Source: Pseudomonadota bacterium
GTDB taxonomy: Bacteria > Pseudomonadota > Alphaproteobacteria > Acetobacterales > Acetobacteraceae
Direction of reading: 5' to 3'
DNA length: 57,973 bases
NCBI GenBank assembly: GCA_021805545.1
Contig: JAJZFB010000010.1
Span: forward strand, 1-57,973
Part shown: positions 1 through 57,973 of the stretch, in pieces
Layout: each line of letters opens with the position of its first letter
Numbering within the stretch: the stretch's first letter is position 1
Made by a program: the position numbers and the translations under genes
Notes under the pieces: model-generated
Told to the model about the DNA's origin: nothing
What the model saw: the letters and a program-made list of their open reading frames with translations, nothing else
The model's database searches: none

Positions 1-692
1 GGGCGCCTGCCCAGCATGACCCACAAGCCGGTGAGGATGAGTAGCGGAAAGCCGATGCTGAGGAGATTAAGGCTGGGTGCGAAGACTGTTGCAAGGCCAA
101 CCGTGAAATTAACCGCCAATGAGACGGCAAGCACGGGCAGCGCCAGGGCCACGGCGGCGCTGAATAAAGTGCCGCCAAGCGTGGCAAGGGCTGACCAGGA
201 CGCAAGCGGCGCGGGATTGATACCGTGGCTGAAGGAATGGGCCAGGGCGGCGAATACCCAAACCGGCCCGCCCGCCGCCATGAAGGCGAGCAGACCGGCC
301 CAGACCATAATGTCGTACAACACCGGCGTGTTGCCGGCGGTTTGGCGGAATTGCAGCTCGGCGAAGGATAGGCCCATGGCGAGGCCCGCGATCTCGCCCG
401 CGCTGGCAATGGCGGCGATGACGATTTGCATGACCATGCCGAGCAGCGCGCCATAGGTGATTTGTGTGAGGCCGGCATAGATGGCAGCCGGCGGGCTGGC
501 GGGAAAAGGCGGCAAATTGGGCAGCCAAAGGGCCAGAGATGCCGCGAGGCAGGCCGCGAGCATGGATTTGACCATGCCCGGAATGAGCGGCGAGCCGTAG
601 AGCGGGGCGGTGAGGAACAGGCCGGTGATGCGCAGGAAGGGCCACAGAAAATGGCCAAGCCAGAGCAGCACATCGGCTTCGGTTATGACCAC
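1..692 (-). CDS. fliR: Flagellar export gate protein FliR, 3' end cut by the window edge
   Basis: FliR is the single-copy subunit of the FliP5-FliQ4-FliR1 export gate in the inner membrane. About 230 codons are present. The product is strongly hydrophobic, with several membrane segments starting at LLWLGHFLWPF and a typical FliR core. The usual family length is about 255, so roughly the last 25 residues lie outside the window. The chosen start is a GTG at 692, which overlaps the end of fliQ by 10 bases and fits the tight packing of this operon. A second in-frame GTG six codons later is an alternative. flhB often follows fliR and may lie just outside. Confidence 0.85.
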   Translation of the reverse strand, partial: MVITEADVLLWLGHFLWPFLRITGLFLTAPLYGSPLIPGMVKSMLAACLAASLALWLPNLPPFPASPPAAIYAGLTQITYGALLGMVMQIVIAAIASAGEIAGLAMGLSFAELQFRQTAGNTPVLYDIMVWAGLLAFMAAGGPVWVFAALAHSFSHGINPAPLASWSALATLGGTLFSAAVALALPVLAVSLAVNFTVGLATVFAPSLNLLSIGFPLLILTGLWVMLGRR

Positions 693-958
693 GCGCGGTG
701 GACCAGTTCTGGCGCATATTGGATGAAATGTGTGGCGAGACGCTGCAGCCCGCCCAGAAGCCCCAAGCCGCCGCTTAAAGTAATGAAGATCATGGCGATG
801 GTTTTAGGCAGCAGGGCGAAGGTGGCATCTTCGATTTGCAGAGCGGCCTGCAGAAAGGATGTGGCGAACCCCACCACGAGCAGAAGCAGCACGATGGGGG
901 TGAGAACGGAGAGTTCCGTGGCGAAGGCTGTGTGCAGAAGTTGCAGGTAAAGTGGCAC
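683..958 (-). CDS. fliQ: Flagellar export gate protein FliQ, copy 1
   Basis: Small inner-membrane subunit of the flagellar type III export gate, 91 residues with two hydrophobic helices. The FliQ signature region is visible as LQAALQIEDATFALLPK between the helices. A GTG start at 958 sits two bases after the fliP stop (TAACGTG) and gives the usual family length; a longer reading starting inside fliP is less likely. The order fliP-fliQ-fliR is the classical one. A second FliQ-like gene lies at 18546-18809 beside flhA, so the locus has two paralogs with clearly different sequences. Confidence 0.88.
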   Translation of the reverse strand: MPLYLQLLHTAFATELSVLTPIVLLLLVVGFATSFLQAALQIEDATFALLPKTIAMIFITLSGGLGLLGGLQRLATHFIQYAPELVHRAWS

Positions 959-959
959 G

Positions 960-1652
960 TTACCCGCCCGTGATGAAGCTGTTGGCGAGCGCGCCCAGCA
1001 CCAGTACCCAGCCATGGATGGAGACGAAGACGAGCAGTTTTAAGGGTAGCGAAATGAGCGTGGGCGAGACCATAATCATGCCGAGCGACATGAGAATGGA
1101 GGCGACGGCGAGATCTATGAGGACGAAGGGAATGTAGATGAGGAAGGAGATTTGGAAGGCGGTTTGCAGCTCGGATGTGGCAAAGGCCGGGACGAGTACG
1201 GTAAGCGGTACATCCTTGGGCGAGGCGTAATGGCCGCCACTGAGATCGACGAAAAGATGAAGTGGCGCCTTGCGTGTTTGCGCGAGCATGAAATTTTGCT
1301 CGGGCGGAATGGCGGCCTGCACGGCCTGGGTGAAATTGATTTGCCCGGCGAGATAGGGATCGAGCGCGTTGTTTTGCTCCTGCTGCACCACACCGCGCAT
1401 GACGAACATGGTGAGCGCCAAGGCGAGTGCCGCCAGTACCATGTTGGGCGGGGTGGTTTGCAGCCCCAGCGCCTGGCGCAGCACAGACAGCACGATGATG
1501 ATGCGGGTGAAGCTGGTCATCAGCAGCATTAGCCCGGGCAGGAAGGCAAGCACGGTGATGACCAGCAGGGTTTGGACATCGAGCGAGTAGCTGGCACCGC
1601 CATTGCTGGCCATGGATTTGATGAGGGTGAGGGTGGGGGAATGGTCAGTCAT
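960..1652 (-). CDS. fliP: Flagellar export gate protein FliP
   Basis: FliP forms the pentameric core of the flagellar export channel. The 230-residue product contains the conserved segment MTSFTRIIIVLSVLRQALG near residues 45-65 and the C-terminal pair of membrane helices ending in GWVLVLGALANSF. The start at 1652 (MTDHSP) overlaps fliO by 8 bases. Enteric FliP proteins begin with a cleavable signal peptide; none is obvious here, and the protein enters the conserved part after about 27 polar residues. Either this FliP is not processed or a start codon further upstream is used. Confidence 0.93.
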   Translation of the reverse strand: MTDHSPTLTLIKSMASNGGASYSLDVQTLLVITVLAFLPGLMLLMTSFTRIIIVLSVLRQALGLQTTPPNMVLAALALALTMFVMRGVVQQEQNNALDPYLAGQINFTQAVQAAIPPEQNFMLAQTRKAPLHLFVDLSGGHYASPKDVPLTVLVPAFATSELQTAFQISFLIYIPFVLIDLAVASILMSLGMIMVSPTLISLPLKLLVFVSIHGWVLVLGALANSFITGG

Positions 1653-1920
1653 TGCGATCCAGCCTGCCGATGGTTGTGATCTGGCCGCGGCTGAGGCCGA
1701 TGAGGAAACGCTGCCCTTCGGCCTCGGCAATGATGAGCGAGTGCATGCCGCCGAGCGGGCGGGAGGAAATGATGCTGATGGCGGCACTTGGTTGCGTGCC
1801 GCCGCCAGGCAGCCGCCCGCGCAGCCGTTTTGCCAGCCAGGCCGCCCCGGCCAGCGCGAACAGGACGGCCAGGAGTGAGGCGAGTGTGGAGGCGGTTGCG
1901 GTAAGGCTGGCGCCGCTCAT
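1645..1920 (-). CDS. fliO: Flagellar biosynthesis protein FliO
   Basis: FliO is a small single-pass membrane protein that helps assemble the FliP ring. The 91-residue product has one membrane helix near residues 10-28, followed by a basic stretch (KRLRGR). The rest is cytoplasmic, with the family-like pattern GMHSLIIAEAEGQRFLIGLSRGQITTIGRL. The ATG at 1920 overlaps the fliL stop. FliO is poorly conserved, so the call rests on topology, this C-terminal pattern and its place between fliL and fliP. Confidence 0.82.
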   Translation of the reverse strand: MSGASLTATASTLASLLAVLFALAGAAWLAKRLRGRLPGGGTQPSAAISIISSRPLGGMHSLIIAEAEGQRFLIGLSRGQITTIGRLDRND

Positions 1921-2381
1921 CAATTCTGCTCGACAATGTTGGTGATATAGGCGGCGGTGAACGGATTGGCCGGGGTGTAATTGGCCGATTTATTGAGTAC
2001 CTGATTGGCGATGGCCAGGCATTGCGTGGTGAGGGCGTCATGCTTTGCCGGGTCCATCAGCGATTTTGCGGTTTGCTGCATTAAAAGGCTGATGATTTGC
2101 GACTTGATGATGGGCTGGAGGCTGGTGAAATCGGCCACTGCCTTGGCATCGAAACTTGAGAATTCCAGCGTGATTTGCACATAGGCGGGGGTGGAGTCGC
2201 TGCTATCTGCGGGGACTGTGACAATGAGATTGGAAAGCTGTGCAAAATAAATGGGTTTGGGCGGCGGTGGCGGAGCCTTGCCAGGCGCGGTATGGCGGGT
2301 GGAGAGATAGAAGAACGTGCCACCGATGCCGCCGCCGAGTAGAAATATGGTGCCCAACGCGATTAAGATGATTTTTTTCAT
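1920..2381 (-). CDS. fliL: Flagellar basal-body protein FliL
   Basis: FliL is an inner-membrane protein that sits around the stator units and supports motor torque. The 153-residue product has an N-terminal membrane helix (residues 4-26), a proline-rich linker (PPPPPKP) and a periplasmic domain with the family-like start YFAQLSNLIVTVP. In many bacteria fliL is followed by fliM and fliN. Here fliO follows directly, and the fliM/fliN functions lie fused in the opposite operon at 17293-18549. Confidence 0.88.
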   Translation of the reverse strand: MKKIILIALGTIFLLGGGIGGTFFYLSTRHTAPGKAPPPPPKPIYFAQLSNLIVTVPADSSDSTPAYVQITLEFSSFDAKAVADFTSLQPIIKSQIISLLMQQTAKSLMDPAKHDALTTQCLAIANQVLNKSANYTPANPFTAAYITNIVEQN

Positions 2382-2390
2382 GGCCTTGCC

Positions 2391-4316
2391 TTAAACGGAT
2401 TGAAGAAGAGATTCGAACATTGTGTGCGCGGCGGAAATGGCCTGTGCCGCGGCCTGGTAGGCTTGGCTGTAATTGGTAAGAATCACGGCTTGCTGGTCGG
2501 TATTTACACCGGAGATGGCCTGTAGATTGGTGGTGGTGGTGGTAACCTGCGCGGCGGTGGCGGTGGCCAGTTGCTGCGCTGCTTGCGCGTTGGTGCCAAG
2601 CCCGGTGGAGAGGCCGGTCACGGCCTGCTCCATGCTGCCGGCGGTGGTGGTGCCCGGGGTGGTCCAGAGCATGGCCATGCGCTGCGCATTGCTGCCGCTG
2701 GAGGAGCCGCCTGGAGTGAGGGTGAGCACATCTCCAGCCGCGGGTGTGCCGGAAATGGGTAATTGCCAATATTGCCCGGAAGCCGCGCCTGCCGGATAGG
2801 CAATGGCGATGTTGCCGCCATTGGCGCCGAGTGTGCCGCTGGCAATAACCGTACTGGGCGCGGCTGAGGTGGAGACCGTATAGCTGCTGGCGGAAGTGAA
2901 GTTGAGTTGTAGATTTTGACCATAATAGCTTGCGGGGATCACGGCCGCGCCCGAAACCGGGGTGCTGGTTACGCTATCTGTTCCCGTAGTGATGGTGCCT
3001 GCGTTTGTGTTGGAAATGGAACCATCGCTCTGCAATGTGCCTGGCGTGCCGGCGTAAGGGTCCGCGGCCGCGATATTGTTTGCGGTGGTGGCGGCCACGG
3101 TAAGCCCTGTGGCGGCATTAGGGGCGGGGTTGATGGTAAAACTGTCTCCCGCATTGGCGCTGCCGGAAATGTTAAGCGCAATTCCAGCGAAGCTGGGCGG
3201 TGCGCCGGTTACGCTGTAGCTTTGCCCGCTCGCCTGGTCCGTGGCGCTCCAGCTTGTGCCATTATAACTTAGCGTGAAGGGGCCGCCATTCACCGGCAAT
3301 GCGGTGGCATTGGCAATTTGCGCGGTAATGGTGGCACTGCCTGTATTGGTGCTGGCGGGCGCAACGCTGGGCGCCGGAACCTTGAACAAGGCCTGGCCCT
3401 GCCCACCGCCAGGTGTCAGGCCTTCGGCCTGCGCGATATTGACCTGGGTTGCGAAAATTGTTGCCATATTACCAAGACTTTGTAATGCGGCGTTGCCGGA
3501 TTGGATGGTGCCGATGGCACCGCCAATGGCGCCATCGGCATTGCCGGCGGTAAGGGGCACATTATTATTGCCCGCGGTGATCGTGGGCGGGCTGGTGCTG
3601 GCGGTATGCAATGTTTGCACGCCGCTTTGGTCCAGCACGACAGAGCCGTTGGACGTAACGATGGCGGCGCCGTTTGGCTGGGTGATGACGTTGACCGGCA
3701 GGAGCAGCGAGAGTGAATTGAGCGTGGCCTGCTGCTGGTCGAGCAGGCTGGGATTGTTGGGAGCCTGCACCATGTTTTTATTGATGGCGGCAAGCTGGCC
3801 AAGCAGATTATTGGCGGAGTTGATGCTTTGTGTAAGCGTGGTGCTGGCGCCCGCGAGCGTGCCGTTGATGACGCTTGCGGCGGTTTGGAAAGAGCTGGTT
3901 ACGGTCTGTGCGTCAGCCAGCACGGTCTGGCGCTGCGCGGCGCTGGTGGGGTTGGCGGCCAGCGTGCTGATGTCTTGGAAGAATTGGTTGATGGCCGTCT
4001 GGATGTCGCCGTTATTGGTTAGCGCGTTGGAGATGGCGGTAAGCGCCGTGGATTGCGCCGAGGCCGCCGCGTTGGCGGTATTGGCGTTACGCAATTGCGC
4101 CGCCGCAAAGCCTGTGGAAGCGCGAATGATTTGCGCGGGTTGAACGCCCGCCCCCGGCTGCCCTGGTGCCCCGGTTGCGGTTTGGGCGTCCACACTCTCT
4201 GCCGCATAGCCCGCGGTGGTGGCGTTGGCGAGGTTATTGGAAACTGTCGAGATTCCAGCTTCAAAAACCTGTAATCCGGTAAGCGCTGTATTTATGGCGT
4301 TGGCGATGCCGCTCAT
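2391..4316 (-). CDS. flgK: Flagellar hook-filament junction protein FlgK (HAP1)
   Basis: FlgK joins hook and filament and is exported unfolded through the basal body. The 641-residue protein has the N-terminal rod/hook signature (TALTGLQVFEAGISTVSNNLANATTAGYAAES) and the matching C-terminal helical region (NLQAISGVNTDQQAVILTNYSQAYQAAAQAISAAHTMFESLL, shown here only as landmark segments NLQAISGVN and YSQAYQAAAQ). The middle is long and rich in Ser, Thr, Gly and Ala. The ATG overlaps the flgJ stop (ATGA). The partner FlgL is encoded far away at 25828-27039. Confidence 0.95.
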   Translation of the reverse strand: MSGIANAINTALTGLQVFEAGISTVSNNLANATTAGYAAESVDAQTATGAPGQPGAGVQPAQIIRASTGFAAAQLRNANTANAAASAQSTALTAISNALTNNGDIQTAINQFFQDISTLAANPTSAAQRQTVLADAQTVTSSFQTAASVINGTLAGASTTLTQSINSANNLLGQLAAINKNMVQAPNNPSLLDQQQATLNSLSLLLPVNVITQPNGAAIVTSNGSVVLDQSGVQTLHTASTSPPTITAGNNNVPLTAGNADGAIGGAIGTIQSGNAALQSLGNMATIFATQVNIAQAEGLTPGGGQGQALFKVPAPSVAPASTNTGSATITAQIANATALPVNGGPFTLSYNGTSWSATDQASGQSYSVTGAPPSFAGIALNISGSANAGDSFTINPAPNAATGLTVAATTANNIAAADPYAGTPGTLQSDGSISNTNAGTITTGTDSVTSTPVSGAAVIPASYYGQNLQLNFTSASSYTVSTSAAPSTVIASGTLGANGGNIAIAYPAGAASGQYWQLPISGTPAAGDVLTLTPGGSSSGSNAQRMAMLWTTPGTTTAGSMEQAVTGLSTGLGTNAQAAQQLATATAAQVTTTTTNLQAISGVNTDQQAVILTNYSQAYQAAAQAISAAHTMFESLLQSV

Positions 4317-5173
4317 AATTCACCTGTGCTGTTGTTGGAGTCATTGCCCTGCGGCATGGCGGTGCCGACGGATTTCAACACCTGCGCCATGAGCGGCGAT
4401 TGGGCAATTTTGATGATTTTTGCGGCATAATTCTGGTCGGTGGCGTAACCGCCATTTTGCAGTGCCTGCGCAAAGCCCGCCACGGTATTTTGGCCTGTGG
4501 CATTCTGGTAACCCGACTGTATGAGTCCGACATAATCGTTGATGGCAGCGCGAGTGCCGTCATAGTCACGGAAGCTGGCGGTTTGTGGTGTGAGTACGCC
4601 ATCCACCATTTCATGTGTCGCGCGTATGGTGCCAGGCTGGCCGTCAACCGCCTTGATGCCGAACAGATTATTGCCCGCCGCTGAGGTGCCCCACCCGGTT
4701 TCCAGTGCTGTTTGCGCCAGCACCGCCACCGGTGGCACGCCGAGTGCCTGTGCCGCCGCAGTAATTTGAGGCCAGATGCTTTTGGCGAAGGATTTGGCCT
4801 GGGCCACAAGGCCGCCAGATGCAGCCGCTGCTTGTGGCAGAGCGGTGGCGATTTGCAGGGCGTCCTCGACTGGTGCTGGCAAAATATGGGCGAGCGGTGT
4901 GATGATGCCCGGCGCTTCCGCCAGCGGGGGTTGGCTGCTGGCGCCACCTACTTGCCGAAGGGCGGCGGTAATCAGGCCCGTATCGTATTTGCTGAAATCG
5001 TTCTGGGCGAGATTCCACAGGAACATGCTCTGAAAATTATCGCCGCCCGTGCCCAAGGCGCCGCCGCCCAGCCCGTTGGCGTTCATCGCGTCCAGCATGT
5101 CGTACCAGAGCATGCCGGCCACGTGCTCTACCGTGGTGGTGAGGTTTGGCTTATGGGGGGCGGGCGGGAGCAT
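4313..5173 (-). CDS. flgJ: Flagellar rod assembly protein FlgJ with C-terminal muramidase domain
   Basis: FlgJ caps the growing rod and opens the peptidoglycan for it. The 286-residue protein has a short rod-scaffold-like N-terminus (residues about 15-65, including MLWYDMLDAMNANG). Its C-terminal half is a glucosaminidase-type (GH73) domain with the pattern VLAQTALETGWGTS, followed by NLFGIKA; the Glu in ALETGWG is the likely catalytic acid. Many alphaproteobacteria have a FlgJ without the enzyme domain and use a separate SltF. This one carries both parts, as in enteric bacteria. It overlaps flgI at a TAATG. Confidence 0.93.
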   Translation of the reverse strand: MLPPAPHKPNLTTTVEHVAGMLWYDMLDAMNANGLGGGALGTGGDNFQSMFLWNLAQNDFSKYDTGLITAALRQVGGASSQPPLAEAPGIITPLAHILPAPVEDALQIATALPQAAAASGGLVAQAKSFAKSIWPQITAAAQALGVPPVAVLAQTALETGWGTSAAGNNLFGIKAVDGQPGTIRATHEMVDGVLTPQTASFRDYDGTRAAINDYVGLIQSGYQNATGQNTVAGFAQALQNGGYATDQNYAAKIIKIAQSPLMAQVLKSVGTAMPQGNDSNNSTGEL

Positions 5174-6279
5174 TAAATCACCTTGATCGTGCCGTTGATG
5201 GCGCCGGCTTGTTTCAGCGCCTGGATGATGGCGATGAGGTCTGATGGCGTTGCGCCCACGGCGTTGAGCGCGGCGGCGACATCCTGCAAGGTTGCGGCTT
5301 TGGGTAGAGCCACAACTTTGGCCTTGCCCTGGCTGGCGCTTACCACCGAATTTTGCACGACGGCCGTCTGGCCATTACTGAAGGGGCCAGGCTGGCTCAC
5401 CTGGTTCTGCGTCTGGATGTTCACAGTGAGATCGCCATGGCTGACCACGGCGGGGCCGAGCGTGACGCCTGCATTCATTACGATTGTACCGCTCTGCGCA
5501 TCCACGATGATTGTTGGCGGCTGTTGTGGTGTGGAGATTGGCAGAGCAAGCACGTTGGAGAGGAAGCGCATCGGGTCTTGGCCGCTAGAGGTCAGATCCA
5601 CCTCGCCAGGGGAGATGGCGCTGGCTGTGCTGCTGCCGCAGGCCGCGTTGATAGTATCGGCGATTTGCTGCGATGTTTGATAGCTGGGCGTGTTGAGCAG
5701 CAAGGCGGAATTGCCGTTGATGCTGAAGGTGGCGGGAATGGTGGCTGCCAAAATGCCGCCGCCTGGAAGCGAACCGACGGTGGGCACGTTGACGCTGGTG
5801 GTGTTGCCGCCCATGCTGGCGGCAAAACCGCTGACGAGGAGTGGCCCCTGGGCCTGGGCGTAAATGCTCCCATTTGCGCCACGTAACGGCGTGGGCAGCA
5901 GCACCCCGCCCGCCAGCGAAGCGGCGTTGCCCATGGCGGAGACCGTGACATCGATATGCTGGCCCGCATGCGCGAAGGCGGGGACTTCCGCCGTGACCAT
6001 GACCGATGCGACATCGTTGGGCTGCATGTTGTTTACGTTGGGCAAGGCGATGCCCATGTTGCGCAGCATGTTGAGGATGGATTGCTGCGTATAGGGAACT
6101 TGCGTGGTTTGGTCGCCCGTGCCGGGCAGGCCGACCACAAGCCCGTAGCCATAGAGCTGATTGCTGGGTGCACCTGCAACAGTAACAAGCTGGCTAATGG
6201 TGGTGGAACCGGCCCGCGCCGCGCCGCTAAGCGCCAGCGCCATAAGCAAGCCGCGGACTACGTTACGGAAAAAGAGCAT
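5173..6279 (-). CDS. flgI: Flagellar P-ring protein FlgI
   Basis: FlgI forms the periplasmic P ring around the rod. The 368-residue product starts with a Sec signal peptide (likely cleaved after SGAARA) and continues with family landmarks such as NQLYGYGLVVGLPGTGDQT and SVMVTAEVP. The C-terminus is ALKQAGAINGTIKVI. The ATG at 6279 overlaps the flgH stop in a TAATG and fits the signal peptide well; a GTG four codons upstream is possible but less likely. Confidence 0.95.
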   Translation of the reverse strand: MLFFRNVVRGLLMALALSGAARAGSTTISQLVTVAGAPSNQLYGYGLVVGLPGTGDQTTQVPYTQQSILNMLRNMGIALPNVNNMQPNDVASVMVTAEVPAFAHAGQHIDVTVSAMGNAASLAGGVLLPTPLRGANGSIYAQAQGPLLVSGFAASMGGNTTSVNVPTVGSLPGGGILAATIPATFSINGNSALLLNTPSYQTSQQIADTINAACGSSTASAISPGEVDLTSSGQDPMRFLSNVLALPISTPQQPPTIIVDAQSGTIVMNAGVTLGPAVVSHGDLTVNIQTQNQVSQPGPFSNGQTAVVQNSVVSASQGKAKVVALPKAATLQDVAAALNAVGATPSDLIAIIQALKQAGAINGTIKVI

Positions 6280-6959
6280 TAAAATGGCCACACGATGTTG
6301 AGGATTTGTTGCAGCCAGGGAATTTGGTGCGCGCCTTCCACCGGCCCTGTGCCGACATATTGCACATTCATGTTTGCCACCTGGTTGGAGCTGATGGTGG
6401 CATTGGCGGCGATGTCGTCGGGGCTGGCATAGCCAGTAACGACGATGGAGACGACATTGCCGTTGATGTTCACGTTGGTGCGGCCGGCCAGGGCGAGAAT
6501 GCCGTTCGGGTCGACCTCGGTGATGACAGCTTCCACCTGGCCGGTAACGGCGCTGGCGGCAATTGCGGAGCCTGTGCCTGCATATTCCTGATCGGAAGTC
6601 GCGTTGATATTGGGCGCGAGGCTACCGCCGTTGATATGGCCAAAGCTCATGGGCACGCCCATGAAGCTGGTCATCGAATCGCTGATGGTGCCAGTGCGTT
6701 TCAAAGCCGCATTATCGGTATTATTGGCGGTGCTGCTGGTAACGACGTTGATGGTCACGAGATCGCCAACCCGCCAGTCTCGCCGTGGCTCGTAGAGCGA
6801 ACCGGTGTTGGAGGCAATGAACACAGAGCCACCGCGCGATTGCACGGATTTGTGCACAGCCACCGGAAAAGGCGCTGGCTGCACCAGCGCAGGCGGGCCG
6901 GGCGGCTTGGTGGCGCAGGAGGCCAGCAGCAGCAAGCCAAGGGCGTGGTGGGGTTTCAT
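6279..6959 (-). CDS. flgH: Flagellar L-ring lipoprotein FlgH
   Basis: FlgH forms the outer-membrane L ring and is lipid-anchored. The 226-residue protein has a short signal peptide ending in a lipobox (LLASC, Cys at residue 15). The L-ring landmarks are SLYEPRRDWRVGDLVTINV and a C-terminal DIAANATISSNQVANMNVQYVG region. It overlaps flgG by 4 bases and flgI by 1. FlgA, which chaperones the neighbouring P ring, is encoded separately at 30495-31202. Confidence 0.95.
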   Translation of the reverse strand: MKPHHALGLLLLASCATKPPGPPALVQPAPFPVAVHKSVQSRGGSVFIASNTGSLYEPRRDWRVGDLVTINVVTSSTANNTDNAALKRTGTISDSMTSFMGVPMSFGHINGGSLAPNINATSDQEYAGTGSAIAASAVTGQVEAVITEVDPNGILALAGRTNVNINGNVVSIVVTGYASPDDIAANATISSNQVANMNVQYVGTGPVEGAHQIPWLQQILNIVWPF

Positions 6960-7750
6960 GCGCCGTTGGCGGCCTGGGCCAGGTAGTTGAGCTGGTTATC
7001 GATGGCGCTGGCCACTTGTGTGCCAAGCTGGTAGGCGCGCTCTGCGGAGATCATGTTGACCATGGATTGTACGACATCCACGTTGGAGGCTTCGAGGTAG
7101 CTCTGATTGACAGAGCCCAGCCCGTTGCTCTGCGGTGCGCCGGCGACCGCTGTGCCCGAAGACGTGGTGGCGGCGAAGAGATTTCCGCCCAGTGGTTGTA
7201 GCCCTTGTGGATTAACGAAGCTGGCAAGCTGTAACTGCCCGATTTGCGAGGCGGTGGAGGAACCTGGAAGTGTAACGGATACGGTGCCATCCGTGCCAAT
7301 GGTTACCGATGTAGCATTTGAGGGGATGGTGATGTTCGGCAATACCTGGTAGCCCGAAGAGGTGACGAGCTGGCCAGCCGAATTAAGCTGAAAAGCGCCG
7401 TCGCGCGTGTAAACGGTTTGGCCCGCGGGCAGCAGAACCTGGAAATAGCCCGTGCCGTTGATGGCGAGGTCGAGCGGGTTGCCGGTGCTGGTTAACGTGC
7501 CTTGGGTCAGCGTGTCTTTGATGGATGCGACCTTGACCCCTGTACCCAGCTCCAAACCTGAAGGATATACGGTTTGCCCGGTGGAATTGGCGCCGGGCTG
7601 GATGCCGTCCTGGTAGAGCAGCGTCTGGAATTCCGGGGTTTCCGACTTGAATCCGGTGGTGTTCACGTTGGAGAGATTATCCGCGATCGTGTCCATCATG
7701 GTTTGGCTCGCCGACAGGCCCGTCGCAATCGTATCAAGCGCCAAATTCAT
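6956..7750 (-). CDS. flgG: Flagellar distal rod protein FlgG
   Basis: FlgG builds the distal rod. The 264-residue protein has the N-terminal rod motif (IADNLSNVNTTGFKSE), the central LDLAINGTGYFQV pattern with YTRDGAFQLN, and the C-terminal SNVDVVQSMVNMISAERAYQ helix, all standard for the family. An AAGGAG ribosome binding site lies 5 to 6 bases upstream of the ATG. A spacer of about 43 bases separates it from flgF, one of the few gaps in this operon. Confidence 0.96.
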   Translation of the reverse strand: MNLALDTIATGLSASQTMMDTIADNLSNVNTTGFKSETPEFQTLLYQDGIQPGANSTGQTVYPSGLELGTGVKVASIKDTLTQGTLTSTGNPLDLAINGTGYFQVLLPAGQTVYTRDGAFQLNSAGQLVTSSGYQVLPNITIPSNATSVTIGTDGTVSVTLPGSSTASQIGQLQLASFVNPQGLQPLGGNLFAATTSSGTAVAGAPQSNGLGSVNQSYLEASNVDVVQSMVNMISAERAYQLGTQVASAIDNQLNYLAQAANGA

Positions 7751-7793
7751 ATTTTTGCTCCTTGGGGTTGCTTGTTTTCATGGTCCCGGACCA

Positions 7794-8537
7794 TCACCCT
7801 TGCGCGACCAGCGTATTCAAATCCGCCGAGGCCGTGCTTTGGCTATGCATCAATTGGGTTTGCATCTGGTAAGACCGGCTATCGCCGATCAGCTCCATCA
7901 TCGCCTGGGTTGGGTTGACGTTGCTTTGATTCAGATAACCTTGCTGGAGCCCGCCATTGGTTGAGGGGGAGAGCGTTACCCCGGCCGGCGGCGCATAGAG
8001 CGTGCCGGAAAGCTGCGTGAGTGTGCCAGCGGGTGTGGAGATAAGGGCGATTTGCCCATATTGCTGCGCTTGCCCGCTGGTGCTGTTGGCGGGAATGCCC
8101 GACACGGTGCCATCTGTGCCGATTTGCAGTTTTTGCAGTGTTGGCAGGCTGATGGGCTGGCCATTTGTGCCAAGTACCGGGTTACCGCTGGAATCAGTGA
8201 GGATACCGGCGGCGGAAATGGCCAGCGTGCCATTGCGTGTTAATGCCGGGCCGCTGGAGGTTTGCACTTGCAGCCAGGCATCTCCACTCAGCGCCACATT
8301 CATCGGGTCTCCTGTCTCGCGTGGAGGGCCCTGGGTTGTGTCTGGCCCCGCATTAAATGTGGCTGCATCCGCGCCCGCAGGCGCATTGCTGCCCTGGTAG
8401 AAATCGGGCTGGGTGACAGCTTGCAACGCCGCATAACCCGGTGTTTGCGCATTGGCGAGGTTGCTGGCCAATGCCTGCATTCTGGCATTGATGGCCTGCA
8501 GCCCGGCCATGCCGGTATAGAGGGAATCGCTTTGCAT
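7794..8537 (-). CDS. flgF: Flagellar proximal rod protein FlgF
   Basis: FlgF is a proximal rod subunit. The 247-residue protein has the N-terminal pattern GMAGLQAINARMQALASNLAN, followed by AQTPGYAALQAV. It has a FlgF-like middle (MNVALSGDAWLQVQTSSG, TRNGTLAISAAG) and a C-terminal helix with NVNPTQAMMELIGDSRSYQMQ. The usual FKA segment after NLAN is replaced by YAA, a small departure from the consensus. It lies 3 bases after flgE. Confidence 0.92.
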   Translation of the reverse strand: MQSDSLYTGMAGLQAINARMQALASNLANAQTPGYAALQAVTQPDFYQGSNAPAGADAATFNAGPDTTQGPPRETGDPMNVALSGDAWLQVQTSSGPALTRNGTLAISAAGILTDSSGNPVLGTNGQPISLPTLQKLQIGTDGTVSGIPANSTSGQAQQYGQIALISTPAGTLTQLSGTLYAPPAGVTLSPSTNGGLQQGYLNQSNVNPTQAMMELIGDSRSYQMQTQLMHSQSTASADLNTLVAQG

Positions 8538-8540
8538 GGG

Positions 8541-9761
8541 TTAGAGCTGCGCCAGGCGAGTGCCGTCTTGCTGTTCTGTTTGGATAACGGATGTGTTGGC
8601 CTGGTAGGCCTGCTGATACTGGATGAGCGACACGAGCAGTGAAGAAGTGGAAGCGTTGGACGATTCGAGGTTGCCACCAGACACCGAACCAGCCAACCCG
8701 CTGCCGGGTTTATTGATTACGGCCTGACCAGAGCTGGTATTGGCGCTATAGATATTACCGCTCACGGGCGTAAGCCCTTCGGGGTTGAGGAAATTCGCCA
8801 GCGCCAGCGTTCCGTTGGTCAGCGTCTTTCCGTTTGTGTAGGTGGAGGTGAGGTTGCCAGAACCATCGATGGTGGTGCCGCTATAGCTGCCTGGTGCATA
8901 GCCATCATTGGTAAGCCCAGCGACGGCGAAATTTTGCGCTGCCAGGGTGGTGCCGGTAAAGTTGAATTTAAGGCTGGAATTCGCCGCTCCATTATTCCAA
9001 TTCACGGTGTAGGCGGAAGGTGTGCCACCGGTAGCGAGTGTGCCGGAACTGTTAAAGCCAAGCGTGGTGAGAAGTGATGGGCTGCCCGTGGCCGTGCCAT
9101 TCGCCTGTTGAGGCTGTGCATAAACATTCCAGGTTGGGGTGGCACCGGTAACGCCGGGCTGCACCTGCACGAAATAGAGCTGCACGCGGTTGGCATTGCC
9201 AAGCGAGTCGTAAGCAACCACTGAAGTTGTCTCGCTGTAGCTTGCCGGGTTCGTTTCGGAGAATGTGGTTGTTGACGGAATCAGCGCATCGCCTGAATTT
9301 AGATTGAGCGTGACGCCAAGATTACTGGAGGCATTGGCCGGCATGGCGCCGGTATTGATGACAATGGGGCCAGTGGTGCCACCCGGCGTGCTTGTATAGC
9401 CCAAAACCGCGTTGCCGGTCACTGTTTCCAGTTGGCCTGTTGTGGCGTTCAACTGGAAGGCGCCATCGCGTGTGTATTGTTGCGTGCCGTTATTGCTGAC
9501 GATGAAATAGCCATTACCCTGGATGGCGGCGTCCAGCGGGTTGCCGGTAGCCGTGAAATTGCCTTGCGTAAGATCTGACGAGATGGTTTGCGTCGCCGTG
9601 CCGATGCCTGGCACATTAGTGGCTGAAGCCGGGTACACATCTTCAAACAAGGCCGTTTGGCTTTTGAAGGCTGTGGTACTGGCATTGGCCAGGTCGTTGG
9701 AGACGGTGTTGAGGCCGGTTTGAGCACCCAGAAGGCCGGACAGAGCGGTTTGTAAACTCAT
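8541..9761 (-). CDS. flgE: Flagellar hook protein FlgE
   Basis: FlgE polymerises into the universal joint of the flagellum. The 406-residue protein starts with SLQTALSGLLGAQTGLNTVSNDLAN, followed by ASTTAFKSQ. It contains GNGYFIVSNNGTQQYTRDGAFQLN and ends with the conserved C-terminal helix containing LLVSLIQYQQAYQANTSVIQT. The order flgD-flgE-flgF is classical, and the gene overlaps the flgD stop in an ATGA. Confidence 0.96.
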   Translation of the reverse strand: MSLQTALSGLLGAQTGLNTVSNDLANASTTAFKSQTALFEDVYPASATNVPGIGTATQTISSDLTQGNFTATGNPLDAAIQGNGYFIVSNNGTQQYTRDGAFQLNATTGQLETVTGNAVLGYTSTPGGTTGPIVINTGAMPANASSNLGVTLNLNSGDALIPSTTTFSETNPASYSETTSVVAYDSLGNANRVQLYFVQVQPGVTGATPTWNVYAQPQQANGTATGSPSLLTTLGFNSSGTLATGGTPSAYTVNWNNGAANSSLKFNFTGTTLAAQNFAVAGLTNDGYAPGSYSGTTIDGSGNLTSTYTNGKTLTNGTLALANFLNPEGLTPVSGNIYSANTSSGQAVINKPGSGLAGSVSGGNLESSNASTSSLLVSLIQYQQAYQANTSVIQTEQQDGTRLAQL

Positions 9762-10462
9762 GAGGAAGCTCCGAGAACTGTTTGAATGGATGAGACGGGA
9801 AGCGCGGTTGCGGAACCGGCTACGTTGAGTGTGGGCGAGGCGCCGGAAAGATTAACGCCTACCACGGTGTAGACGCTGTAAGGCGTGGCGCTGACCGTGG
9901 CACCGCTACTGTCAGCCGCGGTAACATCGTAGGAGTAGCTATTGCCCGCCGTGCCGCCGCCCCAACTGAAATTCTGCTGCCCAGCGCCGAGTGCGCCGAG
10001 CTGTAGCGTGCCGGCGATGCCACCATTGGCATTGAGAATCGTTACCGTGGTTTTAGCCGATGCGCTGGCCAGGGTGAATGCGCCTTCGGACGTGCCATTG
10101 CCGCCGGGGGTAAGTGTGTTGCCGCTAACAGCCACCTGCTTGCCGACAAGTGCCGCTGCCTGCGCCATTTGCGCGGCTCCCGTGCTCATGGACAGGTTGG
10201 TGAGCTTGGTGTTAAGCCCGTTAATGCCTTCCACTGTGGAGATGGCGGCGAATTCCGACGCCATTTGCGTGGGGTTGGCTGGGCTGGTGGGCGATTGGTA
10301 TTTTAATTGCGCCGTTAGAAGCTGCAGAAAATCGGCCTGGGTAAGGCTGGTGGCTGTGCTTGAGCCGGAGCCTGAAGATGTTGCCGCGGTGGTAGAGGCG
10401 GCAACCGAGGCGGCGTTGGCCGCCGCGCCGGCGGAAGTGCTGGAAGTGATAAGGTTGGTCAT
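9758..10462 (-). CDS. flgD: Flagellar hook-cap protein FlgD
   Basis: FlgD caps the growing hook. The 234-residue protein has a Ser/Ala/Thr-rich N-terminal tail and then the family signature LTQADFLQLLTAQLKYQSPTSP, followed by PTQMASEFAAISTVEGI. The C-terminal half holds the Ig/tudor-like domain with FSWGGGTAGNSYSYDVTA. It overlaps both neighbours (TAATG with flgC, ATGA with flgE). Confidence 0.95.
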   Translation of the reverse strand: MTNLITSSTSAGAAANAASVAASTTAATSSGSGSSTATSLTQADFLQLLTAQLKYQSPTSPANPTQMASEFAAISTVEGINGLNTKLTNLSMSTGAAQMAQAAALVGKQVAVSGNTLTPGGNGTSEGAFTLASASAKTTVTILNANGGIAGTLQLGALGAGQQNFSWGGGTAGNSYSYDVTAADSSGATVSATPYSVYTVVGVNLSGASPTLNVAGSATALPVSSIQTVLGASS

Positions 10463-10902
10463 TATGTAGCCTGAAAGCTGGTGATCATCTGTTGGTCGAT
10501 CCGGCTCGCCTGCTGCAGCATGGCAACCGATGCGGAATAGGCATTGGAACTGTCGATCATGTTCACCATTTCAGCGGTCTGGCTCACATTCGAGCCGGTA
10601 ACGTAGCCAGTTGAATCAGCGTAAGGGCTGGATGGATCGTAGCTGCGCTTGGGCTGGGCGTTGCTTTGCACAATGCCCGCCACTTGTACCCCGGGATCGG
10701 CCATGCTGCCGGTGAAGCTGGTGCCGTAATTACTGCCGGCGGGCTCCGCCGCCTGGAAAACCAGCTCATGCGCGCGGTAAGGTGTTTGGCCTGGTTTCGT
10801 TATAGAATCGGCATTGGCTAGATTAGCGGCGATGGATGCCATGCGCATATCCTGCGCATTTAGCGCGCTGCCCGCGATAGAAAAAATATCCGAAATGCTC
10901 AT
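10462..10902 (-). CDS. flgC: Flagellar proximal rod protein FlgC
   Basis: FlgC is a proximal rod subunit. The 146-residue protein begins with a clear rod motif (GSALNAQDMRMASIAANLAN, followed by ADSITKPG). It carries the FlgC pattern PYADSTGYVTGSNVSQTAEMV and a C-terminal helix with SSNAYSASVAMLQQASRI. It lies 12 bases after flgB, in the standard order. Confidence 0.95.
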   Translation of the reverse strand: MSISDIFSIAGSALNAQDMRMASIAANLANADSITKPGQTPYRAHELVFQAAEPAGSNYGTSFTGSMADPGVQVAGIVQSNAQPKRSYDPSSPYADSTGYVTGSNVSQTAEMVNMIDSSNAYSASVAMLQQASRIDQQMITSFQAT

Positions 10903-10914
10903 GTCATGCCTCCG

Positions 10915-11274
10915 TTATAAACCAGCTGGGTTGGGGCGTAGCGCGGTGACGAGATCTGATGTGGATTGATGGAGAAACACGGTGGCTGCCTGTGAGGCCT
11001 CGGCATTGGCGGCGGCGTCCACGCGCTCCGTATCCAGCGAGACATCGTTGCCGTTAAGCCCTACAATGCCATCGGCCCGGTATAAGGGCTGGCTACCAGG
11101 CGTGCCATGTGTAGCAGGCTGGCCAAGTTGCGCGGCGAGCGCGCTGCCAAACGAAATATCCGCGGCTTTGTAATTGGGCGTATCGGCATTGGCTATATTA
11201 TCGGCGATCAGGCTCGCACGCTCCTGCCGTGCATTCAATACACCACCGTAAAAATTTATGAAACCGACCTGCAT
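10915..11274 (-). CDS. flgB: Flagellar proximal rod protein FlgB
   Basis: FlgB is the first gene of the leftward rod/hook/export operon. The 119-residue protein has the rod signature ARQERASLIADNIANADTP and the C-terminal segment ATVFLHQSTSDLVTALR. The ATG at 11274 has a good ribosome binding site (GGAAAGGG) 7 bases upstream, better than the TTG two codons earlier. Upstream lies a spacer of about 445 bases with a tandem 16-base repeat that may serve the operon promoter. Confidence 0.94.
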   Translation of the reverse strand: MQVGFINFYGGVLNARQERASLIADNIANADTPNYKAADISFGSALAAQLGQPATHGTPGSQPLYRADGIVGLNGNDVSLDTERVDAAANAEASQAATVFLHQSTSDLVTALRPNPAGL

Positions 11275-11337
11275 ACGCAAACCCTTTCCAATCCATGCCT
11301 CTGGGGCATTCTGCTATATGTGAGATGGGCTGGCATG

Positions 11338-11369
11338 GGTTTCGGCCCAGATAGGTTTCAGCCCAGGTA
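11338..11369. repeat. Tandem 16-base direct repeat upstream of flgB
   Basis: Two head-to-tail copies of GGTTTCRGCCCAGRTA (11338-11353 and 11354-11369) differ at only two positions. They lie 64 to 95 bases upstream of the flgB start codon. The length and position suit a tandem binding site for a flagellar activator, but no such protein is identified here. Confidence 0.6.
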
Positions 11370-11662
11370 ACAACCACCGCATCTCTGCTGCAAAAACGCT
11401 GCGGCATGAGGAGTGATGATAACCACTCTCTTGCATATTCGTTTTAGGGGGCTGTTCTTAAAAAGGCGTAAATGAAAAAGTGAATACAACGTACCCGGTG
11501 CGGTATTTGTTCGGCTCCTGTGCGGAGCCTTATGTGTTTCGGGCGGTTTAGTATCTTAAAATCAGTAAGCTATGATATTTCCTTTGGATAAAATTAACTA
11601 TTTTAGCCAAAAATTTTATGCCCGGTATGCGGGCAAACCATGTGTTTTGAACCATGAATGCG

Positions 11663-11696
11663 GTAGCGCCGGGCCGCATACACGGCCCGGCGCTAC
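11663..11696 (-). terminator. Strong hairpin after the cheZ-like gene
   Basis: A perfect 13-base inverted repeat (arms GTAGCGCCGGGCC and GGCCCGGCGCTAC, 8-base loop) lies 24 bases past the stop of the leftward cheZ-like gene. Neither side has a T tract, so it may act as a weak or Rho-assisted terminator or as an RNA 3' end protector. It would also separate this unit from the flgB promoter region. Confidence 0.55.
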
Positions 11697-11720
11697 TATA
11701 TGGTGAATATACGTTGCAAC

Positions 11721-12167
11721 TTAGCCGGTCAGGCGGTGCAACACATTTTCATGTAGCTTGCGCTGCTCATCGCTTACATATAAGGCGGCAAGATCTCTGG
11801 AGGAGAAGCTGGTGCCCGCGGGCATTTCCGCAACCGCCATGCGCTCCAGCGCCGTGACGACACAATCGGCAATCTGCTTGGCGAAATCCTGCCTTTGGGC
11901 TTGGAGAAAGGCAAGGTCATCCAATGCGCGGCGGATCTCCGCGATTTCGGTGATGGCTTCCGCGCGTTCACGTTCTAGCACTGGGTTGGTATGGCCGGTA
12001 TGGGCAGAGGTGCCGCTCAACAGGCCGGATAGCCAGGAGAGCAGAGCCGAAGTACGCCAGAGCAGATCGAACGCGGCGGTGGCATCCATGCGTTCACGCA
12101 GCGCGGCCACTTGCTCTGCCAGTATGGCACACACAACTCTTTCATTGGCTTCTGCCGTTTCAGCCAT
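11721..12167 (-). CDS. Candidate CheZ-like CheY phosphatase
   Basis: The 148-residue product is mostly helical and has no close family that I can name with certainty. Residues 80-110 read as an amphipathic helix containing QRQDFAKQI. This resembles the E. coli CheZ catalytic helix (QDFQDLTGQVI) and keeps the Asp-x3-Gln pair used for CheY dephosphorylation (D94 and Q98 here). It starts 12 bases after cheY in the same unit, which supports the idea. E. coli CheZ is longer (214 residues) and ends in a CheY-binding peptide; the C-terminus here (RKLHENVLHRLTG) is different. The role is inferred from the motif and the neighbour. Confidence 0.5.
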   Translation of the reverse strand: MAETAEANERVVCAILAEQVAALRERMDATAAFDLLWRTSALLSWLSGLLSGTSAHTGHTNPVLERERAEAITEIAEIRRALDDLAFLQAQRQDFAKQIADCVVTALERMAVAEMPAGTSFSSRDLAALYVSDEQRKLHENVLHRLTG

Positions 12168-12179
12168 GGTGATTGATCC

Positions 12180-12551
12180 TTAGCGCGCGGGGCAGAGTTG
12201 CTTGACGACGGAAAGTAACTGGTTTGGCTCCGCGGGCTTGGTCAGCCAGCCAGAAGCACCCGCCGCGCGTGCCTCGTCCCGCTTGCGCCCGCCCGATTCG
12301 GTTGTGAGCACAATGATAGGGGTAAAGCGTGCAGAGGCAATTTTGCGCGCTTCCTTGATGAAACCGATCCCATCGAGTTCTGGCATATTAAGGTCGGTGA
12401 GGATGACAGAGGGTTTGACGCCATCGTTCAGCTTGATGATGCCTTCGCGGCCATTCATGCCGGTTTCGACGTCATAGCCGGCGCCCTTGAGGATATGCGA
12501 CAGGCTCATGACCATTGTGGCAGAGTCGTCGAGAACAAGTATTGTGGGCAT
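12180..12551 (-). CDS. cheY: Chemotaxis response regulator, CheY type
   Basis: Single-domain receiver of 123 residues. The acidic pair is at residues 8-9 (LDDS), the phospho-acceptor is D53 (ILTDLNMPELDG), the switch Thr is near 83-84 (VLTTES), and the conserved Lys is K105 (GWLTKPAEP). With no output domain it most likely signals by binding the flagellar switch or a partner protein. It lies between the flagellar operons and is paired with a candidate phosphatase gene. The other chemotaxis genes (cheA, cheW, cheR, cheB) are not in the window. Confidence 0.85.
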   Translation of the reverse strand: MPTILVLDDSATMVMSLSHILKGAGYDVETGMNGREGIIKLNDGVKPSVILTDLNMPELDGIGFIKEARKIASARFTPIIVLTTESGGRKRDEARAAGASGWLTKPAEPNQLLSVVKQLCPAR

Positions 12552-12857
12552 CGATCAAGGGCTCCATTCGGCTGTTTTCGCACGGGATGATTCATCGTGC
12601 CTGGAAAGTGTTGAAACGCGGTTAAAACGGGGCTGGGGAAGATGAGGGATCAAAAACAGATCGTCCTGCCAGTGTGCAATCGGGTGGCAATTTATGGTCC
12701 GCGGGAGAAAAAGCGGGTCACATGCGGTTTTTAATTAACAATACAGATTGATTGGCGTGATTTTAAGAATCCGTTAGTTCGCGCCCTCTATCTCATTTCA
12801 CGACACAGCGCGGCCAAGCGGTGTGAGGTTAGAATTCCGTTAAGGAGTGATGGCTAG
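12552..12857. other. Divergent spacer between cheY and the fliE operon
   Basis: This stretch must hold promoters for cheY (leftward) and for the fliE operon (rightward). An imperfect hairpin (GCACG...CGTGC, about 12590-12610) is present, and an AT-rich tract lies near 12728-12770. No motif could be assigned confidently to sigma-70, sigma-54 or sigma-28. Confidence 0.5.
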
Positions 12858-12983
12858 ATGGATAAGAGTTTTATACGAAAGATGAAGGGAGCTCGTGATA
12901 TGCAACGCGGCATCCGGTTTGGCATAGGCAAGGGCACAGGCGGCGATGCCGTGGGCAAGGCTGGGTGGCGGGGGCTGCCGTGT
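12858..12983 (+). CDS. Possible 41-residue leader peptide upstream of fliE
   Basis: A short reading frame (MDKSFIRKMKGARDMQRG...) has a good ribosome binding site (AAGGAG at 12842-12847, 10 bases before the ATG) and ends inside the first codons of fliE, overlapping it by 19 bases. The product is small and basic, with no recognised domain. It may be translated to couple ribosomes into fliE, whose own GTG start has a poorly spaced site. It could also be a chance frame. Confidence 0.3.
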
Positions 12984-13306
12984 TAGCCCCGGTGTTAGTA
13001 AACCCAGCCCTTTCCACGGCCATGGCGGGGCAAGTGGGGGCTCTGCCATCGGCCAGCCTGGGAGCTGGCGTGGCATTGCCACAGCCGGGCTTCCTCGACA
13101 CGCTGAATCGCGAACTGAAAAACGTGAGCGCGGCGCAGGAGCATGCCAGCGTGGCAGAGGCCGGTTTCGCCGCCGGCGTGCCGGGCGATACCCTGGCGAA
13201 GGCTCTGGTAGCCAGCGACCGGGCGTCGGTGGCCTGGAACGCCACCGTCGCGGTTCGTAACGAGCTGGTCGGCGCGTATCAATCCGTTATGAACATGCAG
13301 TTTTAG
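12965..13306 (+). CDS. fliE: Flagellar hook-basal body adapter FliE
   Basis: FliE links the MS ring to the rod. The 113-residue product has the family pattern in its second half: GFLDTLNRELKNVSAAQEHASVAEAGFAAGVPGD, then VRNELVGAYQSVMNMQF at the C-terminus, a typical FliE ending. The proposed start is a GTG; no ATG exists in the open part of the frame upstream, and a weak AAGG lies 4 bases before the GTG. It is the first clear gene of the rightward flagellar operon and is followed 2 bases later by fliF. Confidence 0.88.
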   Translation: MAGAAVLAPVLVNPALSTAMAGQVGALPSASLGAGVALPQPGFLDTLNRELKNVSAAQEHASVAEAGFAAGVPGDTLAKALVASDRASVAWNATVAVRNELVGAYQSVMNMQF

Positions 13307-13308
13307 CC

Positions 13309-14838
13309 ATGGCTGAATGGCGCCAATATGTAAGCCGGTTAACGCGGAACCTGGCGGCGTTGCCGAAAATTTTTTGGGTGGCAGGTGGCGTTGTGGCGGT
13401 TTCGCTTGCCGTGGCAATGTGGCTTGAGCTGTCTGGCCCGCCCTACGCGGTGCTGGAAGAAGGGCTTTCGCCACAGGATGGCGGCAAGGTGATTGCACAG
13501 TTGCAGAAGCTGGGGATACCCTATCAGCTTCAGGCCGCGGGTAATATAATCCTGGTACCCGCGCCACAACTGGCGCAGGCGCGGTTGCAGCTTGGGCAGG
13601 CACAGGTGCCAGGGTCTGATGTGCAGGCGGCATGGTCGCAATTGGAAAGCGCGCCGATGACGGCATCGGATTTGGCGCAATCCACGATGGCGCAACAGGC
13701 CCTGCAATTATCATTGCAGCAATCCATCCAGGGTATGAGCGGCATACGCGGCGCGCAGGTGTTTCTGGCATTACCGCCAGAAACACCATTTCTCGCGGAT
13801 CAGCCCAAGCCCGCCGCCTCGGTGATTATTGAGGCGGATGCGGCGGCGGCGCAGATGCAAGGGCAGGCGATTGCCAATCTTATCGCTGGCGCCGTTCCTG
13901 GCCTGGCCGCGAATGACGTAACGGTGGAAACGGCGAATGGGATAACCGTGTTTCCAGAGGGTAGCGTGCTGAATACCAGCACGCAGCTGCAGACCATCGC
14001 GCAGATTGAGACATTGGCCGAGGCCCGCGTGGCGACCTTGCTGATCCCCATGGTTGGAGCCGGGCATTTCCATACCAGCGTATCAGCCGATCTCGATTTT
14101 ACGCAGCAGCGTATTCATAATATCACCTACGGGCCCGGCAGTGTGATTGCGCATCAGACGATGGCGCAGTCCATGAACATGGATGGCGGTAATCAGGCGA
14201 TTGGCATTCCTGGGGCGCTTTCCAATGAACCGCCAAAGGCAACCATTGCGGCACCAGGTTCCACCCCCCAAGTGAACCAGAGCGCAAATAAGGCGAATGC
14301 CGGAACCAGCAAGGGCAACAGTCAGCCACAGCCGCGCCAGAGCAGCTCGAATACCGATCAGGCCTACGTGGTTGATGAGAGTGATGCCGATATTGTGGAT
14401 CCATCATGGTCGGTAAAATCCATGGCTGTTTCGGTGGTGGTCGATAAGGCGGCATTGAAGGGTGCGGTCACGGTTGCCCAGGTGCAGTCCGCCATTGCCG
14501 GCGCGTTTGCCTACCCGGACGTGAAGGTGAATATTCTGGCCGTACCATTCCAGCGGCAGATGGGCCAGGCGGATACTGCATCGTTCCTGGCGGCGGTGCC
14601 CCCGGTAGCGCAGGCGCTATTGGAAATGATGGCCGCGGCGGCCTTGCTGTTCGGCTTTGCGATGCCGATGGGAAAGCGCCTGGCGGCGCTTAATATCCTA
14701 GCCTTTCTGCCACCGGTGCCAAGACCGATGCCGATGGTGCTGCCGCCAAGGGATTTTTCCGATCTTCGTGAACAGGCCGCTGATAACATTCCTGGTGTAG
14801 CAAGGCTCTTGCAGAACTGGGCGGAGGATAATGAGTAA
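13309..14838 (+). CDS. fliF: Flagellar MS-ring protein FliF
   Basis: FliF forms the inner-membrane MS ring that houses the export gate and carries the switch. The 509-residue protein has an N-terminal membrane helix (residues 20-40), the ring-building motif segment YAVLEEGLSPQDGGKVIAQL, and the YscJ-like region with RGAQVFLALPPETPF. A polar Gln/Ser/Asn-rich stretch follows in the periplasmic loop, then a second membrane helix near 430-450. The C-terminal cytoplasmic tail with DNIPGVARLLQNWAED is the expected FliG-binding end. Confidence 0.95.
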   Translation: MAEWRQYVSRLTRNLAALPKIFWVAGGVVAVSLAVAMWLELSGPPYAVLEEGLSPQDGGKVIAQLQKLGIPYQLQAAGNIILVPAPQLAQARLQLGQAQVPGSDVQAAWSQLESAPMTASDLAQSTMAQQALQLSLQQSIQGMSGIRGAQVFLALPPETPFLADQPKPAASVIIEADAAAAQMQGQAIANLIAGAVPGLAANDVTVETANGITVFPEGSVLNTSTQLQTIAQIETLAEARVATLLIPMVGAGHFHTSVSADLDFTQQRIHNITYGPGSVIAHQTMAQSMNMDGGNQAIGIPGALSNEPPKATIAAPGSTPQVNQSANKANAGTSKGNSQPQPRQSSSNTDQAYVVDESDADIVDPSWSVKSMAVSVVVDKAALKGAVTVAQVQSAIAGAFAYPDVKVNILAVPFQRQMGQADTASFLAAVPPVAQALLEMMAAAALLFGFAMPMGKRLAALNILAFLPPVPRPMPMVLPPRDFSDLREQAADNIPGVARLLQNWAEDNE

Positions 14839-14892
14839 TTAAGGACGGGGCGCGCGCGGAAAAGGTGGAATTATGATGACAGGTGCAAGATC

Positions 14893-15915
14893 GTGAGCGA
14901 GACGCAGAAGCAACTTCCTGGCCCTGGACTAACTGGGCCGGAGCGCGCGGCGATGGTGCTGCGCGAACTGGGAGAGGCCACAGCCATAGCTGTATTGCGT
15001 GAAATGGATGAAAACGCGGTCAACCGCATTTCCGTGGCCATGACGACGTTGAAGACCGTGCCGCAGGATGTTCGTGAAGACGTCATGATGAATTTTGCTG
15101 GTGAGCTGGGTATTACCGGTGTTGGTGGCGATGGGCTTAAATTCCTCAACCGGGTTTTGGTAAATGCGTTGGGCGAAACGCAGGCGCGTGAGATACTGGA
15201 GCGGCTCAACCGCGCGGAGCGGCGTTCGGCTTTTCATCTGCCGCAGAATGCGGATGCGCGGACCTTGGCGATGCAGATGGCACATGAGCGGCCGCAGACC
15301 ATTGCTTTGTTGCTGGCGCATATTCCACACGAGATGGGCGCCAATCTGCTCACTTTTTTACCGGAGGAGCTGGCGGCTGAGGCCCTGTACCGTTTTTCGA
15401 CGCTCGACGTCGTCTCGCCCAACATGGTGACGGAATTGCGTGACATGCTGGAGGAGTTGATGAGCGTTTCCGGCTCGGTGGGGAGGCGTGTAACCAATCT
15501 TGGCGGCGCCAAGCAAACGGCGGATATATTGAACCATTTTCCGAGCGCGATGTCCGACATCGTGTTGTCAGCCATTGATACGCGCGATACCAAGACGGCT
15601 GAAAAAATAAGAGAAAACCTCTTTACGTTCGTTGATCTTGGTAAACTCACGGATCGTTCGATGCAGATTTTGTTGCGGGAGGTTCCCGCAGACAAGCTGG
15701 CACCCGCATTGCGGCTGGTGGACGAGACATTGCGGGAGCGGTTTTTTCAAAATCTTTCCGCGCGCCAGGTGGAAGTACTCAAGGAAGAGCTGCGCTCTGG
15801 TCCGCCCATCCGCCGTGCGGACGCGCTGGCGGCGCAAACGGAAGTTGTCGAGGTTGCGCTGCGCTTGGCGGGCGAGGGACGAATCACCATCAGCGCCACA
15901 GAGGAAATGATATAA
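14893..15915 (+). CDS. fliG: Flagellar motor switch protein FliG
   Basis: FliG is the rotor protein that touches the stator and sets rotation direction. The 340-residue product has the N-terminal domain (LTGPERAAMVLRELGEATA), the middle armadillo domain (HERPQTIALLLAHIP), and the charged C-terminal domain with LTDRSMQILLREVPADKLAPAL and LRERFFQNLSARQ. The start is a GTG (MSETQKQ). FliG is translationally coupled to fliK at a TAATG. Confidence 0.95.
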   Translation: MSETQKQLPGPGLTGPERAAMVLRELGEATAIAVLREMDENAVNRISVAMTTLKTVPQDVREDVMMNFAGELGITGVGGDGLKFLNRVLVNALGETQAREILERLNRAERRSAFHLPQNADARTLAMQMAHERPQTIALLLAHIPHEMGANLLTFLPEELAAEALYRFSTLDVVSPNMVTELRDMLEELMSVSGSVGRRVTNLGGAKQTADILNHFPSAMSDIVLSAIDTRDTKTAEKIRENLFTFVDLGKLTDRSMQILLREVPADKLAPALRLVDETLRERFFQNLSARQVEVLKEELRSGPPIRRADALAAQTEVVEVALRLAGEGRITISATEEMI

Positions 15916-17300
15916 TGCAGGTAAGCAATATTTCCCCGGCACAGAATGTGGCCATGCCCGCTTCGCCGGGTGCCTCACCGGCGCCAGACGAGGCGGTACG
16001 ATGGCAGGCGGCGTTGAATGCCGCGCAGAACCCGCCTGGGGGAGATGCGCAAGCCCAGGCTGAGCCGGGGCAGTCTGGCCAGCCAGAACCCCAACATGGC
16101 GGTACGGGGGAGGCCGAGACCGCCGCGGCACGGAACGGAGCGCCACAACATGGCGCGGCGGAAACGGCAAGGCAGATGCTGCGCCATAAAAACATGATCG
16201 CTGCGGCGGAAAGGACGCGGGCGGCGGAAGAGCAGGCAAAGCCCCAGTATAAGGTGCAGCATAAAAGCCAACTTGCCACAGCGGCCATAAACGTGGCGCA
16301 GCAGGTTCAGCCAGAGCAGGCGGCGAGCCTTATCAAGGCACCTGTGCGTGCGGCGGCCGCGCTTGTGCCTGAGGTGGCAAACCCCGCCATGCCGGAAGCC
16401 GCGCCCGCAGGTGGGATGGCGGCAATGCCAGTTTCGCATGGCGGTGGCAGCGTGCCTGCCAAGGCTGGGCACGCCGGTGGCACGGCAGGCAACGATGCCA
16501 TGCTCTCATCCACGGGTTTGCCTCAGCACAATGTGACGGATACGTATCAGGCTGTTGGCGCCGCACCAGGCCCCGCAGCGATGCCTGCCCCCACCATAGC
16601 CAAGGTGACGGTGCCGCGCACCGTGGGCAAAAGCCCAGCCGATGCGGGTGCTGGCAAGGCCATGAATGTTACCGCCAGCATTGCCAGTGTGTCCAATGCA
16701 AAGGCGCGTATGGCCGCGGGCGAGCTGCGTTCCATGCAGCGGGCCGGAACGGAGGAGGGTAGCGGTAAGGGGGCAACCAGTAATGCCCCTAGCGCATTTA
16801 TCGCCCCCGCTATCTATGGGGGTGCCGATATACAGCGCATCGCGGCCACAGATGGGGCGGGTAAAGTGGCGGCGGGCGGCACGGCGGTCCCGGCCAGTGC
16901 CAAAGCCAGCGCCGCCGGGCTGGCCGCCACCATTACTGCTTTGCATCAATCTGGCCAAGCCAGCGCGGCTTTCCGGTTAGATCCGCCAGGGTTAGGGGCG
17001 CTCGCGGTGCATGTGGCGCTGGGGCAGCAGGGGCAGGTGAACGTGCTGTTCGTGCCCTCTACCCAGGCGGCCAGCATGGCGTTGCAAAGTGGTTTGCCGG
17101 GGTTGGGCCAGGCTTTGGCGCAATCGGGCCTGGCCCTTGGCCAAGCGCAGGTGGGCGGGCAATTTGGCCAGAGCACCGGGCAGGGTGCGGGGCAGGATGG
17201 ACAGCCGCAAAACCGGCAGGGCGGCGCACCCGTTATATTCGGGGCGGTGGAACCCGCTGCTTCCTCCACACAAGATGGTGGTGTGAGCGCTTATGCTTGA
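15915..17300 (+). CDS. fliK: Flagellar hook-length control protein FliK
   Basis: FliK is exported during hook growth, acts as a ruler and switches the export gate to late substrates. The 461-residue protein has a long low-complexity Ala/Gly/Pro/Gln-rich N-terminal part. The C-terminal Flg_hook domain contains SGQASAAFRLDPPGLGALAVHV, matching the family pattern L-x-L-x-P-x-x-L-G. The end is Gly/Gln-rich. It lies between fliG and the fused fliM-fliN and overlaps the latter by 8 bases. Confidence 0.85.
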   Translation: MQVSNISPAQNVAMPASPGASPAPDEAVRWQAALNAAQNPPGGDAQAQAEPGQSGQPEPQHGGTGEAETAAARNGAPQHGAAETARQMLRHKNMIAAAERTRAAEEQAKPQYKVQHKSQLATAAINVAQQVQPEQAASLIKAPVRAAAALVPEVANPAMPEAAPAGGMAAMPVSHGGGSVPAKAGHAGGTAGNDAMLSSTGLPQHNVTDTYQAVGAAPGPAAMPAPTIAKVTVPRTVGKSPADAGAGKAMNVTASIASVSNAKARMAAGELRSMQRAGTEEGSGKGATSNAPSAFIAPAIYGGADIQRIAATDGAGKVAAGGTAVPASAKASAAGLAATITALHQSGQASAAFRLDPPGLGALAVHVALGQQGQVNVLFVPSTQAASMALQSGLPGLGQALAQSGLALGQAQVGGQFGQSTGQGAGQDGQPQNRQGGAPVIFGAVEPAASSTQDGGVSAYA

Positions 17301-18549
17301 GGATATTACCGGAGCAGAGCCGCTCGACCTGCTGGATTCGATGCGGGCGCCACAATTGCGCTCGATGCTCATGGAACATCTCTCCGACCGCTTCATGCGC
17401 CAGATCGCGTTCAATCTGTTCCAGCGCATGCGGCATTCAGTGCAGTTACTTTCCTGCATTAATAATGTCATTTCGCATGAAGCCGCAATGTCGGCCCTGC
17501 CGGAGGTGATGCTGGCGGGGATTTCAGAGCTGGAACCGTTGCGTGGACGCATGCTGCTGGCGATCGATGGGGATTTGATTGGCGCCATGGTGGATGCAAT
17601 GTGCGGCGCCACCGCAGCGCACCCGTTTGAGCGTTACGAGCTTTCGGCGCTGGAAACGCGGGTTGGCAAGCAGATGATTGATCTCGCGCTGGAGACAATC
17701 ACGGATACGTTGAATCCGCTTGTGCCGCTCAACCTGAAGCCCATCGCCTATGAAAACGCGACTGGTATGCTGGCCATTGCCGATGGGCAGGATTGGATGA
17801 TTGCCGTAACCGGAATTTTTGAGACCACGCTCGGCTCTGGCACGATAAAGTTGATTGCCCCTTATGCCGGGTTTGAACCGCTGGAGGTAAAAGTTGCCAC
17901 CCAGTCTGGCTTGCTGGGCGGACGAGGGCTAGATGCAGGCTGGACCAGCGCGATTGAACGCCTGACTGATACGACACCAGTGGAAATACGGTTTGAATTG
18001 GCGCGGGCAACAGTACCCCTTGCGATGTTCGATATGCTGCAGCCAGGCTGGATTTTGCCCTTCACGCTGGAACCGGAGGCAATTGCCGTATCGGATGATA
18101 TTGATTTGTTTCTTGCCGATTACGGTCAGGCGGACGGCTATGTCTGCTGCCGTGTGAAGGCGGTGCCGGAAGGAGATATGGATATGGTGGACCAGAAAGA
18201 ACGCAGCGCGGCGGAGCGCCTGGTGGAGCCGGAGCGTGTGGAACTGGAGCGTATACAGGCGCAGCCGCGCGGTGCGGGCGCCATAAGCGCGCGGCATGTG
18301 CTGGACCGTGTGCATGTGGCGTTGACCGTGGAGCTGGGCCGCACGCAGATTGCGGTGAAGGATTTACGCGCGCTGCGCCATGGGCAGATTATATCACTCG
18401 ACCAGATGGTTGGAGAGCCGCTGGTGATTTTTGCCAATGGGCAGAAGCTGGCTTTTGGTGAAGTGGTTGCCGTGGCGAATGACCGGTACGGCATACGTGT
18501 AACCGGGTTGGCCGAGGAAACCGCGGTAGAGAGCGGAGGGGTGGGATGA
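17293..18549 (+). CDS. fliM: Fused flagellar switch protein FliM-FliN
   Basis: The 418-residue protein combines two switch-complex proteins normally made separately. Residues about 30-205 resemble the FliM middle domain (SDRFMRQIAFNLFQRMRHSV, then LEPLRGRMLLAIDGDLIGAMVDAM). Residues about 225-290 form the FliM SpoA domain. A charged linker follows (295-335), and residues about 335-405 are a second, FliN-like SpoA domain (HVLDRVHVALTVELGR, GQIISLDQMVGEPLVIFANG). The usual N-terminal CheY-binding peptide of FliM (LSQAEIDALL type) is not recognisable, and the family GGxG motif is replaced by CGATA. No separate fliN was found in the window. fliQ copy 2 follows with a 4-base overlap. Confidence 0.85.
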   Translation: MLEDITGAEPLDLLDSMRAPQLRSMLMEHLSDRFMRQIAFNLFQRMRHSVQLLSCINNVISHEAAMSALPEVMLAGISELEPLRGRMLLAIDGDLIGAMVDAMCGATAAHPFERYELSALETRVGKQMIDLALETITDTLNPLVPLNLKPIAYENATGMLAIADGQDWMIAVTGIFETTLGSGTIKLIAPYAGFEPLEVKVATQSGLLGGRGLDAGWTSAIERLTDTTPVEIRFELARATVPLAMFDMLQPGWILPFTLEPEAIAVSDDIDLFLADYGQADGYVCCRVKAVPEGDMDMVDQKERSAAERLVEPERVELERIQAQPRGAGAISARHVLDRVHVALTVELGRTQIAVKDLRALRHGQIISLDQMVGEPLVIFANGQKLAFGEVVAVANDRYGIRVTGLAEETAVESGGVG

Positions 18550-18809
18550 CCTATGGCAGTCTTGCCGCGGGGGCCTGGCTTGCCTTCGCGCGGCTGGCCG
18601 GGCCGGTGCTTCTGGCCATGCTTGTCATTGGCGTGGGCACTGGCGTGCTGCAAACGGCAACGCAAATCCGCGAGGCTTCCGTTCCCTTTGTGCTCAAATT
18701 AGGCGGTATTGCCATGCTTACCATCACCGCCGGGCATTTCATGCTTGGCGGGGTGGAGCGCTACGCCACTAATTTATTAACCGCCATACCGGGGATGTTG
18801 CATGGCTGA
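18546..18809 (+). CDS. Flagellar export gate protein FliQ, copy 2
   Basis: The 87-residue product has two hydrophobic helices with the FliQ signature between them (LQTATQIREASVPFVLKLGG) and ends in LLTAIPGMLHG, as FliQ proteins do. It sits directly before flhA and overlaps it by 8 bases, an order known from Rhizobium-type flagellar loci. It differs clearly in sequence from copy 1 at 683-958. Both keep the ATQI/ALQI helix turn, so either could be the working gate subunit. Why two are kept cannot be read from the sequence. Confidence 0.8.
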   Translation: MTYGSLAAGAWLAFARLAGPVLLAMLVIGVGTGVLQTATQIREASVPFVLKLGGIAMLTITAGHFMLGGVERYATNLLTAIPGMLHG

Positions 18810-20892
18810 TGCAGTTGCCTTGCCGCGCCCCGGGGCGTTTTCCCTTACGCAGCTTTCCGGGCCATTTGTTGTATTGCTGGTTTTGGTCATGCTGGTGGTG
18901 CCTTTGCCGCCCGCGGCCATATCATTTTTATTCGCCCTGAACATTTCTGCGGGCTTGGTGATTTTGGCGGCCTCGCTTTACATTCCCTCGCCGTCGGAAT
19001 TTTCCTCTTTTCCGTCAGTGTTACTGGCGACCACGCTTATGCGCCTGGCGCTTAACGTGGCCACTGCGCGCGCTATTTTGTTATATGGCTATAGTGGCCC
19101 TGGGGCGGCGGGCCACGTTATCGAATCTTTCGGCCAGTTTGCGGTGGGGGGAAATTATGTCGTCGGCGGCATCATTTTTCTTATTCTTATCATCATCAAT
19201 TTTGTGGTGGTGACCAAGGGCGCAAGCCGGGTTGCCGAAGTTTCGGCGCGCTTCATGCTCGATTCCTTGCCGGGGCGGCAAATGGCCATCGATGCCGAGA
19301 TTAATGCCGGCATTCTCTCTCCGCAGGCGGCAGAGCGGCGGCGCGAAACATTGCGGCGCGAGGCGGATTTTTTTGGAGCGATGGATGGCGCCAGCAAATT
19401 CGTGCGGGGCGATGTTGTGGCAGCGATGATTATCCTTGCCGTAAACATGGTGGGTGGCCTGGTCATCGGCACGCTGCAATATGGTTTACCGCTGGCCGAT
19501 GCGGCGCGTACCTACACGCTGCTTACGGTGGGCGATGGCCTGGCGGCACAGATCCCCTCGCTCACCATATCTGTGGCGGCTGGCTTGGTGGTTACGCGTG
19601 TTGCCACGGGTGAGGATATTGGCCAGCAGATCAAATCGCAACTTGCCAAATATCCGCAGGCGCTCGCCATCGCCGCTGCCATTACCGCCGCCATAGGGCT
19701 GGTGCCGCAAATGGCGCATATTCCGTTCCTGGTGCTGGCGGCGGCGCTTGGCACGGCAAGCTGGCGCCTGGCACGCGCCGCGCGCGAAACGGCATTGCCG
19801 GATGCCGCCCAAGCGCAGCCCGCGCAGGGCAATGAGGTGAAGGCGGATTCCCTGTTCGATGTTACGGGGGTTGATCCGCTGGGCATGAATATTGGTTTTG
19901 GCCTTGCGCCCCTGGCCGCGCAGGGTGAAGGCAAGCTGCTTAACCGTCTTACCGCTGTGCGCCAGCGCTATGGCCGGGCCATGGGGTTTCTGGTGCCCGC
20001 AGTGCATGTGCGCGATTCATCGGATCTGCCCGCGCATGGCTACCGCTTTACCCTGCGTGGCGCGCCCATTGGTGGTGGCGAGGCCTGGCCTGGCCAATGG
20101 CTGGCTCTGGAAGGGCCGATGGTGGTTGAAAAGCTCAGCATCGGGCGGCCGGTGAAGGATCCGGCTTTTGGCCAGGCGGCGGTTTGGATTCCGCAAGGCA
20201 CTATTCCGGCGGCGGAAGAGCTTGGTTATACGGTGGTGGACGCGCCCTCTGCGATCGCCACCCATTTCGCGGAGACGTTGAAGCGTTATGGCGCCGAGCT
20301 GCTGGGCCGGCCGCAAGTGGAAGGATTGCTCACCCGGCTGGCCGAGACCACGCCACGCCTGGCGGAAGATTTGCGGTCCAATTTGTCTGTTGGCCTTGTA
20401 CGCCAGGTATTGCAAGGGCTACTCGCCGAGGAGGTCCCAATCCGGGATTTTGAGCGCATCGCCGAGGCCTTGGTGGAAGCCGCCGATGGCGGGGTAAAGG
20501 ATGCGGAGCGTTTGCTTGCCATGGTGCGGTTGCGATTGGGCCGCTTCATCGTCAGTCAGATCATGAATGGCGATTCTTCCTTCCGCGTTGCGGTTTTGCC
20601 TCCAAAACTGGAAGATCTTATCGCGAAATCTATGCGTACAGCTAAGGAAAACGCAATTGGCGGCGAGGTGGAGGCGGAAGCCGCGCAGCATTTGCGCCAA
20701 GTGGCCGAGGCAGCCGCGCGGGCCATGCGCGCGCGTGGCATGAAGCCCGTGCTGATCGTGCCGGCCACACTGCGCCGTGCCGTGGCACGCGTTGCCGCCG
20801 GGCTTATTCCTGTAATGGCGCTAGAGGAGATACCCGATAGCGTGGCATTGCAGGTTGTGTATAATGCCGAGCCGGGTGCGGCGAATGGCTGA
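18802..20892 (+). CDS. flhA: Flagellar export protein FlhA
   Basis: FlhA is the nonameric export-gate protein that selects substrates and couples export to the proton motive force. The 696-residue protein has about eight membrane helices in the first 330 residues, the conserved LMRLALNVATARAILLYG region and the FHIPEP-type cytoplasmic loop (SRVAEVSARFMLDSLPGRQMAIDAE). A linker near 345 leads to the large C-terminal domain. Its length matches the family. It overlaps fliQ copy 2 and fliA. Confidence 0.97.
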   Translation: MADAVALPRPGAFSLTQLSGPFVVLLVLVMLVVPLPPAAISFLFALNISAGLVILAASLYIPSPSEFSSFPSVLLATTLMRLALNVATARAILLYGYSGPGAAGHVIESFGQFAVGGNYVVGGIIFLILIIINFVVVTKGASRVAEVSARFMLDSLPGRQMAIDAEINAGILSPQAAERRRETLRREADFFGAMDGASKFVRGDVVAAMIILAVNMVGGLVIGTLQYGLPLADAARTYTLLTVGDGLAAQIPSLTISVAAGLVVTRVATGEDIGQQIKSQLAKYPQALAIAAAITAAIGLVPQMAHIPFLVLAAALGTASWRLARAARETALPDAAQAQPAQGNEVKADSLFDVTGVDPLGMNIGFGLAPLAAQGEGKLLNRLTAVRQRYGRAMGFLVPAVHVRDSSDLPAHGYRFTLRGAPIGGGEAWPGQWLALEGPMVVEKLSIGRPVKDPAFGQAAVWIPQGTIPAAEELGYTVVDAPSAIATHFAETLKRYGAELLGRPQVEGLLTRLAETTPRLAEDLRSNLSVGLVRQVLQGLLAEEVPIRDFERIAEALVEAADGGVKDAERLLAMVRLRLGRFIVSQIMNGDSSFRVAVLPPKLEDLIAKSMRTAKENAIGGEVEAEAAQHLRQVAEAAARAMRARGMKPVLIVPATLRRAVARVAAGLIPVMALEEIPDSVALQVVYNAEPGAANG

Positions 20893-21448
20893 TATTGCCG
20901 TTACCGATGACCGTGCCCTCACGGCGCTTTATGGCGGCTGGATTAAGCGCATGGCGCTATTGCTGAAAGCGCGCATGCCGTGGGCAGAGCTGGATGAGTT
21001 GCTGCAATGGGGTGCCATTGGCATGATGGAGGCGCTGCAGCGCTTTGACGTCAGTCATGGTGTCACCTTCCAGGGTTTCGCGGCACGGCGCATTCGCGGC
21101 GCGATGATTGATGGATTGCGGCGTGAAGGTTCGCGCCGCAGGGGCGAGACCGTTTTTGATGCGGATGACGTGGAGCACGCGGCGCTGGAAAACGGAATGG
21201 CGCCGGAAGACCCGCTTGCCCTGCTTACCAGCGCGAATAACCGCGACCTTCTGATTGCTGCACTGAAGACTTTACCCAAGCTCGAATACCAGATTCTCGC
21301 CATGCATTTTTACGACGAGATGAACAACCGTGAAATCGCGGCGATTCTCGATATGTCGGAGGGTTATGCCTCGCGCCTGCGGAAACGCGCGCTGGAGAGC
21401 CTCGCCATTACCATTAACGCTGCTCACAAGGGAAATATGGTATTATGA
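20885..21448 (+). CDS. fliA: Flagellar sigma factor FliA (sigma-28 type), short form
   Basis: FliA directs RNA polymerase to late flagellar promoters and is held in check by FlgM (34690-34992). The product from the ATG at 20885 is 187 residues, against about 240 in enteric bacteria. Sigma region 2 is clear (ELDELLQWGAIGMMEALQRFD, VTFQGFAARRIRGAMIDGLRR). Sigma region 4 is clear too (LPKLEYQILAMHFYDEMNNREIAAILDMSEGYASRLRKRA). Only about 45 residues separate them, without the helix-turn-helix of domain 3 seen in FliA of E. coli. A longer start inside flhA is possible but adds nothing recognisable. Confidence 0.85.
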   Translation: MADIAVTDDRALTALYGGWIKRMALLLKARMPWAELDELLQWGAIGMMEALQRFDVSHGVTFQGFAARRIRGAMIDGLRREGSRRRGETVFDADDVEHAALENGMAPEDPLALLTSANNRDLLIAALKTLPKLEYQILAMHFYDEMNNREIAAILDMSEGYASRLRKRALESLAITINAAHKGNMVL

Positions 21449-22245
21449 CCAGCCTGCTCGGCGTTCTGCTTGGTTTTTTGTGTATTATTGGCGGCGCACT
21501 CACCGATCATGTGCCGCTTTCCTCGCTCTTGAACCTTACGGCCTTCATCATCGTGCTGTGCGGTTCCTTTGCCGCGGGCATGGTGCATTTCGGGATTGGT
21601 TCGCTTTTGAGCGGGCTTAAATCAGTCTTATGGCTCGCCAAGCCGCCACGGGTGGACCTGCAAAAATTCATTAATCAAGTGGCGGAATGGTCCACGCTCG
21701 CACGCAGCCAGGGTACGCTGGCGCTGGAGAATGTGATCCCCGAAGTTCAAGATCCGTTCCAGCGCCAGGGGCTGCAGATGATCGTTGACAATACCTCGCC
21801 GGAGGATTTTGGCGCCATTCTTGGTGTTATGGAAGATAAAATTGGCCGCACCCAGGGGGTGGCGGGCGAGGTGTGGGAGGCGTTGGGCGGCTATTCTCCG
21901 ACGATTGGCGTGATGGGCGCCGTGTTGGGGCTGATTCACGTGATGATGCGGCTCGATCATCCATCCGAGCTAGGCGAGGGGATCGCCACCGCTTTTATTG
22001 CCACCGTTTATGGCGTGGGGTTTGCCAACCTTGTCGCATTGCCGCTGGGGGCCAAGCTAAAGCACCTGGCCAAGGAGCTGGAGCGCGAGCGCCATGTCAT
22101 TATTCAGGGTTTCATGCTGCTGGCAGAGGGTAAGCCGGGCATTGTCATCAGGCAAAATCTGCAGAGCTTTTTGGAGCATGACAAGCAGACTGCCAAGGAT
22201 GGCGGCGGCGAAGAGCCGGATGCCATTACACAGCCGGCGGAATAA
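21445..22245 (+). CDS. motA: Flagellar motor stator protein MotA/PomA type
   Basis: MotA with MotB forms the ion-driven stator. The 266-residue protein has an N-terminal helix pair, a cytoplasmic loop (residues about 60-150) with the family-like DPFQRQGLQMIVDNTSPEDF, and a C-terminal helix pair containing GVMGAVLGLIHVMMRLDHPSELGEGIATAFIATVYGVGFANL. This last region matches the PomA/MotA proton-channel segment. Length and pattern are closer to the PomA group than to E. coli MotA (295). Whether it uses H+ or Na+ cannot be decided from the sequence alone. Confidence 0.92.
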   Translation: MTSLLGVLLGFLCIIGGALTDHVPLSSLLNLTAFIIVLCGSFAAGMVHFGIGSLLSGLKSVLWLAKPPRVDLQKFINQVAEWSTLARSQGTLALENVIPEVQDPFQRQGLQMIVDNTSPEDFGAILGVMEDKIGRTQGVAGEVWEALGGYSPTIGVMGAVLGLIHVMMRLDHPSELGEGIATAFIATVYGVGFANLVALPLGAKLKHLAKELERERHVIIQGFMLLAEGKPGIVIRQNLQSFLEHDKQTAKDGGGEEPDAITQPAE

Positions 22246-22259
22246 GAAGGAAGCAAGCC

Positions 22260-23123
22260 ATGACGTCACATCCGGGATTTCCTGGGCGCAAGAAAGAGCC
22301 TGAAAAGCATGCCAACCATGAGCGCTGGATAATTTCATATGCCGATCTTCTGACCCTTCTGCTTGCCACGTTCGTTGTGCTGTACGCTTCGTCCTCGCGC
22401 AATAAACACAAGGAAGACGCGATAGCCATGTCTTTCATTCAAGCCTTCCATGGTACTCCGCCGTCCGTTCTCACGGCTAAGCCAACGGGGTCTCAGGGGG
22501 TGCTGCGGCATCAGCCTTCGCCTATCCCCAAGCCGGCAGAGGCGCCGGGCTCTAAATTGCCGCATGATGTGGCGCGGCAAATGGCGCAGTCGATGAAGAC
22601 ATTGCAGGAATTGCAGCTCAGGCTTGAGCAGCTCTTTCAACCGCTTATCGACAAACACGAGGTTACCATTACCAACGCGCCGCTTACCCTCACAATCCAG
22701 CTTGATGCGTCGGTCTTGTTTCCATCGGGAGAGGCCATCCTAAAGCCCGAGGCTGTGGCGCTGTTCAAGAAGGTGGCGGCTGGGCTGGTGAAATTGCCGC
22801 CCAACTTCAGAATTGTGGTGCAGGGTTATACTGATAATCAGCCAATCGATACGCCGCAATTCCCTTCCAACTGGTCGCTTTCGGCGGAGCGTTCCGTTTC
22901 GGTTGTACAAATTTTGACCGCATCAGGTGTGCCGGGCGGGCAAGAGGCGGCGGAGGGGTTTGGTGCGTTCGTGCCCGTGGCAAGCAATGCCACCGCAGCC
23001 GGGCGGGCGCAGAACCGGCGTGTGGTGGTTGTGGTGCATGCGCCGGTGCCGGGTGAGGCAGGCAGCGTGCCCGCAACCCCCTTGCCAGCGGCGGCGTTAC
23101 CAGAAACAGCGGTGAAGCATTAG
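22260..23123 (+). CDS. motB: Flagellar motor stator protein MotB
   Basis: MotB anchors the stator to peptidoglycan and carries the ion-binding aspartate. The 287-residue protein has the signature ERWIISYADLLTLLLATFVVLYA, where D29 is the predicted ion-binding residue. A plug/linker region follows, then an OmpA-like domain (residues about 150-265) with FRIVVQGYTDNQPIDTP and LSAERSVSVVQILTASGVP. The C-terminal tail is Ala/Pro-rich. It follows motA by 14 bases. Confidence 0.95.
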   Translation: MTSHPGFPGRKKEPEKHANHERWIISYADLLTLLLATFVVLYASSSRNKHKEDAIAMSFIQAFHGTPPSVLTAKPTGSQGVLRHQPSPIPKPAEAPGSKLPHDVARQMAQSMKTLQELQLRLEQLFQPLIDKHEVTITNAPLTLTIQLDASVLFPSGEAILKPEAVALFKKVAAGLVKLPPNFRIVVQGYTDNQPIDTPQFPSNWSLSAERSVSVVQILTASGVPGGQEAAEGFGAFVPVASNATAAGRAQNRRVVVVVHAPVPGEAGSVPATPLPAAALPETAVKH

Positions 23124-23132
23124 GAGCGTGCC

Positions 23133-23387
23133 ATGGTGAAAGCAGCAAAATCGCACAAAATTCTTAACCCTTTCATGCTTACATTCGCGGCCATGGCGGG
23201 ATGGGCGGCGCTGCACGAACCGGCAGGCTTTACGCTGGCCAGTGCTGGGGTATGGGCGTGCGGCGCCGTCACCGTGGCGTTTCTCGCCCGCGCGGCGCTG
23301 GCATTGCTTGCGCCCTTGCTCAACGTTCTTGGTGTGCTCTTCTCTCGTGCCTTGAAAACCAGACGTTACGATGGAGTTGAATCATGA
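23133..23387 (+). CDS. Unrecognised small membrane protein between motB and fliH
   Basis: The 84-residue product has two hydrophobic helices (about residues 15-32 and 38-68) and a basic C-terminus (SRALKTRRYDGVES). I do not recognise the family. It has a good ribosome binding site (AGGAG) and overlaps fliH in an ATGA, so it is co-translated with motor and export genes. This placement points to a role in the stator or export apparatus, but that is inference only. Confidence 0.6.
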   Translation: MVKAAKSHKILNPFMLTFAAMAGWAALHEPAGFTLASAGVWACGAVTVAFLARAALALLAPLLNVLGVLFSRALKTRRYDGVES

Positions 23388-24037
23388 GCTTTGTCACCCT
23401 CTCCCGCACCAAGGCATTCGTGCAGAGCGTATTGTCGCAAGACGCTGCTGAAATAGCCGCGCAGGAAGCCGGGATTGCAAGGCGCGTCCGTCAGGAGGTA
23501 ACGAAGTTGCGCGATGCGGCTGAAGCCGAGGCGCAAGCGGCGGGCATGGCCGCGGCACAGGCCGCCATGGCACCGCGCCTTGCGGCGCTGGAAACCGCCA
23601 TAGCCGTGTTGCAAGAGGCTTGCACGCAACTTGCCGCGCCGCTCGCGCGCAAAGAGCGTGATCTGGCCGGGCTGGCCGTGGAGCTGGCCTATGTGCTCGC
23701 CAGCCATATTTGCCTGGGTGCGGAGGGAGGCACGGAAGCCGCGTTGCAAGGGCTGGTGGACAAGCTGCTGGACGAGGCGGCGGCTGAACGAAGTGCCCGC
23801 CAGCTTGTGCGGCTGCGGCTCAACCCTGCAGCGCTGCCGCTGCTTGAAACCCGCATCGCGCCGGAAGCTGCCGAACTCGTCGCGGATGAAAAAATCGCGC
23901 CTGGCGGTGCAATGGTGGAAATTGTTTCGAGAGAAGGCGATCCGGTGGACAAGGTGGAGTGGGACGCCACGCTGCATGGCCGCCTTGCGGCCGTGCGTGT
24001 GGCCCTGGGGCTGCCTGGCGAGGAACCGGCGCCATGA
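23384..24037 (+). CDS. fliH: Flagellar export regulator FliH
   Basis: FliH binds and regulates the export ATPase FliI. The 217-residue protein has a long Ala/Glu-rich coiled-coil N-terminal half (residues 20-105, with AxxxA/GxxxG-like repeats). The C-terminal half has the type III stator pattern VRLRLNPAALPLL, then DEKIAPGGAMVEIVSREGDPVDKVEWDATL. FliH proteins diverge strongly; the call rests on this C-terminal pattern and the fliH-fliI-fliJ order. Confidence 0.85.
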   Translation: MSFVTLSRTKAFVQSVLSQDAAEIAAQEAGIARRVRQEVTKLRDAAEAEAQAAGMAAAQAAMAPRLAALETAIAVLQEACTQLAAPLARKERDLAGLAVELAYVLASHICLGAEGGTEAALQGLVDKLLDEAAAERSARQLVRLRLNPAALPLLETRIAPEAAELVADEKIAPGGAMVEIVSREGDPVDKVEWDATLHGRLAAVRVALGLPGEEPAP

Positions 24038-25377
24038 TTTCCACCCCCCATATATGTGCCATGGCGCGGGAGCGTGTGCAGGCGGCGCTGACCACAAACC
24101 CGGTGCGGCGCTACGGCCGCATTGTGCGTTCCAATGGCGAGGTGCTTCACGCCTCCGGTATTCGCGCGCCAGTGGGCGCACGGTGCCTTATCGAAATGGA
24201 GCACGGCCCGGCCCTGACGGCGGAAGTGGTTGGTTTTGAGGCTGGTGCCCTGCTGGTGATGCCCGAACAGGGCACGCGCGGTGTTGCGCGCGGCGCGCGC
24301 GTGCATGTTGCAAATGGCGGCGCGGCGCCGCTAATGGGCATGTGCCTGCTTGGCCGCGTGCTGGATGCGCGCGGGCAGCCGCTGGATGCCCTGCCGCAAC
24401 CCGGCGCGTCTCACCCCTGGCCGTTGCTAGGCGTCACCATCAATCCCATGGCGCGGCAGCGCATCGTGCAACCTTTCGATTGCGGCATACGCGCCATCAA
24501 CGCTTTGGCGGTACTTGGGCGCGGTATGCGTGTGGGGCTGTTCGCCGGTTCTGGTGTGGGCAAAACCACGCTGCTGGGCATGATGGCGCGCCACGCGCGG
24601 GCCGATGTGGTGGTGGTGGGCATGATTGGCGAGCGTGGCCGCGAGATCCGTGAATTCATCGAGGACCATATCGGCACCGCCCGCCCGCGCACCGTGGTTA
24701 TTGCCTCTCCGGCCGATGATACCGCGCTGGGCCGCGTGCACGGCGCCTACCGTGCGGCGGCGGCGGCGGAATTCTTCCGCGCCCAGGGCAAGCATGTGCT
24801 GCTGGTGGTGGACAGCCTGACGCGCCTGGCCATGGGGTTGCGCGAAATCGGGCTGGCCGCTGGCGAGCCGCCCGCCACCAAGGGCTACCCGCCTTCCGTG
24901 TTCGGCGCGCTGGCCGCCTATGTGGAGCGTGCGGGTAATGGCGCCACGGGGCAGGGCTCCATAACCGCCATTTACACCGTGCTGGTGGAGGGTGACGATC
25001 ATGTGGGCGATCCGGTGGCGGATGCGGCCCGCTCAGTGCTCGATGGGCATATCGTGCTTTCCCGTGCGCTGACGGAAGCAGCAATTTATCCGCCCATCGA
25101 CATCACCGCCTCGCTTTCGCGTCCCATGCCGTCTCTGGTGAGTGCCGGGCATTTGCAAAACGCGGCGCGAGTCCGCGCGCTTTGGGCGCGCCGTGGCGAG
25201 AAGCAGGATATTATCGACCTTGGCGCCTATGCGCCGGGGCGCGACAAATTACTGGACGAGGCCTTGCGCCGCGCTCCCGCCATTGAGGCTCTGTTGCGCC
25301 AGGATGCACACGAATATGCCGGGTTGAGCGCAGGCGAGGCGGCCCTGGCCGCCGTGCTGGCGGAAACCGTGCCATGA
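24034..25377 (+). CDS. fliI: Flagellum-specific ATPase FliI
   Basis: FliI is the hexameric ATPase of the export apparatus. From the ATG at 24034, which overlaps the fliH stop, the product is 447 residues, the normal length. The Walker A loop is at residues about 170-180 (FAGSGVGKTTLL), followed by the family block GMIGERGREIREFIEDH. The Walker B region is HVLLVVDSLTRLAMGLREIGLAAGEPP. An in-frame start inside fliH would add 25 residues without similarity and is not used. Confidence 0.96.
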   Translation: MISTPHICAMARERVQAALTTNPVRRYGRIVRSNGEVLHASGIRAPVGARCLIEMEHGPALTAEVVGFEAGALLVMPEQGTRGVARGARVHVANGGAAPLMGMCLLGRVLDARGQPLDALPQPGASHPWPLLGVTINPMARQRIVQPFDCGIRAINALAVLGRGMRVGLFAGSGVGKTTLLGMMARHARADVVVVGMIGERGREIREFIEDHIGTARPRTVVIASPADDTALGRVHGAYRAAAAAEFFRAQGKHVLLVVDSLTRLAMGLREIGLAAGEPPATKGYPPSVFGALAAYVERAGNGATGQGSITAIYTVLVEGDDHVGDPVADAARSVLDGHIVLSRALTEAAIYPPIDITASLSRPMPSLVSAGHLQNAARVRALWARRGEKQDIIDLGAYAPGRDKLLDEALRRAPAIEALLRQDAHEYAGLSAGEAALAAVLAETVP

Positions 25378-25784
25378 AGCCGCGCAACCTGACGAGGCTG
25401 GATATTCTGGCCGCGGCGCGTGAGGCACGTTTGCAGGAGAGCCTGCGGCGCCAAACCGCCATATTGGCGCAAGGCGAGGCGCAGTGCGGAATTTTGTCGG
25501 CCTATCAGGAGCGCCTGACGGAAAGCTGGCGGGATGGCACGGTGCTGCCCGCCGCCCAGGCGCGCCGTGCCAGCCAGTTTGCCGAGGGCGCGGCGGCGGC
25601 GGCGGCGCAAATCGAAGCCGCCCAGGCCATGGCTGGCGCGCAGATGCAACAGGATGCGGCGGCTCTGGCGCAGTTAAGCACATACAGGCGCAATTTGGCG
25701 GAACGGTTGCGCGCCGCCTCCCGCGCCGGGGCAGAGGCCGCCGAGCGTAAGGCCGAGCGGGACCGGCCCTGGCGACGTTTATAG
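25374..25784 (+). CDS. fliJ: Flagellar export chaperone FliJ
   Basis: The 136-residue product is a continuous helical, coiled-coil-like protein rich in Ala, Gln, Glu and Arg, the FliJ profile (about 140 to 150 residues). It follows fliI with a 4-base overlap, as fliJ does in most flagellar operons. FliJ couples the FliI ring to FlhA. Sequence conservation in this family is too low for motif proof, so position and profile carry the call. Confidence 0.72.
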   Translation: MKPRNLTRLDILAAAREARLQESLRRQTAILAQGEAQCGILSAYQERLTESWRDGTVLPAAQARRASQFAEGAAAAAAQIEAAQAMAGAQMQQDAAALAQLSTYRRNLAERLRAASRAGAEAAERKAERDRPWRRL

Positions 25785-25827
25785 CTTATTGCGCGGAAAT
25801 TTTTTGGCTCACCTGAAGGAGCGCTTC

Positions 25828-27039
25828 ATGGATCTCAGTTTCTACTCCAACTTTTCCAATTCGCTGGCGGCGCAGGAGGCGCAGATTAACAATCTGCAGC
25901 AGCAAATTTCCAGCGGCCTCTCGGTGCAAACGCCGGACCAGAACCCTGGTGCGTACGAATCCGCCGCGCTTGCAACGGACCAGGTGAGCCGTCTTGCCAA
26001 CGACAATAACACGCAAGCCTCCATCCAAGTGCAGCTTGGCTCGGCCAATAACGCCTATAGCTCGATGATGGGTTTGCTGAATAACGTGCAGAGCATTGTT
26101 GAGCAGGCGTTGAACGGTACAACCAACAGCCAGAACATGAATGCATTGGCGGGGCAGGTGAACAGCGCGCTGCAGCAAATGGTCGCGCTGGGCAACACCA
26201 CCGCGCCCAACGGCACCTATCTGTTCGGCGGCTCGCGCGGCCAGCTTGCGCCGTTTCAGCCAAATTCCAGCGGCAATATCGTCTACTATGGCGATGCCGC
26301 CAGCTCCCAGGCCAGTATTGGCGAGGCCTCCACCGCCAGCACCATTGCCAATGGCACTGTGTTCATCTCGGCCTTACAGGGAGATGGTGTGGGTGCCGTA
26401 ACCGCCAGCAGCGCCAATACCGGTACTGGCCAGGTTATACCCGATGGCGTTGTGAATGCCACGGCGGCGGATGCGTTCCAGCAAGGCAATACGCCCATTA
26501 CCATCACATTTAGCGCGGGCGGCAGCTATAGCGCCACGCAAGGCGGCAGCACCATCGCCACGGGCACGCTTAGCACCACCCCGGGCAGCAGCGGCACCAG
26601 CGTGCAGCTTGCCGGTGTCGAATACAGCATCACCGGCTCCCCCTCCAGCGGAGACAGTTTTTCTATCGCGCCTGCGCGCACGCAATCAGTGTTCTCGCTG
26701 CTGAAGACTGTCTATACAGCCTTGTCCACTGCCGGTGGCACGCAGGCGCAGGTGGCCCAAACCAGCCAGGTTCTCAACCAGAGCCTCGCCGGCATCACAC
26801 AATACCAGCAGGTGGTTACCTCGGCCCAGGCGCAAAATGGCGTGACGCTGGAGGCGCTCGCCAATACCGGTACCGGCAATAACAACCAATCCACCGAGGC
26901 GCAGACCAACATCAACAACGCTACCGCCGTTAACACGCCCGTTGCCATCGCCTCGCTCGACCAGACCATGACCGCATTGCAGGCGGCCATGAAGACGTTT
27001 GGCGCCGTGCAGGGGCTCAGCCTGTTCAACTATATTTAA
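25828..27039 (+). CDS. flgL: Flagellar hook-filament junction protein FlgL (HAP3)
   Basis: FlgL links FlgK to the filament. The 403-residue protein has the flagellin-like N-terminus (LAAQEAQINNLQQQISSG, then VQTPDQNPGAYESA) and a C-terminal helix region (IASLDQTMTALQAAMKTFGAVQGLSLFNYI, landmarks LDQTMTALQAAM and LSLFNYI). The start at 25828 has a ribosome binding site (GAAGGAGC). FlgK is encoded 21 kb away in the opposite operon. The glycosyltransferase gene follows after 12 bases. Confidence 0.9.
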   Translation: MDLSFYSNFSNSLAAQEAQINNLQQQISSGLSVQTPDQNPGAYESAALATDQVSRLANDNNTQASIQVQLGSANNAYSSMMGLLNNVQSIVEQALNGTTNSQNMNALAGQVNSALQQMVALGNTTAPNGTYLFGGSRGQLAPFQPNSSGNIVYYGDAASSQASIGEASTASTIANGTVFISALQGDGVGAVTASSANTGTGQVIPDGVVNATAADAFQQGNTPITITFSAGGSYSATQGGSTIATGTLSTTPGSSGTSVQLAGVEYSITGSPSSGDSFSIAPARTQSVFSLLKTVYTALSTAGGTQAQVAQTSQVLNQSLAGITQYQQVVTSAQAQNGVTLEALANTGTGNNNQSTEAQTNINNATAVNTPVAIASLDQTMTALQAAMKTFGAVQGLSLFNYI

Positions 27040-27051
27040 GGGAGCCGCATC

Positions 27052-30000
27052 ATGCCGGATGCCATTTTCATTGTTGGCTATTACCGTAGCGGCACGTCCG
27101 CCCTGTCGGGCGCGCTTGCGCGCGCGGGTGTTAAATTTTATAACGAAGCCGACCCGAATGAGCACAATCCATTAGGTTTCTATGAAATTCCTGAACTGAT
27201 CGAGTTCGACGTGGAGCTGTTCAACAAGCTCGGCGTGGATTGGACGGATGTGCGTGGTCTGCCGCCGGGCTGGGCGCAGCGTGCCGATCTCGGCACAATG
27301 CTGACCAAGCTGGATGAGATTCTGCGCCGCCGTTTCACGGGCGAGGACCGGCTCTGGGGCCTTAAGCATCCGCATCTTTGCCGCACCTTGCCGCTGTACG
27401 AGCGGGCGGTGCGCCAAGCCGGGCACAAGCCGCATGTGGTGCATATTTTTCGCGACCCCTGGACGGCGGCGGCCAGCCAGAGCCTGAAAAACGGCCTCTC
27501 GCGCGCCCATGCGCTGCTGCTGTGGATGAGCTACGTGACCAATGCCGAGATGCAGGCGCGGCATTTACCCCGCACATGGCTTACCTACCAGGAATTACTG
27601 GCGGATCCCGCCGCGCAGCTTGCCCGGCTGGGGCGGGAATTGCAGTTGCGGCTTGGCAGCGCGCAAGGGCTGGTTGAGGCTGCCGCCTACCTCACCGGCC
27701 AGCTCAACCGCTCCCAGCCTCTGCCACGGGCCGATTTGTGCCGCCCGCTCGCGCATTTGGTACAGCAAACCTGGGACGCGATTTGCCAGCGCAAACTCAG
27801 CCCGGCCTTGTGGGATGGTTTCGCGGCAGAGACGGCTGACCTGGCCGGGTTTCTTACCGAAATCGGCGCCAGCCGCGGCCGTGTCATTCCAGCACTGGGC
27901 GGTTCGTTCGCGCCGCCCGCCACCACCGGGGGCATGTCTGCCGCCGGCATACGCCCCCCCGAGCGCACCGACGAAGGCGCACAGGCAAGGTTGCGGGCGT
28001 TGCAGGCTGAGGCGGGGGCGTTACCGCGCCTCTGCGTCATCATCGCCGCCCCGCGCGGCCGCGCCGCCGCCGTTAATGGCACGCTGGAATCGCTGAACGC
28101 GCAATGGTTCAAACCCGCCACCATCCGCATTCTCGCCGCCGAGGAAGTGGCCATTGAAGGCATCACCACCATTGCCGTGCCAGCGGAGCCAGAGGCCGCC
28201 ACGCGCATGGCCTGCGCCGAGCTTAACCGGCAAGCGCGTGAAGCGGATTATGTCGCCATCATCAATGCGGGCGATACGGTGGCGCCAGATGCCTGCCTGC
28301 GCTTTGCCCTTGCCGCCAAGGCGGAAGACGCCGCCATGCTGTATTGCGACGAGATTGTACCGCGCGCGGGTGGGGCCTGGGTGCGGCATAAGCCGGGCTG
28401 GGATGTCACGCGCCTGCGCCAGGCCGCCTATATTGGCGATTGGGTGTGGTATCGCGGCGCCGATGTGCTGCGCGCCGGGGGCTTCAACCCCAACCGCGCC
28501 GGGGCCGAGGAATATGACATGCAGCTCCACATGGCGGAGCTGGGCGCCAAGGTGGCGCGCGTGCCGGAAGCCCTGTTCACCCGCTGCGCCGGGAGCCAGC
28601 GCGATGTTATACCAACCGATATTTTCTGCGCCCGCGCGGCATCATCGCTGAAGGAGCATCTGGAGCGCATAAACCTGCCAGCCGCGGTGCAAAGCCGCCA
28701 GCATCCCGGCCTGTTCCACCATGTGCGCACCATCCGGGATCCTGGCACCACCATAGTGCTGCTGTGCGATGGTGCGGAGATTCCAGCCGTCGATGCCTGG
28801 CTTACCGCGCTGCTCACGGGCGAGGCGTTGAGCGGCCCCATCATTCTTGCGGGGGCGGCGCTCAGCCCGTCCATGCAGGCTTATCTCACCGCCGTCACCC
28901 AACAGGCCGAGACGCTGGAAGGTAAGGTGCTGGCGGTGGCGCCGGCGCCGGAGCTGGGCTTTGCCCAGGTGCTGGAACGGGCTGTTGCCATGGTGGCCAC
29001 ACCGCATCTGGCCATTCTCGATGCCCGTGCCCGCCCTGCCGAGTCCAACTGGGCGCAATTGTTGCGCACGCGCCTGGCCAGCCCGGAGGTGGCCATGGCG
29101 GGCGGAAGAACGCTGGTGCTCACCGGGCCAGAGCCGCGCCAGGCCGTGGTGCATGGCCCCATCGTTATTGGCGCCGATACCAGAATGGGTGCCGGGCACA
29201 GGGCGGATGACCCTGGCCCGGGCGGCTGGCTGCTGGTGGACCAGGAGGCAAGCGCCCTGGCGCCGCCCGGCCTGCTGGCGCGCACCCAGGCGCTGCAGGG
29301 CTGCACTTTCCCGCTGCTGGAGGGCGATGCGCTATGGACCGATCTGGGCGCGCAATTGCGGGCCGCGGGCGGCAAGCTGGTCTGGACGCCCGATGCCTCC
29401 TTTTTTGCCCCGCCGGAGGTGGCCCAAATTGACCATGGCAATACCTTCCGCAACGGCACGGCGGCGGCACAGGCGTTGCCCTGGGCCGACCCGTATCACC
29501 ACCCCGCTTTGTCGCTGCATGGCAATTTGCTGAGTACCGAAGCGCGCACCGGCCTGTTCCGCTCTACCCCGCCCGACCCGCTAAGCCTGCTGGTCAGCGG
29601 CGAGCCCCTCACCGGCATGCCGGTGCTCAACGCCGCCCGCGCCCTGCGCCGTGCCGGGCTGGCCGAGGCCGATTGGGTGCCGGACCTGCCTGGCGCCGCC
29701 GATCTTGGCCGCCGTGCCCCGGTATGCTGGGTGCGTGTCAACCCGCAGCGTGCTCCGCGCCCGTACAGCCCGGCTTATACCGCCATCTACACCCAGGTTC
29801 CGGCGCAAGAGGCGCTGCCCGCGCTGAGCCAGGCTGGCGCTGTTTATGCCACCTCGCCGGGGCTGGTCACACAGCTTCGCCGCCTGGGTGGCGAGGCCAA
29901 GCCGGTTTCGCTCTGGCGCCCGGCGCTCAGCCCGCGCATCTGGCAGGAACTTACCTTTGGCACGGGGTTGAACACCAAGCCGCGCGTGCTGTGGTTCGAT

Positions 30001-30498
30001 GAAGGCATCGCCCCGCCCTGGCTGGCCGATCTCATCAACGGCACGCTGGAGATTGCCTCCTGGATCGTGGTTGAGCGCAAGGGCGCGGGTTATGCCGGAT
30101 CGGTGGCACGCATCGGCATGCAGGAATCGGAGTTTGCCTGGGCGCAAACCATGGCGGAGCTGGGGCCGCAGATCATGATCCGCCCGGCTGCCGCAGCCAC
30201 CCATGCCGACCATTACCCCGCCCTCATTGCCGCCGCCGCGGGCTGCCGTTTGCTGGTGGATGAGCGGCTGGACACGCCACCCAGCCTGGGCGCCCTGGCC
30301 CTGCCGCCGCGCGCCAATGCCTGGGGCGAGGCACTGAAAGGCGCCATTACCGGGCTGCAGGCCACGCTGGAGCAGGGCGCCACCACCCGTGCCGCCGCCC
30401 TTGCCCTGCCGGGGCTGGAAGATGCGCCGCCGCCATGGCTCGGCTTGCCCGTGGCCCCGCAAGCGGGCAGCGCGGCTTACCAGAGTGCCGCCGAATGA
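27052..30498 (+). CDS. Multidomain sulfotransferase/glycosyltransferase within the flagellar operon
   Basis: The product is 1148 residues. Residues 1-200 look like a sulfotransferase: FIVGYYRSGTSAL (residues 6-18) fits the PAPS 5'-phosphosulfate loop, and HIFRDPWTAAASQS (131-144, with R134 and S142) fits the 3'-phosphate site. Residues about 325-550 are a GT2-like domain with DYVAIINAGDTVAPDA, YCDEI and AEEYDMQLHMAELG. Residues about 565-840 look like a second, degenerate GT2-like unit ending in DPYHHPALSLHG. The last 300 residues resemble a GT-B-type domain, less surely. A good ribosome binding site (GGGAG) precedes the ATG. It lies between flgL and flgA and overlaps flgA in an ATGA. Modification of flagellin or another exported flagellar protein is the obvious inference, but substrate and sugar are unknown. 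Confidence 0.75.
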   Translation: MPDAIFIVGYYRSGTSALSGALARAGVKFYNEADPNEHNPLGFYEIPELIEFDVELFNKLGVDWTDVRGLPPGWAQRADLGTMLTKLDEILRRRFTGEDRLWGLKHPHLCRTLPLYERAVRQAGHKPHVVHIFRDPWTAAASQSLKNGLSRAHALLLWMSYVTNAEMQARHLPRTWLTYQELLADPAAQLARLGRELQLRLGSAQGLVEAAAYLTGQLNRSQPLPRADLCRPLAHLVQQTWDAICQRKLSPALWDGFAAETADLAGFLTEIGASRGRVIPALGGSFAPPATTGGMSAAGIRPPERTDEGAQARLRALQAEAGALPRLCVIIAAPRGRAAAVNGTLESLNAQWFKPATIRILAAEEVAIEGITTIAVPAEPEAATRMACAELNRQAREADYVAIINAGDTVAPDACLRFALAAKAEDAAMLYCDEIVPRAGGAWVRHKPGWDVTRLRQAAYIGDWVWYRGADVLRAGGFNPNRAGAEEYDMQLHMAELGAKVARVPEALFTRCAGSQRDVIPTDIFCARAASSLKEHLERINLPAAVQSRQHPGLFHHVRTIRDPGTTIVLLCDGAEIPAVDAWLTALLTGEALSGPIILAGAALSPSMQAYLTAVTQQAETLEGKVLAVAPAPELGFAQVLERAVAMVATPHLAILDARARPAESNWAQLLRTRLASPEVAMAGGRTLVLTGPEPRQAVVHGPIVIGADTRMGAGHRADDPGPGGWLLVDQEASALAPPGLLARTQALQGCTFPLLEGDALWTDLGAQLRAAGGKLVWTPDASFFAPPEVAQIDHGNTFRNGTAAAQALPWADPYHHPALSLHGNLLSTEARTGLFRSTPPDPLSLLVSGEPLTGMPVLNAARALRRAGLAEADWVPDLPGAADLGRRAPVCWVRVNPQRAPRPYSPAYTAIYTQVPAQEALPALSQAGAVYATSPGLVTQLRRLGGEAKPVSLWRPALSPRIWQELTFGTGLNTKPRVLWFDEGIAPPWLADLINGTLEIASWIVVERKGAGYAGSVARIGMQESEFAWAQTMAELGPQIMIRPAAAATHADHYPALIAAAAGCRLLVDERLDTPPSLGALALPPRANAWGEALKGAITGLQATLEQGATTRAAALALPGLEDAPPPWLGLPVAPQAGSAAYQSAAE

Positions 30499-31202
30499 CC
30501 CCGCGCCGCGCCGCGCTGCTGGCGGCCGGTGCCATCTGGCCGGGCTATGCCTTGGCCGGGCAGCCGCCAGCAGGGCAGGGGGCTGCGCCAATGCAAAAAC
30601 CGGCGGCGGTGGCGCAGGCGGTGCGGCAGGCGGCGCAGGCCCTGGCGCCCAGCGGGGCCACACTCAGCCTTGGCCCCGTTACCGGCGCCCGCTTTATGCG
30701 CGCCTGCCCCGCCCCGCTGGATGTGAGCATGAGCGGCATAACCCCCTACGAGCAGGCCACGGTGCATTGCCCGGCCCTGGGCTGGACGCTGTATGTCACC
30801 GTCACCGTTATGCAGCGCGAGGCCGTGGTGGTCGCGGCACGGCCCATTATCCCTGGCAAGCCGCTCACGGCGGACGACCTCAAACTCGTCACCCTGCCAG
30901 TGCAGCAATTCGCTGGCCGCCAGGTATATTTCGGCACATCCCAGCTCATTGGCGCCACGCCCGACATGGCGCTGGCCGCGGGCGTGCCCATTACCGCCGA
31001 TGCCGTGCAGGCGCCCATTATGGTGAAGGCCGGGCAGACCGTGACGGTAAACGTGCAAAGCGGCGATGTGCTGCTCACGCTCGATGCCACGGCGGAGCAG
31101 ACAGGCCGCATCGGCGACACGATTTTGCTGCTCAACCCCGCCACGGGCCGCCGCTTTACCGCGCAGGTTACGGCAGGCGGCGTGGAGCTGCGCCTGCAAT
31201 GA
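30495..31202 (+). CDS. flgA: Flagellar P-ring assembly chaperone FlgA
   Basis: FlgA is a periplasmic chaperone for FlgI. From the ATG at 30495 the product is 235 residues with a Sec-type signal peptide (RRAALLAAGAIWPGYALA). The C-terminal SAF-like domain reads VVAARPIIPGKPLTADDLKL, followed by PIMVKAGQTVTVNVQSGDVLLTLDATA and a closing GRRFTAQVTAGGVELRL. Its target FlgI is encoded 25 kb away in the leftward operon, so the two operons must be co-expressed. Confidence 0.9.
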   Translation: MTPRRAALLAAGAIWPGYALAGQPPAGQGAAPMQKPAAVAQAVRQAAQALAPSGATLSLGPVTGARFMRACPAPLDVSMSGITPYEQATVHCPALGWTLYVTVTVMQREAVVVAARPIIPGKPLTADDLKLVTLPVQQFAGRQVYFGTSQLIGATPDMALAAGVPITADAVQAPIMVKAGQTVTVNVQSGDVLLTLDATAEQTGRIGDTILLLNPATGRRFTAQVTAGGVELRLQ

Positions 31203-31237
31203 CGGAAAGCGCCGCGAATTAAAATGGCATTGCCAGG

Positions 31238-31265
31238 CAAACTTCCCGCCCCCGGGCCGAATTAA
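31238..31265 (+). promoter_or_regulatory. Candidate sigma-28-type promoter of fliC
   Basis: CAAACTTC, a 10-base spacer and GCCGAATT lie 33 bases before the flagellin start. The enteric sigma-28 consensus is TAAAGTTT-N11-GCCGATAA, so the -10 half keeps GCCGA while the -35 half and the spacing are imperfect. A perfect small palindrome (TTGCC-A-GGCAA, 31230-31240) sits just upstream. The match is only suggestive, although the FliA here is itself unusual. Confidence 0.35.
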
Positions 31266-31297
31266 GGGGTACGGCAACCACAACCAAGGAGTTCGAT

Positions 31298-32812
31298 ATG
31301 TCGGCCGTCGGTTCTATCCTTACCAATAGCGGCGCTTTGCAGGCGCTCAATTCCATCGCGAACACCACCTCGACCAACAGCAATCTGGAAGCGCAGCTTT
31401 CCAGCGGCCTGTCGATCAACTCGCCCTCCAACAATCCGGCCGGCTATATTACCGCGCAGGGCTTCACCTCGCAGCTCAATGGCATCACCCAGGCCGTTTC
31501 CAATGCCAACCAGGGTGTCTCTTTGCTGCAAACGGCGCAGGGCGCCATCACCCAGCAGATTGGCGTTGTACAGCAGCTCAACTCCATTGCCGTGCAGGCC
31601 GCCAACGGCACGCAAACCCCGGCGGAATCGCAGTCTCTGCAAAATCTGGTCGGGCAGCTCGTCGGCCAGGTGAACACCATCGCGAACCAGACGCAGTTCA
31701 ACAATATCAGCCTGCTCAATGGCAGCTTCTCCGGCGTGCAGTTCCAGGTGGGCGCCAATGAGGGGCAGACCATGAGCCTCTCCATCGGCAACCTTGCCGC
31801 CTCGGCCATTGGCATGAACGCCTCCACCGTATCTGGCACCACCGTGTACGGCACCAACGTCAAATCCACTTCGGCGGCGCTTACGCTGGCGGCTTCGGCG
31901 GCCAAAATTGCGTCCGGCGGGGCTGGCAAGTTCAGCACCACCGGCTCGCTCGCCGTTACCGGCGCCAATGGCGGCCAGGCCAAGGTGGCTATCTCCAAGG
32001 CTCAGGAATCCGCTGCCTCGCTGGCCTCGGCCATTAATGGCGTGTCTGGCACCACGGGCGTGCAGGCGCAGGCCACCACCACCATCACGCTGGCCATGGG
32101 CACGGCTGGCACGGGTGCGGGCTATAGCTTCAACATTCAGGCCGGCAAGGGTTCTGGCGGCACCAACGGCTCGGGCATTGGCACCAAGCAGGCCATTAAT
32201 GCCTCGTCCGCCTCGCAGATTGTCAGCCAGATCAATGGCCAGTCCTCCACCAGCGGTATTGTTGCCGCGCTCGATACAAACGGCAATGTCACGCTGACAC
32301 AGACCTCCGGCTACAACATCAACATCACGGGTATGAGCTCCGGCTCCATGAAAACCGTTGGCACCACGGCCAGCACCATCAAAACAGGCGCGGGCACGGC
32401 TTCGGCGGTCATTCAGGGGCAGGTGCAGTTCCAGTCTTCCGGTGCCTTCAGCGTGGGCAATGCTGGCAATATCGGCTTGTCCATCAAGTCCGGCCTTACG
32501 TCGCTATCCTCCGTCAATGTTTCCACCACGGCGGGTGCCAACACGGCCATCAATGTGGTCAAATACGCCCTTGGCGCGCTCAACAACCAGGGCGGCCAGC
32601 TTGGCGCCGTGCAGCAGGCGTTGACGGCGAACATCAACAACCTCAACACCACCTCGCAGAATCTTACCACCGCCCTGGGCGTGGTGCAGGATGCCAACAT
32701 CCCCGCGGTCAGCAATCAGCTCACCGAGGCGCAGATTCAGGCGCAATCCGGCGTGGCCGCGCTCAAATCCTCCACCACGCTGCAGCAGAGCTATCTCTCG
32801 CTGCTGCCGTAA
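31298..32812 (+). CDS. fliC: Flagellin, filament protein
   Basis: The 504-residue flagellin has the conserved terminal domains. The N-terminus reads SGALQALNSIANTTSTNSNLEAQLSSGLSI, landmarks ALQALN and LSSGLSI, and the C-terminus ALKSSTTLQQSYLSLLP. The middle (about 170-410) is long and very rich in Ser, Thr, Gly and Ala, a plausible target for O-linked modification. At the position of the TLR5-contact segment (LQRIRELAVQ in Salmonella) it reads VQQLNSIAVQAANG, lacking the key Arg, as in other alphaproteobacteria. AAGGAG precedes the ATG. A hairpin terminator follows, so fliC is probably its own transcript. Confidence 0.95.
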   Translation: MSAVGSILTNSGALQALNSIANTTSTNSNLEAQLSSGLSINSPSNNPAGYITAQGFTSQLNGITQAVSNANQGVSLLQTAQGAITQQIGVVQQLNSIAVQAANGTQTPAESQSLQNLVGQLVGQVNTIANQTQFNNISLLNGSFSGVQFQVGANEGQTMSLSIGNLAASAIGMNASTVSGTTVYGTNVKSTSAALTLAASAAKIASGGAGKFSTTGSLAVTGANGGQAKVAISKAQESAASLASAINGVSGTTGVQAQATTTITLAMGTAGTGAGYSFNIQAGKGSGGTNGSGIGTKQAINASSASQIVSQINGQSSTSGIVAALDTNGNVTLTQTSGYNINITGMSSGSMKTVGTTASTIKTGAGTASAVIQGQVQFQSSGAFSVGNAGNIGLSIKSGLTSLSSVNVSTTAGANTAINVVKYALGALNNQGGQLGAVQQALTANINNLNTTSQNLTTALGVVQDANIPAVSNQLTEAQIQAQSGVAALKSSTTLQQSYLSLLP

Positions 32813-32819
32813 GGTCTTC

Positions 32820-32851
32820 AAACCAGGCCGGTGTAAGCTCCGGCCTGGTTT
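32820..32851 (+). terminator. Terminator after fliC
   Basis: A perfect 12-base inverted repeat (AAACCAGGCCGG and CCGGCCTGGTTT, 8-base loop) starts 7 bases past the flagellin stop and ends in a short T run. It would end or thin out the abundant fliC transcript before fliD. Confidence 0.75.
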
Positions 32852-32889
32852 CCCGCATCATGACTTGAATTTTCTGGAAAGCCGCCGCC

Positions 32890-34281
32890 ATGACAAGTGT
32901 CAGTACCCTCGGCTCCTCGCAAATATCCACGGAAATTGCCACTGTCGAAGCGCGCCTGCAGGCGCCCATCACCTCGCTTAAATCGCAAATCACCACCGAG
33001 CAGGCTGATATTTCCGCATGGGGCGCGATCAGCGGCGCGGTGTCTTCCCTGTCGCAGGCATTGTCCAACATCAAGGATGTCGCCTCCATCAACAGCCGCT
33101 CGGTCAGCACGTCGGATAACACCAAAATCACCGCCACCGCTGGCAACAGCGCTACCGCGGGCACATATAATTTCACCAATATCGCGCTGGCCAAATCGCA
33201 AGAGATTTATTCCAGCCTGCTCGCTTCGGGTGGCACCACGCTATCGGGCGGGGCGGGGACCATGGTGTTTTCCCTCAAAAACGGTCAGAGCGAAACGGTT
33301 TCCATCGGCTCGGGCAGCCTCACCCTTAACGGCGTTGCGGCTGCCATCAACAAGCAAGGCGGGCCGGTGCAGGCCAGTGTTGTGGGCACCAAGGCCGGAT
33401 CCAGGCTGGTGCTGAAAGGCAGCGCCACGGGCAGTTCCGCCGCTTTCAACGTGTCGGGCACTGGCGCGCTGACGCAGTTTAACTACAACCCGTCCTCGGC
33501 TCATACGGGCGAAACCCTGGCCCAGGCCGCGGGCGATGCGTCCCTCACGCTCAACGGCATTCCCATTACCAGCACCACCAACACGTTGGGCAGCGCCGTT
33601 GCGGGCGTCACGATTTCGCTGGCCGGGTCTGGCAATGCCTCGGTCTCGGTGTCGTCCTCGCCCACCAACCTGTCCAGCTCCGTGCAGGCCGTGGCCACGG
33701 GGCTGAATGCCGCCATTGCCACCATCGCCAAGGAAACCAAATATGTGCCCCCCAGCTCTGGTGCCAGCGCCAGCTCCGCCAAGTCTGGCCCGTTATTGGG
33801 CAACTACTCGGCAACATCGCTGAAGAACGACCTGGTTTCCGCCGTTAGCGGGCTTATGGCCAGTGGTGTTTCCGCCGGCGCGGCCGGCTTGTCGGTCAGC
33901 GGCTCTGGCACCATCAGCTTCAACGCCACCAGCTTTGCCAGCGAATATGCGCAAAACCCAAATGCGGTGCAAAAGCTGGTCACCGATCTTTACACCAAGC
34001 TCAACGGCATAACCACCGGCGCCATTGGCGCGGCCAGCGGCTCCTCCAAGGGCGTGCATGTGGCGGCCACCACGGGCTTCATCAGCGCCGCCACGGCCTC
34101 GCTTAACGCATCGGTCAGTTCCATAGATAGTCAGATCACTCAAATTCAGAAGCAAAATGCCGCCCAGCTTAAAATTCTGGCGCAACAATATACAGCGGCT
34201 GAAAGCACGGCCTATAAGGCGTCCATCAGCCAGAGCTATCTCAGCATTTTCCTGGGCGGCAGCTCTAACTCGTCCGGCTAG
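32890..34281 (+). CDS. fliD: Flagellar filament cap protein FliD (HAP2)
   Basis: FliD caps the filament and folds incoming flagellin. The 463-residue protein has the N-terminal domain of the family (ISTEIATVEARLQAPITSLKSQI) and SLTLNGVAAAINKQGGPVQASVVGTKAGSRLVLKG in the middle. The C-terminal coiled region is SSIDSQITQIQKQNAAQLKILAQQYTAAESTAY. It follows the fliC terminator and probably starts a fliD-fliS-flgM-flgN unit. The ribosome binding site (GGAAAG) is weak. Confidence 0.9.
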   Translation: MTSVSTLGSSQISTEIATVEARLQAPITSLKSQITTEQADISAWGAISGAVSSLSQALSNIKDVASINSRSVSTSDNTKITATAGNSATAGTYNFTNIALAKSQEIYSSLLASGGTTLSGGAGTMVFSLKNGQSETVSIGSGSLTLNGVAAAINKQGGPVQASVVGTKAGSRLVLKGSATGSSAAFNVSGTGALTQFNYNPSSAHTGETLAQAAGDASLTLNGIPITSTTNTLGSAVAGVTISLAGSGNASVSVSSSPTNLSSSVQAVATGLNAAIATIAKETKYVPPSSGASASSAKSGPLLGNYSATSLKNDLVSAVSGLMASGVSAGAAGLSVSGSGTISFNATSFASEYAQNPNAVQKLVTDLYTKLNGITTGAIGAASGSSKGVHVAATTGFISAATASLNASVSSIDSQITQIQKQNAAQLKILAQQYTAAESTAYKASISQSYLSIFLGGSSNSSG

Positions 34282-34309
34282 GCCGTGGCTGTAATTTCAG
34301 GGGACAATC

Positions 34310-34693
34310 ATGAACGGCAGCGAATTGATTAACACCTATCGGGCCAGCATGTTTGACGGTGAAGCCGATATGGATTGGCTGCGCCAGGGCTGGCGCGCCT
34401 TGCGCCATTATGGCCGCCGCGCCCGCGCTGCCATCGAGGCGGGTGATGCTGTAACCAAGGCCGTGATGATTGCCCGCGCCGACGAGTTACTGACCGTTAT
34501 GAGCGGCATACTCAACACAACGGAAGGCAATACGCTTGGCACCGCGCTGATGACGATTTATTCCGCCTTGCGTTTTACGCTGTTGCGCGCCAATACAGAA
34601 AGCAGCATCGCCGCGCTGGAGGATTACGAGGCAGCATTGGCGATCCTCGACCGGGATATGATGAAATCGTCTGAAAGCGTGTTAGCCGCATGA
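34310..34693 (+). CDS. fliS: Flagellin export chaperone FliS
   Basis: FliS binds the C-terminal helix of flagellin and keeps it unpolymerised before export. The 127-residue helical protein has the FliS-like features YRASMFDGEADMDWLRQGW and IARADELLTVMSGIL. It lies after fliD as in enteric and Bacillus operons. Many alphaproteobacteria use FlaF and FlbT beside flagellin instead; neither was seen here. It overlaps flgM in an ATGA. Confidence 0.75.
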   Translation: MNGSELINTYRASMFDGEADMDWLRQGWRALRHYGRRARAAIEAGDAVTKAVMIARADELLTVMSGILNTTEGNTLGTALMTIYSALRFTLLRANTESSIAALEDYEAALAILDRDMMKSSESVLAA

Positions 34694-34992
34694 GCAATAC
34701 CATCCGCCCACTCACCCAGCCGAATATGCCCGAAACACCCGGCAGCCAGCCCAGTATTGCCGGTGGTGCCGCAACGCCCCCGCAGGCAGCCCCGGCGCAA
34801 ACCGATTCCGTTACGTTGAGCCGGGCCGCGCAATCGGGCGCCGCGCTGCTGGGTAGCGCGCAGAGCGCATCGGGCATCGACCAGAATGCGGTGGCCGCCA
34901 TCCGTGCCCAGCTTGCCAATGGCAGCTATAATGTCTCGCCTGAAAATCTTGCCCAGGCCATCGCCACCGTGCTGAAAGAAACCAAATCATGA
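34690..34992 (+). CDS. flgM: Anti-sigma-28 factor FlgM
   Basis: FlgM holds FliA inactive until hook completion lets it be exported. The 100-residue protein has a disordered Pro/Gln/Ala-rich N-terminal half and the family's C-terminal FliA-binding region (SGIDQNAVAAIRAQLANGSYNVSPENLAQAI). Its presence with fliA (20885-21448) indicates a sigma-28/FlgM checkpoint. It overlaps fliS and flgN by 4 bases each. Confidence 0.85.
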   Translation: MSNTIRPLTQPNMPETPGSQPSIAGGAATPPQAAPAQTDSVTLSRAAQSGAALLGSAQSASGIDQNAVAAIRAQLANGSYNVSPENLAQAIATVLKETKS

Positions 34993-35480
34993 GCATTGCC
35001 GGGCAGTTCCGTAATATCTCCCCCGGCGATGCCGCCAGCACGGGCCTGCCGCCTTTGGGTCATTCGCCCGTTGGCCCCGTGCTGCGCCATGGGCTGGAGC
35101 TTATCGAAGATCTTTCGCGCAAACTGCACCGGTTGGACGCGCTGATGCTCACCGGCAAGCCCAACGATATTTCCGACGCCGCGGCCAGCATAGAAGCAGC
35201 CTTGCAAGAGGCCACGCCTGTTTTTGCCGCGTTGACCGATACAATGGGCCGCTTAGGGGCTTGTAACCTCACCGCCGCTGCCGCGCAGCTGCGCCAGATA
35301 GAACAGCAGGATGCCGCCAGCCTGGCCGAAGCCCTACGCGCCGCCCTGGCACGCTTTGCCAAAAAATCCGTCTCGGCCAACCGCCGCGCCCAGCAGCTTA
35401 ATCGCGGGCTTAACGCCGCGCTTAAATCGCTACAGGCCCTTGGTGTGCAGGAAAGCGGGCGGCTGATCGCCGAAGCCTGA
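34989..35480 (+). CDS. flgN: FlgN-like export chaperone
   Basis: FlgN chaperones FlgK and FlgL. The 163-residue product is helical and Ala/Leu-rich with segments like LELIEDLSRKLHRLDALMLTGKPNDI and NRRAQQLNRGLNAALKSLQALG. The latter resembles the N-x-x-x-L-x-x-x-L pattern near the end of FlgN proteins. The place directly after flgM matches flgM-flgN order elsewhere. The family is divergent, so confidence is moderate. Confidence 0.65.
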   Translation: MSIAGQFRNISPGDAASTGLPPLGHSPVGPVLRHGLELIEDLSRKLHRLDALMLTGKPNDISDAAASIEAALQEATPVFAALTDTMGRLGACNLTAAAAQLRQIEQQDAASLAEALRAALARFAKKSVSANRRAQQLNRGLNAALKSLQALGVQESGRLIAEA

Positions 35481-35669
35481 CACGCCACTAAAAATCCGGC
35501 CGCCACCCCTTAAATTACGATTCAGCAACGGCAGGCGGTTGACCTCCAGGAACATAACCAGACATGGGAATTTTACGCGGATGGCGGCGGACCCCATTTC
35601 CATTCCTGGCAGGAACCATCAGACCTCATCTGATTCAACGCGCCGAACTCAGCGCAGCGCTGGATGTGG

Positions 35670-35750
35670 CCGGCTCTCAATTAATGAAGTAGAGCGCGAT
35701 TCAGACTTTCGAATCGCGCGCAAAGCGAGCGTATCTCAAATCATCGCGCT
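35670..35750. repeat. Dispersed extragenic repeat, copy A
   Basis: An 81-base element begins with CCGGCTCTCAA, contains the inverted repeat GCGATTC...GAATCGC and ends with ATCGCGCT, which pairs with AGCGCGAT near its start. A second, clearly related copy lies at 46102-46180. It sits in the spacer between flgN and the leftward lrp gene. The remaining spacer (35481-35669) shows no clear gene or signal. Confidence 0.75.
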
Positions 35751-35772
35751 TTAAGGGCGCGCCCACAATCCT

Positions 35773-36228
35773 TCAAATCGGCAACGCTCCATCCTTCATC
35801 CGCTCCATGGCAAAGCGTGACGACACATTCCGCAGCGGCACGGCGGCGATGAGTTTGCGGTAGAACGCATCATAGGCGGCAATATCGGGCACCACGACGT
35901 GCAGCAGGTAATCCACATCGCCGCTCATGCGCCAGGCGCCGACAATTTCGGGCGTGGTGGCGATGGCCTCGGCGAAGCGGGCGAGCCAGCCGGCGGAGTG
36001 GTCGGCGGTTTCCACCGAGACGAACACGGAGACGGGCAGGCCGAGCTTGTCGGCATCCAGCACCGCGATGCGGGCCTTGATGATGCCGGTTTCCTCCATG
36101 CGCTTGATGCGCTTCCAGCACGGCGTGGCGGTCAGGCCCACCTTGTCGGCAATGTCGTTCAGCGACAGCGATGCGTCGCTGGCCAGAAGGCGGAGGATGG
36201 CGCGGTCTATATTGTCAAGTTCGGTCAT
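35773..36228 (-). CDS. Lrp/AsnC-family transcriptional regulator
   Basis: The 151-residue protein has an N-terminal winged helix-turn-helix (LDNIDRAILRLLASDASLSLNDIADKVGLTATPCWKRIKRMEE, landmarks NIDRAILRLL and CWKRIKRME). The C-terminal RAM-type ligand domain holds WRMSGDVDYLLHVVVPD. Such regulators sense amino acids. It is divergent from serC with 120 bases between the starts, so control of serine synthesis is a fair inference. The ATG at 36228 is preferred over an upstream TTG. Confidence 0.85.
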   Translation of the reverse strand: MTELDNIDRAILRLLASDASLSLNDIADKVGLTATPCWKRIKRMEETGIIKARIAVLDADKLGLPVSVFVSVETADHSAGWLARFAEAIATTPEIVGAWRMSGDVDYLLHVVVPDIAAYDAFYRKLIAAVPLRNVSSRFAMERMKDGALPI

Positions 36229-36296
36229 GGCAGGCACCAATCTCGGGTTGTGTGGCGTGATATTGCGGCGGGGTGGGATTTAGGCTACAGGGTTTG

Positions 36297-36330
36297 CCGG
36301 GTCACGCCCCCCCACCGGGGCGCTTTTCTT
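36297..36330 (+). promoter_or_regulatory. Hairpin leader upstream of serC, possible serC RNA motif
   Basis: In the serC leader, CGCCCC (36305-36310) pairs with GGGGCG (36317-36322) and is followed by a T-rich run (CTTTTCTT), giving a terminator-like hairpin just before the serC ribosome binding site. A conserved serC RNA motif with a terminator-like second hairpin is known upstream of serC in alphaproteobacteria. I cannot verify membership without a covariance model. Confidence 0.45.
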
Positions 36331-36348
36331 CTGTAAGGGAGAGTTTTC

Positions 36349-37524
36349 ATGGCAGATTTTTCTCTGGCCGCCAAGCCTGCGGCCCGTCCCCAGAATGCTA
36401 ATTTTTCGTCTGGCCCTTGCGCCAAGCGCCCTGGCTTTACCCTGGCGGCGCTGGAAGGCGCTGCCTTGGGCCGCAGCCACCGCGCCAAAGGCCCCAAGGC
36501 CAAGCTGGCCGAGGTAATCACCCGCTCCAAGGCGATTCTCGGCATGCCGGAAGATTGGCGCCTGGGCATCGTGCCGGCCTCAGACACGGGCGCGGTGGAG
36601 ATGGCGCTGTGGTCCCTGCTGGGTGCGCGCCCGGTGGATGTGCTGGCGCATGAGAGCTTTTCCGAGGCCTGGGCGACCGATGTGGTCAAGCAGCTCAAGC
36701 TGGCAGATGCCCGCGTTATAAAGGCCGATTACGGCAAGCTGCCCGATGTGGCGGCCATTGATTTCAGCCATGACGTGGTGCTGGCCTGGAATGGCACGAC
36801 CTCCGGCGTGCGCTTCCCCAATGGCGATTTCATTCCGGCTGACCGTGAAGGCTTGGTGATAGCCGATTCCACCTCCGCCGCCTTTGCCATGGCACTGCCG
36901 TGGGAGAAGCTGGATGTGGTGACCTGGAGCTGGCAGAAAGTGCTGGGTGGCGAGGGCGGGCATGGTATGCTGGCGCTCAGCCCCCGCGCCGTGGAGCGGC
37001 TGCTGAGCCATAAGCCCGCCTGGCCGCTGCCGAAAATTTTCCGCCTGACCTCCGGCGGCAAGCTGAGCGAAGGCATTTTCGTGGGCGAGACCATCAACAC
37101 GCCCTCGATGCTGTGCGTGGAAGATGCGCTGGACGGGCTGCGCTGGGCCGAGAGCGTTGGCGGGCTGAAGGGGCTGATTGCGCGCTCCGAAGCCAATTTG
37201 AAGGCCATTGCCGATTGGGTTGAGGGCAATGAACGCGTGCGGTTTTTGGCTGAAAAGGCCGAGACGCGCTCCTGCACGTCCATCTGCCTTGTTATCGGCG
37301 CACCCTGGTTCAAGGCGCTTGATGCCGAGGGCCAGGCCAAGGCTGCCAAGGATGTGGCTTCGCTCCTGGAGAAAGAGAATGTGGCGCTGGATGCGGGTGC
37401 CTACCGCGACGCGCCGCCGGGCCTGCGCATTTGGGGCGGAGCGACGGTGGAGACGAGCAACATTGCCGCGCTGCTGCCGTGGGTTGATTACGCTATCGAC
37501 GCGGTTGCGCCGAAGTCAAAGTAA
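36349..37524 (+). CDS. serC: Phosphoserine aminotransferase
   Basis: SerC converts 3-phosphohydroxypyruvate to 3-phosphoserine using PLP. The 391-residue protein belongs to the alphaproteobacterial type ([15 protein letters not shown] near the N-terminus). The PLP lysine is K197 in [15 protein letters not shown], and [17 protein letters not shown] is also conserved. A GGGAG site precedes the ATG. serA lies 119 bases downstream and catalyses the previous step. Confidence 0.95.
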
Positions 37525-37526
37525 GC

Positions 37527-37556
37527 TGGATCGCTTCGCTGCGCTCGCAATGACGG
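37527..37556. repeat. Short extragenic repeat-like element
   Basis: The stretch starting GGATCGCTTCGCTGCGCTCG and running into CAATGACGG looks like a widespread intergenic repeat found between genes in many proteobacteria. It lies just after the serC stop. Only one copy is visible in this window, so the assignment is by resemblance only. Confidence 0.35.
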
Positions 37557-37597
37557 GGCGTCGGCGCTTCTGTAGCCTGAAGTCATAAAATTTTTGC

Positions 37598-37619
37598 GCC
37601 GTTTTTTACAAAAAGCGGC
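37598..37619. other. AT-cored hairpin upstream of serA
   Basis: GCCGTTTTTT and AAAAAGCGGC form a near-perfect hairpin 25 bases before the serA start. It could be an attenuator for serA or an end signal for a serC transcript. The sequence alone does not decide. Confidence 0.4.
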
Positions 37620-37643
37620 CCTTTCTCAGGGATGTTAAACGCA

Positions 37644-39230
37644 ATGGTCAAAGTTCTTATCAGCGACAAGCTGTCGCCCGCCGCCATCGAGATTTTCAAG
37701 GAACGTGGCGTTGAAGTTGACGTGAAGACCGGCCTCAGCCCCGCTGAGCTGCGCGAGATTATCGGCCAGTATGACGGTCTTGCCATCCGCTCCGCCACCA
37801 AGGTGACGAAGGAAGTGCTGGATGTGGCCACGCATTTGAAGGTGGTGGGCCGCGCCGGCATTGGTGTGGATAATGTGGATGTGAAGAGTGCCACCTCGCG
37901 CGGCGTGGTGGTGATGAACACACCGCATGGCAATGCCATTACCACGGCGGAACATGCCATCGCCATGATGTTCGCCCTCGCCCGCCAGTTGCCGGAGGCC
38001 TCGGCCTCTACCAAGGCTGGCAAGTGGGAGAAGAACCGCTTCATGGGTGTGGAAGTTACCGCCAAGACGCTAGGGCTGATCGGCTGCGGCAATATCGGCT
38101 CCATCGTGGCGGACCGCGCCGTGGGGCTGAAAATGAAGGTGCTGGCCTACGATCCGTTTTTGACCGAAGCCCGCGCCGTGGAGCTGGGGGTGGAGAAGGC
38201 GGATCTGGATACCATCTTCGCCCGTGCCGACTTCATTACGGTGCACACGCCGCTGATTGATGCCACGCGCAACATCATCTCGCGCGAGGCCATCGCCAAG
38301 ATGAAGAAGGGCGTGCGCATCATCAACTGCGCGCGCGGCGGGCTGGTGGACGAGGCGGCGTTGTACGACGCGCTGAAATCCGGCCATGTGGCGGGTGCCG
38401 GGCTGGATGTGTTCGAGGTTGAACCGGCGACCAATTCTCCGCTGTTCGAGCTGGAAAACGTGGTCTGCACCCCGCATCTGGGCGCTGCCACCATGGAGGC
38501 GCAGGAAAATGTGGCGCTGCAGGTGGCTGAGCAGATTTCGGACTTTCTGCTCACCGGTTCGGTGACCAATGCCATTAACATGCCAAGCGTGACCGCCGAG
38601 GAAGCGCCGCGCCTGCGCCCCTATATGGACCTTTGCCGCCTGCTGGGCGCTTTTGCCGGGCAGCTTACCCGCGCGCAGGATGGGGTGATTAAGCGTATTC
38701 TGGTGGAATACGAGGGCACAGCCGCGCCCCTGAACCACCGGCCGTTGAACGCCGCCGCGCTGGCCGGGCTGCTGGCGCCGGTGATGGAAGGGGTGAACAT
38801 GGTGAACGCCCCGGTGCTGGCGCGTGACCATGGCATTGAAGTGGCGGAAGCCTCCACCGACCGCACGGGCGATTACCAGAGCCTGGTGCGTATTTCCGTA
38901 ACCACCGAGAAGGGCACGCGCGCCGTGGCGGGGTCGCTCATCGGCAATGGGCGCCCGCGTTTGGTGGAAATCAAGGGCATCAAGGTGGAGGCGGATTTCG
39001 CCCCGCATATGCTGTATGTCACCAACAAGGATAAGCCCGGCTTCATTGGCCGCTTCGGCACGCTTCTGGCCGAGGCGGGGGTGAATATCGCCACATTCCA
39101 CCTTGGCCGCGCGGCAGAGGGTGAAGATGCGATCTGCCTGGTTTCCACCGATGGCGAGACGCCGGATGAGGTGCTGGCCAAGGTACGCGCCCTGCCGCTG
39201 GTGATGCAGGCCACCAACCTGGCATTCTAA
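37644..39230 (+). CDS. serA: D-3-phosphoglycerate dehydrogenase
   Basis: SerA oxidises 3-phosphoglycerate with NAD+, the first step of serine synthesis. The 528-residue long-type enzyme has the substrate domain, the Rossmann motif GLIGCGNIGSIVADRA, the catalytic region ENVVCTPHLGAAT, an intervening domain and a C-terminal ACT domain (HMLYVTNKDKPGFIGRFG) for likely serine feedback. The ATG at 37644 (MVKVLISDKL) is the family-typical start; an ATG four codons upstream is possible. Confidence 0.96.
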   Translation: MVKVLISDKLSPAAIEIFKERGVEVDVKTGLSPAELREIIGQYDGLAIRSATKVTKEVLDVATHLKVVGRAGIGVDNVDVKSATSRGVVVMNTPHGNAITTAEHAIAMMFALARQLPEASASTKAGKWEKNRFMGVEVTAKTLGLIGCGNIGSIVADRAVGLKMKVLAYDPFLTEARAVELGVEKADLDTIFARADFITVHTPLIDATRNIISREAIAKMKKGVRIINCARGGLVDEAALYDALKSGHVAGAGLDVFEVEPATNSPLFELENVVCTPHLGAATMEAQENVALQVAEQISDFLLTGSVTNAINMPSVTAEEAPRLRPYMDLCRLLGAFAGQLTRAQDGVIKRILVEYEGTAAPLNHRPLNAAALAGLLAPVMEGVNMVNAPVLARDHGIEVAEASTDRTGDYQSLVRISVTTEKGTRAVAGSLIGNGRPRLVEIKGIKVEADFAPHMLYVTNKDKPGFIGRFGTLLAEAGVNIATFHLGRAAEGEDAICLVSTDGETPDEVLAKVRALPLVMQATNLAF

Positions 39231-39248
39231 CCCGCAACCTTGCCTTGT

Positions 39249-39276
39249 CCGTGGCCCTCTATATAGAGGGCCACGG
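39249..39276. terminator. Terminator-like palindrome after serA
   Basis: A perfect 28-base palindrome (half-site CCGTGGCCCTCTAT) starts 18 bases after the serA stop and is followed by TTTG. It probably ends the serC-serA transcript and isolates the next gene. Confidence 0.65.
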
Positions 39277-39294
39277 TTTGCAAGGGAGACATGC

Positions 39295-40773
39295 ATGGGC
39301 TGGCGGGCATTTGCCGGGCGCGTTTTCGGCAAGCAGGCGGCCTTGGTGCTGTTTCTGCTCTGCGCCTTACCGCTTACCATCTTCACCGCCCTCATTACCC
39401 CGCCCAGCCAATCACCCGACGAGGTGGCGCATTATGCCCGCACGCTGGGGCTGCTGCGCGGTGTGCTGTTGAGCGACAAGCACCAGATGACCGATCCGCT
39501 GACCGGCAAGCCGGAATGGCTGACCACCATAAGCGTGGATGCCGGGCTGCTTTCCGGCTCTTTTGGCGCGGTAACCCTGACGGGGCCGGGCCAGCGTCCG
39601 GTGGAAACGCAGCAGGATTGGAACACGATAGAGACCCTGCCGCAGAACCACGCGTTGCTGGCGGTAAACCTGCCCAATACCGCAACCTATTTTCCCGCCG
39701 CTTATCTGCCCGCCTTTATGGGGGTGGTTCTGGCCAAATACGGGTTCAACGAGACACCGCTGCATTGCTTCCTCACGGCGCGCATTTTCATGGCGCTGTC
39801 TTACGTGGCGGCGGGGCTGGGCGCGCTGGCCGTGGCGGCCTATGGCGAGGGGTTGCTGTTGACAGTGCTGCTGTTGCCCATGCCGCTGTTTTTGGGCGGC
39901 ACGCTCAACCAGGATGGGCTGCTGACGGCGATGACCTGCCTGGCCTGCGCCTTTTTAACCCGTAACACGCGCGCGGCGCGGCTGGCCGGGCTGGTGGTGT
40001 TCGCCATCGTGCTGGGGGCCAAGCCGCCTTATGTTCTGCTGATGGGCGCGTTCGCCTTGCCGCTTTTCGCGCCTGGCTTCTGGCGGCGCTTTGCCGATAT
40101 GATGCTGGTGATGCTGCCCGTGGCGGCCTGGACGGTGATCATCGCGCTGTTTGTGGTGGTGGCTTATGGCAAAGTGCAGTACCACCCCGGCCCGCTTTAC
40201 GCGGGTGACCATAGCGTGATGATGGACCATGCCAATGCCGGGCTGCAATGGCAGATTCTCGCCCAGCGGCCGCGGCGCTTTCTGGCGCTGCCTTATTACA
40301 GTACGCTGCAATTTGCCTATGCGGACCTGATAAGCCTGATTGGCGTGCTGGGGCCGCTGCAGTTGCAGCTTGGGCATGGCTATTACATGTGGTGGAGCTT
40401 TGCGCTGGTATGCGCCATGCTGGGGGTGCTGGTAACACGCCGGCCAGAAATTTTGCCGCCGCGTGTGGCGGGGGTGAATTTTGTGGCCGTGATGGCGGCT
40501 ATTGGTGTGACTTACTGGCTGTTGAATATTATTTTCTACCTCGATTGGACCAATGTCGGGCTGCCTTATATCGAGGGTATACAGGGCCGCTATCTGCTCA
40601 TTTTTATTCCCTTCCTGCTCGTTGCCATTCCCAATTTGCAATCTTTGCCCGGCCTGCGCCGCTGGCGCTTTGCCCTGCCGCCGTTGCTGCCAGCGCTGCC
40701 GGCCATGGCGCTGGGGCTATACGATTTGGGATTTATTCCGCTGAAACTGGTTTTGAATTATTACCTGCATTAG
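39295..40773 (+). CDS. DUF2142-type polytopic membrane protein
   Basis: The 492-residue protein has about 11 or 12 hydrophobic helices and begins, after the first helix, with ALITPPSQSPDEVAHYARTLGLL. This PPDE..H-like segment is typical of DUF2142 proteins, which resemble GT-C-fold lipid-linked sugar transferases. A large periplasmic loop follows helix 1. It starts a likely operon with a GT2 transferase, so a part in glycan or glycolipid assembly at the inner membrane is likely. AAGGGAG sits 6 bases before the ATG. No catalytic function is assigned. Confidence 0.75.
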   Translation: MGWRAFAGRVFGKQAALVLFLLCALPLTIFTALITPPSQSPDEVAHYARTLGLLRGVLLSDKHQMTDPLTGKPEWLTTISVDAGLLSGSFGAVTLTGPGQRPVETQQDWNTIETLPQNHALLAVNLPNTATYFPAAYLPAFMGVVLAKYGFNETPLHCFLTARIFMALSYVAAGLGALAVAAYGEGLLLTVLLLPMPLFLGGTLNQDGLLTAMTCLACAFLTRNTRAARLAGLVVFAIVLGAKPPYVLLMGAFALPLFAPGFWRRFADMMLVMLPVAAWTVIIALFVVVAYGKVQYHPGPLYAGDHSVMMDHANAGLQWQILAQRPRRFLALPYYSTLQFAYADLISLIGVLGPLQLQLGHGYYMWWSFALVCAMLGVLVTRRPEILPPRVAGVNFVAVMAAIGVTYWLLNIIFYLDWTNVGLPYIEGIQGRYLLIFIPFLLVAIPNLQSLPGLRRWRFALPPLLPALPAMALGLYDLGFIPLKLVLNYYLH

Positions 40774-40801
40774 CCTTGCCCCAACCACGCCGGAGCGTTT
40801 G

Positions 40802-41974
40802 ATGGATTGTGAACTGACGATTGTGATGCCCTGCCTGAACGAGGCGGAAACCCTGGCGCGCTGCATTACCAAGGCGCAGGATTATCTGCGCCGCAGCGGT
40901 GTTTCGGGCGAGGTGCTGATTGGCGATAATGGCTCGGCCGACGGCAGCCAGGAGATTGCCCGCAACCTTGGCGCGCGGGTGGTGGATGTGCCGGTGCGCG
41001 GCTATGGCGCGGCCATTTATGGCGCGGTGATGCAGGCCAAGGGGCGCTTCTGCATCATGGGCGATAGCGATGATTCCTACGATTTCTCTAACCTCGACCC
41101 GTTTGTGCAGGCTTTGCGCGGCGGCGCCGAGCTGGTGATGGGCAACCGCTTCAAGGGCGGCATCCGCCCGGGCGCCATGCCGTGGAAAAACCGTTACATT
41201 GGCAACCCAATCCTCTCCGGGCTGGGGCGGGTTTTGTTCAAAACGCCGATCCGCGATTTCCATTGCGGGATTCGCGGGTTTTCGCGCGCGGCGTTTTTGC
41301 GGATGGATCTGCGCACCACGGGGATGGAGTTCGCATCCGAAATGGTCATCAAGGCCACGCTGCTGAAGATGAATATTCAGGAAGTGCCGACCACGCTGGA
41401 CAAGGATGGGCGCTCGCGCCCGCCGCACCTGCGCCCGTGGCGCGATGGCTGGCGGCATCTGCGCTTCATGCTGCTGTTTTCGCCCAACTGGCTGTTTTTG
41501 TACCCCGGCGTGCTGCTGATGCTGGCGGGTATTATGCTGGGCGGGGCGTTGATGGCCAGTACGGTAACGGTTGGCGGGCTGCGGCTTTCGGTCGGCACAC
41601 TTATTTATTGCGCGATGATGATCGAGGTGGGGTTCCAGGGTTTGTGGTTCGCGCTGCTCTCGCGGGCCTACGCGGTGCAGGAAGGGCTGGTGCCGGCCAG
41701 CGAACGGATGCGCCGGATAGACAAGGCGGTAACGCTGGAAGGCGGGCTGCTGGCCGGGCTGGCGCTTTTGGCGGTGGGGTTCGTGCTGTTCCTGCGTGCC
41801 TTCAGCTTGTGGTCTGGCGCCCGCTTTGGCGTGCTGAATGTGGATGAGATCGCGCGCATCTGCATTGGCTCGGCGCTGGCGATTTCGCTGGGGTTCGAGG
41901 TCATGTTCTCCAGCCTGCTGTTGAGCACGCTGCGGCTGAATGTGCGCCATATGTCCGCGTTGCAGGGCGGCTGA
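40802..41974 (+). CDS. Membrane-anchored GT2 glycosyltransferase, dolichol/polyprenyl-phosphate-sugar type
   Basis: The 390-residue protein starts with a GT-A domain (ELTIVMPCLNEAETLARCI, LIGDNGSADGSQEIA, metal-binding DSDDSYDF and NRFKGGIRPGAMPWKNR). This is the pattern of DPM1-like enzymes that load a sugar onto polyprenyl phosphate. About four membrane helices follow from residue 230. The ATG at 40802 has GGAG upstream. It follows the DUF2142 gene and overlaps the next gene in a TGATG, so a donor-making role for the DUF2142 protein is plausible. Confidence 0.82.
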   Translation: MDCELTIVMPCLNEAETLARCITKAQDYLRRSGVSGEVLIGDNGSADGSQEIARNLGARVVDVPVRGYGAAIYGAVMQAKGRFCIMGDSDDSYDFSNLDPFVQALRGGAELVMGNRFKGGIRPGAMPWKNRYIGNPILSGLGRVLFKTPIRDFHCGIRGFSRAAFLRMDLRTTGMEFASEMVIKATLLKMNIQEVPTTLDKDGRSRPPHLRPWRDGWRHLRFMLLFSPNWLFLYPGVLLMLAGIMLGGALMASTVTVGGLRLSVGTLIYCAMMIEVGFQGLWFALLSRAYAVQEGLVPASERMRRIDKAVTLEGGLLAGLALLAVGFVLFLRAFSLWSGARFGVLNVDEIARICIGSALAISLGFEVMFSSLLLSTLRLNVRHMSALQGG

Positions 41975-43467
41975 TGGAATATGTCATCGGCTCCGGCCCG
42001 GCGGGTATGGCCTGCGCCGCGGCGCTGCTGGCGCGCGGGCGCGATGTAACCATGCTGGATGCCGGGCTGACGCTGGAACCCGGGCACGCGGCCCTGCGCA
42101 GCGCCATGGCAGCGCAGGTGCCGGAACATTGGACGGCGGAGCAGCACGCCATGCGGCGTATGAAGCTCGGCGCGGAAATGCCGGAGTTCAAACTGAGCCA
42201 TGGCTCCGACTACCCTTACCGCGCCGCGCCGGGGGCGCCATCTTTGGCGCTTGAGGTGCCCGGGGTTGCGGCCTCTTACGCGCTGGGCGGGCTTTCCAAC
42301 GTGTGGGGCGCGGCCATGCTGCCCTACCGCGCGGCGGATATGGCGGGCTGGCCGGTGGGGATGGAGGCAATGGCGGATGCCTACCGCCATGTGCTGAGCC
42401 TGGTGCCAATGGCCGGCCAGGCGGATGCGCTGGAGGCGGATTGGCCCTTTTATGTGCGCCCGCGTGCCGATATGCCGTTGAGCCGCCAGGCCGTGGCGCT
42501 GCTGAAGCATTTCGAGCGCGCCAAAATACCGGGCGTTGTGGCCGGGCGGGCGCGGCTTGCCGTGCGCGCGGCGGAGTGCATAGCCTGCGGCGAATGTTTG
42601 AATGGCTGCCCGCGCGAGCTGATTATCTCGGCCCGGCACAGGCTGCCCGCGCTGCGCCAGGCGGGGATGCATTACATTCCCGGTGTGGTGGTGCGTGGCG
42701 TGGCCGAGGATGCGGATGGTGTTATGATCCATGCGCTTACGCCCGAGGGCGGGCGGGTGTTCGCCGGAGAGCGCGTATTTGTGGCGGCGGGCGTATATGG
42801 CAGCACCGCGCTCATGCTGCGCTCGCTGGGGCTGGCGCGTGCCGAGATTCTCGATTCGCAATATTTCACCTTGCCGCTGCTGGGGCTGAAGGCCGCCAAG
42901 GGCGTAATGCAAGAGCGGCTGCACACGCTGGCGCAGCTTTTTGTGGAAATCGAGGATGCGGCGGTGGAAGCGCGCAATGTGCATTTGCAGCTATATGGTT
43001 ATTCCGATGTGCTGGAGGCGATGATCGCGCGGAAGCTGGGGCCGCTGAAGGGCTTGCGCGCATTGCTGCTGGCGCGGGCACTGGTGGTGCAGGGCTATTT
43101 GCATTCCGATGTTTCTGGCCGGCTGGAGGCGCGGCTGGAGGGTGAGGGGATGCGCGTGACGGCGCGCCGCAACCCGGCAACCCGTGAGGTGCTGAAGCGC
43201 GTTGTGCGCAAAATTGGCCAGATGAAGCTGGGCGCGCGGCCATTGGCGCCATTATTGCACGAAACATTGCCAGGGCGTGGCTACCACTCTGGAGGCTCGT
43301 TCCCCATGCGCGAAGCCCCGGGTGTGGGGGAGACGGATGATATGGGCCGCCCATACGGGCGGGTGCGCACGCATATTGTGGATTCGTCGGTATTCCCCAC
43401 CGTGCCGGCCGCAACCATAACGCTGAGCGTGATGGCCAATGCCTGGCGCATAGGGTTTGAGAGCTAG
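41974..43467 (+). CDS. GMC-like FAD oxidoreductase with a ferredoxin-type cysteine motif
   Basis: The 497-residue protein has an N-terminal FAD-binding Rossmann motif (VIGSGPAGMACAAALLARG, residues 4-22), the LGGLSNVWGAAM segment and a GMC-type C-terminus (HIVDSSVFPTVPAATITLSVMANA). Residues 202-213 read CIACGECLNGCP, which is the C-x2-C-x2-C-x3-C-P motif of [4Fe-4S] ferredoxins, so an iron-sulfur cluster in addition to FAD is likely. The substrate is unknown. It overlaps the GT2 gene by one base and is followed by an epimerase-like gene, suggesting oxidation of a sugar or lipid-linked sugar. Confidence 0.75.
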   Translation: MEYVIGSGPAGMACAAALLARGRDVTMLDAGLTLEPGHAALRSAMAAQVPEHWTAEQHAMRRMKLGAEMPEFKLSHGSDYPYRAAPGAPSLALEVPGVAASYALGGLSNVWGAAMLPYRAADMAGWPVGMEAMADAYRHVLSLVPMAGQADALEADWPFYVRPRADMPLSRQAVALLKHFERAKIPGVVAGRARLAVRAAECIACGECLNGCPRELIISARHRLPALRQAGMHYIPGVVVRGVAEDADGVMIHALTPEGGRVFAGERVFVAAGVYGSTALMLRSLGLARAEILDSQYFTLPLLGLKAAKGVMQERLHTLAQLFVEIEDAAVEARNVHLQLYGYSDVLEAMIARKLGPLKGLRALLLARALVVQGYLHSDVSGRLEARLEGEGMRVTARRNPATREVLKRVVRKIGQMKLGARPLAPLLHETLPGRGYHSGGSFPMREAPGVGETDDMGRPYGRVRTHIVDSSVFPTVPAATITLSVMANAWRIGFES

Positions 43468-43512
43468 TGTGATGGTTCTGAAATCCGTTGGATTTCAGAA
43501 CCATCACACTAG
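43464..43512. repeat. Long perfect palindrome at the stop codon of the GMC-like gene
   Basis: Two 23-base arms around a GTT loop form a perfect hairpin that includes the TAG stop (43465-43467). The arms contain CTGAAATC and GATTTCAG next to GTGAT and ATCAC. A related element with the same GTT loop lies at 46048-46109. It may end the transcript, although there is no T tract, and it looks like a mobile palindromic repeat. Confidence 0.75.
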
Positions 43513-43546
43513 AGCGGGATTGCCGCAACAGGGTTAGGAGGCGGGC

Positions 43547-44377
43547 ATGATAGCGGTGACGGGTGCAAATGGCTTTGTCGGCGGCATTATTGCCGCGGGG
43601 CTGGCGGATTTGGGCGTGCTGCGGCTGGTGCGGCGCCCGGCGGGGCGGGAAGATCTGGCCTGGAGCTTTGATACGCCGGCTGATGTGCTGGCCGGCGAGT
43701 TGCGGGCGCATGGGGTGACGCACCTAGTGCACACGGCCTGGGACATGCAGGCCAGCAAGCTGGAAGAGCTGCGGGCAGGCTGCGTGGCGGGCAGCGTACG
43801 GGTGGTGGAGGCGGCACATATGGCGGGGGTGCGGGTGATTTTCATCTCCACCATCAGCGCGTTTGCGGGCGCGCGCTCGGCCTATGGGCGGGCCAAATTG
43901 CAGGTGGAAAGCGCCGTGCTGGCGGCTGGCGGCATTGTGCTGCGGCTGGGGCTGGTGATGGGCGATGGCGGCATGTTCGGCAATCTGCGCGCTACCGTGG
44001 CCAAGGCGAAAATTGTACCCATGATCGGCTCTGGCCGCGCGCCGCAATATTTGCTGGCGGAAGAAACGCTGGTGGAAACATTGCGCCGCGCCATTGCCGG
44101 AGAGCTGGACGAGGCAGGCGGGCCGGTAACCTTGGCCAACCCCACGCCCGTGCCGTTCCGCGATATGGTGCGGCGCCTGGCCCATGCGGCGGGGCGGAAC
44201 GTAACCCTGGTGCCGGTACCCTGGCCGTTGCTTTATGCCGCCTTCCGCGCGGCGGAAGGGCTGGGATTGCGGCTGGGGTTCAAGAGCGATTCCATTATCA
44301 GCTTCATCTACCAGGATCCGGCGCCGGATTTTTCCGTGCAGGCGCGGCTGGGGGTTGAGCCGCCCGGCTGGGGGTGA
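43547..44377 (+). CDS. NAD-dependent epimerase/dehydratase family protein
   Basis: The 276-residue extended short-chain dehydrogenase has the NAD(P) motif TGANGFVGG at the N-terminus, a Ser-x-Tyr-x3-Lys-like catalytic set (STISAF and SAYGRAKLQVE), and TLANPTPVPFRDMVRRLA in the C-terminal substrate domain. Members act on nucleotide sugars or related compounds. AGGAGG precedes the ATG. It follows the GMC-like oxidoreductase after a palindromic spacer and most likely belongs to the same glycan cluster. Confidence 0.8.
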   Translation: MIAVTGANGFVGGIIAAGLADLGVLRLVRRPAGREDLAWSFDTPADVLAGELRAHGVTHLVHTAWDMQASKLEELRAGCVAGSVRVVEAAHMAGVRVIFISTISAFAGARSAYGRAKLQVESAVLAAGGIVLRLGLVMGDGGMFGNLRATVAKAKIVPMIGSGRAPQYLLAEETLVETLRRAIAGELDEAGGPVTLANPTPVPFRDMVRRLAHAAGRNVTLVPVPWPLLYAAFRAAEGLGLRLGFKSDSIISFIYQDPAPDFSVQARLGVEPPGWG

Positions 44378-44487
44378 AGCCTGGGGATGAGGCTTGGCAG
44401 ATGAAACGGAGGGCATGGCCGCGGCGCCCCCGTAATGCCCGCCGCGGCTGTGTGTCTCCGGAGGGTATCATAGGTTCCGGTGCCGCT

Positions 44488-45516
44488 TCAGGCCGCTTTT
44501 TTAAGCAGCCCCCGCGCCACCAGCGCCTCGGCAATCTGCACCGCGTTGAGCGCGGCGCCCTTGCGCAGATTGTCGGACACGCACCAGAAGGCCAGGCCAT
44601 GTTCCACGGTGGGGTCTTTGCGGATGCGCGACACATACACCGCATCCTCCCCCTTGCACTCGATGGGCGTGGCGTACCCGCCCTCGACGCGCTGGTCTTC
44701 CACCACAATGCCCGGGGCGGCGCGCAGCAGGGCGCGGGCCTCGTTCACATTCACCGGGTTCTCGAACTCCACGTACACAGCCTCGGAGTGGCCGATGAAC
44801 ACGGGCACGCGCACGCAGGTGGCGATGACGGGAATGCCGGGGTCGAGAATCTTCTTTGTCTCGACCGCCATTTTCCATTCTTCCTTGGTGGCGCCGTCAT
44901 CCATGAACACGTCGATCTGCGGGATGACGTTGAAGGCGATGTCCTTCTGGAACACTTCCGCCTTGCCGCGCTCATTCACGTAATGCTGCTTGGTGTTCAT
45001 GTACAGCTCGTCCATGCCCTCTTTTCCGGCGCCGGAAACGGATTGGTACGTGCTGACCACCACGCGCTTGATTTTGTATTTGTCGTGCAGGGGCTTGAGC
45101 GCCACCACCATCTGGATGGTGGAGCAATTGGGGTTGGCGATGATGTTTTTCTTGGCGAATTTGGCAATGTCCTGCGGGTTCACCTCGGGCACCACCAGCG
45201 GCACATCGGGGTCCATGCGGAATTGCGAGGTGTTGTCGATGACCACACAACCCGCCGCGCCCGCGCGCGGGGCGTGAATGGCGGAGACGGATGCGCCGGG
45301 CGAGAACAGGCCGATATCCCAGCCGGTGAAGTCGAATGTTTCGAGGTTTTGCACCGTCAGCACCTTGTCTTCGCCGAAGGAAACCTGCTGGCCGGCGGAG
45401 CGGCCGGAGGCAAGTGCTGCCACCTCGCGCACGGGAAAGTTGCGCTCGATCAGGGTTTTCAGAATCTCGCGCCCGACCGCGCCCGTGGCACCAGCAACCG
45501 CAACCCTGTAGGACAT
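44488..45516 (-). CDS. asd: Aspartate-semialdehyde dehydrogenase
   Basis: Asd makes aspartate semialdehyde, the branch point to lysine/diaminopimelate, threonine and methionine. The 342-residue protein has the N-terminal NADP motif VAVAGATGAVGREIL, the catalytic Cys at residue 131 (NPNCSTIQMV) and the family block EGGYATPIECKGEDAVYVSRIRKD. The ATG at 45516 has GGAGGG seven bases upstream; an upstream extension of 21 residues has no support. It is convergent with the epimerase gene. Confidence 0.96.
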   Translation of the reverse strand: MSYRVAVAGATGAVGREILKTLIERNFPVREVAALASGRSAGQQVSFGEDKVLTVQNLETFDFTGWDIGLFSPGASVSAIHAPRAGAAGCVVIDNTSQFRMDPDVPLVVPEVNPQDIAKFAKKNIIANPNCSTIQMVVALKPLHDKYKIKRVVVSTYQSVSGAGKEGMDELYMNTKQHYVNERGKAEVFQKDIAFNVIPQIDVFMDDGATKEEWKMAVETKKILDPGIPVIATCVRVPVFIGHSEAVYVEFENPVNVNEARALLRAAPGIVVEDQRVEGGYATPIECKGEDAVYVSRIRKDPTVEHGLAFWCVSDNLRKGAALNAVQIAEALVARGLLKKAA

Positions 45517-45716
45517 GAGTAACCCTCCGTAATTCAGCAAAAACACCGGGTTGCTAGGCCCAATCCCGCTTTGGCGCAACCATCATGCGGGTATGGCTAT
45601 GGTGCGGTTCTGGTGGTGGCGGTAAGGTCATGGAAGCTGACGCAATTATACCCCCGCCCGCGACGTTGACAAATTGCAATAAGGCTTGGCCAGAAGGCTG
45701 AAATCATTATAGTGGC

Positions 45717-46049
45717 ATGGCTGGTGAAAGGTACGATGCGATGCGGGTTATCGAGCAATTTGCCCAGGGTGTGGTGGTGGTTTGCCTCATCGTCATGCGT
45801 GGTGTGGGCGTGATCGATAATCTTTTCAGCCAGATGATGATCGCCCTGGGCATCTACGACCCGCGCTGGCAGCTTTATATCCTGCTTGCCGTCATGGCTT
45901 TTTATGTGGTGCTGTCGCTGCGCGCGGTGGGGGGCTTTCTCGGCTGGGGCATGCTGCTTTTTGCCGTGCTGCTGCTGCTGCACCGCACATTGCCGCAACT
46001 TTCACCCCCCGGTTTGGTCATTTTTCCGCACCTGCAGAGCGTGCTTTAG
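45717..46049 (+). CDS. Small membrane protein of unknown function
   Basis: The product is up to 110 residues with two or three hydrophobic segments (about residues 15-30, 48-70 and 74-92). I do not recognise the family. The start is uncertain: the ATG at 45717 lacks a clear ribosome binding site, while the ATG at 45741 (MRVIEQFAQG) has GAAAGG at a suitable distance. The stop codon is at the edge of a large palindrome. It is not obviously linked to its neighbours. Confidence 0.5.
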   Translation: MAGERYDAMRVIEQFAQGVVVVCLIVMRGVGVIDNLFSQMMIALGIYDPRWQLYILLAVMAFYVVLSLRAVGGFLGWGMLLFAVLLLLHRTLPQLSPPGLVIFPHLQSVL

Positions 46050-46109
46050 AGCCGGATGATTTCAGGCCGGATCACGTTGTGATCCGGCCTGAAATCTGAA
46101 TCCGGCTCT
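46048..46109. repeat. Large palindromic repeat at the stop codon of the small membrane protein gene
   Basis: A 28-base-pair stem (outer AGAGCCGGAT, inner GATTTCAGGCCGGATCAC) encloses a GTT loop, with a 3-base bulge (TGA) on the right arm. It begins within the TAG stop at 46047-46049. It shares the GATTTCAG and ATCAC blocks and the GTT loop with the palindrome at 43464-43512. It abuts the dispersed repeat copy B. Confidence 0.75.
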
Positions 46110-46180
46110 CAACCAATGAAGTAGCGCGATTCAGACTTTCGAATCGCTCACAAAGCGAGCGCATCTCGGGTCATCGCGCT
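46102..46180. repeat. Dispersed extragenic repeat, copy B
   Basis: This 79-base element is closely related to copy A (35670-35750), with the same inner inverted repeat GCGATTC...GAATCGC and the same ATCGCGCT end. The two copies differ by a handful of substitutions and a 2-base indel. It overlaps the right end of the neighbouring palindrome by 8 bases. Confidence 0.75.
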
Positions 46181-46323
46181 AAGCCTAAAACTTTCAGGGT
46201 GTTGTCTTGACGGTTCCGCCATAAATGGGCAATTTTTCAATGCTTCCGGTGTGAGTTCATGGCTGCTCTGCGCCATATGCGGAGGTACTGTCCCACCTGG
46301 CCCAGCGCCGCACGGAGCAAAGC

Positions 46324-47676
46324 ATGACCGTTGAAGCAACGCCCGAACTTTTGGGCATCATCGAGGAAAAAGGCATAGCGGAGGTGGCGCTGGCCGAACG
46401 CCATGGCAGCCCCAAGGCAGTGTTCGGCCTGTGGATGGCCGCCAATATCGAGTTTGCCACCCTCACCACCGGGGCGCTGGCCACGGGCTGGCTGGGGCTT
46501 TCTTTTTCCTCCGCGCTTGTTGCCATTCTCATCGCCAATGTGCTGGGTGGGCTGGTGCTGGCCTTTTTCTCCACCTTTGGGGTGGAATACGGGCTGCCGC
46601 AGATGATCCAGGGGGCGAGCTGGTTTGGCAGGCTGGGCAATAAGCTGCCCTCTCTGTTCAATTTCTTTGGCGGGTTTTCCTGGTTTGCTGTCAATACCAT
46701 CGCGGGTGCCTATGCGCTGCAATATTTCTTTGGCGGCACGCTCATCCCCTTTGTGGTGCTGCTATCCGTGGTGCAGGTGGCCATTGCGTTTGTGGGGCAT
46801 GACCTGATCCAGACGGCGGAGAAGTACCTTGTTTATCTGCTGGTGCTGGGCTTCCTGGTGCTTACCGTGGTGGCGGTGCGGCATCTGGGCTTTTCGGTGC
46901 CGGCCAATATCAAGGCGCAGGCTTCGGTGGGCGGGTTTCCGGGCGCGTTCATTCTCACCCTTTCCATTATGGTTGGCTATGTGGTGGGGTGGATTCCCTA
47001 TTCCTCGGACTATACGCGCTATTTGCGGGCTGGCAGCAACAAGGCACAGGTGAAGCGGACCGTGTTCACCTATGCTTTCTGGGGTTCGCTTATTTCCACT
47101 GTCTGGATTGAGGCGCTGGGCGCGCTCATCGGTGCGTCCGTCTCGTTTTCCAAACCGTCTGATCTGTTCACAAGCTGGATGCCGGATTGGTTCAAGGTGC
47201 CGTTCCTTATCGCCGTTATTCTGGGCACCGTCAGCGCCAATATTCTCAACATCTACTCCGCCACCCTTTCAGCCCTGGCGCTGGGGGTGAAGATCAAGCA
47301 GCATGTGGCGGCGCTGATTACGGGTGGCATTGGCACCATCATCGCCGTGCTGGCGGCGGCGAATTTCATTACGAATTACGAGAACTTCCTGCTTGTGCTG
47401 GGCTATTGGACGGTGCCTTGGATTGCCGTCACCCTATTATGCCACCTTACCAGCCGCGTTTCGCGCCTGAAGGTGAGTGCGGCCTTTATGGCCTGGGTGG
47501 TGACGATTGCGGTGTCCTGGCCGTTCTGGAACCAGGCGCTTTATGTTGGCCCGCTGGCGGCGAAATATCCGCAGCTTGGGGATTGCACGTTTATTGTGTC
47601 TTTCGTGGTGGCGGCGGTGCTGTATTTGCTGCTCAGCCGGCCAGCCCTTACGGCTTCGGCCCAGCCTGCCGAATAA
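46324..47676 (+). CDS. NCS1-family nucleobase (cytosine/purine) permease
   Basis: The 450-residue protein has about 12 membrane helices and the family features: FGLWMAANIEFATLTTGALA in helix 1, FGVEYGLPQMIQGASWFGRLGN in the following region, and GWIPYSSDYTRYLRAGSN. Members import cytosine, purines, allantoin or related compounds with H+ or Na+. GGAG precedes the ATG. No catabolic gene is adjacent, so the substrate is open. It converges on aarC with a shared terminator. Confidence 0.85.
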   Translation: MTVEATPELLGIIEEKGIAEVALAERHGSPKAVFGLWMAANIEFATLTTGALATGWLGLSFSSALVAILIANVLGGLVLAFFSTFGVEYGLPQMIQGASWFGRLGNKLPSLFNFFGGFSWFAVNTIAGAYALQYFFGGTLIPFVVLLSVVQVAIAFVGHDLIQTAEKYLVYLLVLGFLVLTVVAVRHLGFSVPANIKAQASVGGFPGAFILTLSIMVGYVVGWIPYSSDYTRYLRAGSNKAQVKRTVFTYAFWGSLISTVWIEALGALIGASVSFSKPSDLFTSWMPDWFKVPFLIAVILGTVSANILNIYSATLSALALGVKIKQHVAALITGGIGTIIAVLAAANFITNYENFLLVLGYWTVPWIAVTLLCHLTSRVSRLKVSAAFMAWVVTIAVSWPFWNQALYVGPLAAKYPQLGDCTFIVSFVVAAVLYLLLSRPALTASAQPAE

Positions 47677-47677
47677 A

Positions 47678-47713
47678 ATTACGGCTCCATGGGGCGCGCC
47701 ATGGAGCCGTAAT
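47678..47713. terminator. Bidirectional terminator between the permease gene and aarC
   Basis: A perfect 15-base inverted repeat (ATTACGGCTCCATGG and CCATGGAGCCGTAAT, 6-base loop GGCGCG) lies between two convergent genes. It starts 2 bases after the permease stop and ends 4 bases before the aarC stop, a position suited to ending both transcripts. Confidence 0.75.
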
Positions 47714-47716
47714 GCC

Positions 47717-50203
<2,487 letters not shown>

Positions 50204-50259
50204 CAACATTGTTTTTATATAAAGCTGGTGTAGGCTCGGCCATAACAGGGGGGAGCCGC

Positions 50260-51444
50260 ATGAAAACATTACGTATTGGCTTGGCCTTGTTGCTGGCCTT
50301 TGGCCTGTCCGCCCCAGCCAGGGCACAAAGCACAGCCTTCGTGCAGGGGGAAAACCAGTTCGCGATTAGCCTGTACGGCAAGCTGGCAGAGCAGCCGGGT
50401 AATTTCGTTGTTGCTCCCTATAGCGTGGCGCTGGCGCTCGGCATGGTTTACGCAGGGGCCAGGGGGCATACGGCGGCGGAAATCGCTGCCGCGCTGCACG
50501 TACAAAATATGAGCCTCGCTGCGTTCGAGCAGCAGGCGGCAAAGCCTGTTCTGGCTGTTACTGGCCTGGGTACATTTACAAATGCCAGCGCGCTATGGGT
50601 ACAGCGGGGCTTTGCGGTGCCGTCCGCCTTCCGGCACACAATCCAGCAGACATTCAGCGGCAGTGTCAGTGAGGTTGATTTTTCCAATCCTGACGATGCG
50701 GCGGACAGAATCAATACATGGGCGGACGCTTCAACCCAGGGCATGATACAAAATGCCTTTACGCCGCAAATGTTCCGCCCGGCGCCGGACATGGTTTTGG
50801 CCAATGCCGTCTATTTCAAGGCAGTTTGGCAGAAGCCATTTGACAAACGGGTGACGCGGCCGTGGCTGTTCCATGTTGCGCCTGGCCGGGATGTGTCTGT
50901 CCCGATGATGACAATAAACGGCACTTTTTTGCTCGCCCAGGAGCCGAAGGCGCAGATTCTGACGCTGCCTTACAAGGGCGATGCCTCAATGATTATCATT
51001 CTGCCAAAGGCACGTTTCGGGCTGCCGGCCATCGAGGCCGGCCTGTCGGACGGTGAGTTGAACCGCTGGCTGGCGGACCAGCAAGAAGCTGCTCAGACCG
51101 TCGTGTCCCTGCCAAAATTCCGGGCCACGAGCACATCCACGTTACAAGCCCCGCTTGCGGCGCTGGGAGTGAAAGCGGTTTTCGCGCCCGGTTTGGCTAA
51201 TTTGAGCGGCATGTCCGCCCAGGCGGCTTATCTCAGCGCCATGATCCAGAAAACATTTATCGACGTGAATGAAAGCGGGACGGAGGCGGCGGGGGTTGCT
51301 GGCTCATTCAGCGCCGGCGCTAGCTTTGGCGCCCCCCCAACGCCCCAATTCATCGCCGGCCACCCGTTTCTCTACCTCATCCGGGCCAATTCCACCGGCG
51401 CCATTCTGTTCATGGGCCGGGTCGTGAACCCCGCCTCTGGTTGA
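50260..51444 (+). CDS. Secreted serpin-family protease inhibitor
   Basis: The 394-residue protein starts with a Sec signal peptide (cleavage likely after SAPARA) and then shows the serpin fold pattern: PGNFVVAPYSVALALGMVYAGARG, TQGMIQNAF, LANAVYFKAVWQKPF and the C-terminal HPFLYLIRANSTGAILFMGRVVNP. The reactive-loop hinge reads ESGTEAAGVAGS (from about residue 338), which fits the rule for inhibitory serpins (Gly-Thr/Ser, then small residues). By alignment to alpha-1-antitrypsin the scissile bond lies somewhere in GASFGA, pointing to elastase- or subtilisin-like targets. No protease gene is adjacent. Confidence 0.9.
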   Translation: MKTLRIGLALLLAFGLSAPARAQSTAFVQGENQFAISLYGKLAEQPGNFVVAPYSVALALGMVYAGARGHTAAEIAAALHVQNMSLAAFEQQAAKPVLAVTGLGTFTNASALWVQRGFAVPSAFRHTIQQTFSGSVSEVDFSNPDDAADRINTWADASTQGMIQNAFTPQMFRPAPDMVLANAVYFKAVWQKPFDKRVTRPWLFHVAPGRDVSVPMMTINGTFLLAQEPKAQILTLPYKGDASMIIILPKARFGLPAIEAGLSDGELNRWLADQQEAAQTVVSLPKFRATSTSTLQAPLAALGVKAVFAPGLANLSGMSAQAAYLSAMIQKTFIDVNESGTEAAGVAGSFSAGASFGAPPTPQFIAGHPFLYLIRANSTGAILFMGRVVNPASG

Positions 51445-51512
51445 TCCGCAGCCTTGTGCGTGGCGGGTGAGCTCATATTTCTTGCTGTGCCGTATTGTCC
51501 GAGGAGACCGAG

Positions 51513-52211
51513 ATGAAAAATAGCCGCGCCGCCATCCTGCTTCTCGCCTCCCTACTCGCCGCACCCATCCCCGCCTGGGCGGGTACGGACCTGACCATTG
51601 CCGCCACCGGCCAGGCCAGCGTGCCGCCGGACGAGGCCACGGCGGCGCTGAATGTGCAGGCGCAGGAAGATACGGCGGCCAAGGCGCAGGCGGCGGTGAA
51701 TGAGGCGATGGCCAAGGCGCTGGCGGCAGCCAAGGCGGTGCCGGGGGTGCGGGCCACCACCGGCGGCTACAGCACCTACACCGTTACGCCCGATAATAAC
51801 GGCCCGCAGAAATACGTGGCGCAGCAGGGCTTGCAGCTTACGCAGCCCGCCAAGGGCGGCGCGCCGTCCACCGCGTTCTCGCAACTCATCGGCGATTTGC
51901 AGCAGCAGGGGCTGATGCTGAATTCGCTCTCTGGCGATTTGTCCGATGCCGGGCAGCGCCAGGCGCAGCAGGCGGCCATTGCCGATGCGCTGACGCAGAT
52001 TGAGGCGCAGGCCAACGCCATCGCCGCGCAACTGCATCAGCGTGTGGGTAATATGGATTCGCTGGATGTGAACGCGGCGGTAAGCCCCGGCCCCAGGCCG
52101 CTGATGATGATGGCGGTGCGCGAGGCGGCACCCGTGCCGCAATCGGCCCCCAGCAATGTGCAGGTTACCGCCAGCGTCACGGCCAAAATCGAGCTTTCGG
52201 GCGCGCCCTGA
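51513..52211 (+). CDS. Periplasmic SIMPL-domain (DUF541) protein
   Basis: The 232-residue protein has a signal peptide (cleaved after IPAWA) and the SIMPL pattern: DLTIAATGQASVPPDEATAALNVQAQEDTAAKAQAAVNEAM, landmarks GQASVPPDEA and AQAAVNEAM, and a C-terminal VQVTASVTAKIEL. Members are found in the envelope of many bacteria, and their role is poorly known. The ATG at 51513 follows a weak GAGGAGA site. Confidence 0.75.
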   Translation: MKNSRAAILLLASLLAAPIPAWAGTDLTIAATGQASVPPDEATAALNVQAQEDTAAKAQAAVNEAMAKALAAAKAVPGVRATTGGYSTYTVTPDNNGPQKYVAQQGLQLTQPAKGGAPSTAFSQLIGDLQQQGLMLNSLSGDLSDAGQRQAQQAAIADALTQIEAQANAIAAQLHQRVGNMDSLDVNAAVSPGPRPLMMMAVREAAPVPQSAPSNVQVTASVTAKIELSGAP

Positions 52212-52229
52212 CGCTCTACTGCACTGATT

Positions 52230-52742
52230 TTATTGATTTTTATAGTGTCCCGGCACGTAAATCGCGCTCATCCCCGCCGCCAGGGCGGCCAGAACATCCG
52301 CCTGGCTGAGTGCCACGCAGCCTGCCGTGGGGGCGTAATCGGGCGTTGCGATGTGTAAGAAAATGGCGCTGCCCTTGCCGGGGATGATAGGGTTAAGGTT
52401 CCAGTCCAGCACGCCGATAATGCCGTACACGTGGTCATCGCGCCACAGCGCCTCGTGGCTGGGGGCAAAGGGCAGGCGGACCTTTTGGTTGTAGGCGGCA
52501 TCGGCAACATCGTCGCACCAGCCGTCATGCGGGCTTATGGGTTCCACCGGCACGGCGCAGGCGGGGGGGTTTACCCTGTCTGCCCGGTACAGCACGCGCG
52601 CCAGCCGCAGCAGGCCGGTGGGTGTGCCGCCATCGCCTTCGCGTTTTTGCGCGGCGGGAATAATGCCAGCGCGCCCATGCGCGGCGCGGAAGGAATGGCC
52701 GGCGCCAGCCAGCGTATTACCCTCAAGGATGAACTCAACCAA
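52230..52742 (-). CDS. YkuD-type L,D-transpeptidase family protein
   Basis: The 170-residue product matches the small cytosolic-looking YkuD group: QKREGDGGTPTGLLRLARVLYRADR, DGWCDDVADAAYNQKVRLPF, SHEALWRDDHVYGIIGVLDWN and the active-site block HIATPDYAPTAGCVALS with the catalytic Cys. Such enzymes cross-link peptidoglycan or attach proteins to it, but no signal peptide is visible, as is common in this subgroup. The likely start is a TTG at 52742 overlapping the ribA stop by 8 bases; the longer reading to 52787 is less likely. Confidence 0.8.
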   Translation of the reverse strand: MVEFILEGNTLAGAGHSFRAAHGRAGIIPAAQKREGDGGTPTGLLRLARVLYRADRVNPPACAVPVEPISPHDGWCDDVADAAYNQKVRLPFAPSHEALWRDDHVYGIIGVLDWNLNPIIPGKGSAIFLHIATPDYAPTAGCVALSQADVLAALAAGMSAIYVPGHYKNQ

Positions 52743-53856
52743 TGAGGTGCCCAAAGCGGCGCGCCTTGGTCTCCAAATAGGAATCATTCACCCCGTTGGG
52801 GGCGAATTCATGCGGCACGCGCTCGATAATCTCCACCCCGCAGGCGGCCAGGCCCCTTACCTTTTCGGGGTTGTTGGTCAGCAGGCGGATTTTGGAAATA
52901 CCCAACGCCTCCAGCATGGCGGCGGCGATGTGGAAATTGCGCTCATCCGCCTGCCAGCCCAAAGCGCGGTTGGCATCCAGCGTGTCCAGCCCTTCATCCT
53001 GCAACGTGTAGGCGCGCAGCTTGTTGATAAGCCCGATGCCGCGCCCTTCCTGCGCCAGATACAGCACCACGCCATGCCCTTCTTGCGCCATGCGGGCAAT
53101 GGCGCCTTGCAGTTGCGGGCCGCAATCGCAGCGCAGGCTGCCCAGCAGGTCACCGGTGAAACATTCGGAGTGCACGCGCACCAAGGGCGCTGGCTGCGCC
53201 TCTGGCTGGCCGACGAGAATGGCCATGTGCTCGATGCCCTGGTCCAGGGCGCGGAAGGCGATCAGCCGCGCATCACGCGCGGCATCCAGCGGCACCGCCA
53301 CTTCCGCTACCTTGGTGAGCGAGGCAGCAAGCTCGGTGGGGTAGGCCAGCAAATCGGCGGCGGGCACGGAGAGCAAATCAGCCCCCTCCTTGCGGCTGGC
53401 CCAGCCGGGGCGCACGGGGGCTGCCACCATGGCCGGCAGCAGGCGCGCCAGCTTGCCCAGGGCCAGGGCGGCCTCGGCTTCCGGCGGGGCGTCCATGGTT
53501 TCAAATGCCGGCAGAATCTGCTCCAGCGTCGGGTCGGCGGCACGTTTTAGCGTTGCCGTGTCAATCAGCGGCCGGGCCAGCTTCAGGGCAATGGCGGGCG
53601 CGGTTTGCGCCACCTCGTGCTTCAGCACGGCGGCGGCGCGCGAGGGCGCCAGCAGCAGGGCTGCCGGGCCGTTGGAAAGCACATCCACCAGGCGCAGCCC
53701 TTCCGCCCCCACCGTCTCGGCGGGTACGATGATGAGCGGGTGTTTGGCCGCCAGCACCACCGGCACACCCCGCCGCGCTTCGGCAATGGCCCGGTGCACG
53801 GCCCGCGTGCGCGGCGTGCCAAGGGCGCTGGTTTGTGTCTGGCCGTGCTTCATCAT
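52735..53856 (-). CDS. ribA: GTP cyclohydrolase II with N-terminal RibB-like domain
   Basis: RibA opens GTP to start riboflavin synthesis. The C-terminal half of the 373-residue protein is a complete GTP cyclohydrolase II (VRVHSECFTGDLLGSLRCDCGPQLQ with the zinc Cys residues, then YLAQEGRGIGLINKLRAYTLQDEG). The N-terminal 150 residues take the place of the RibB (DHBP synthase) domain of RibBA proteins, but I see no intact DHBP synthase active-site motif there, so that half may be inactive. The L,D-transpeptidase gene overlaps its end. Confidence 0.92.
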   Translation of the reverse strand: MMKHGQTQTSALGTPRTRAVHRAIAEARRGVPVVLAAKHPLIIVPAETVGAEGLRLVDVLSNGPAALLLAPSRAAAVLKHEVAQTAPAIALKLARPLIDTATLKRAADPTLEQILPAFETMDAPPEAEAALALGKLARLLPAMVAAPVRPGWASRKEGADLLSVPAADLLAYPTELAASLTKVAEVAVPLDAARDARLIAFRALDQGIEHMAILVGQPEAQPAPLVRVHSECFTGDLLGSLRCDCGPQLQGAIARMAQEGHGVVLYLAQEGRGIGLINKLRAYTLQDEGLDTLDANRALGWQADERNFHIAAAMLEALGISKIRLLTNNPEKVRGLAACGVEIIERVPHEFAPNGVNDSYLETKARRFGHLIG

Positions 53857-53951
53857 GGCTTCTCACATAAGTCCGGCCCGCCCTGTTGGCCAGAGAGGCT
53901 GACACGGGGCAGGTTTAACGTTATGGTCGTGGTAACGAAAAGGAGAGCAGC

Positions 53952-54641
53952 ATGTCGGGTCAGCGGCCTATTCTTGTGGTGGACGACGATACGGCTTTGC
54001 GCACCGCGCTGATCGAGCAGCTGGAGATGGACGGGGAATTTGCCCCGCGGGAGGCGGATTGCCTGGCCGCCGCCGAGGCGGTGCTGGAGGGTGGCGCGCG
54101 GTTCGATGCGCTGCTGCTCGACGTGGGGCTGCCGGATGGCGATGGGCGCGATTTCTGCCGCAAGCTGCGCGAGCGCGGGTTGAAGGCGCCGGTTATCATG
54201 CTCACCGCCTCGGCCGAGGAGTCGGATGTGGTGCGCGGGCTGGATTCCGGGGCCAATGACTATATCGCCAAGCCTTTCCGTATTAACGAGCTGCTGGCGC
54301 GGCTGCGGGCGCAGATGCGCGCTTTCGAGACCTCGGAAGATGCCGTGTTCCAGATTGGCCCGTACAGTTTCCGCCCCGCGGCGCGGCAGCTTCAGGATGC
54401 CAATGGCAAGCGCATCCGTCTGACGGATAAAGAGGCGGCGATTCTGAAATTCCTCTACCGCGCCAATGGCAGGCCGGTGAGCCGCCAGCTTTTGCTGGGC
54501 GAGGTGTGGGGCTACAACGCCGCCGTGACCACGCATACGCTGGAGACGCATGTTTACCGCCTGCGCCAGAAGATAGAGCCGGACACGACCGTCTCACGCC
54601 TGCTGATTACCGAGGGCGGGGGCTACCGTCTGGCCCCGTAA
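53952..54641 (+). CDS. OmpR-family response regulator
   Basis: The 229-residue protein has a receiver domain (DDD at 11-13, phospho-acceptor D57 in LLLDVGLPDGDG, Lys in IAKPFRI) and a winged-helix DNA-binding domain (RLTDKEAAILKFLYRANGRPVSRQLLLGEVWGY, HTLETHVYRLRQKIEP). AAGGAGAG precedes the ATG. No histidine kinase lies in the window, so it may be an orphan. Its 3' end overlaps the convergent deoxyribosyltransferase gene by 35 bases. Confidence 0.92.
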   Translation: MSGQRPILVVDDDTALRTALIEQLEMDGEFAPREADCLAAAEAVLEGGARFDALLLDVGLPDGDGRDFCRKLRERGLKAPVIMLTASAEESDVVRGLDSGANDYIAKPFRINELLARLRAQMRAFETSEDAVFQIGPYSFRPAARQLQDANGKRIRLTDKEAAILKFLYRANGRPVSRQLLLGEVWGYNAAVTTHTLETHVYRLRQKIEPDTTVSRLLITEGGGYRLAP

Positions 54642-55158
54642 GGCGCTGAAGGCACAATTCGAACACGTCCAGCGACTCGAACGGGCGCGAGATGCCGTCT
54701 GGCGGCAGGAGCAGCACGCCATCCAGTGCGCCTTCCACCATTAAGTTATCGGCCAGGCCGAAATCCTCGATGGCGGTGCCGGGCAGCGCGTCTGGCATGG
54801 CCGCCATCTGCGCCTGGCTGCGCGCGGCAAAGCTGGCCGCGCTGTTGGAATAGCCATAGGCCGGTTTGCCCATGCCCAGGAACCAGCCCAGCTCCACCAA
54901 AGTGCCCGCATCGGCCGAGGCGCCGCGGAACGGGGTGAGGTTGGCGATGATGATGTCGGCCTGGCGCATCATCGCCACATCATCCGCGTAAATCCGCCTC
55001 CACAATAGGTCAGGTGGCTGGCTGAAATCGAGGCTGGGGTTGAAAGGGGCGAGGCCGGTTATGCCATATGCCGCGCAAAGGGCGATTTTGCGTGCCGCCA
55101 TGCCGGCGGCATCGGGCAAAAACACGTCGGGACCGGCGAGATAGGCAATGCGGCTCAT
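54607..55158 (-). CDS. Nucleoside 2-deoxyribosyltransferase-like protein
   Basis: The 183-residue protein has the family fold markers: IAYLAGPDVFLPDAAGMAARKIALCAAYGITGLAPFNP at the N-terminus and RGASADAGTLVELGWFLGMGKPAYGY, where E89 is at the place of the catalytic glutamate. Members swap bases on deoxynucleosides or hydrolyse deoxynucleotides. It lies downstream of the unrecognised 290-residue gene, 7 bases after it, so the two are probably co-transcribed. Confidence 0.82.
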   Translation of the reverse strand: MSRIAYLAGPDVFLPDAAGMAARKIALCAAYGITGLAPFNPSLDFSQPPDLLWRRIYADDVAMMRQADIIIANLTPFRGASADAGTLVELGWFLGMGKPAYGYSNSAASFAARSQAQMAAMPDALPGTAIEDFGLADNLMVEGALDGVLLLPPDGISRPFESLDVFELCLQRLTGPDGSPRPR

Positions 55159-55165
55159 GCAATCC

Positions 55166-56038
55166 TCAGGGCGGCGCAGACAAAGCGGACAGGGCGGGCA
55201 GGCTTCCGGCCTCGCGCAAAGCCGCTGGCAAGAGGCCGTAAATTTGCGCCGACCAGTCCGGGTCTATCCACCCCGCCCCGCTCCACACCATGCTGACGGC
55301 GCAAAACGCCTCGCGCAAGCCGCGCTCGGGCAGTAAATGCTGGTAGAAGCGGAATTTTTCAGCCCACGCGTTTACTGTGCGGATGAATTCGCGGTTGCGG
55401 GCCTGGCTGTGCCCGCCTTCGGCGAAGACGGGGGCGGCCTCGGGAGCCAGCAGCAGAATCGTCTCGCGCGTGAGCTGTGTGGCGATGGCGCGGAAGATGT
55501 CGTTGGATTTCTGCTTGGCCAGCCCGCCCCACGGATGGGCGAGGCAGATATGGAACAAATCCCCCGCCTGGCAGAAGCTCACCATAACGTCGATTTCGCC
55601 AAAGCGGCGCCACGAGGAGATGGTGCCCATGCCCGGGGCGAAGGCGGTGAGACCGGCGGGCTGCCCCACCCCCAGGCGGAAGCGCTGCTCCAGCGTGCCC
55701 TCGCGCGCATCGCGTTCGGCGCGGGCAAAGGCTTCGTCCACCGCCTCCAGGCTGGTGAAGGCGGATGGGTCGCGGGCCAGGGCAAAACCGTCTGGCCCAT
55801 CCTGCAGCGTGGAGAAGCGCCAGAAGGCGTAATCGGCAATGGTCTCGAACTGCGCCAGCCAGGCGGCGCGGTAGGCGGCGCGGGCGGTATCCAGCCGGGC
55901 TATGGCGCTGCGATGGGCGTTACTGGCGAAGCTGGCGGCGGCAAGCTGCGCCTCGTCGCGCCTTGCGGCTTCCAGCATGTCTTCGGCGGCGTTCAGCCGT
56001 GCTTGCCACCCTGCACCGTAAAGCGGGTTGCGCGCCAT
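55166..56038 (-). CDS. Unrecognised 290-residue protein
   Basis: I do not recognise this family. The protein is soluble-looking, with an Ala/Arg-rich helical N-terminal third (DMLEAARRDEAQLAAASFASNAHRSAIARLD) and then a segment with aromatic residues (YAFWRFSTLQDGPDGFAL, ISSWRRFGEIDVMVSFCQAGDLFHICLAHPWGG). No signal peptide or membrane helix is seen. It starts 4 bases after the BoxR-like regulator and is followed by the deoxyribosyltransferase gene, so these three form a tight leftward unit. Confidence 0.65.
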   Translation of the reverse strand: MARNPLYGAGWQARLNAAEDMLEAARRDEAQLAAASFASNAHRSAIARLDTARAAYRAAWLAQFETIADYAFWRFSTLQDGPDGFALARDPSAFTSLEAVDEAFARAERDAREGTLEQRFRLGVGQPAGLTAFAPGMGTISSWRRFGEIDVMVSFCQAGDLFHICLAHPWGGLAKQKSNDIFRAIATQLTRETILLLAPEAAPVFAEGGHSQARNREFIRTVNAWAEKFRFYQHLLPERGLREAFCAVSMVWSGAGWIDPDWSAQIYGLLPAALREAGSLPALSALSAPP

Positions 56039-56042
56039 GGGG

Positions 56043-56921
56043 TTATGGCGCGCGGCCGGTTTCCCGCCGCAGCAGCGCCATCAAACCCTGGAAAGATTCA
56101 TCCAGGGTTTTGCCGCTGGTGTTGTAGGTGAGGTCCGCCTTGGCATAGAAACCCGCGCGGCTTTCCAGCGTCAGGCGGATATCGTCCACGCCATTGCGGT
56201 TGCCGGGCATGGTGCGCTGGTCGCCCTGGGCCAGCACGCGGGCATAATGGTCCTCCGGCTCCGCCTGCAGCCATACGGTGAGGCAGTTTTGCAGCAGCAG
56301 GCCGAACGTGGCCGTATCGCCCACCAGCCCGCCGGCGGTGGCAATGACGCAGGCCTTGTTGTCGCGCAGCACTTCTTCCAGCGCCTGGCGCTCGTAGCGC
56401 CTATAGGCGTTGGAGCCGTACAGCGCCTGAATTTCGATAGGGGCGCAGCCCGCTATGCGGGTGATTTCCGCGCGCAGCTCTATAAACGGTACGCCCAGTT
56501 CATCGGCTGCCATCTGCCCGAGCGTGGATTTGCCCGCGCCGCGCAGGCCCACCAGCGCAATGCGGTCGCGCCGCCCTTGTGCCGCCGTGCTGTCGCCGAA
56601 CAGCTCGGAGAGCGCCTGGCGCGCCCGTGCCAGCTCTGCCGGGGTGCGGTCGTGCAGCAGGCGGCGCACCATCAGCCATTCGGGCGAGCTGGTGGTTTCA
56701 TCGCCCAGCAATTCGGCCAGTGAGCAGCCCAGGGCCTGGGCCACCTGCGCCAGCACCAGCACCGACACATTGCCCGTGCCGGATTCAAGGTTGGCGAGAT
56801 GGCGCTCGGACACATCGGCCTCTTCGGCCAATATGCGGCGGGTCATGCCGCGCCGGGCGCGGGCGAGCTTCACCCTCTGGCCCAGATGGGGCAGGAGCTG
56901 GCTGTCGTCGGGTTGGGTCAT
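56043..56921 (-). CDS. BoxR/BzdR-like regulator: helix-turn-helix plus shikimate-kinase-like domain
   Basis: The 292-residue protein has an XRE-type DNA-binding domain (RVKLARARRGMTRRILAEEADVSERHLANLESGTGNVSVLVL, residues 16-57) and a C-terminal domain like shikimate kinase with a P-loop at 125-133 (GLRGAGKST), then PFIELRAEI and VIATAGGLVGD. This arrangement is that of BzdR and BoxR, which repress benzoate genes and respond to benzoyl-CoA. No box or bzd gene lies in the window, so the effector is unknown; the partner genes are a hypothetical and a deoxyribosyltransferase-like gene. Confidence 0.85.
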   Translation of the reverse strand: MTQPDDSQLLPHLGQRVKLARARRGMTRRILAEEADVSERHLANLESGTGNVSVLVLAQVAQALGCSLAELLGDETTSSPEWLMVRRLLHDRTPAELARARQALSELFGDSTAAQGRRDRIALVGLRGAGKSTLGQMAADELGVPFIELRAEITRIAGCAPIEIQALYGSNAYRRYERQALEEVLRDNKACVIATAGGLVGDTATFGLLLQNCLTVWLQAEPEDHYARVLAQGDQRTMPGNRNGVDDIRLTLESRAGFYAKADLTYNTSGKTLDESFQGLMALLRRETGRAP

Positions 56922-56954
56922 GTCAGCGGTTCAATTCGGAAGCCATTGGCGGGC

Positions 56955-56978
56955 GTTACCAATTTTTGGGCTGGTAAC
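56955..56978. promoter_or_regulatory. Inverted repeat GTTACC-N12-GGTAAC between the regulator and hslV
   Basis: Perfect 6-base half-sites separated by 12 bases lie 34 bases upstream of the regulator start. The spacing suits a dimeric repressor or a small RNA hairpin. No binding protein is assigned. Confidence 0.45.
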
Positions 56979-57000
56979 AAAGGGGGAGGGGGATGAAAAA

Positions 57001-57030
57001 TTGCACTATGTTGCACGCAAATGCTAAAAT
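57001..57030 (+). promoter_or_regulatory. Candidate hslV promoter with a TGCA-N6-TGCA box
   Basis: TTGCAC (57001-57006), an 18-base spacer and TAAAAT (57025-57030) look like a sigma-70-type promoter reading toward hslV. TGCA-N6-TGCA (57002-57015) overlaps the -35 element. That box matches the operator form described for BzdR, and the BoxR/BzdR-like gene lies immediately to the left. Confidence 0.5.
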
Positions 57031-57107
57031 CTAATCCATAATGCAGCAAGGCAGGGGTAAGCCGCGCGCATTGCGGGCTGCCCTTGGCAAGGGCGGGAGG
57101 CAATGCC

Positions 57108-57671
57108 ATGTCTTGGCGCATGACTGAACATTATGATCCGGTCGGCTGGCATGGCACGACCATTCTTTCCGTCCGCCGTGGCGGCCAAGTGGTGGTGGCG
57201 GGCGACGGCCAGGTTTCCTTGGGTAATACGGTGGTGAAGGGTAATGCGCGCAAGGTGCGGCGCATTGGCGGCGGCAATGTGCTGGCCGGTTTTGCCGGCG
57301 CCACGGCCGATGCCTTCACCCTGCTGGAGCGCCTGGAGAGCAAGCTGGAGCGCTTTCCCAACCAGTTGGAGCGCGCCTGCGTGGAGCTGGCCAAGGATTG
57401 GCGCACAGACCGCTATTTGCGCCGGCTGGAGGCCATGCTGATTGTGGCCGACAAGGAGCATGGCTACACGCTGACCGGCAATGGCGATGTGCTGGAGCCT
57501 ACGGATGGCATTATCGCCATTGGCTCCGGCGGCAATTATGCGCTTTCGGCCGCGCGCGCGCTGATGACCGTGCCGGACCTGACGGCGGAGGAGATCGCCC
57601 GGCGGGCCATGAAGATCGCCGCTGATATTTGTATCTACACGAACGATAACCTGATTGTAGAAACCCTGTAA
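57108..57671 (+). CDS. hslV: HslUV protease, peptidase subunit HslV
   Basis: HslV is the threonine peptidase of the HslUV heat-shock protease. From the ATG at 57108, with GGGAGG 7 bases upstream, the product is 187 residues. The catalytic Thr follows HG in [13 protein letters not shown] (T17), and [22 protein letters not shown] matches the family. A small hairpin (GCCCTT...AAGGGC, 57080-57094) sits directly before the ribosome binding site and could affect translation. It is coupled to hslU at a TAATG. Confidence 0.95.
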
Positions 57672-57973
57672 TGGACGCCCCTGTTTACTCGCCCCGCGAG
57701 ATTGTCTCCGAGCTAGACCGCTTCATCATCGGCCAGAACGACGCCAAGCGCGCCGTGGCCATTGCGCTGCGCAACCGCTGGCGCCGCCTGCAACTGCCCG
57801 AGGATGTGCGCGACGAGGTGGTGCCGAAGAATATTCTGATGATTGGCCCCACCGGCTGCGGCAAGACCGAGATTGCCCGCCGCCTGGCCAAGCTGGCGCA
57901 GGCGCCCTTTGTTAAGGTGGAGGCCACCAAGTTTACCGAGGTGGGCTATGTGGGCCGCGATGTGGAGAGCATT
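57671..57973 (+). CDS. hslU: HslUV protease, ATPase subunit HslU, 3' end cut by the window edge
   Basis: HslU is the AAA+ unfoldase that feeds HslV. The first 101 codons are present: [33 protein letters not shown], the Walker A motif [19 protein letters not shown] and [13 protein letters not shown] are standard for the family. The start overlaps the hslV stop by one base. Confidence 0.96.

Follow-up and report, generated by a model that had tools for sequence, protein, structure and literature searches.

A sulfotransferase-like domain joined to an altered glycosyltransferase core: a candidate flagellin-modifying protein in the flagellar locus of Acidocella

The window analysed here, a stretch of 57,973 nucleotides from an Acidocella genome, carries the gene order flgL-X-flgA-fliC, in which X encodes a protein with a sulfotransferase-like N-terminus followed by two GT2-like units and a GT-B-like unit (Table 1). 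We propose, with a probability of about 0.6 and on the strength of sequence comparison, that X is a flagellin-decorating FgtA-like protein whose N-terminal catalytic module is a PAPS-dependent sulfotransferase. An N-terminal sulfotransferase on a flagellar-type glycosyltransferase (GT) core predicts a sulfated bacterial flagellum. Bacterial flagellins carry sugars and phospho-groups, and in a text search of PubMed Central we recognised no description of sulfate on a bacterial flagellin.

Table 1. Positions in the window of X, its parts and the neighbouring flagellar genes
Feature	Position	Strand	Basis
flgL, hook-filament junction protein, directly 5' of X	25825..27039	+	TIGR02550, 155.2 bits (cut-off 127.2)
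X, 1148-aa sulfotransferase / GT2 / GT2-like / GT-B-like protein	27052..30498	+	ATG start
X residues 1-215, sulfotransferase-like domain	27052..27696	+	Sulfotransfer_3 match, shared motif residues
YYRSGTS, residues 10-16, 5'-phosphosulfate-loop-like motif	27079..27099	+	R12, G14, T15, S16 in 24/24 X rows
E45, candidate catalytic base	27184..27186	+	24/24 X rows, 38/38 homologue rows
RDPWTAAAS, residues 134-142, 3'-phosphate-binding-like R...S motif	27451..27477	+	R134, S142 in 24/24 X rows, 38/38 homologue rows
X residues 322-560, GT2-like unit 1, conserved, altered motifs	28015..28731	+	pLDDT, Foldseek GT-A matches, motif table
NAGD, residues 405-408, replacing DxDD in unit 1	28264..28275	+	24/24 X rows; DHDD/DNDD in 14/14 non-flagellar homologues
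E486-E487, replacing the QD catalytic-base motif in unit 1	28507..28512	+	24/24 X rows; QD in 14/14 non-flagellar homologues
X residues 567-800, second GT2-like unit, without DxD and without base (DARA, W762)	28750..29451	+	Motif table
X residues 840-1130, GT-B-like unit	29569..30441	+	pLDDT mostly 71-94, Foldseek GT-B matches, hhalign
flgA, P-ring chaperone	30495..31202	+	Sequence, TIGR03170, ChapFlgA, overlap survey
fliC, flagellin, proposed substrate of X	31298..32812	+	Flagellin_N, Flagellin_C, composition

The N-terminal domain

The original prediction placed a sulfotransferase at the N-terminus of X, and this claim was upheld at the level of motifs but fell short in the profile score. 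Residues 5-199 match the Pfam family Sulfotransfer_3 (PF13469) with an E value of 3.6e-5 and 24.6 bits, under the gathering cut-off of 27 bits; matches to the same family were obtained for 21 of 22 X members at E values up to 1, the best being 1e-7, and a stand-alone homologue encoded in the same genome (L077, 22.7 bits) also scores below the cut-off. Residues R12, G14, S16, G42, E45, K105, R134 and S142 are intact in all 24 X rows and in all 38 rows of sulfotransferase homologues, the latter including the duplicate pairs L013/L134, L017/L135 and L024/L137 and so amounting to 35 distinct sequences. YYRSGTS is presumably the 5'-phosphosulfate loop, RDPWTAAAS we take to be the 3'-phosphate-binding motif, and E45 may act as the catalytic base. 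The AlphaFold model of this part is mostly below a pLDDT of 60, the Foldseek matches listed for residues 1-566 are GT-A enzymes, and a profile search of solved structures was not useful, its best match (5x2b, a sulfotransferase) having an E value of 0.27.

PAPS synthesis requires an APS kinase, and an APS kinase domain is present in all 15 genomes examined; it is also present in the four genomes without X and hence does not discriminate between the two groups.

The glycosyltransferase-like core

The GT2-GT2-GT-B layout was confirmed by structural matches and by alignment to GTs of other flagellar loci. In the Foldseek searches the AlphaFold model of residues 1-566 retrieved GT-A enzymes and that of residues 562-1148 GT-B enzymes, the matches being assigned to units by fold type and confidence since the output carries no aligned ranges. 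Unit 1 is modelled with a pLDDT of about 86-95 at residues 311-430. In the second model the stretch numbered 116-280 is of poor quality, and homology is therefore the basis for the fold of unit 2. The window protein matched no GT family among the Pfam and NCBIfam profiles, and the NCBIfam search with X gave no match; Glyco_trans_2_3 was matched by 10 of 22 X members at E values up to 1. Profile searches of solved structures were not useful for unit 1 (best E 0.044, K4CP, 2z87) and gave chance-like matches for unit 2 and the GT-B unit.

Residues 322-1130 of X are co-linear with giant GTs encoded beside flagellin in other proteobacteria, where large GT proteins of this layout occur at or near flagellin or flgL. 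Against 12 such flagellar-locus GTs, the two GT2 units of X aligned over 489 columns with an hhalign E value of 1.8e-36, and the GT-B tail over 263 columns with a probability of 95.9 and an E value of 5.9e-9; the strong flagellar-locus matches G789:C22 (463 bits) and G1034 were left out of this comparison, which included only G718 and G969 from among the weaker ones. None of 14 non-flagellar homologues has room for a GT-B tail after unit 2. The metal-binding Asp of unit 1 is present in all 14 of these, in 0 of the 12 flagellar-locus GTs and in 0 of the 24 X rows, where it is a Gly throughout. The N-terminal slot, occupied by the sulfotransferase in X, holds a GT2 domain in eight of the 12 flagellar-locus homologues and a methyltransferase in two, and five of the 12 keep the NND motif in unit 2.

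Descent of X from the flagellar GTs was not borne out by phylogeny. An unrooted tree built from the two GT2 units resolves three well-supported groups, namely X, the flagellar-locus GTs (12) and the remaining GTs (14), and X is not the sister of the flagellar group. Mean identities over the pair are almost equal, at 20.7% between X and the flagellar GTs and 19.4% between X and the non-flagellar GTs (hhalign E 3.8e-32), and the latter two sets are much closer to each other (28.0%) than either is to X. Because neither the tree nor the identities gave support, what is left in favour of shared descent is the GT-B tail together with the altered state of unit 1, and these common features could reflect either shared descent or convergence.

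The original prediction gave X two activities, glycosylation and sulfation, and it is only half borne out, because all three GT units have lost textbook catalytic residues. The combination of a DxD metal site and an Asp base that characterises the GT2 family is found in 0 of 24 rows in both unit 1 and unit 2, and glycosylation by X in the form first proposed is not supported: either unit 1 works in an unusual way or sulfation would be the only activity of X. Unit 2, predicted to be degenerate, does look so, though it is not alone in this: it is the least conserved unit of X, and in every one of the 24 rows it has neither DxD nor the catalytic base, whose place is taken by W762, with NND in none; in the GT-B unit, E-x7-E is missing its second Glu. 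Judged by these motifs, unit 2 and the GT-B unit are eroded. Unit 1 behaves differently, being better conserved than unit 2 in 238 of 276 pairs of X proteins and in 84 of 84 distant pairs, with N405, D408, D413, D433, E434, R445, K447, D463, E486 and E487 constant in every row; the reverse holds for those flagellar-locus GTs whose unit 2 is intact (unit 1 better conserved in 0 of 10 pairs). X may accordingly have a GT site of an unconventional kind, or its core may be a pseudo-GT whose role is to offer flagellin to the sulfotransferase.

A bifunctional X, in which unit 1 (N405-A-G-D408, D433-E434, E486-E487) would be an active unconventional GT and the sulfotransferase would sulfate the sugar it places on flagellin, is possible, though we would not favour it. 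The conservation of unit 1 and its ten constant polar residues fit this reading, and there is a precedent in PA1091 (FgtA) of P. aeruginosa, which combines GT2 and phosphotransferase activities on flagellin in one polypeptide (PMC11833859). However, the metal Asp has become Gly, the 12 flagellar-locus homologues likewise lack it and have an N-terminal GT2 (eight) or an NND unit 2 (five) instead, and no sugar-nucleotide gene adjoins X. Alternatively, every GT unit could be catalytically inactive and act as a binding platform for flagellin, so that X would carry out a single reaction, the transfer of sulfate to a flagellin hydroxyl or to a glycan from another source. The loss of textbook residues from the three GT units, set against their retention by the sulfotransferase in all 24 rows, would agree with this, and the varying N-terminal modules on a common core would suit a docking platform, but we consider it rather unlikely, and against it unit 1 is constrained like an active site (42 of 249 columns constant in X, compared with 22 of 239 in unit 2).

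Linkage of X to flagellar loci

The predicted reading frame of X was corroborated by its conservation in 21 aligned relatives (36-91% identity). In the window, X starts 12 bp after the end of flgL and its TGA overlaps the ATG of flgA at 30495, the TIGR03170 match of flgA above cut-off having been obtained for the longer ORF 30435-31202. The tight coupling to flgA recurs across loci: the stop of X overlaps the start of flgA as ATGA in 16 and as GTGA in four of 24 loci, with no overlap in the other four. As to whether the fusion always sits in flagellar surroundings, all 25 loci found (24 genomes) have X flanked by flgL and flgA, A. facilis having two flagellar loci with a copy of X in each. The next gene after flgL-X-flgA is fliC on the same strand in 18 of the 25 loci; in the remaining seven, fliC is nearby on the opposite strand (two), the contig ends (two) or flagellin does not adjoin (three; L043, L050 and L051). 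One locus in which X is split into ORFs of 1018 and 111 aa (L045) was left unmended, counted as a locus and kept out of the alignments and motif counts, and L042, which is the same locus as L047, was entered once per alignment.

Full-length X and the flagellin type of the window (defined by E <= 1e-15) occur in the same 11 of 299 genomes of the host family, the Acetobacteraceae. X is borne by three genera, and four genomes from two of these that lack X also lack the X-linked flagellin type. Among 398 genomes of the phylum, only two further genomes, from another family, have a flagellin more than 60% identical, and in both X stands next to flgA. For each genome in the family and class scans, scoring was limited to the top two first-look candidates, so that a second copy of X could be missed.

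These data bear on the reading that X acts on a surface polysaccharide or some other substrate and merely happens to be located in a flagellar operon. Sulfotransferase-GT2 fusions from other Alphaproteobacteria (L065, L067 and L074) do lie in loci without a flagellar BLAST match, and long non-flagellar proteins of the host family often contain the GT2 pair; nevertheless the invariant position of X, its perfect pairing with a single flagellin type across the samples searched and the separate copy in the second locus of A. facilis make this improbable, and a general polysaccharide enzyme was ranked low because every X locus is flagellar. It is very hard to sustain that X is a flagellar regulator or clutch like the GT2-like EpsE of Bacillus subtilis, for although such a clutch exists (PMC3000366), EpsE belongs to an exopolysaccharide operon and the intact sulfotransferase motifs of X would be idle.

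The neighbouring flagellin

The flagellin middle had been described as very Ser/Thr-rich, which overstates the case: Ser and Thr make up 28.8% of it, compared with 22.5-29.5% in 11 comparison flagellins, and what stands out instead is the low charge. The window fliC has 19 charged residues in 504, and charged residues account for 2.8-5.3% of 17 X-linked flagellins versus 12.1-18.4% of the 11 others. In 15 comparison flagellins of the same family (18 stretches less two without flagellin and one, L166, with an over-long ORF) the range is 6.1-18.9%. The lowest of these values belongs to L163, which is charge-poor without being of the X-linked type, and low charge may therefore simply be a trait of acidophiles.

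Proposed function

The genes, their domains, the conserved motifs, the flagellar linkage and the pairing with a single type of flagellin are observations; from them we infer a cytoplasmic location for X, together with its enzyme activity, its substrate, the order of the steps and their reason. Synthesis of X would accompany that of FlgL and FlgA and immediately precede that of flagellin; the GT-derived core of X would grip flagellin, and perhaps FlgL too, before export, and the N-terminal domain would then add sulfate. The acceptor could be a sugar placed by an unconventional unit 1 or a Ser, Thr or Tyr hydroxyl of flagellin itself. Carboxylates are partly protonated at pH 3, and sulfate would supply the nearly charge-free filament with negative charge that persists in acid. 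A more specific version of the proposal, which we advance tentatively, is that X is a flagellin sulfotransferase on a retired GT core, the partly dead core docking flagellin while exchangeable N-terminal modules (GT2, methyltransferase, sulfotransferase) perform the catalysis, with the sulfated, nearly charge-free filament being an adaptation to acid.

If the proposal is true, X offers a defined gene, a substrate and a mass of +80 Da in the cultivable species Acidocella aromatica, A. facilis and A. aminolytica, and with them a specific test case for the way in which surface charge is maintained on a filament at pH 3. It would also be a test of FgtA-type GT cores as docking platforms for interchangeable modifying domains.

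Comparison with known systems

Bacterial sulfotransferases of the Sulfotransfer_3 family align with residues 5-199 of X and have the eight motif residues in common with it; X differs from them in having KHPH instead of the common KDPR and in its fusion to a flagellar GT-like core. The sulfotransferases of Halobacterium salinarum sulfate sugars on surface glycoproteins (PMC11980604), but there the glycans are archaeal and N-linked, and two separate sulfotransferases without fusion are involved. The fusions L065, L067 and L074 resemble X in joining an N-terminal sulfotransferase to a GT2 pair; unlike X they keep DxDD and NND intact, leave no space for a GT-B unit at the C-terminus and have no flagellar neighbours in the stretches examined by BLAST.

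X is also close to FgtA and to Fgt1 and Fgt2 of P. syringae, large GT2 proteins which are encoded beside fliC and modify flagellin; fgt1 and fgt2 precede fliC, and Fgt1 attaches rhamnose to serine (PMC3927599). PA1091 and Fgt1 are likened to X by description, the sequence comparison being with the 12 flagellar-locus proteins of the same phylum. X differs from PA1091 and the Fgt proteins in carrying a sulfotransferase rather than a phosphotransferase, in lacking an N-terminal GT2 and in the alteration of its three GT units, a unit with intact catalytic residues being found in 0 of 24 rows. It agrees with the FgtA type in its location between flgL and flagellin and in its GT2-GT2-GT-B core, and PA1091 likewise joins a glycosyltransferase to a second, anion-adding (phospho) activity (PMC11833859).

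Genomic context and distribution of X

X, the reading frame joining an N-terminal sulfotransferase-like part to a GT2-GT2-GT-B core, follows flgL after a gap of 12 bp in the window, and the start of flgA overlaps its end as ATGA; FlgL, FlgA, flagellin, FliD and FliS of the window all have Pfam or NCBIfam support. The original prediction placed the fusion in a flagellar locus, and a survey of whether it always lies in one bears this out: across 25 loci in 24 genomes, each locus being counted once, flgL is directly 5′ and flgA directly 3′ of X in all 25. The X stop codon is overlapped as ATGA or GTGA in 20 of 24 loci. The flagellin gene fliC comes after flgA on the same strand in 18/25 loci, lies a few kb off on the opposite strand in two, and is non-adjacent in three (L043, L050 and L051); in the other two the contig ends.

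Coordinates of features at the X locus in the window
Feature	Position	Strand	Remark
flgL	25825-27039		
X	27052-30498	+	ORF, 1148 aa
flgA	ATG at 30495		
fliC	31298-32812		downstream of flgA

In A. aminolytica (L043, downstream of 12111) the 7 kb past flgA hold no match to fliC, fliD or fliS, which differs from most Acidocella loci. A. facilis has two complete flagellar loci (L046 and L047), from flhA to fliS, each including a separate copy of X and of the flagellin gene. In one Acidocella MAG (L045, 7995-11444) X is broken into an ORF of 1018 aa and another of 111 aa, through either a frameshift or an assembly error. Elsewhere in the window, positions 39295-44374 follow serine biosynthesis-like genes and may be a cassette for a surface glycan or a lipid: the genes there encode a membrane protein of the DUF2142 family, a GT2, an epimerase, and an oxidoreductase that matches GMC and 4Fe-4S.

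A scan of named genomes gave 14 X loci, exclusively in Acidocella or MAGs. Full-length X was found in 11 of 299 genomes of the family (seven Acidocella, and two from each of two other genera), and the flagellin type of the window (E ≤ 1e-15) occurs in the same 11; both are missing from genomes G130, G217, G249 and G058, which belong to two of the three X-bearing genera. Among 398 genomes of the phylum, two more, both of another family, have a flagellin at 61-62% identity, and in both an X (35-36% identity) again stands with flgL on one side and flgA on the other. A class scan of 385 evenly drawn genomes returned no full-length X outside the window's own genome. FlgL scores above the TIGR02550 cut-off in only 3/130 family genomes, all three carrying X; the X-linked flagellar system seems to be of a different type from the usual one of the family.

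Sulfotransferase part

Sulfotransfer_3 matches residues 5-199 of X with an E-value of 3.6e-5, under the curated score. When 24 X rows are aligned with 38 rows of homologues, 35 of them distinct, R12, G14, S16, G42, E45, K105, R134 and S142 are invariant throughout (position 16 being S or T), and position 15 is T in 24/24 X rows and 35/38 homologue rows; part of this sharing is a selection effect, since the homologues were picked by their similarity to this domain. R12 and the other conserved residues presumably have the PAPS-binding roles assigned to them in the sulfotransferase field. The AlphaFold model of this part was poor, its input being only 14 sequences. PAPS is supplied by APS kinase, which all 15 genomes examined possess, X carriers and non-carriers alike, so that its presence does not set the two apart.

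Glycosyltransferase core

The model of X residues 1-566 matched GT-A structures (WrtF, the chondroitin polymerase K4CP and SpsA) and that of residues 562-1148 matched GT-B structures (PimA, BshA and SenB). Proteins of 1267-1712 aa, encoded at or near flagellin genes in other classes of the phylum, match residues 310-946, and a wider search with this core gave a match in 19 of 54 genomes. We compared X with 12 flagellar-locus proteins, all encoded no more than 7 kb away from flgL or a flagellin gene (8/12 directly adjoin one), and with 14 non-flagellar proteins having the same GT2 pair. In profile comparisons X aligned with the flagellar-locus set over the GT2 pair (E 1.8e-36, 489 columns) and the GT-B tail (E 5.9e-9, 263 columns); the non-flagellar proteins have no room for such a tail, because at most 136 residues lie beyond their unit 2. 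Against a closer tie of X to the flagellar-locus set, its mean identity was 20.7% to these proteins versus 19.4% to the non-flagellar ones; these two sets are nearer each other (28.0%) than either is to X, and the tree left the order of the three groups unresolved. At the N-terminus, the flagellar-locus proteins carry a Pfam GT2 module in eight cases and a methyltransferase in two, and a sulfotransferase, at the Pfam thresholds used, in 0/12.

Sulfotransferase-GT2 fusions are also found away from flagella (L065, L067 and L074), so the fusion by itself is no proof of a flagellar role. A further protein with a GT2 domain (L136, 7568-10000, 811 aa) has a strong Sulfotransfer_3 match at 519-748 and an N-terminal match to X, and perhaps contains two sulfotransferase domains.

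Unit 1 (residues 322-560) has DHDD or DNDD and the base motif QD in the 14 non-flagellar proteins versus NAGD and EE in 24/24 X rows; in the 12 flagellar-locus proteins the third motif position is never Asp, and the base position is E in eight. Unit 2 (567-800) has NND or NDD plus NDxD in the non-flagellar proteins; NND is retained in 5/12 flagellar-locus proteins, and X has neither NND/NDD nor NDxD, with W762 in 24/24 rows. In the GT-B unit (840-1130), I1059 of X stands opposite a Glu invariant in the 12 flagellar-locus proteins, and D1053 opposite the first Glu. Invariant columns in 22 X rows number 65/290 for the sulfotransferase, 42/249 for unit 1, 22/239 for unit 2 and 38/309 for GT-B. 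Counted over pairs, which are non-independent, unit 1 is more conserved than unit 2 in 238/276 X pairs (84/84 of those below 45% identity), versus 41/91 pairs of non-flagellar proteins and, among flagellar-locus pairs, 0/10 with an intact and 6/21 with a degenerate unit 2. Our reading of these sequence patterns is that selection maintains the sulfotransferase and unit 1 of X, unit 2 and GT-B now being structural.

Flagellin composition

The flagellin middle had been described as very Ser/Thr-rich, which is overstated: its 28.8% Ser+Thr falls inside or close to the 22.5-29.5% spanned by 11 comparison flagellins. Charge is what differs: only 19 of 504 residues of the window flagellin are charged. 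In the X-linked flagellins (n=17), Lys+Arg number 5-14 and Asp+Glu 5-16 per protein, a charged share of 2.8-5.3%; this share is 12.1-18.4% in the 11 comparison flagellins and 6.1-18.9% in 15 usual-type flagellins of the family. It is low in the window's FlgL too (5.4%), but not in X (18.7%). Since a sulfate ester keeps its charge at pH 3, sulfation of flagellin would suit an acidophile, and we infer that it could be a fit to this way of life. Acidophiles in general may share such a low charge.

Comparison with known systems

No paper was found under the phrase "sulfated flagellin", and the titles among the matches listed for flagellin with sulfation, sulfotransferases or modification concerned, on this subject, only archaeal sulfated surface glycans. 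FgtA (PA1091) of P. aeruginosa has both GT2 and phosphotransferase activity, and the flagellin of the mutant is unglycosylated (PMC11833859). In P. syringae the genes fgt1 and fgt2 are located 5′ of fliC, and Fgt1 transfers rhamnose onto serine (PMC3927599). An intact glycosyltransferase site is a defining feature of an FgtA glycosyltransferase; we looked for it in X and did not find it, and therefore do not class X as one. X would function in the manner of the FgtA-type proteins, the large glycosyltransferase proteins encoded beside flagellin genes: like them it is a predicted flagellin-modifying enzyme, but with a sulfotransferase as the module occupying its N-terminal slot.
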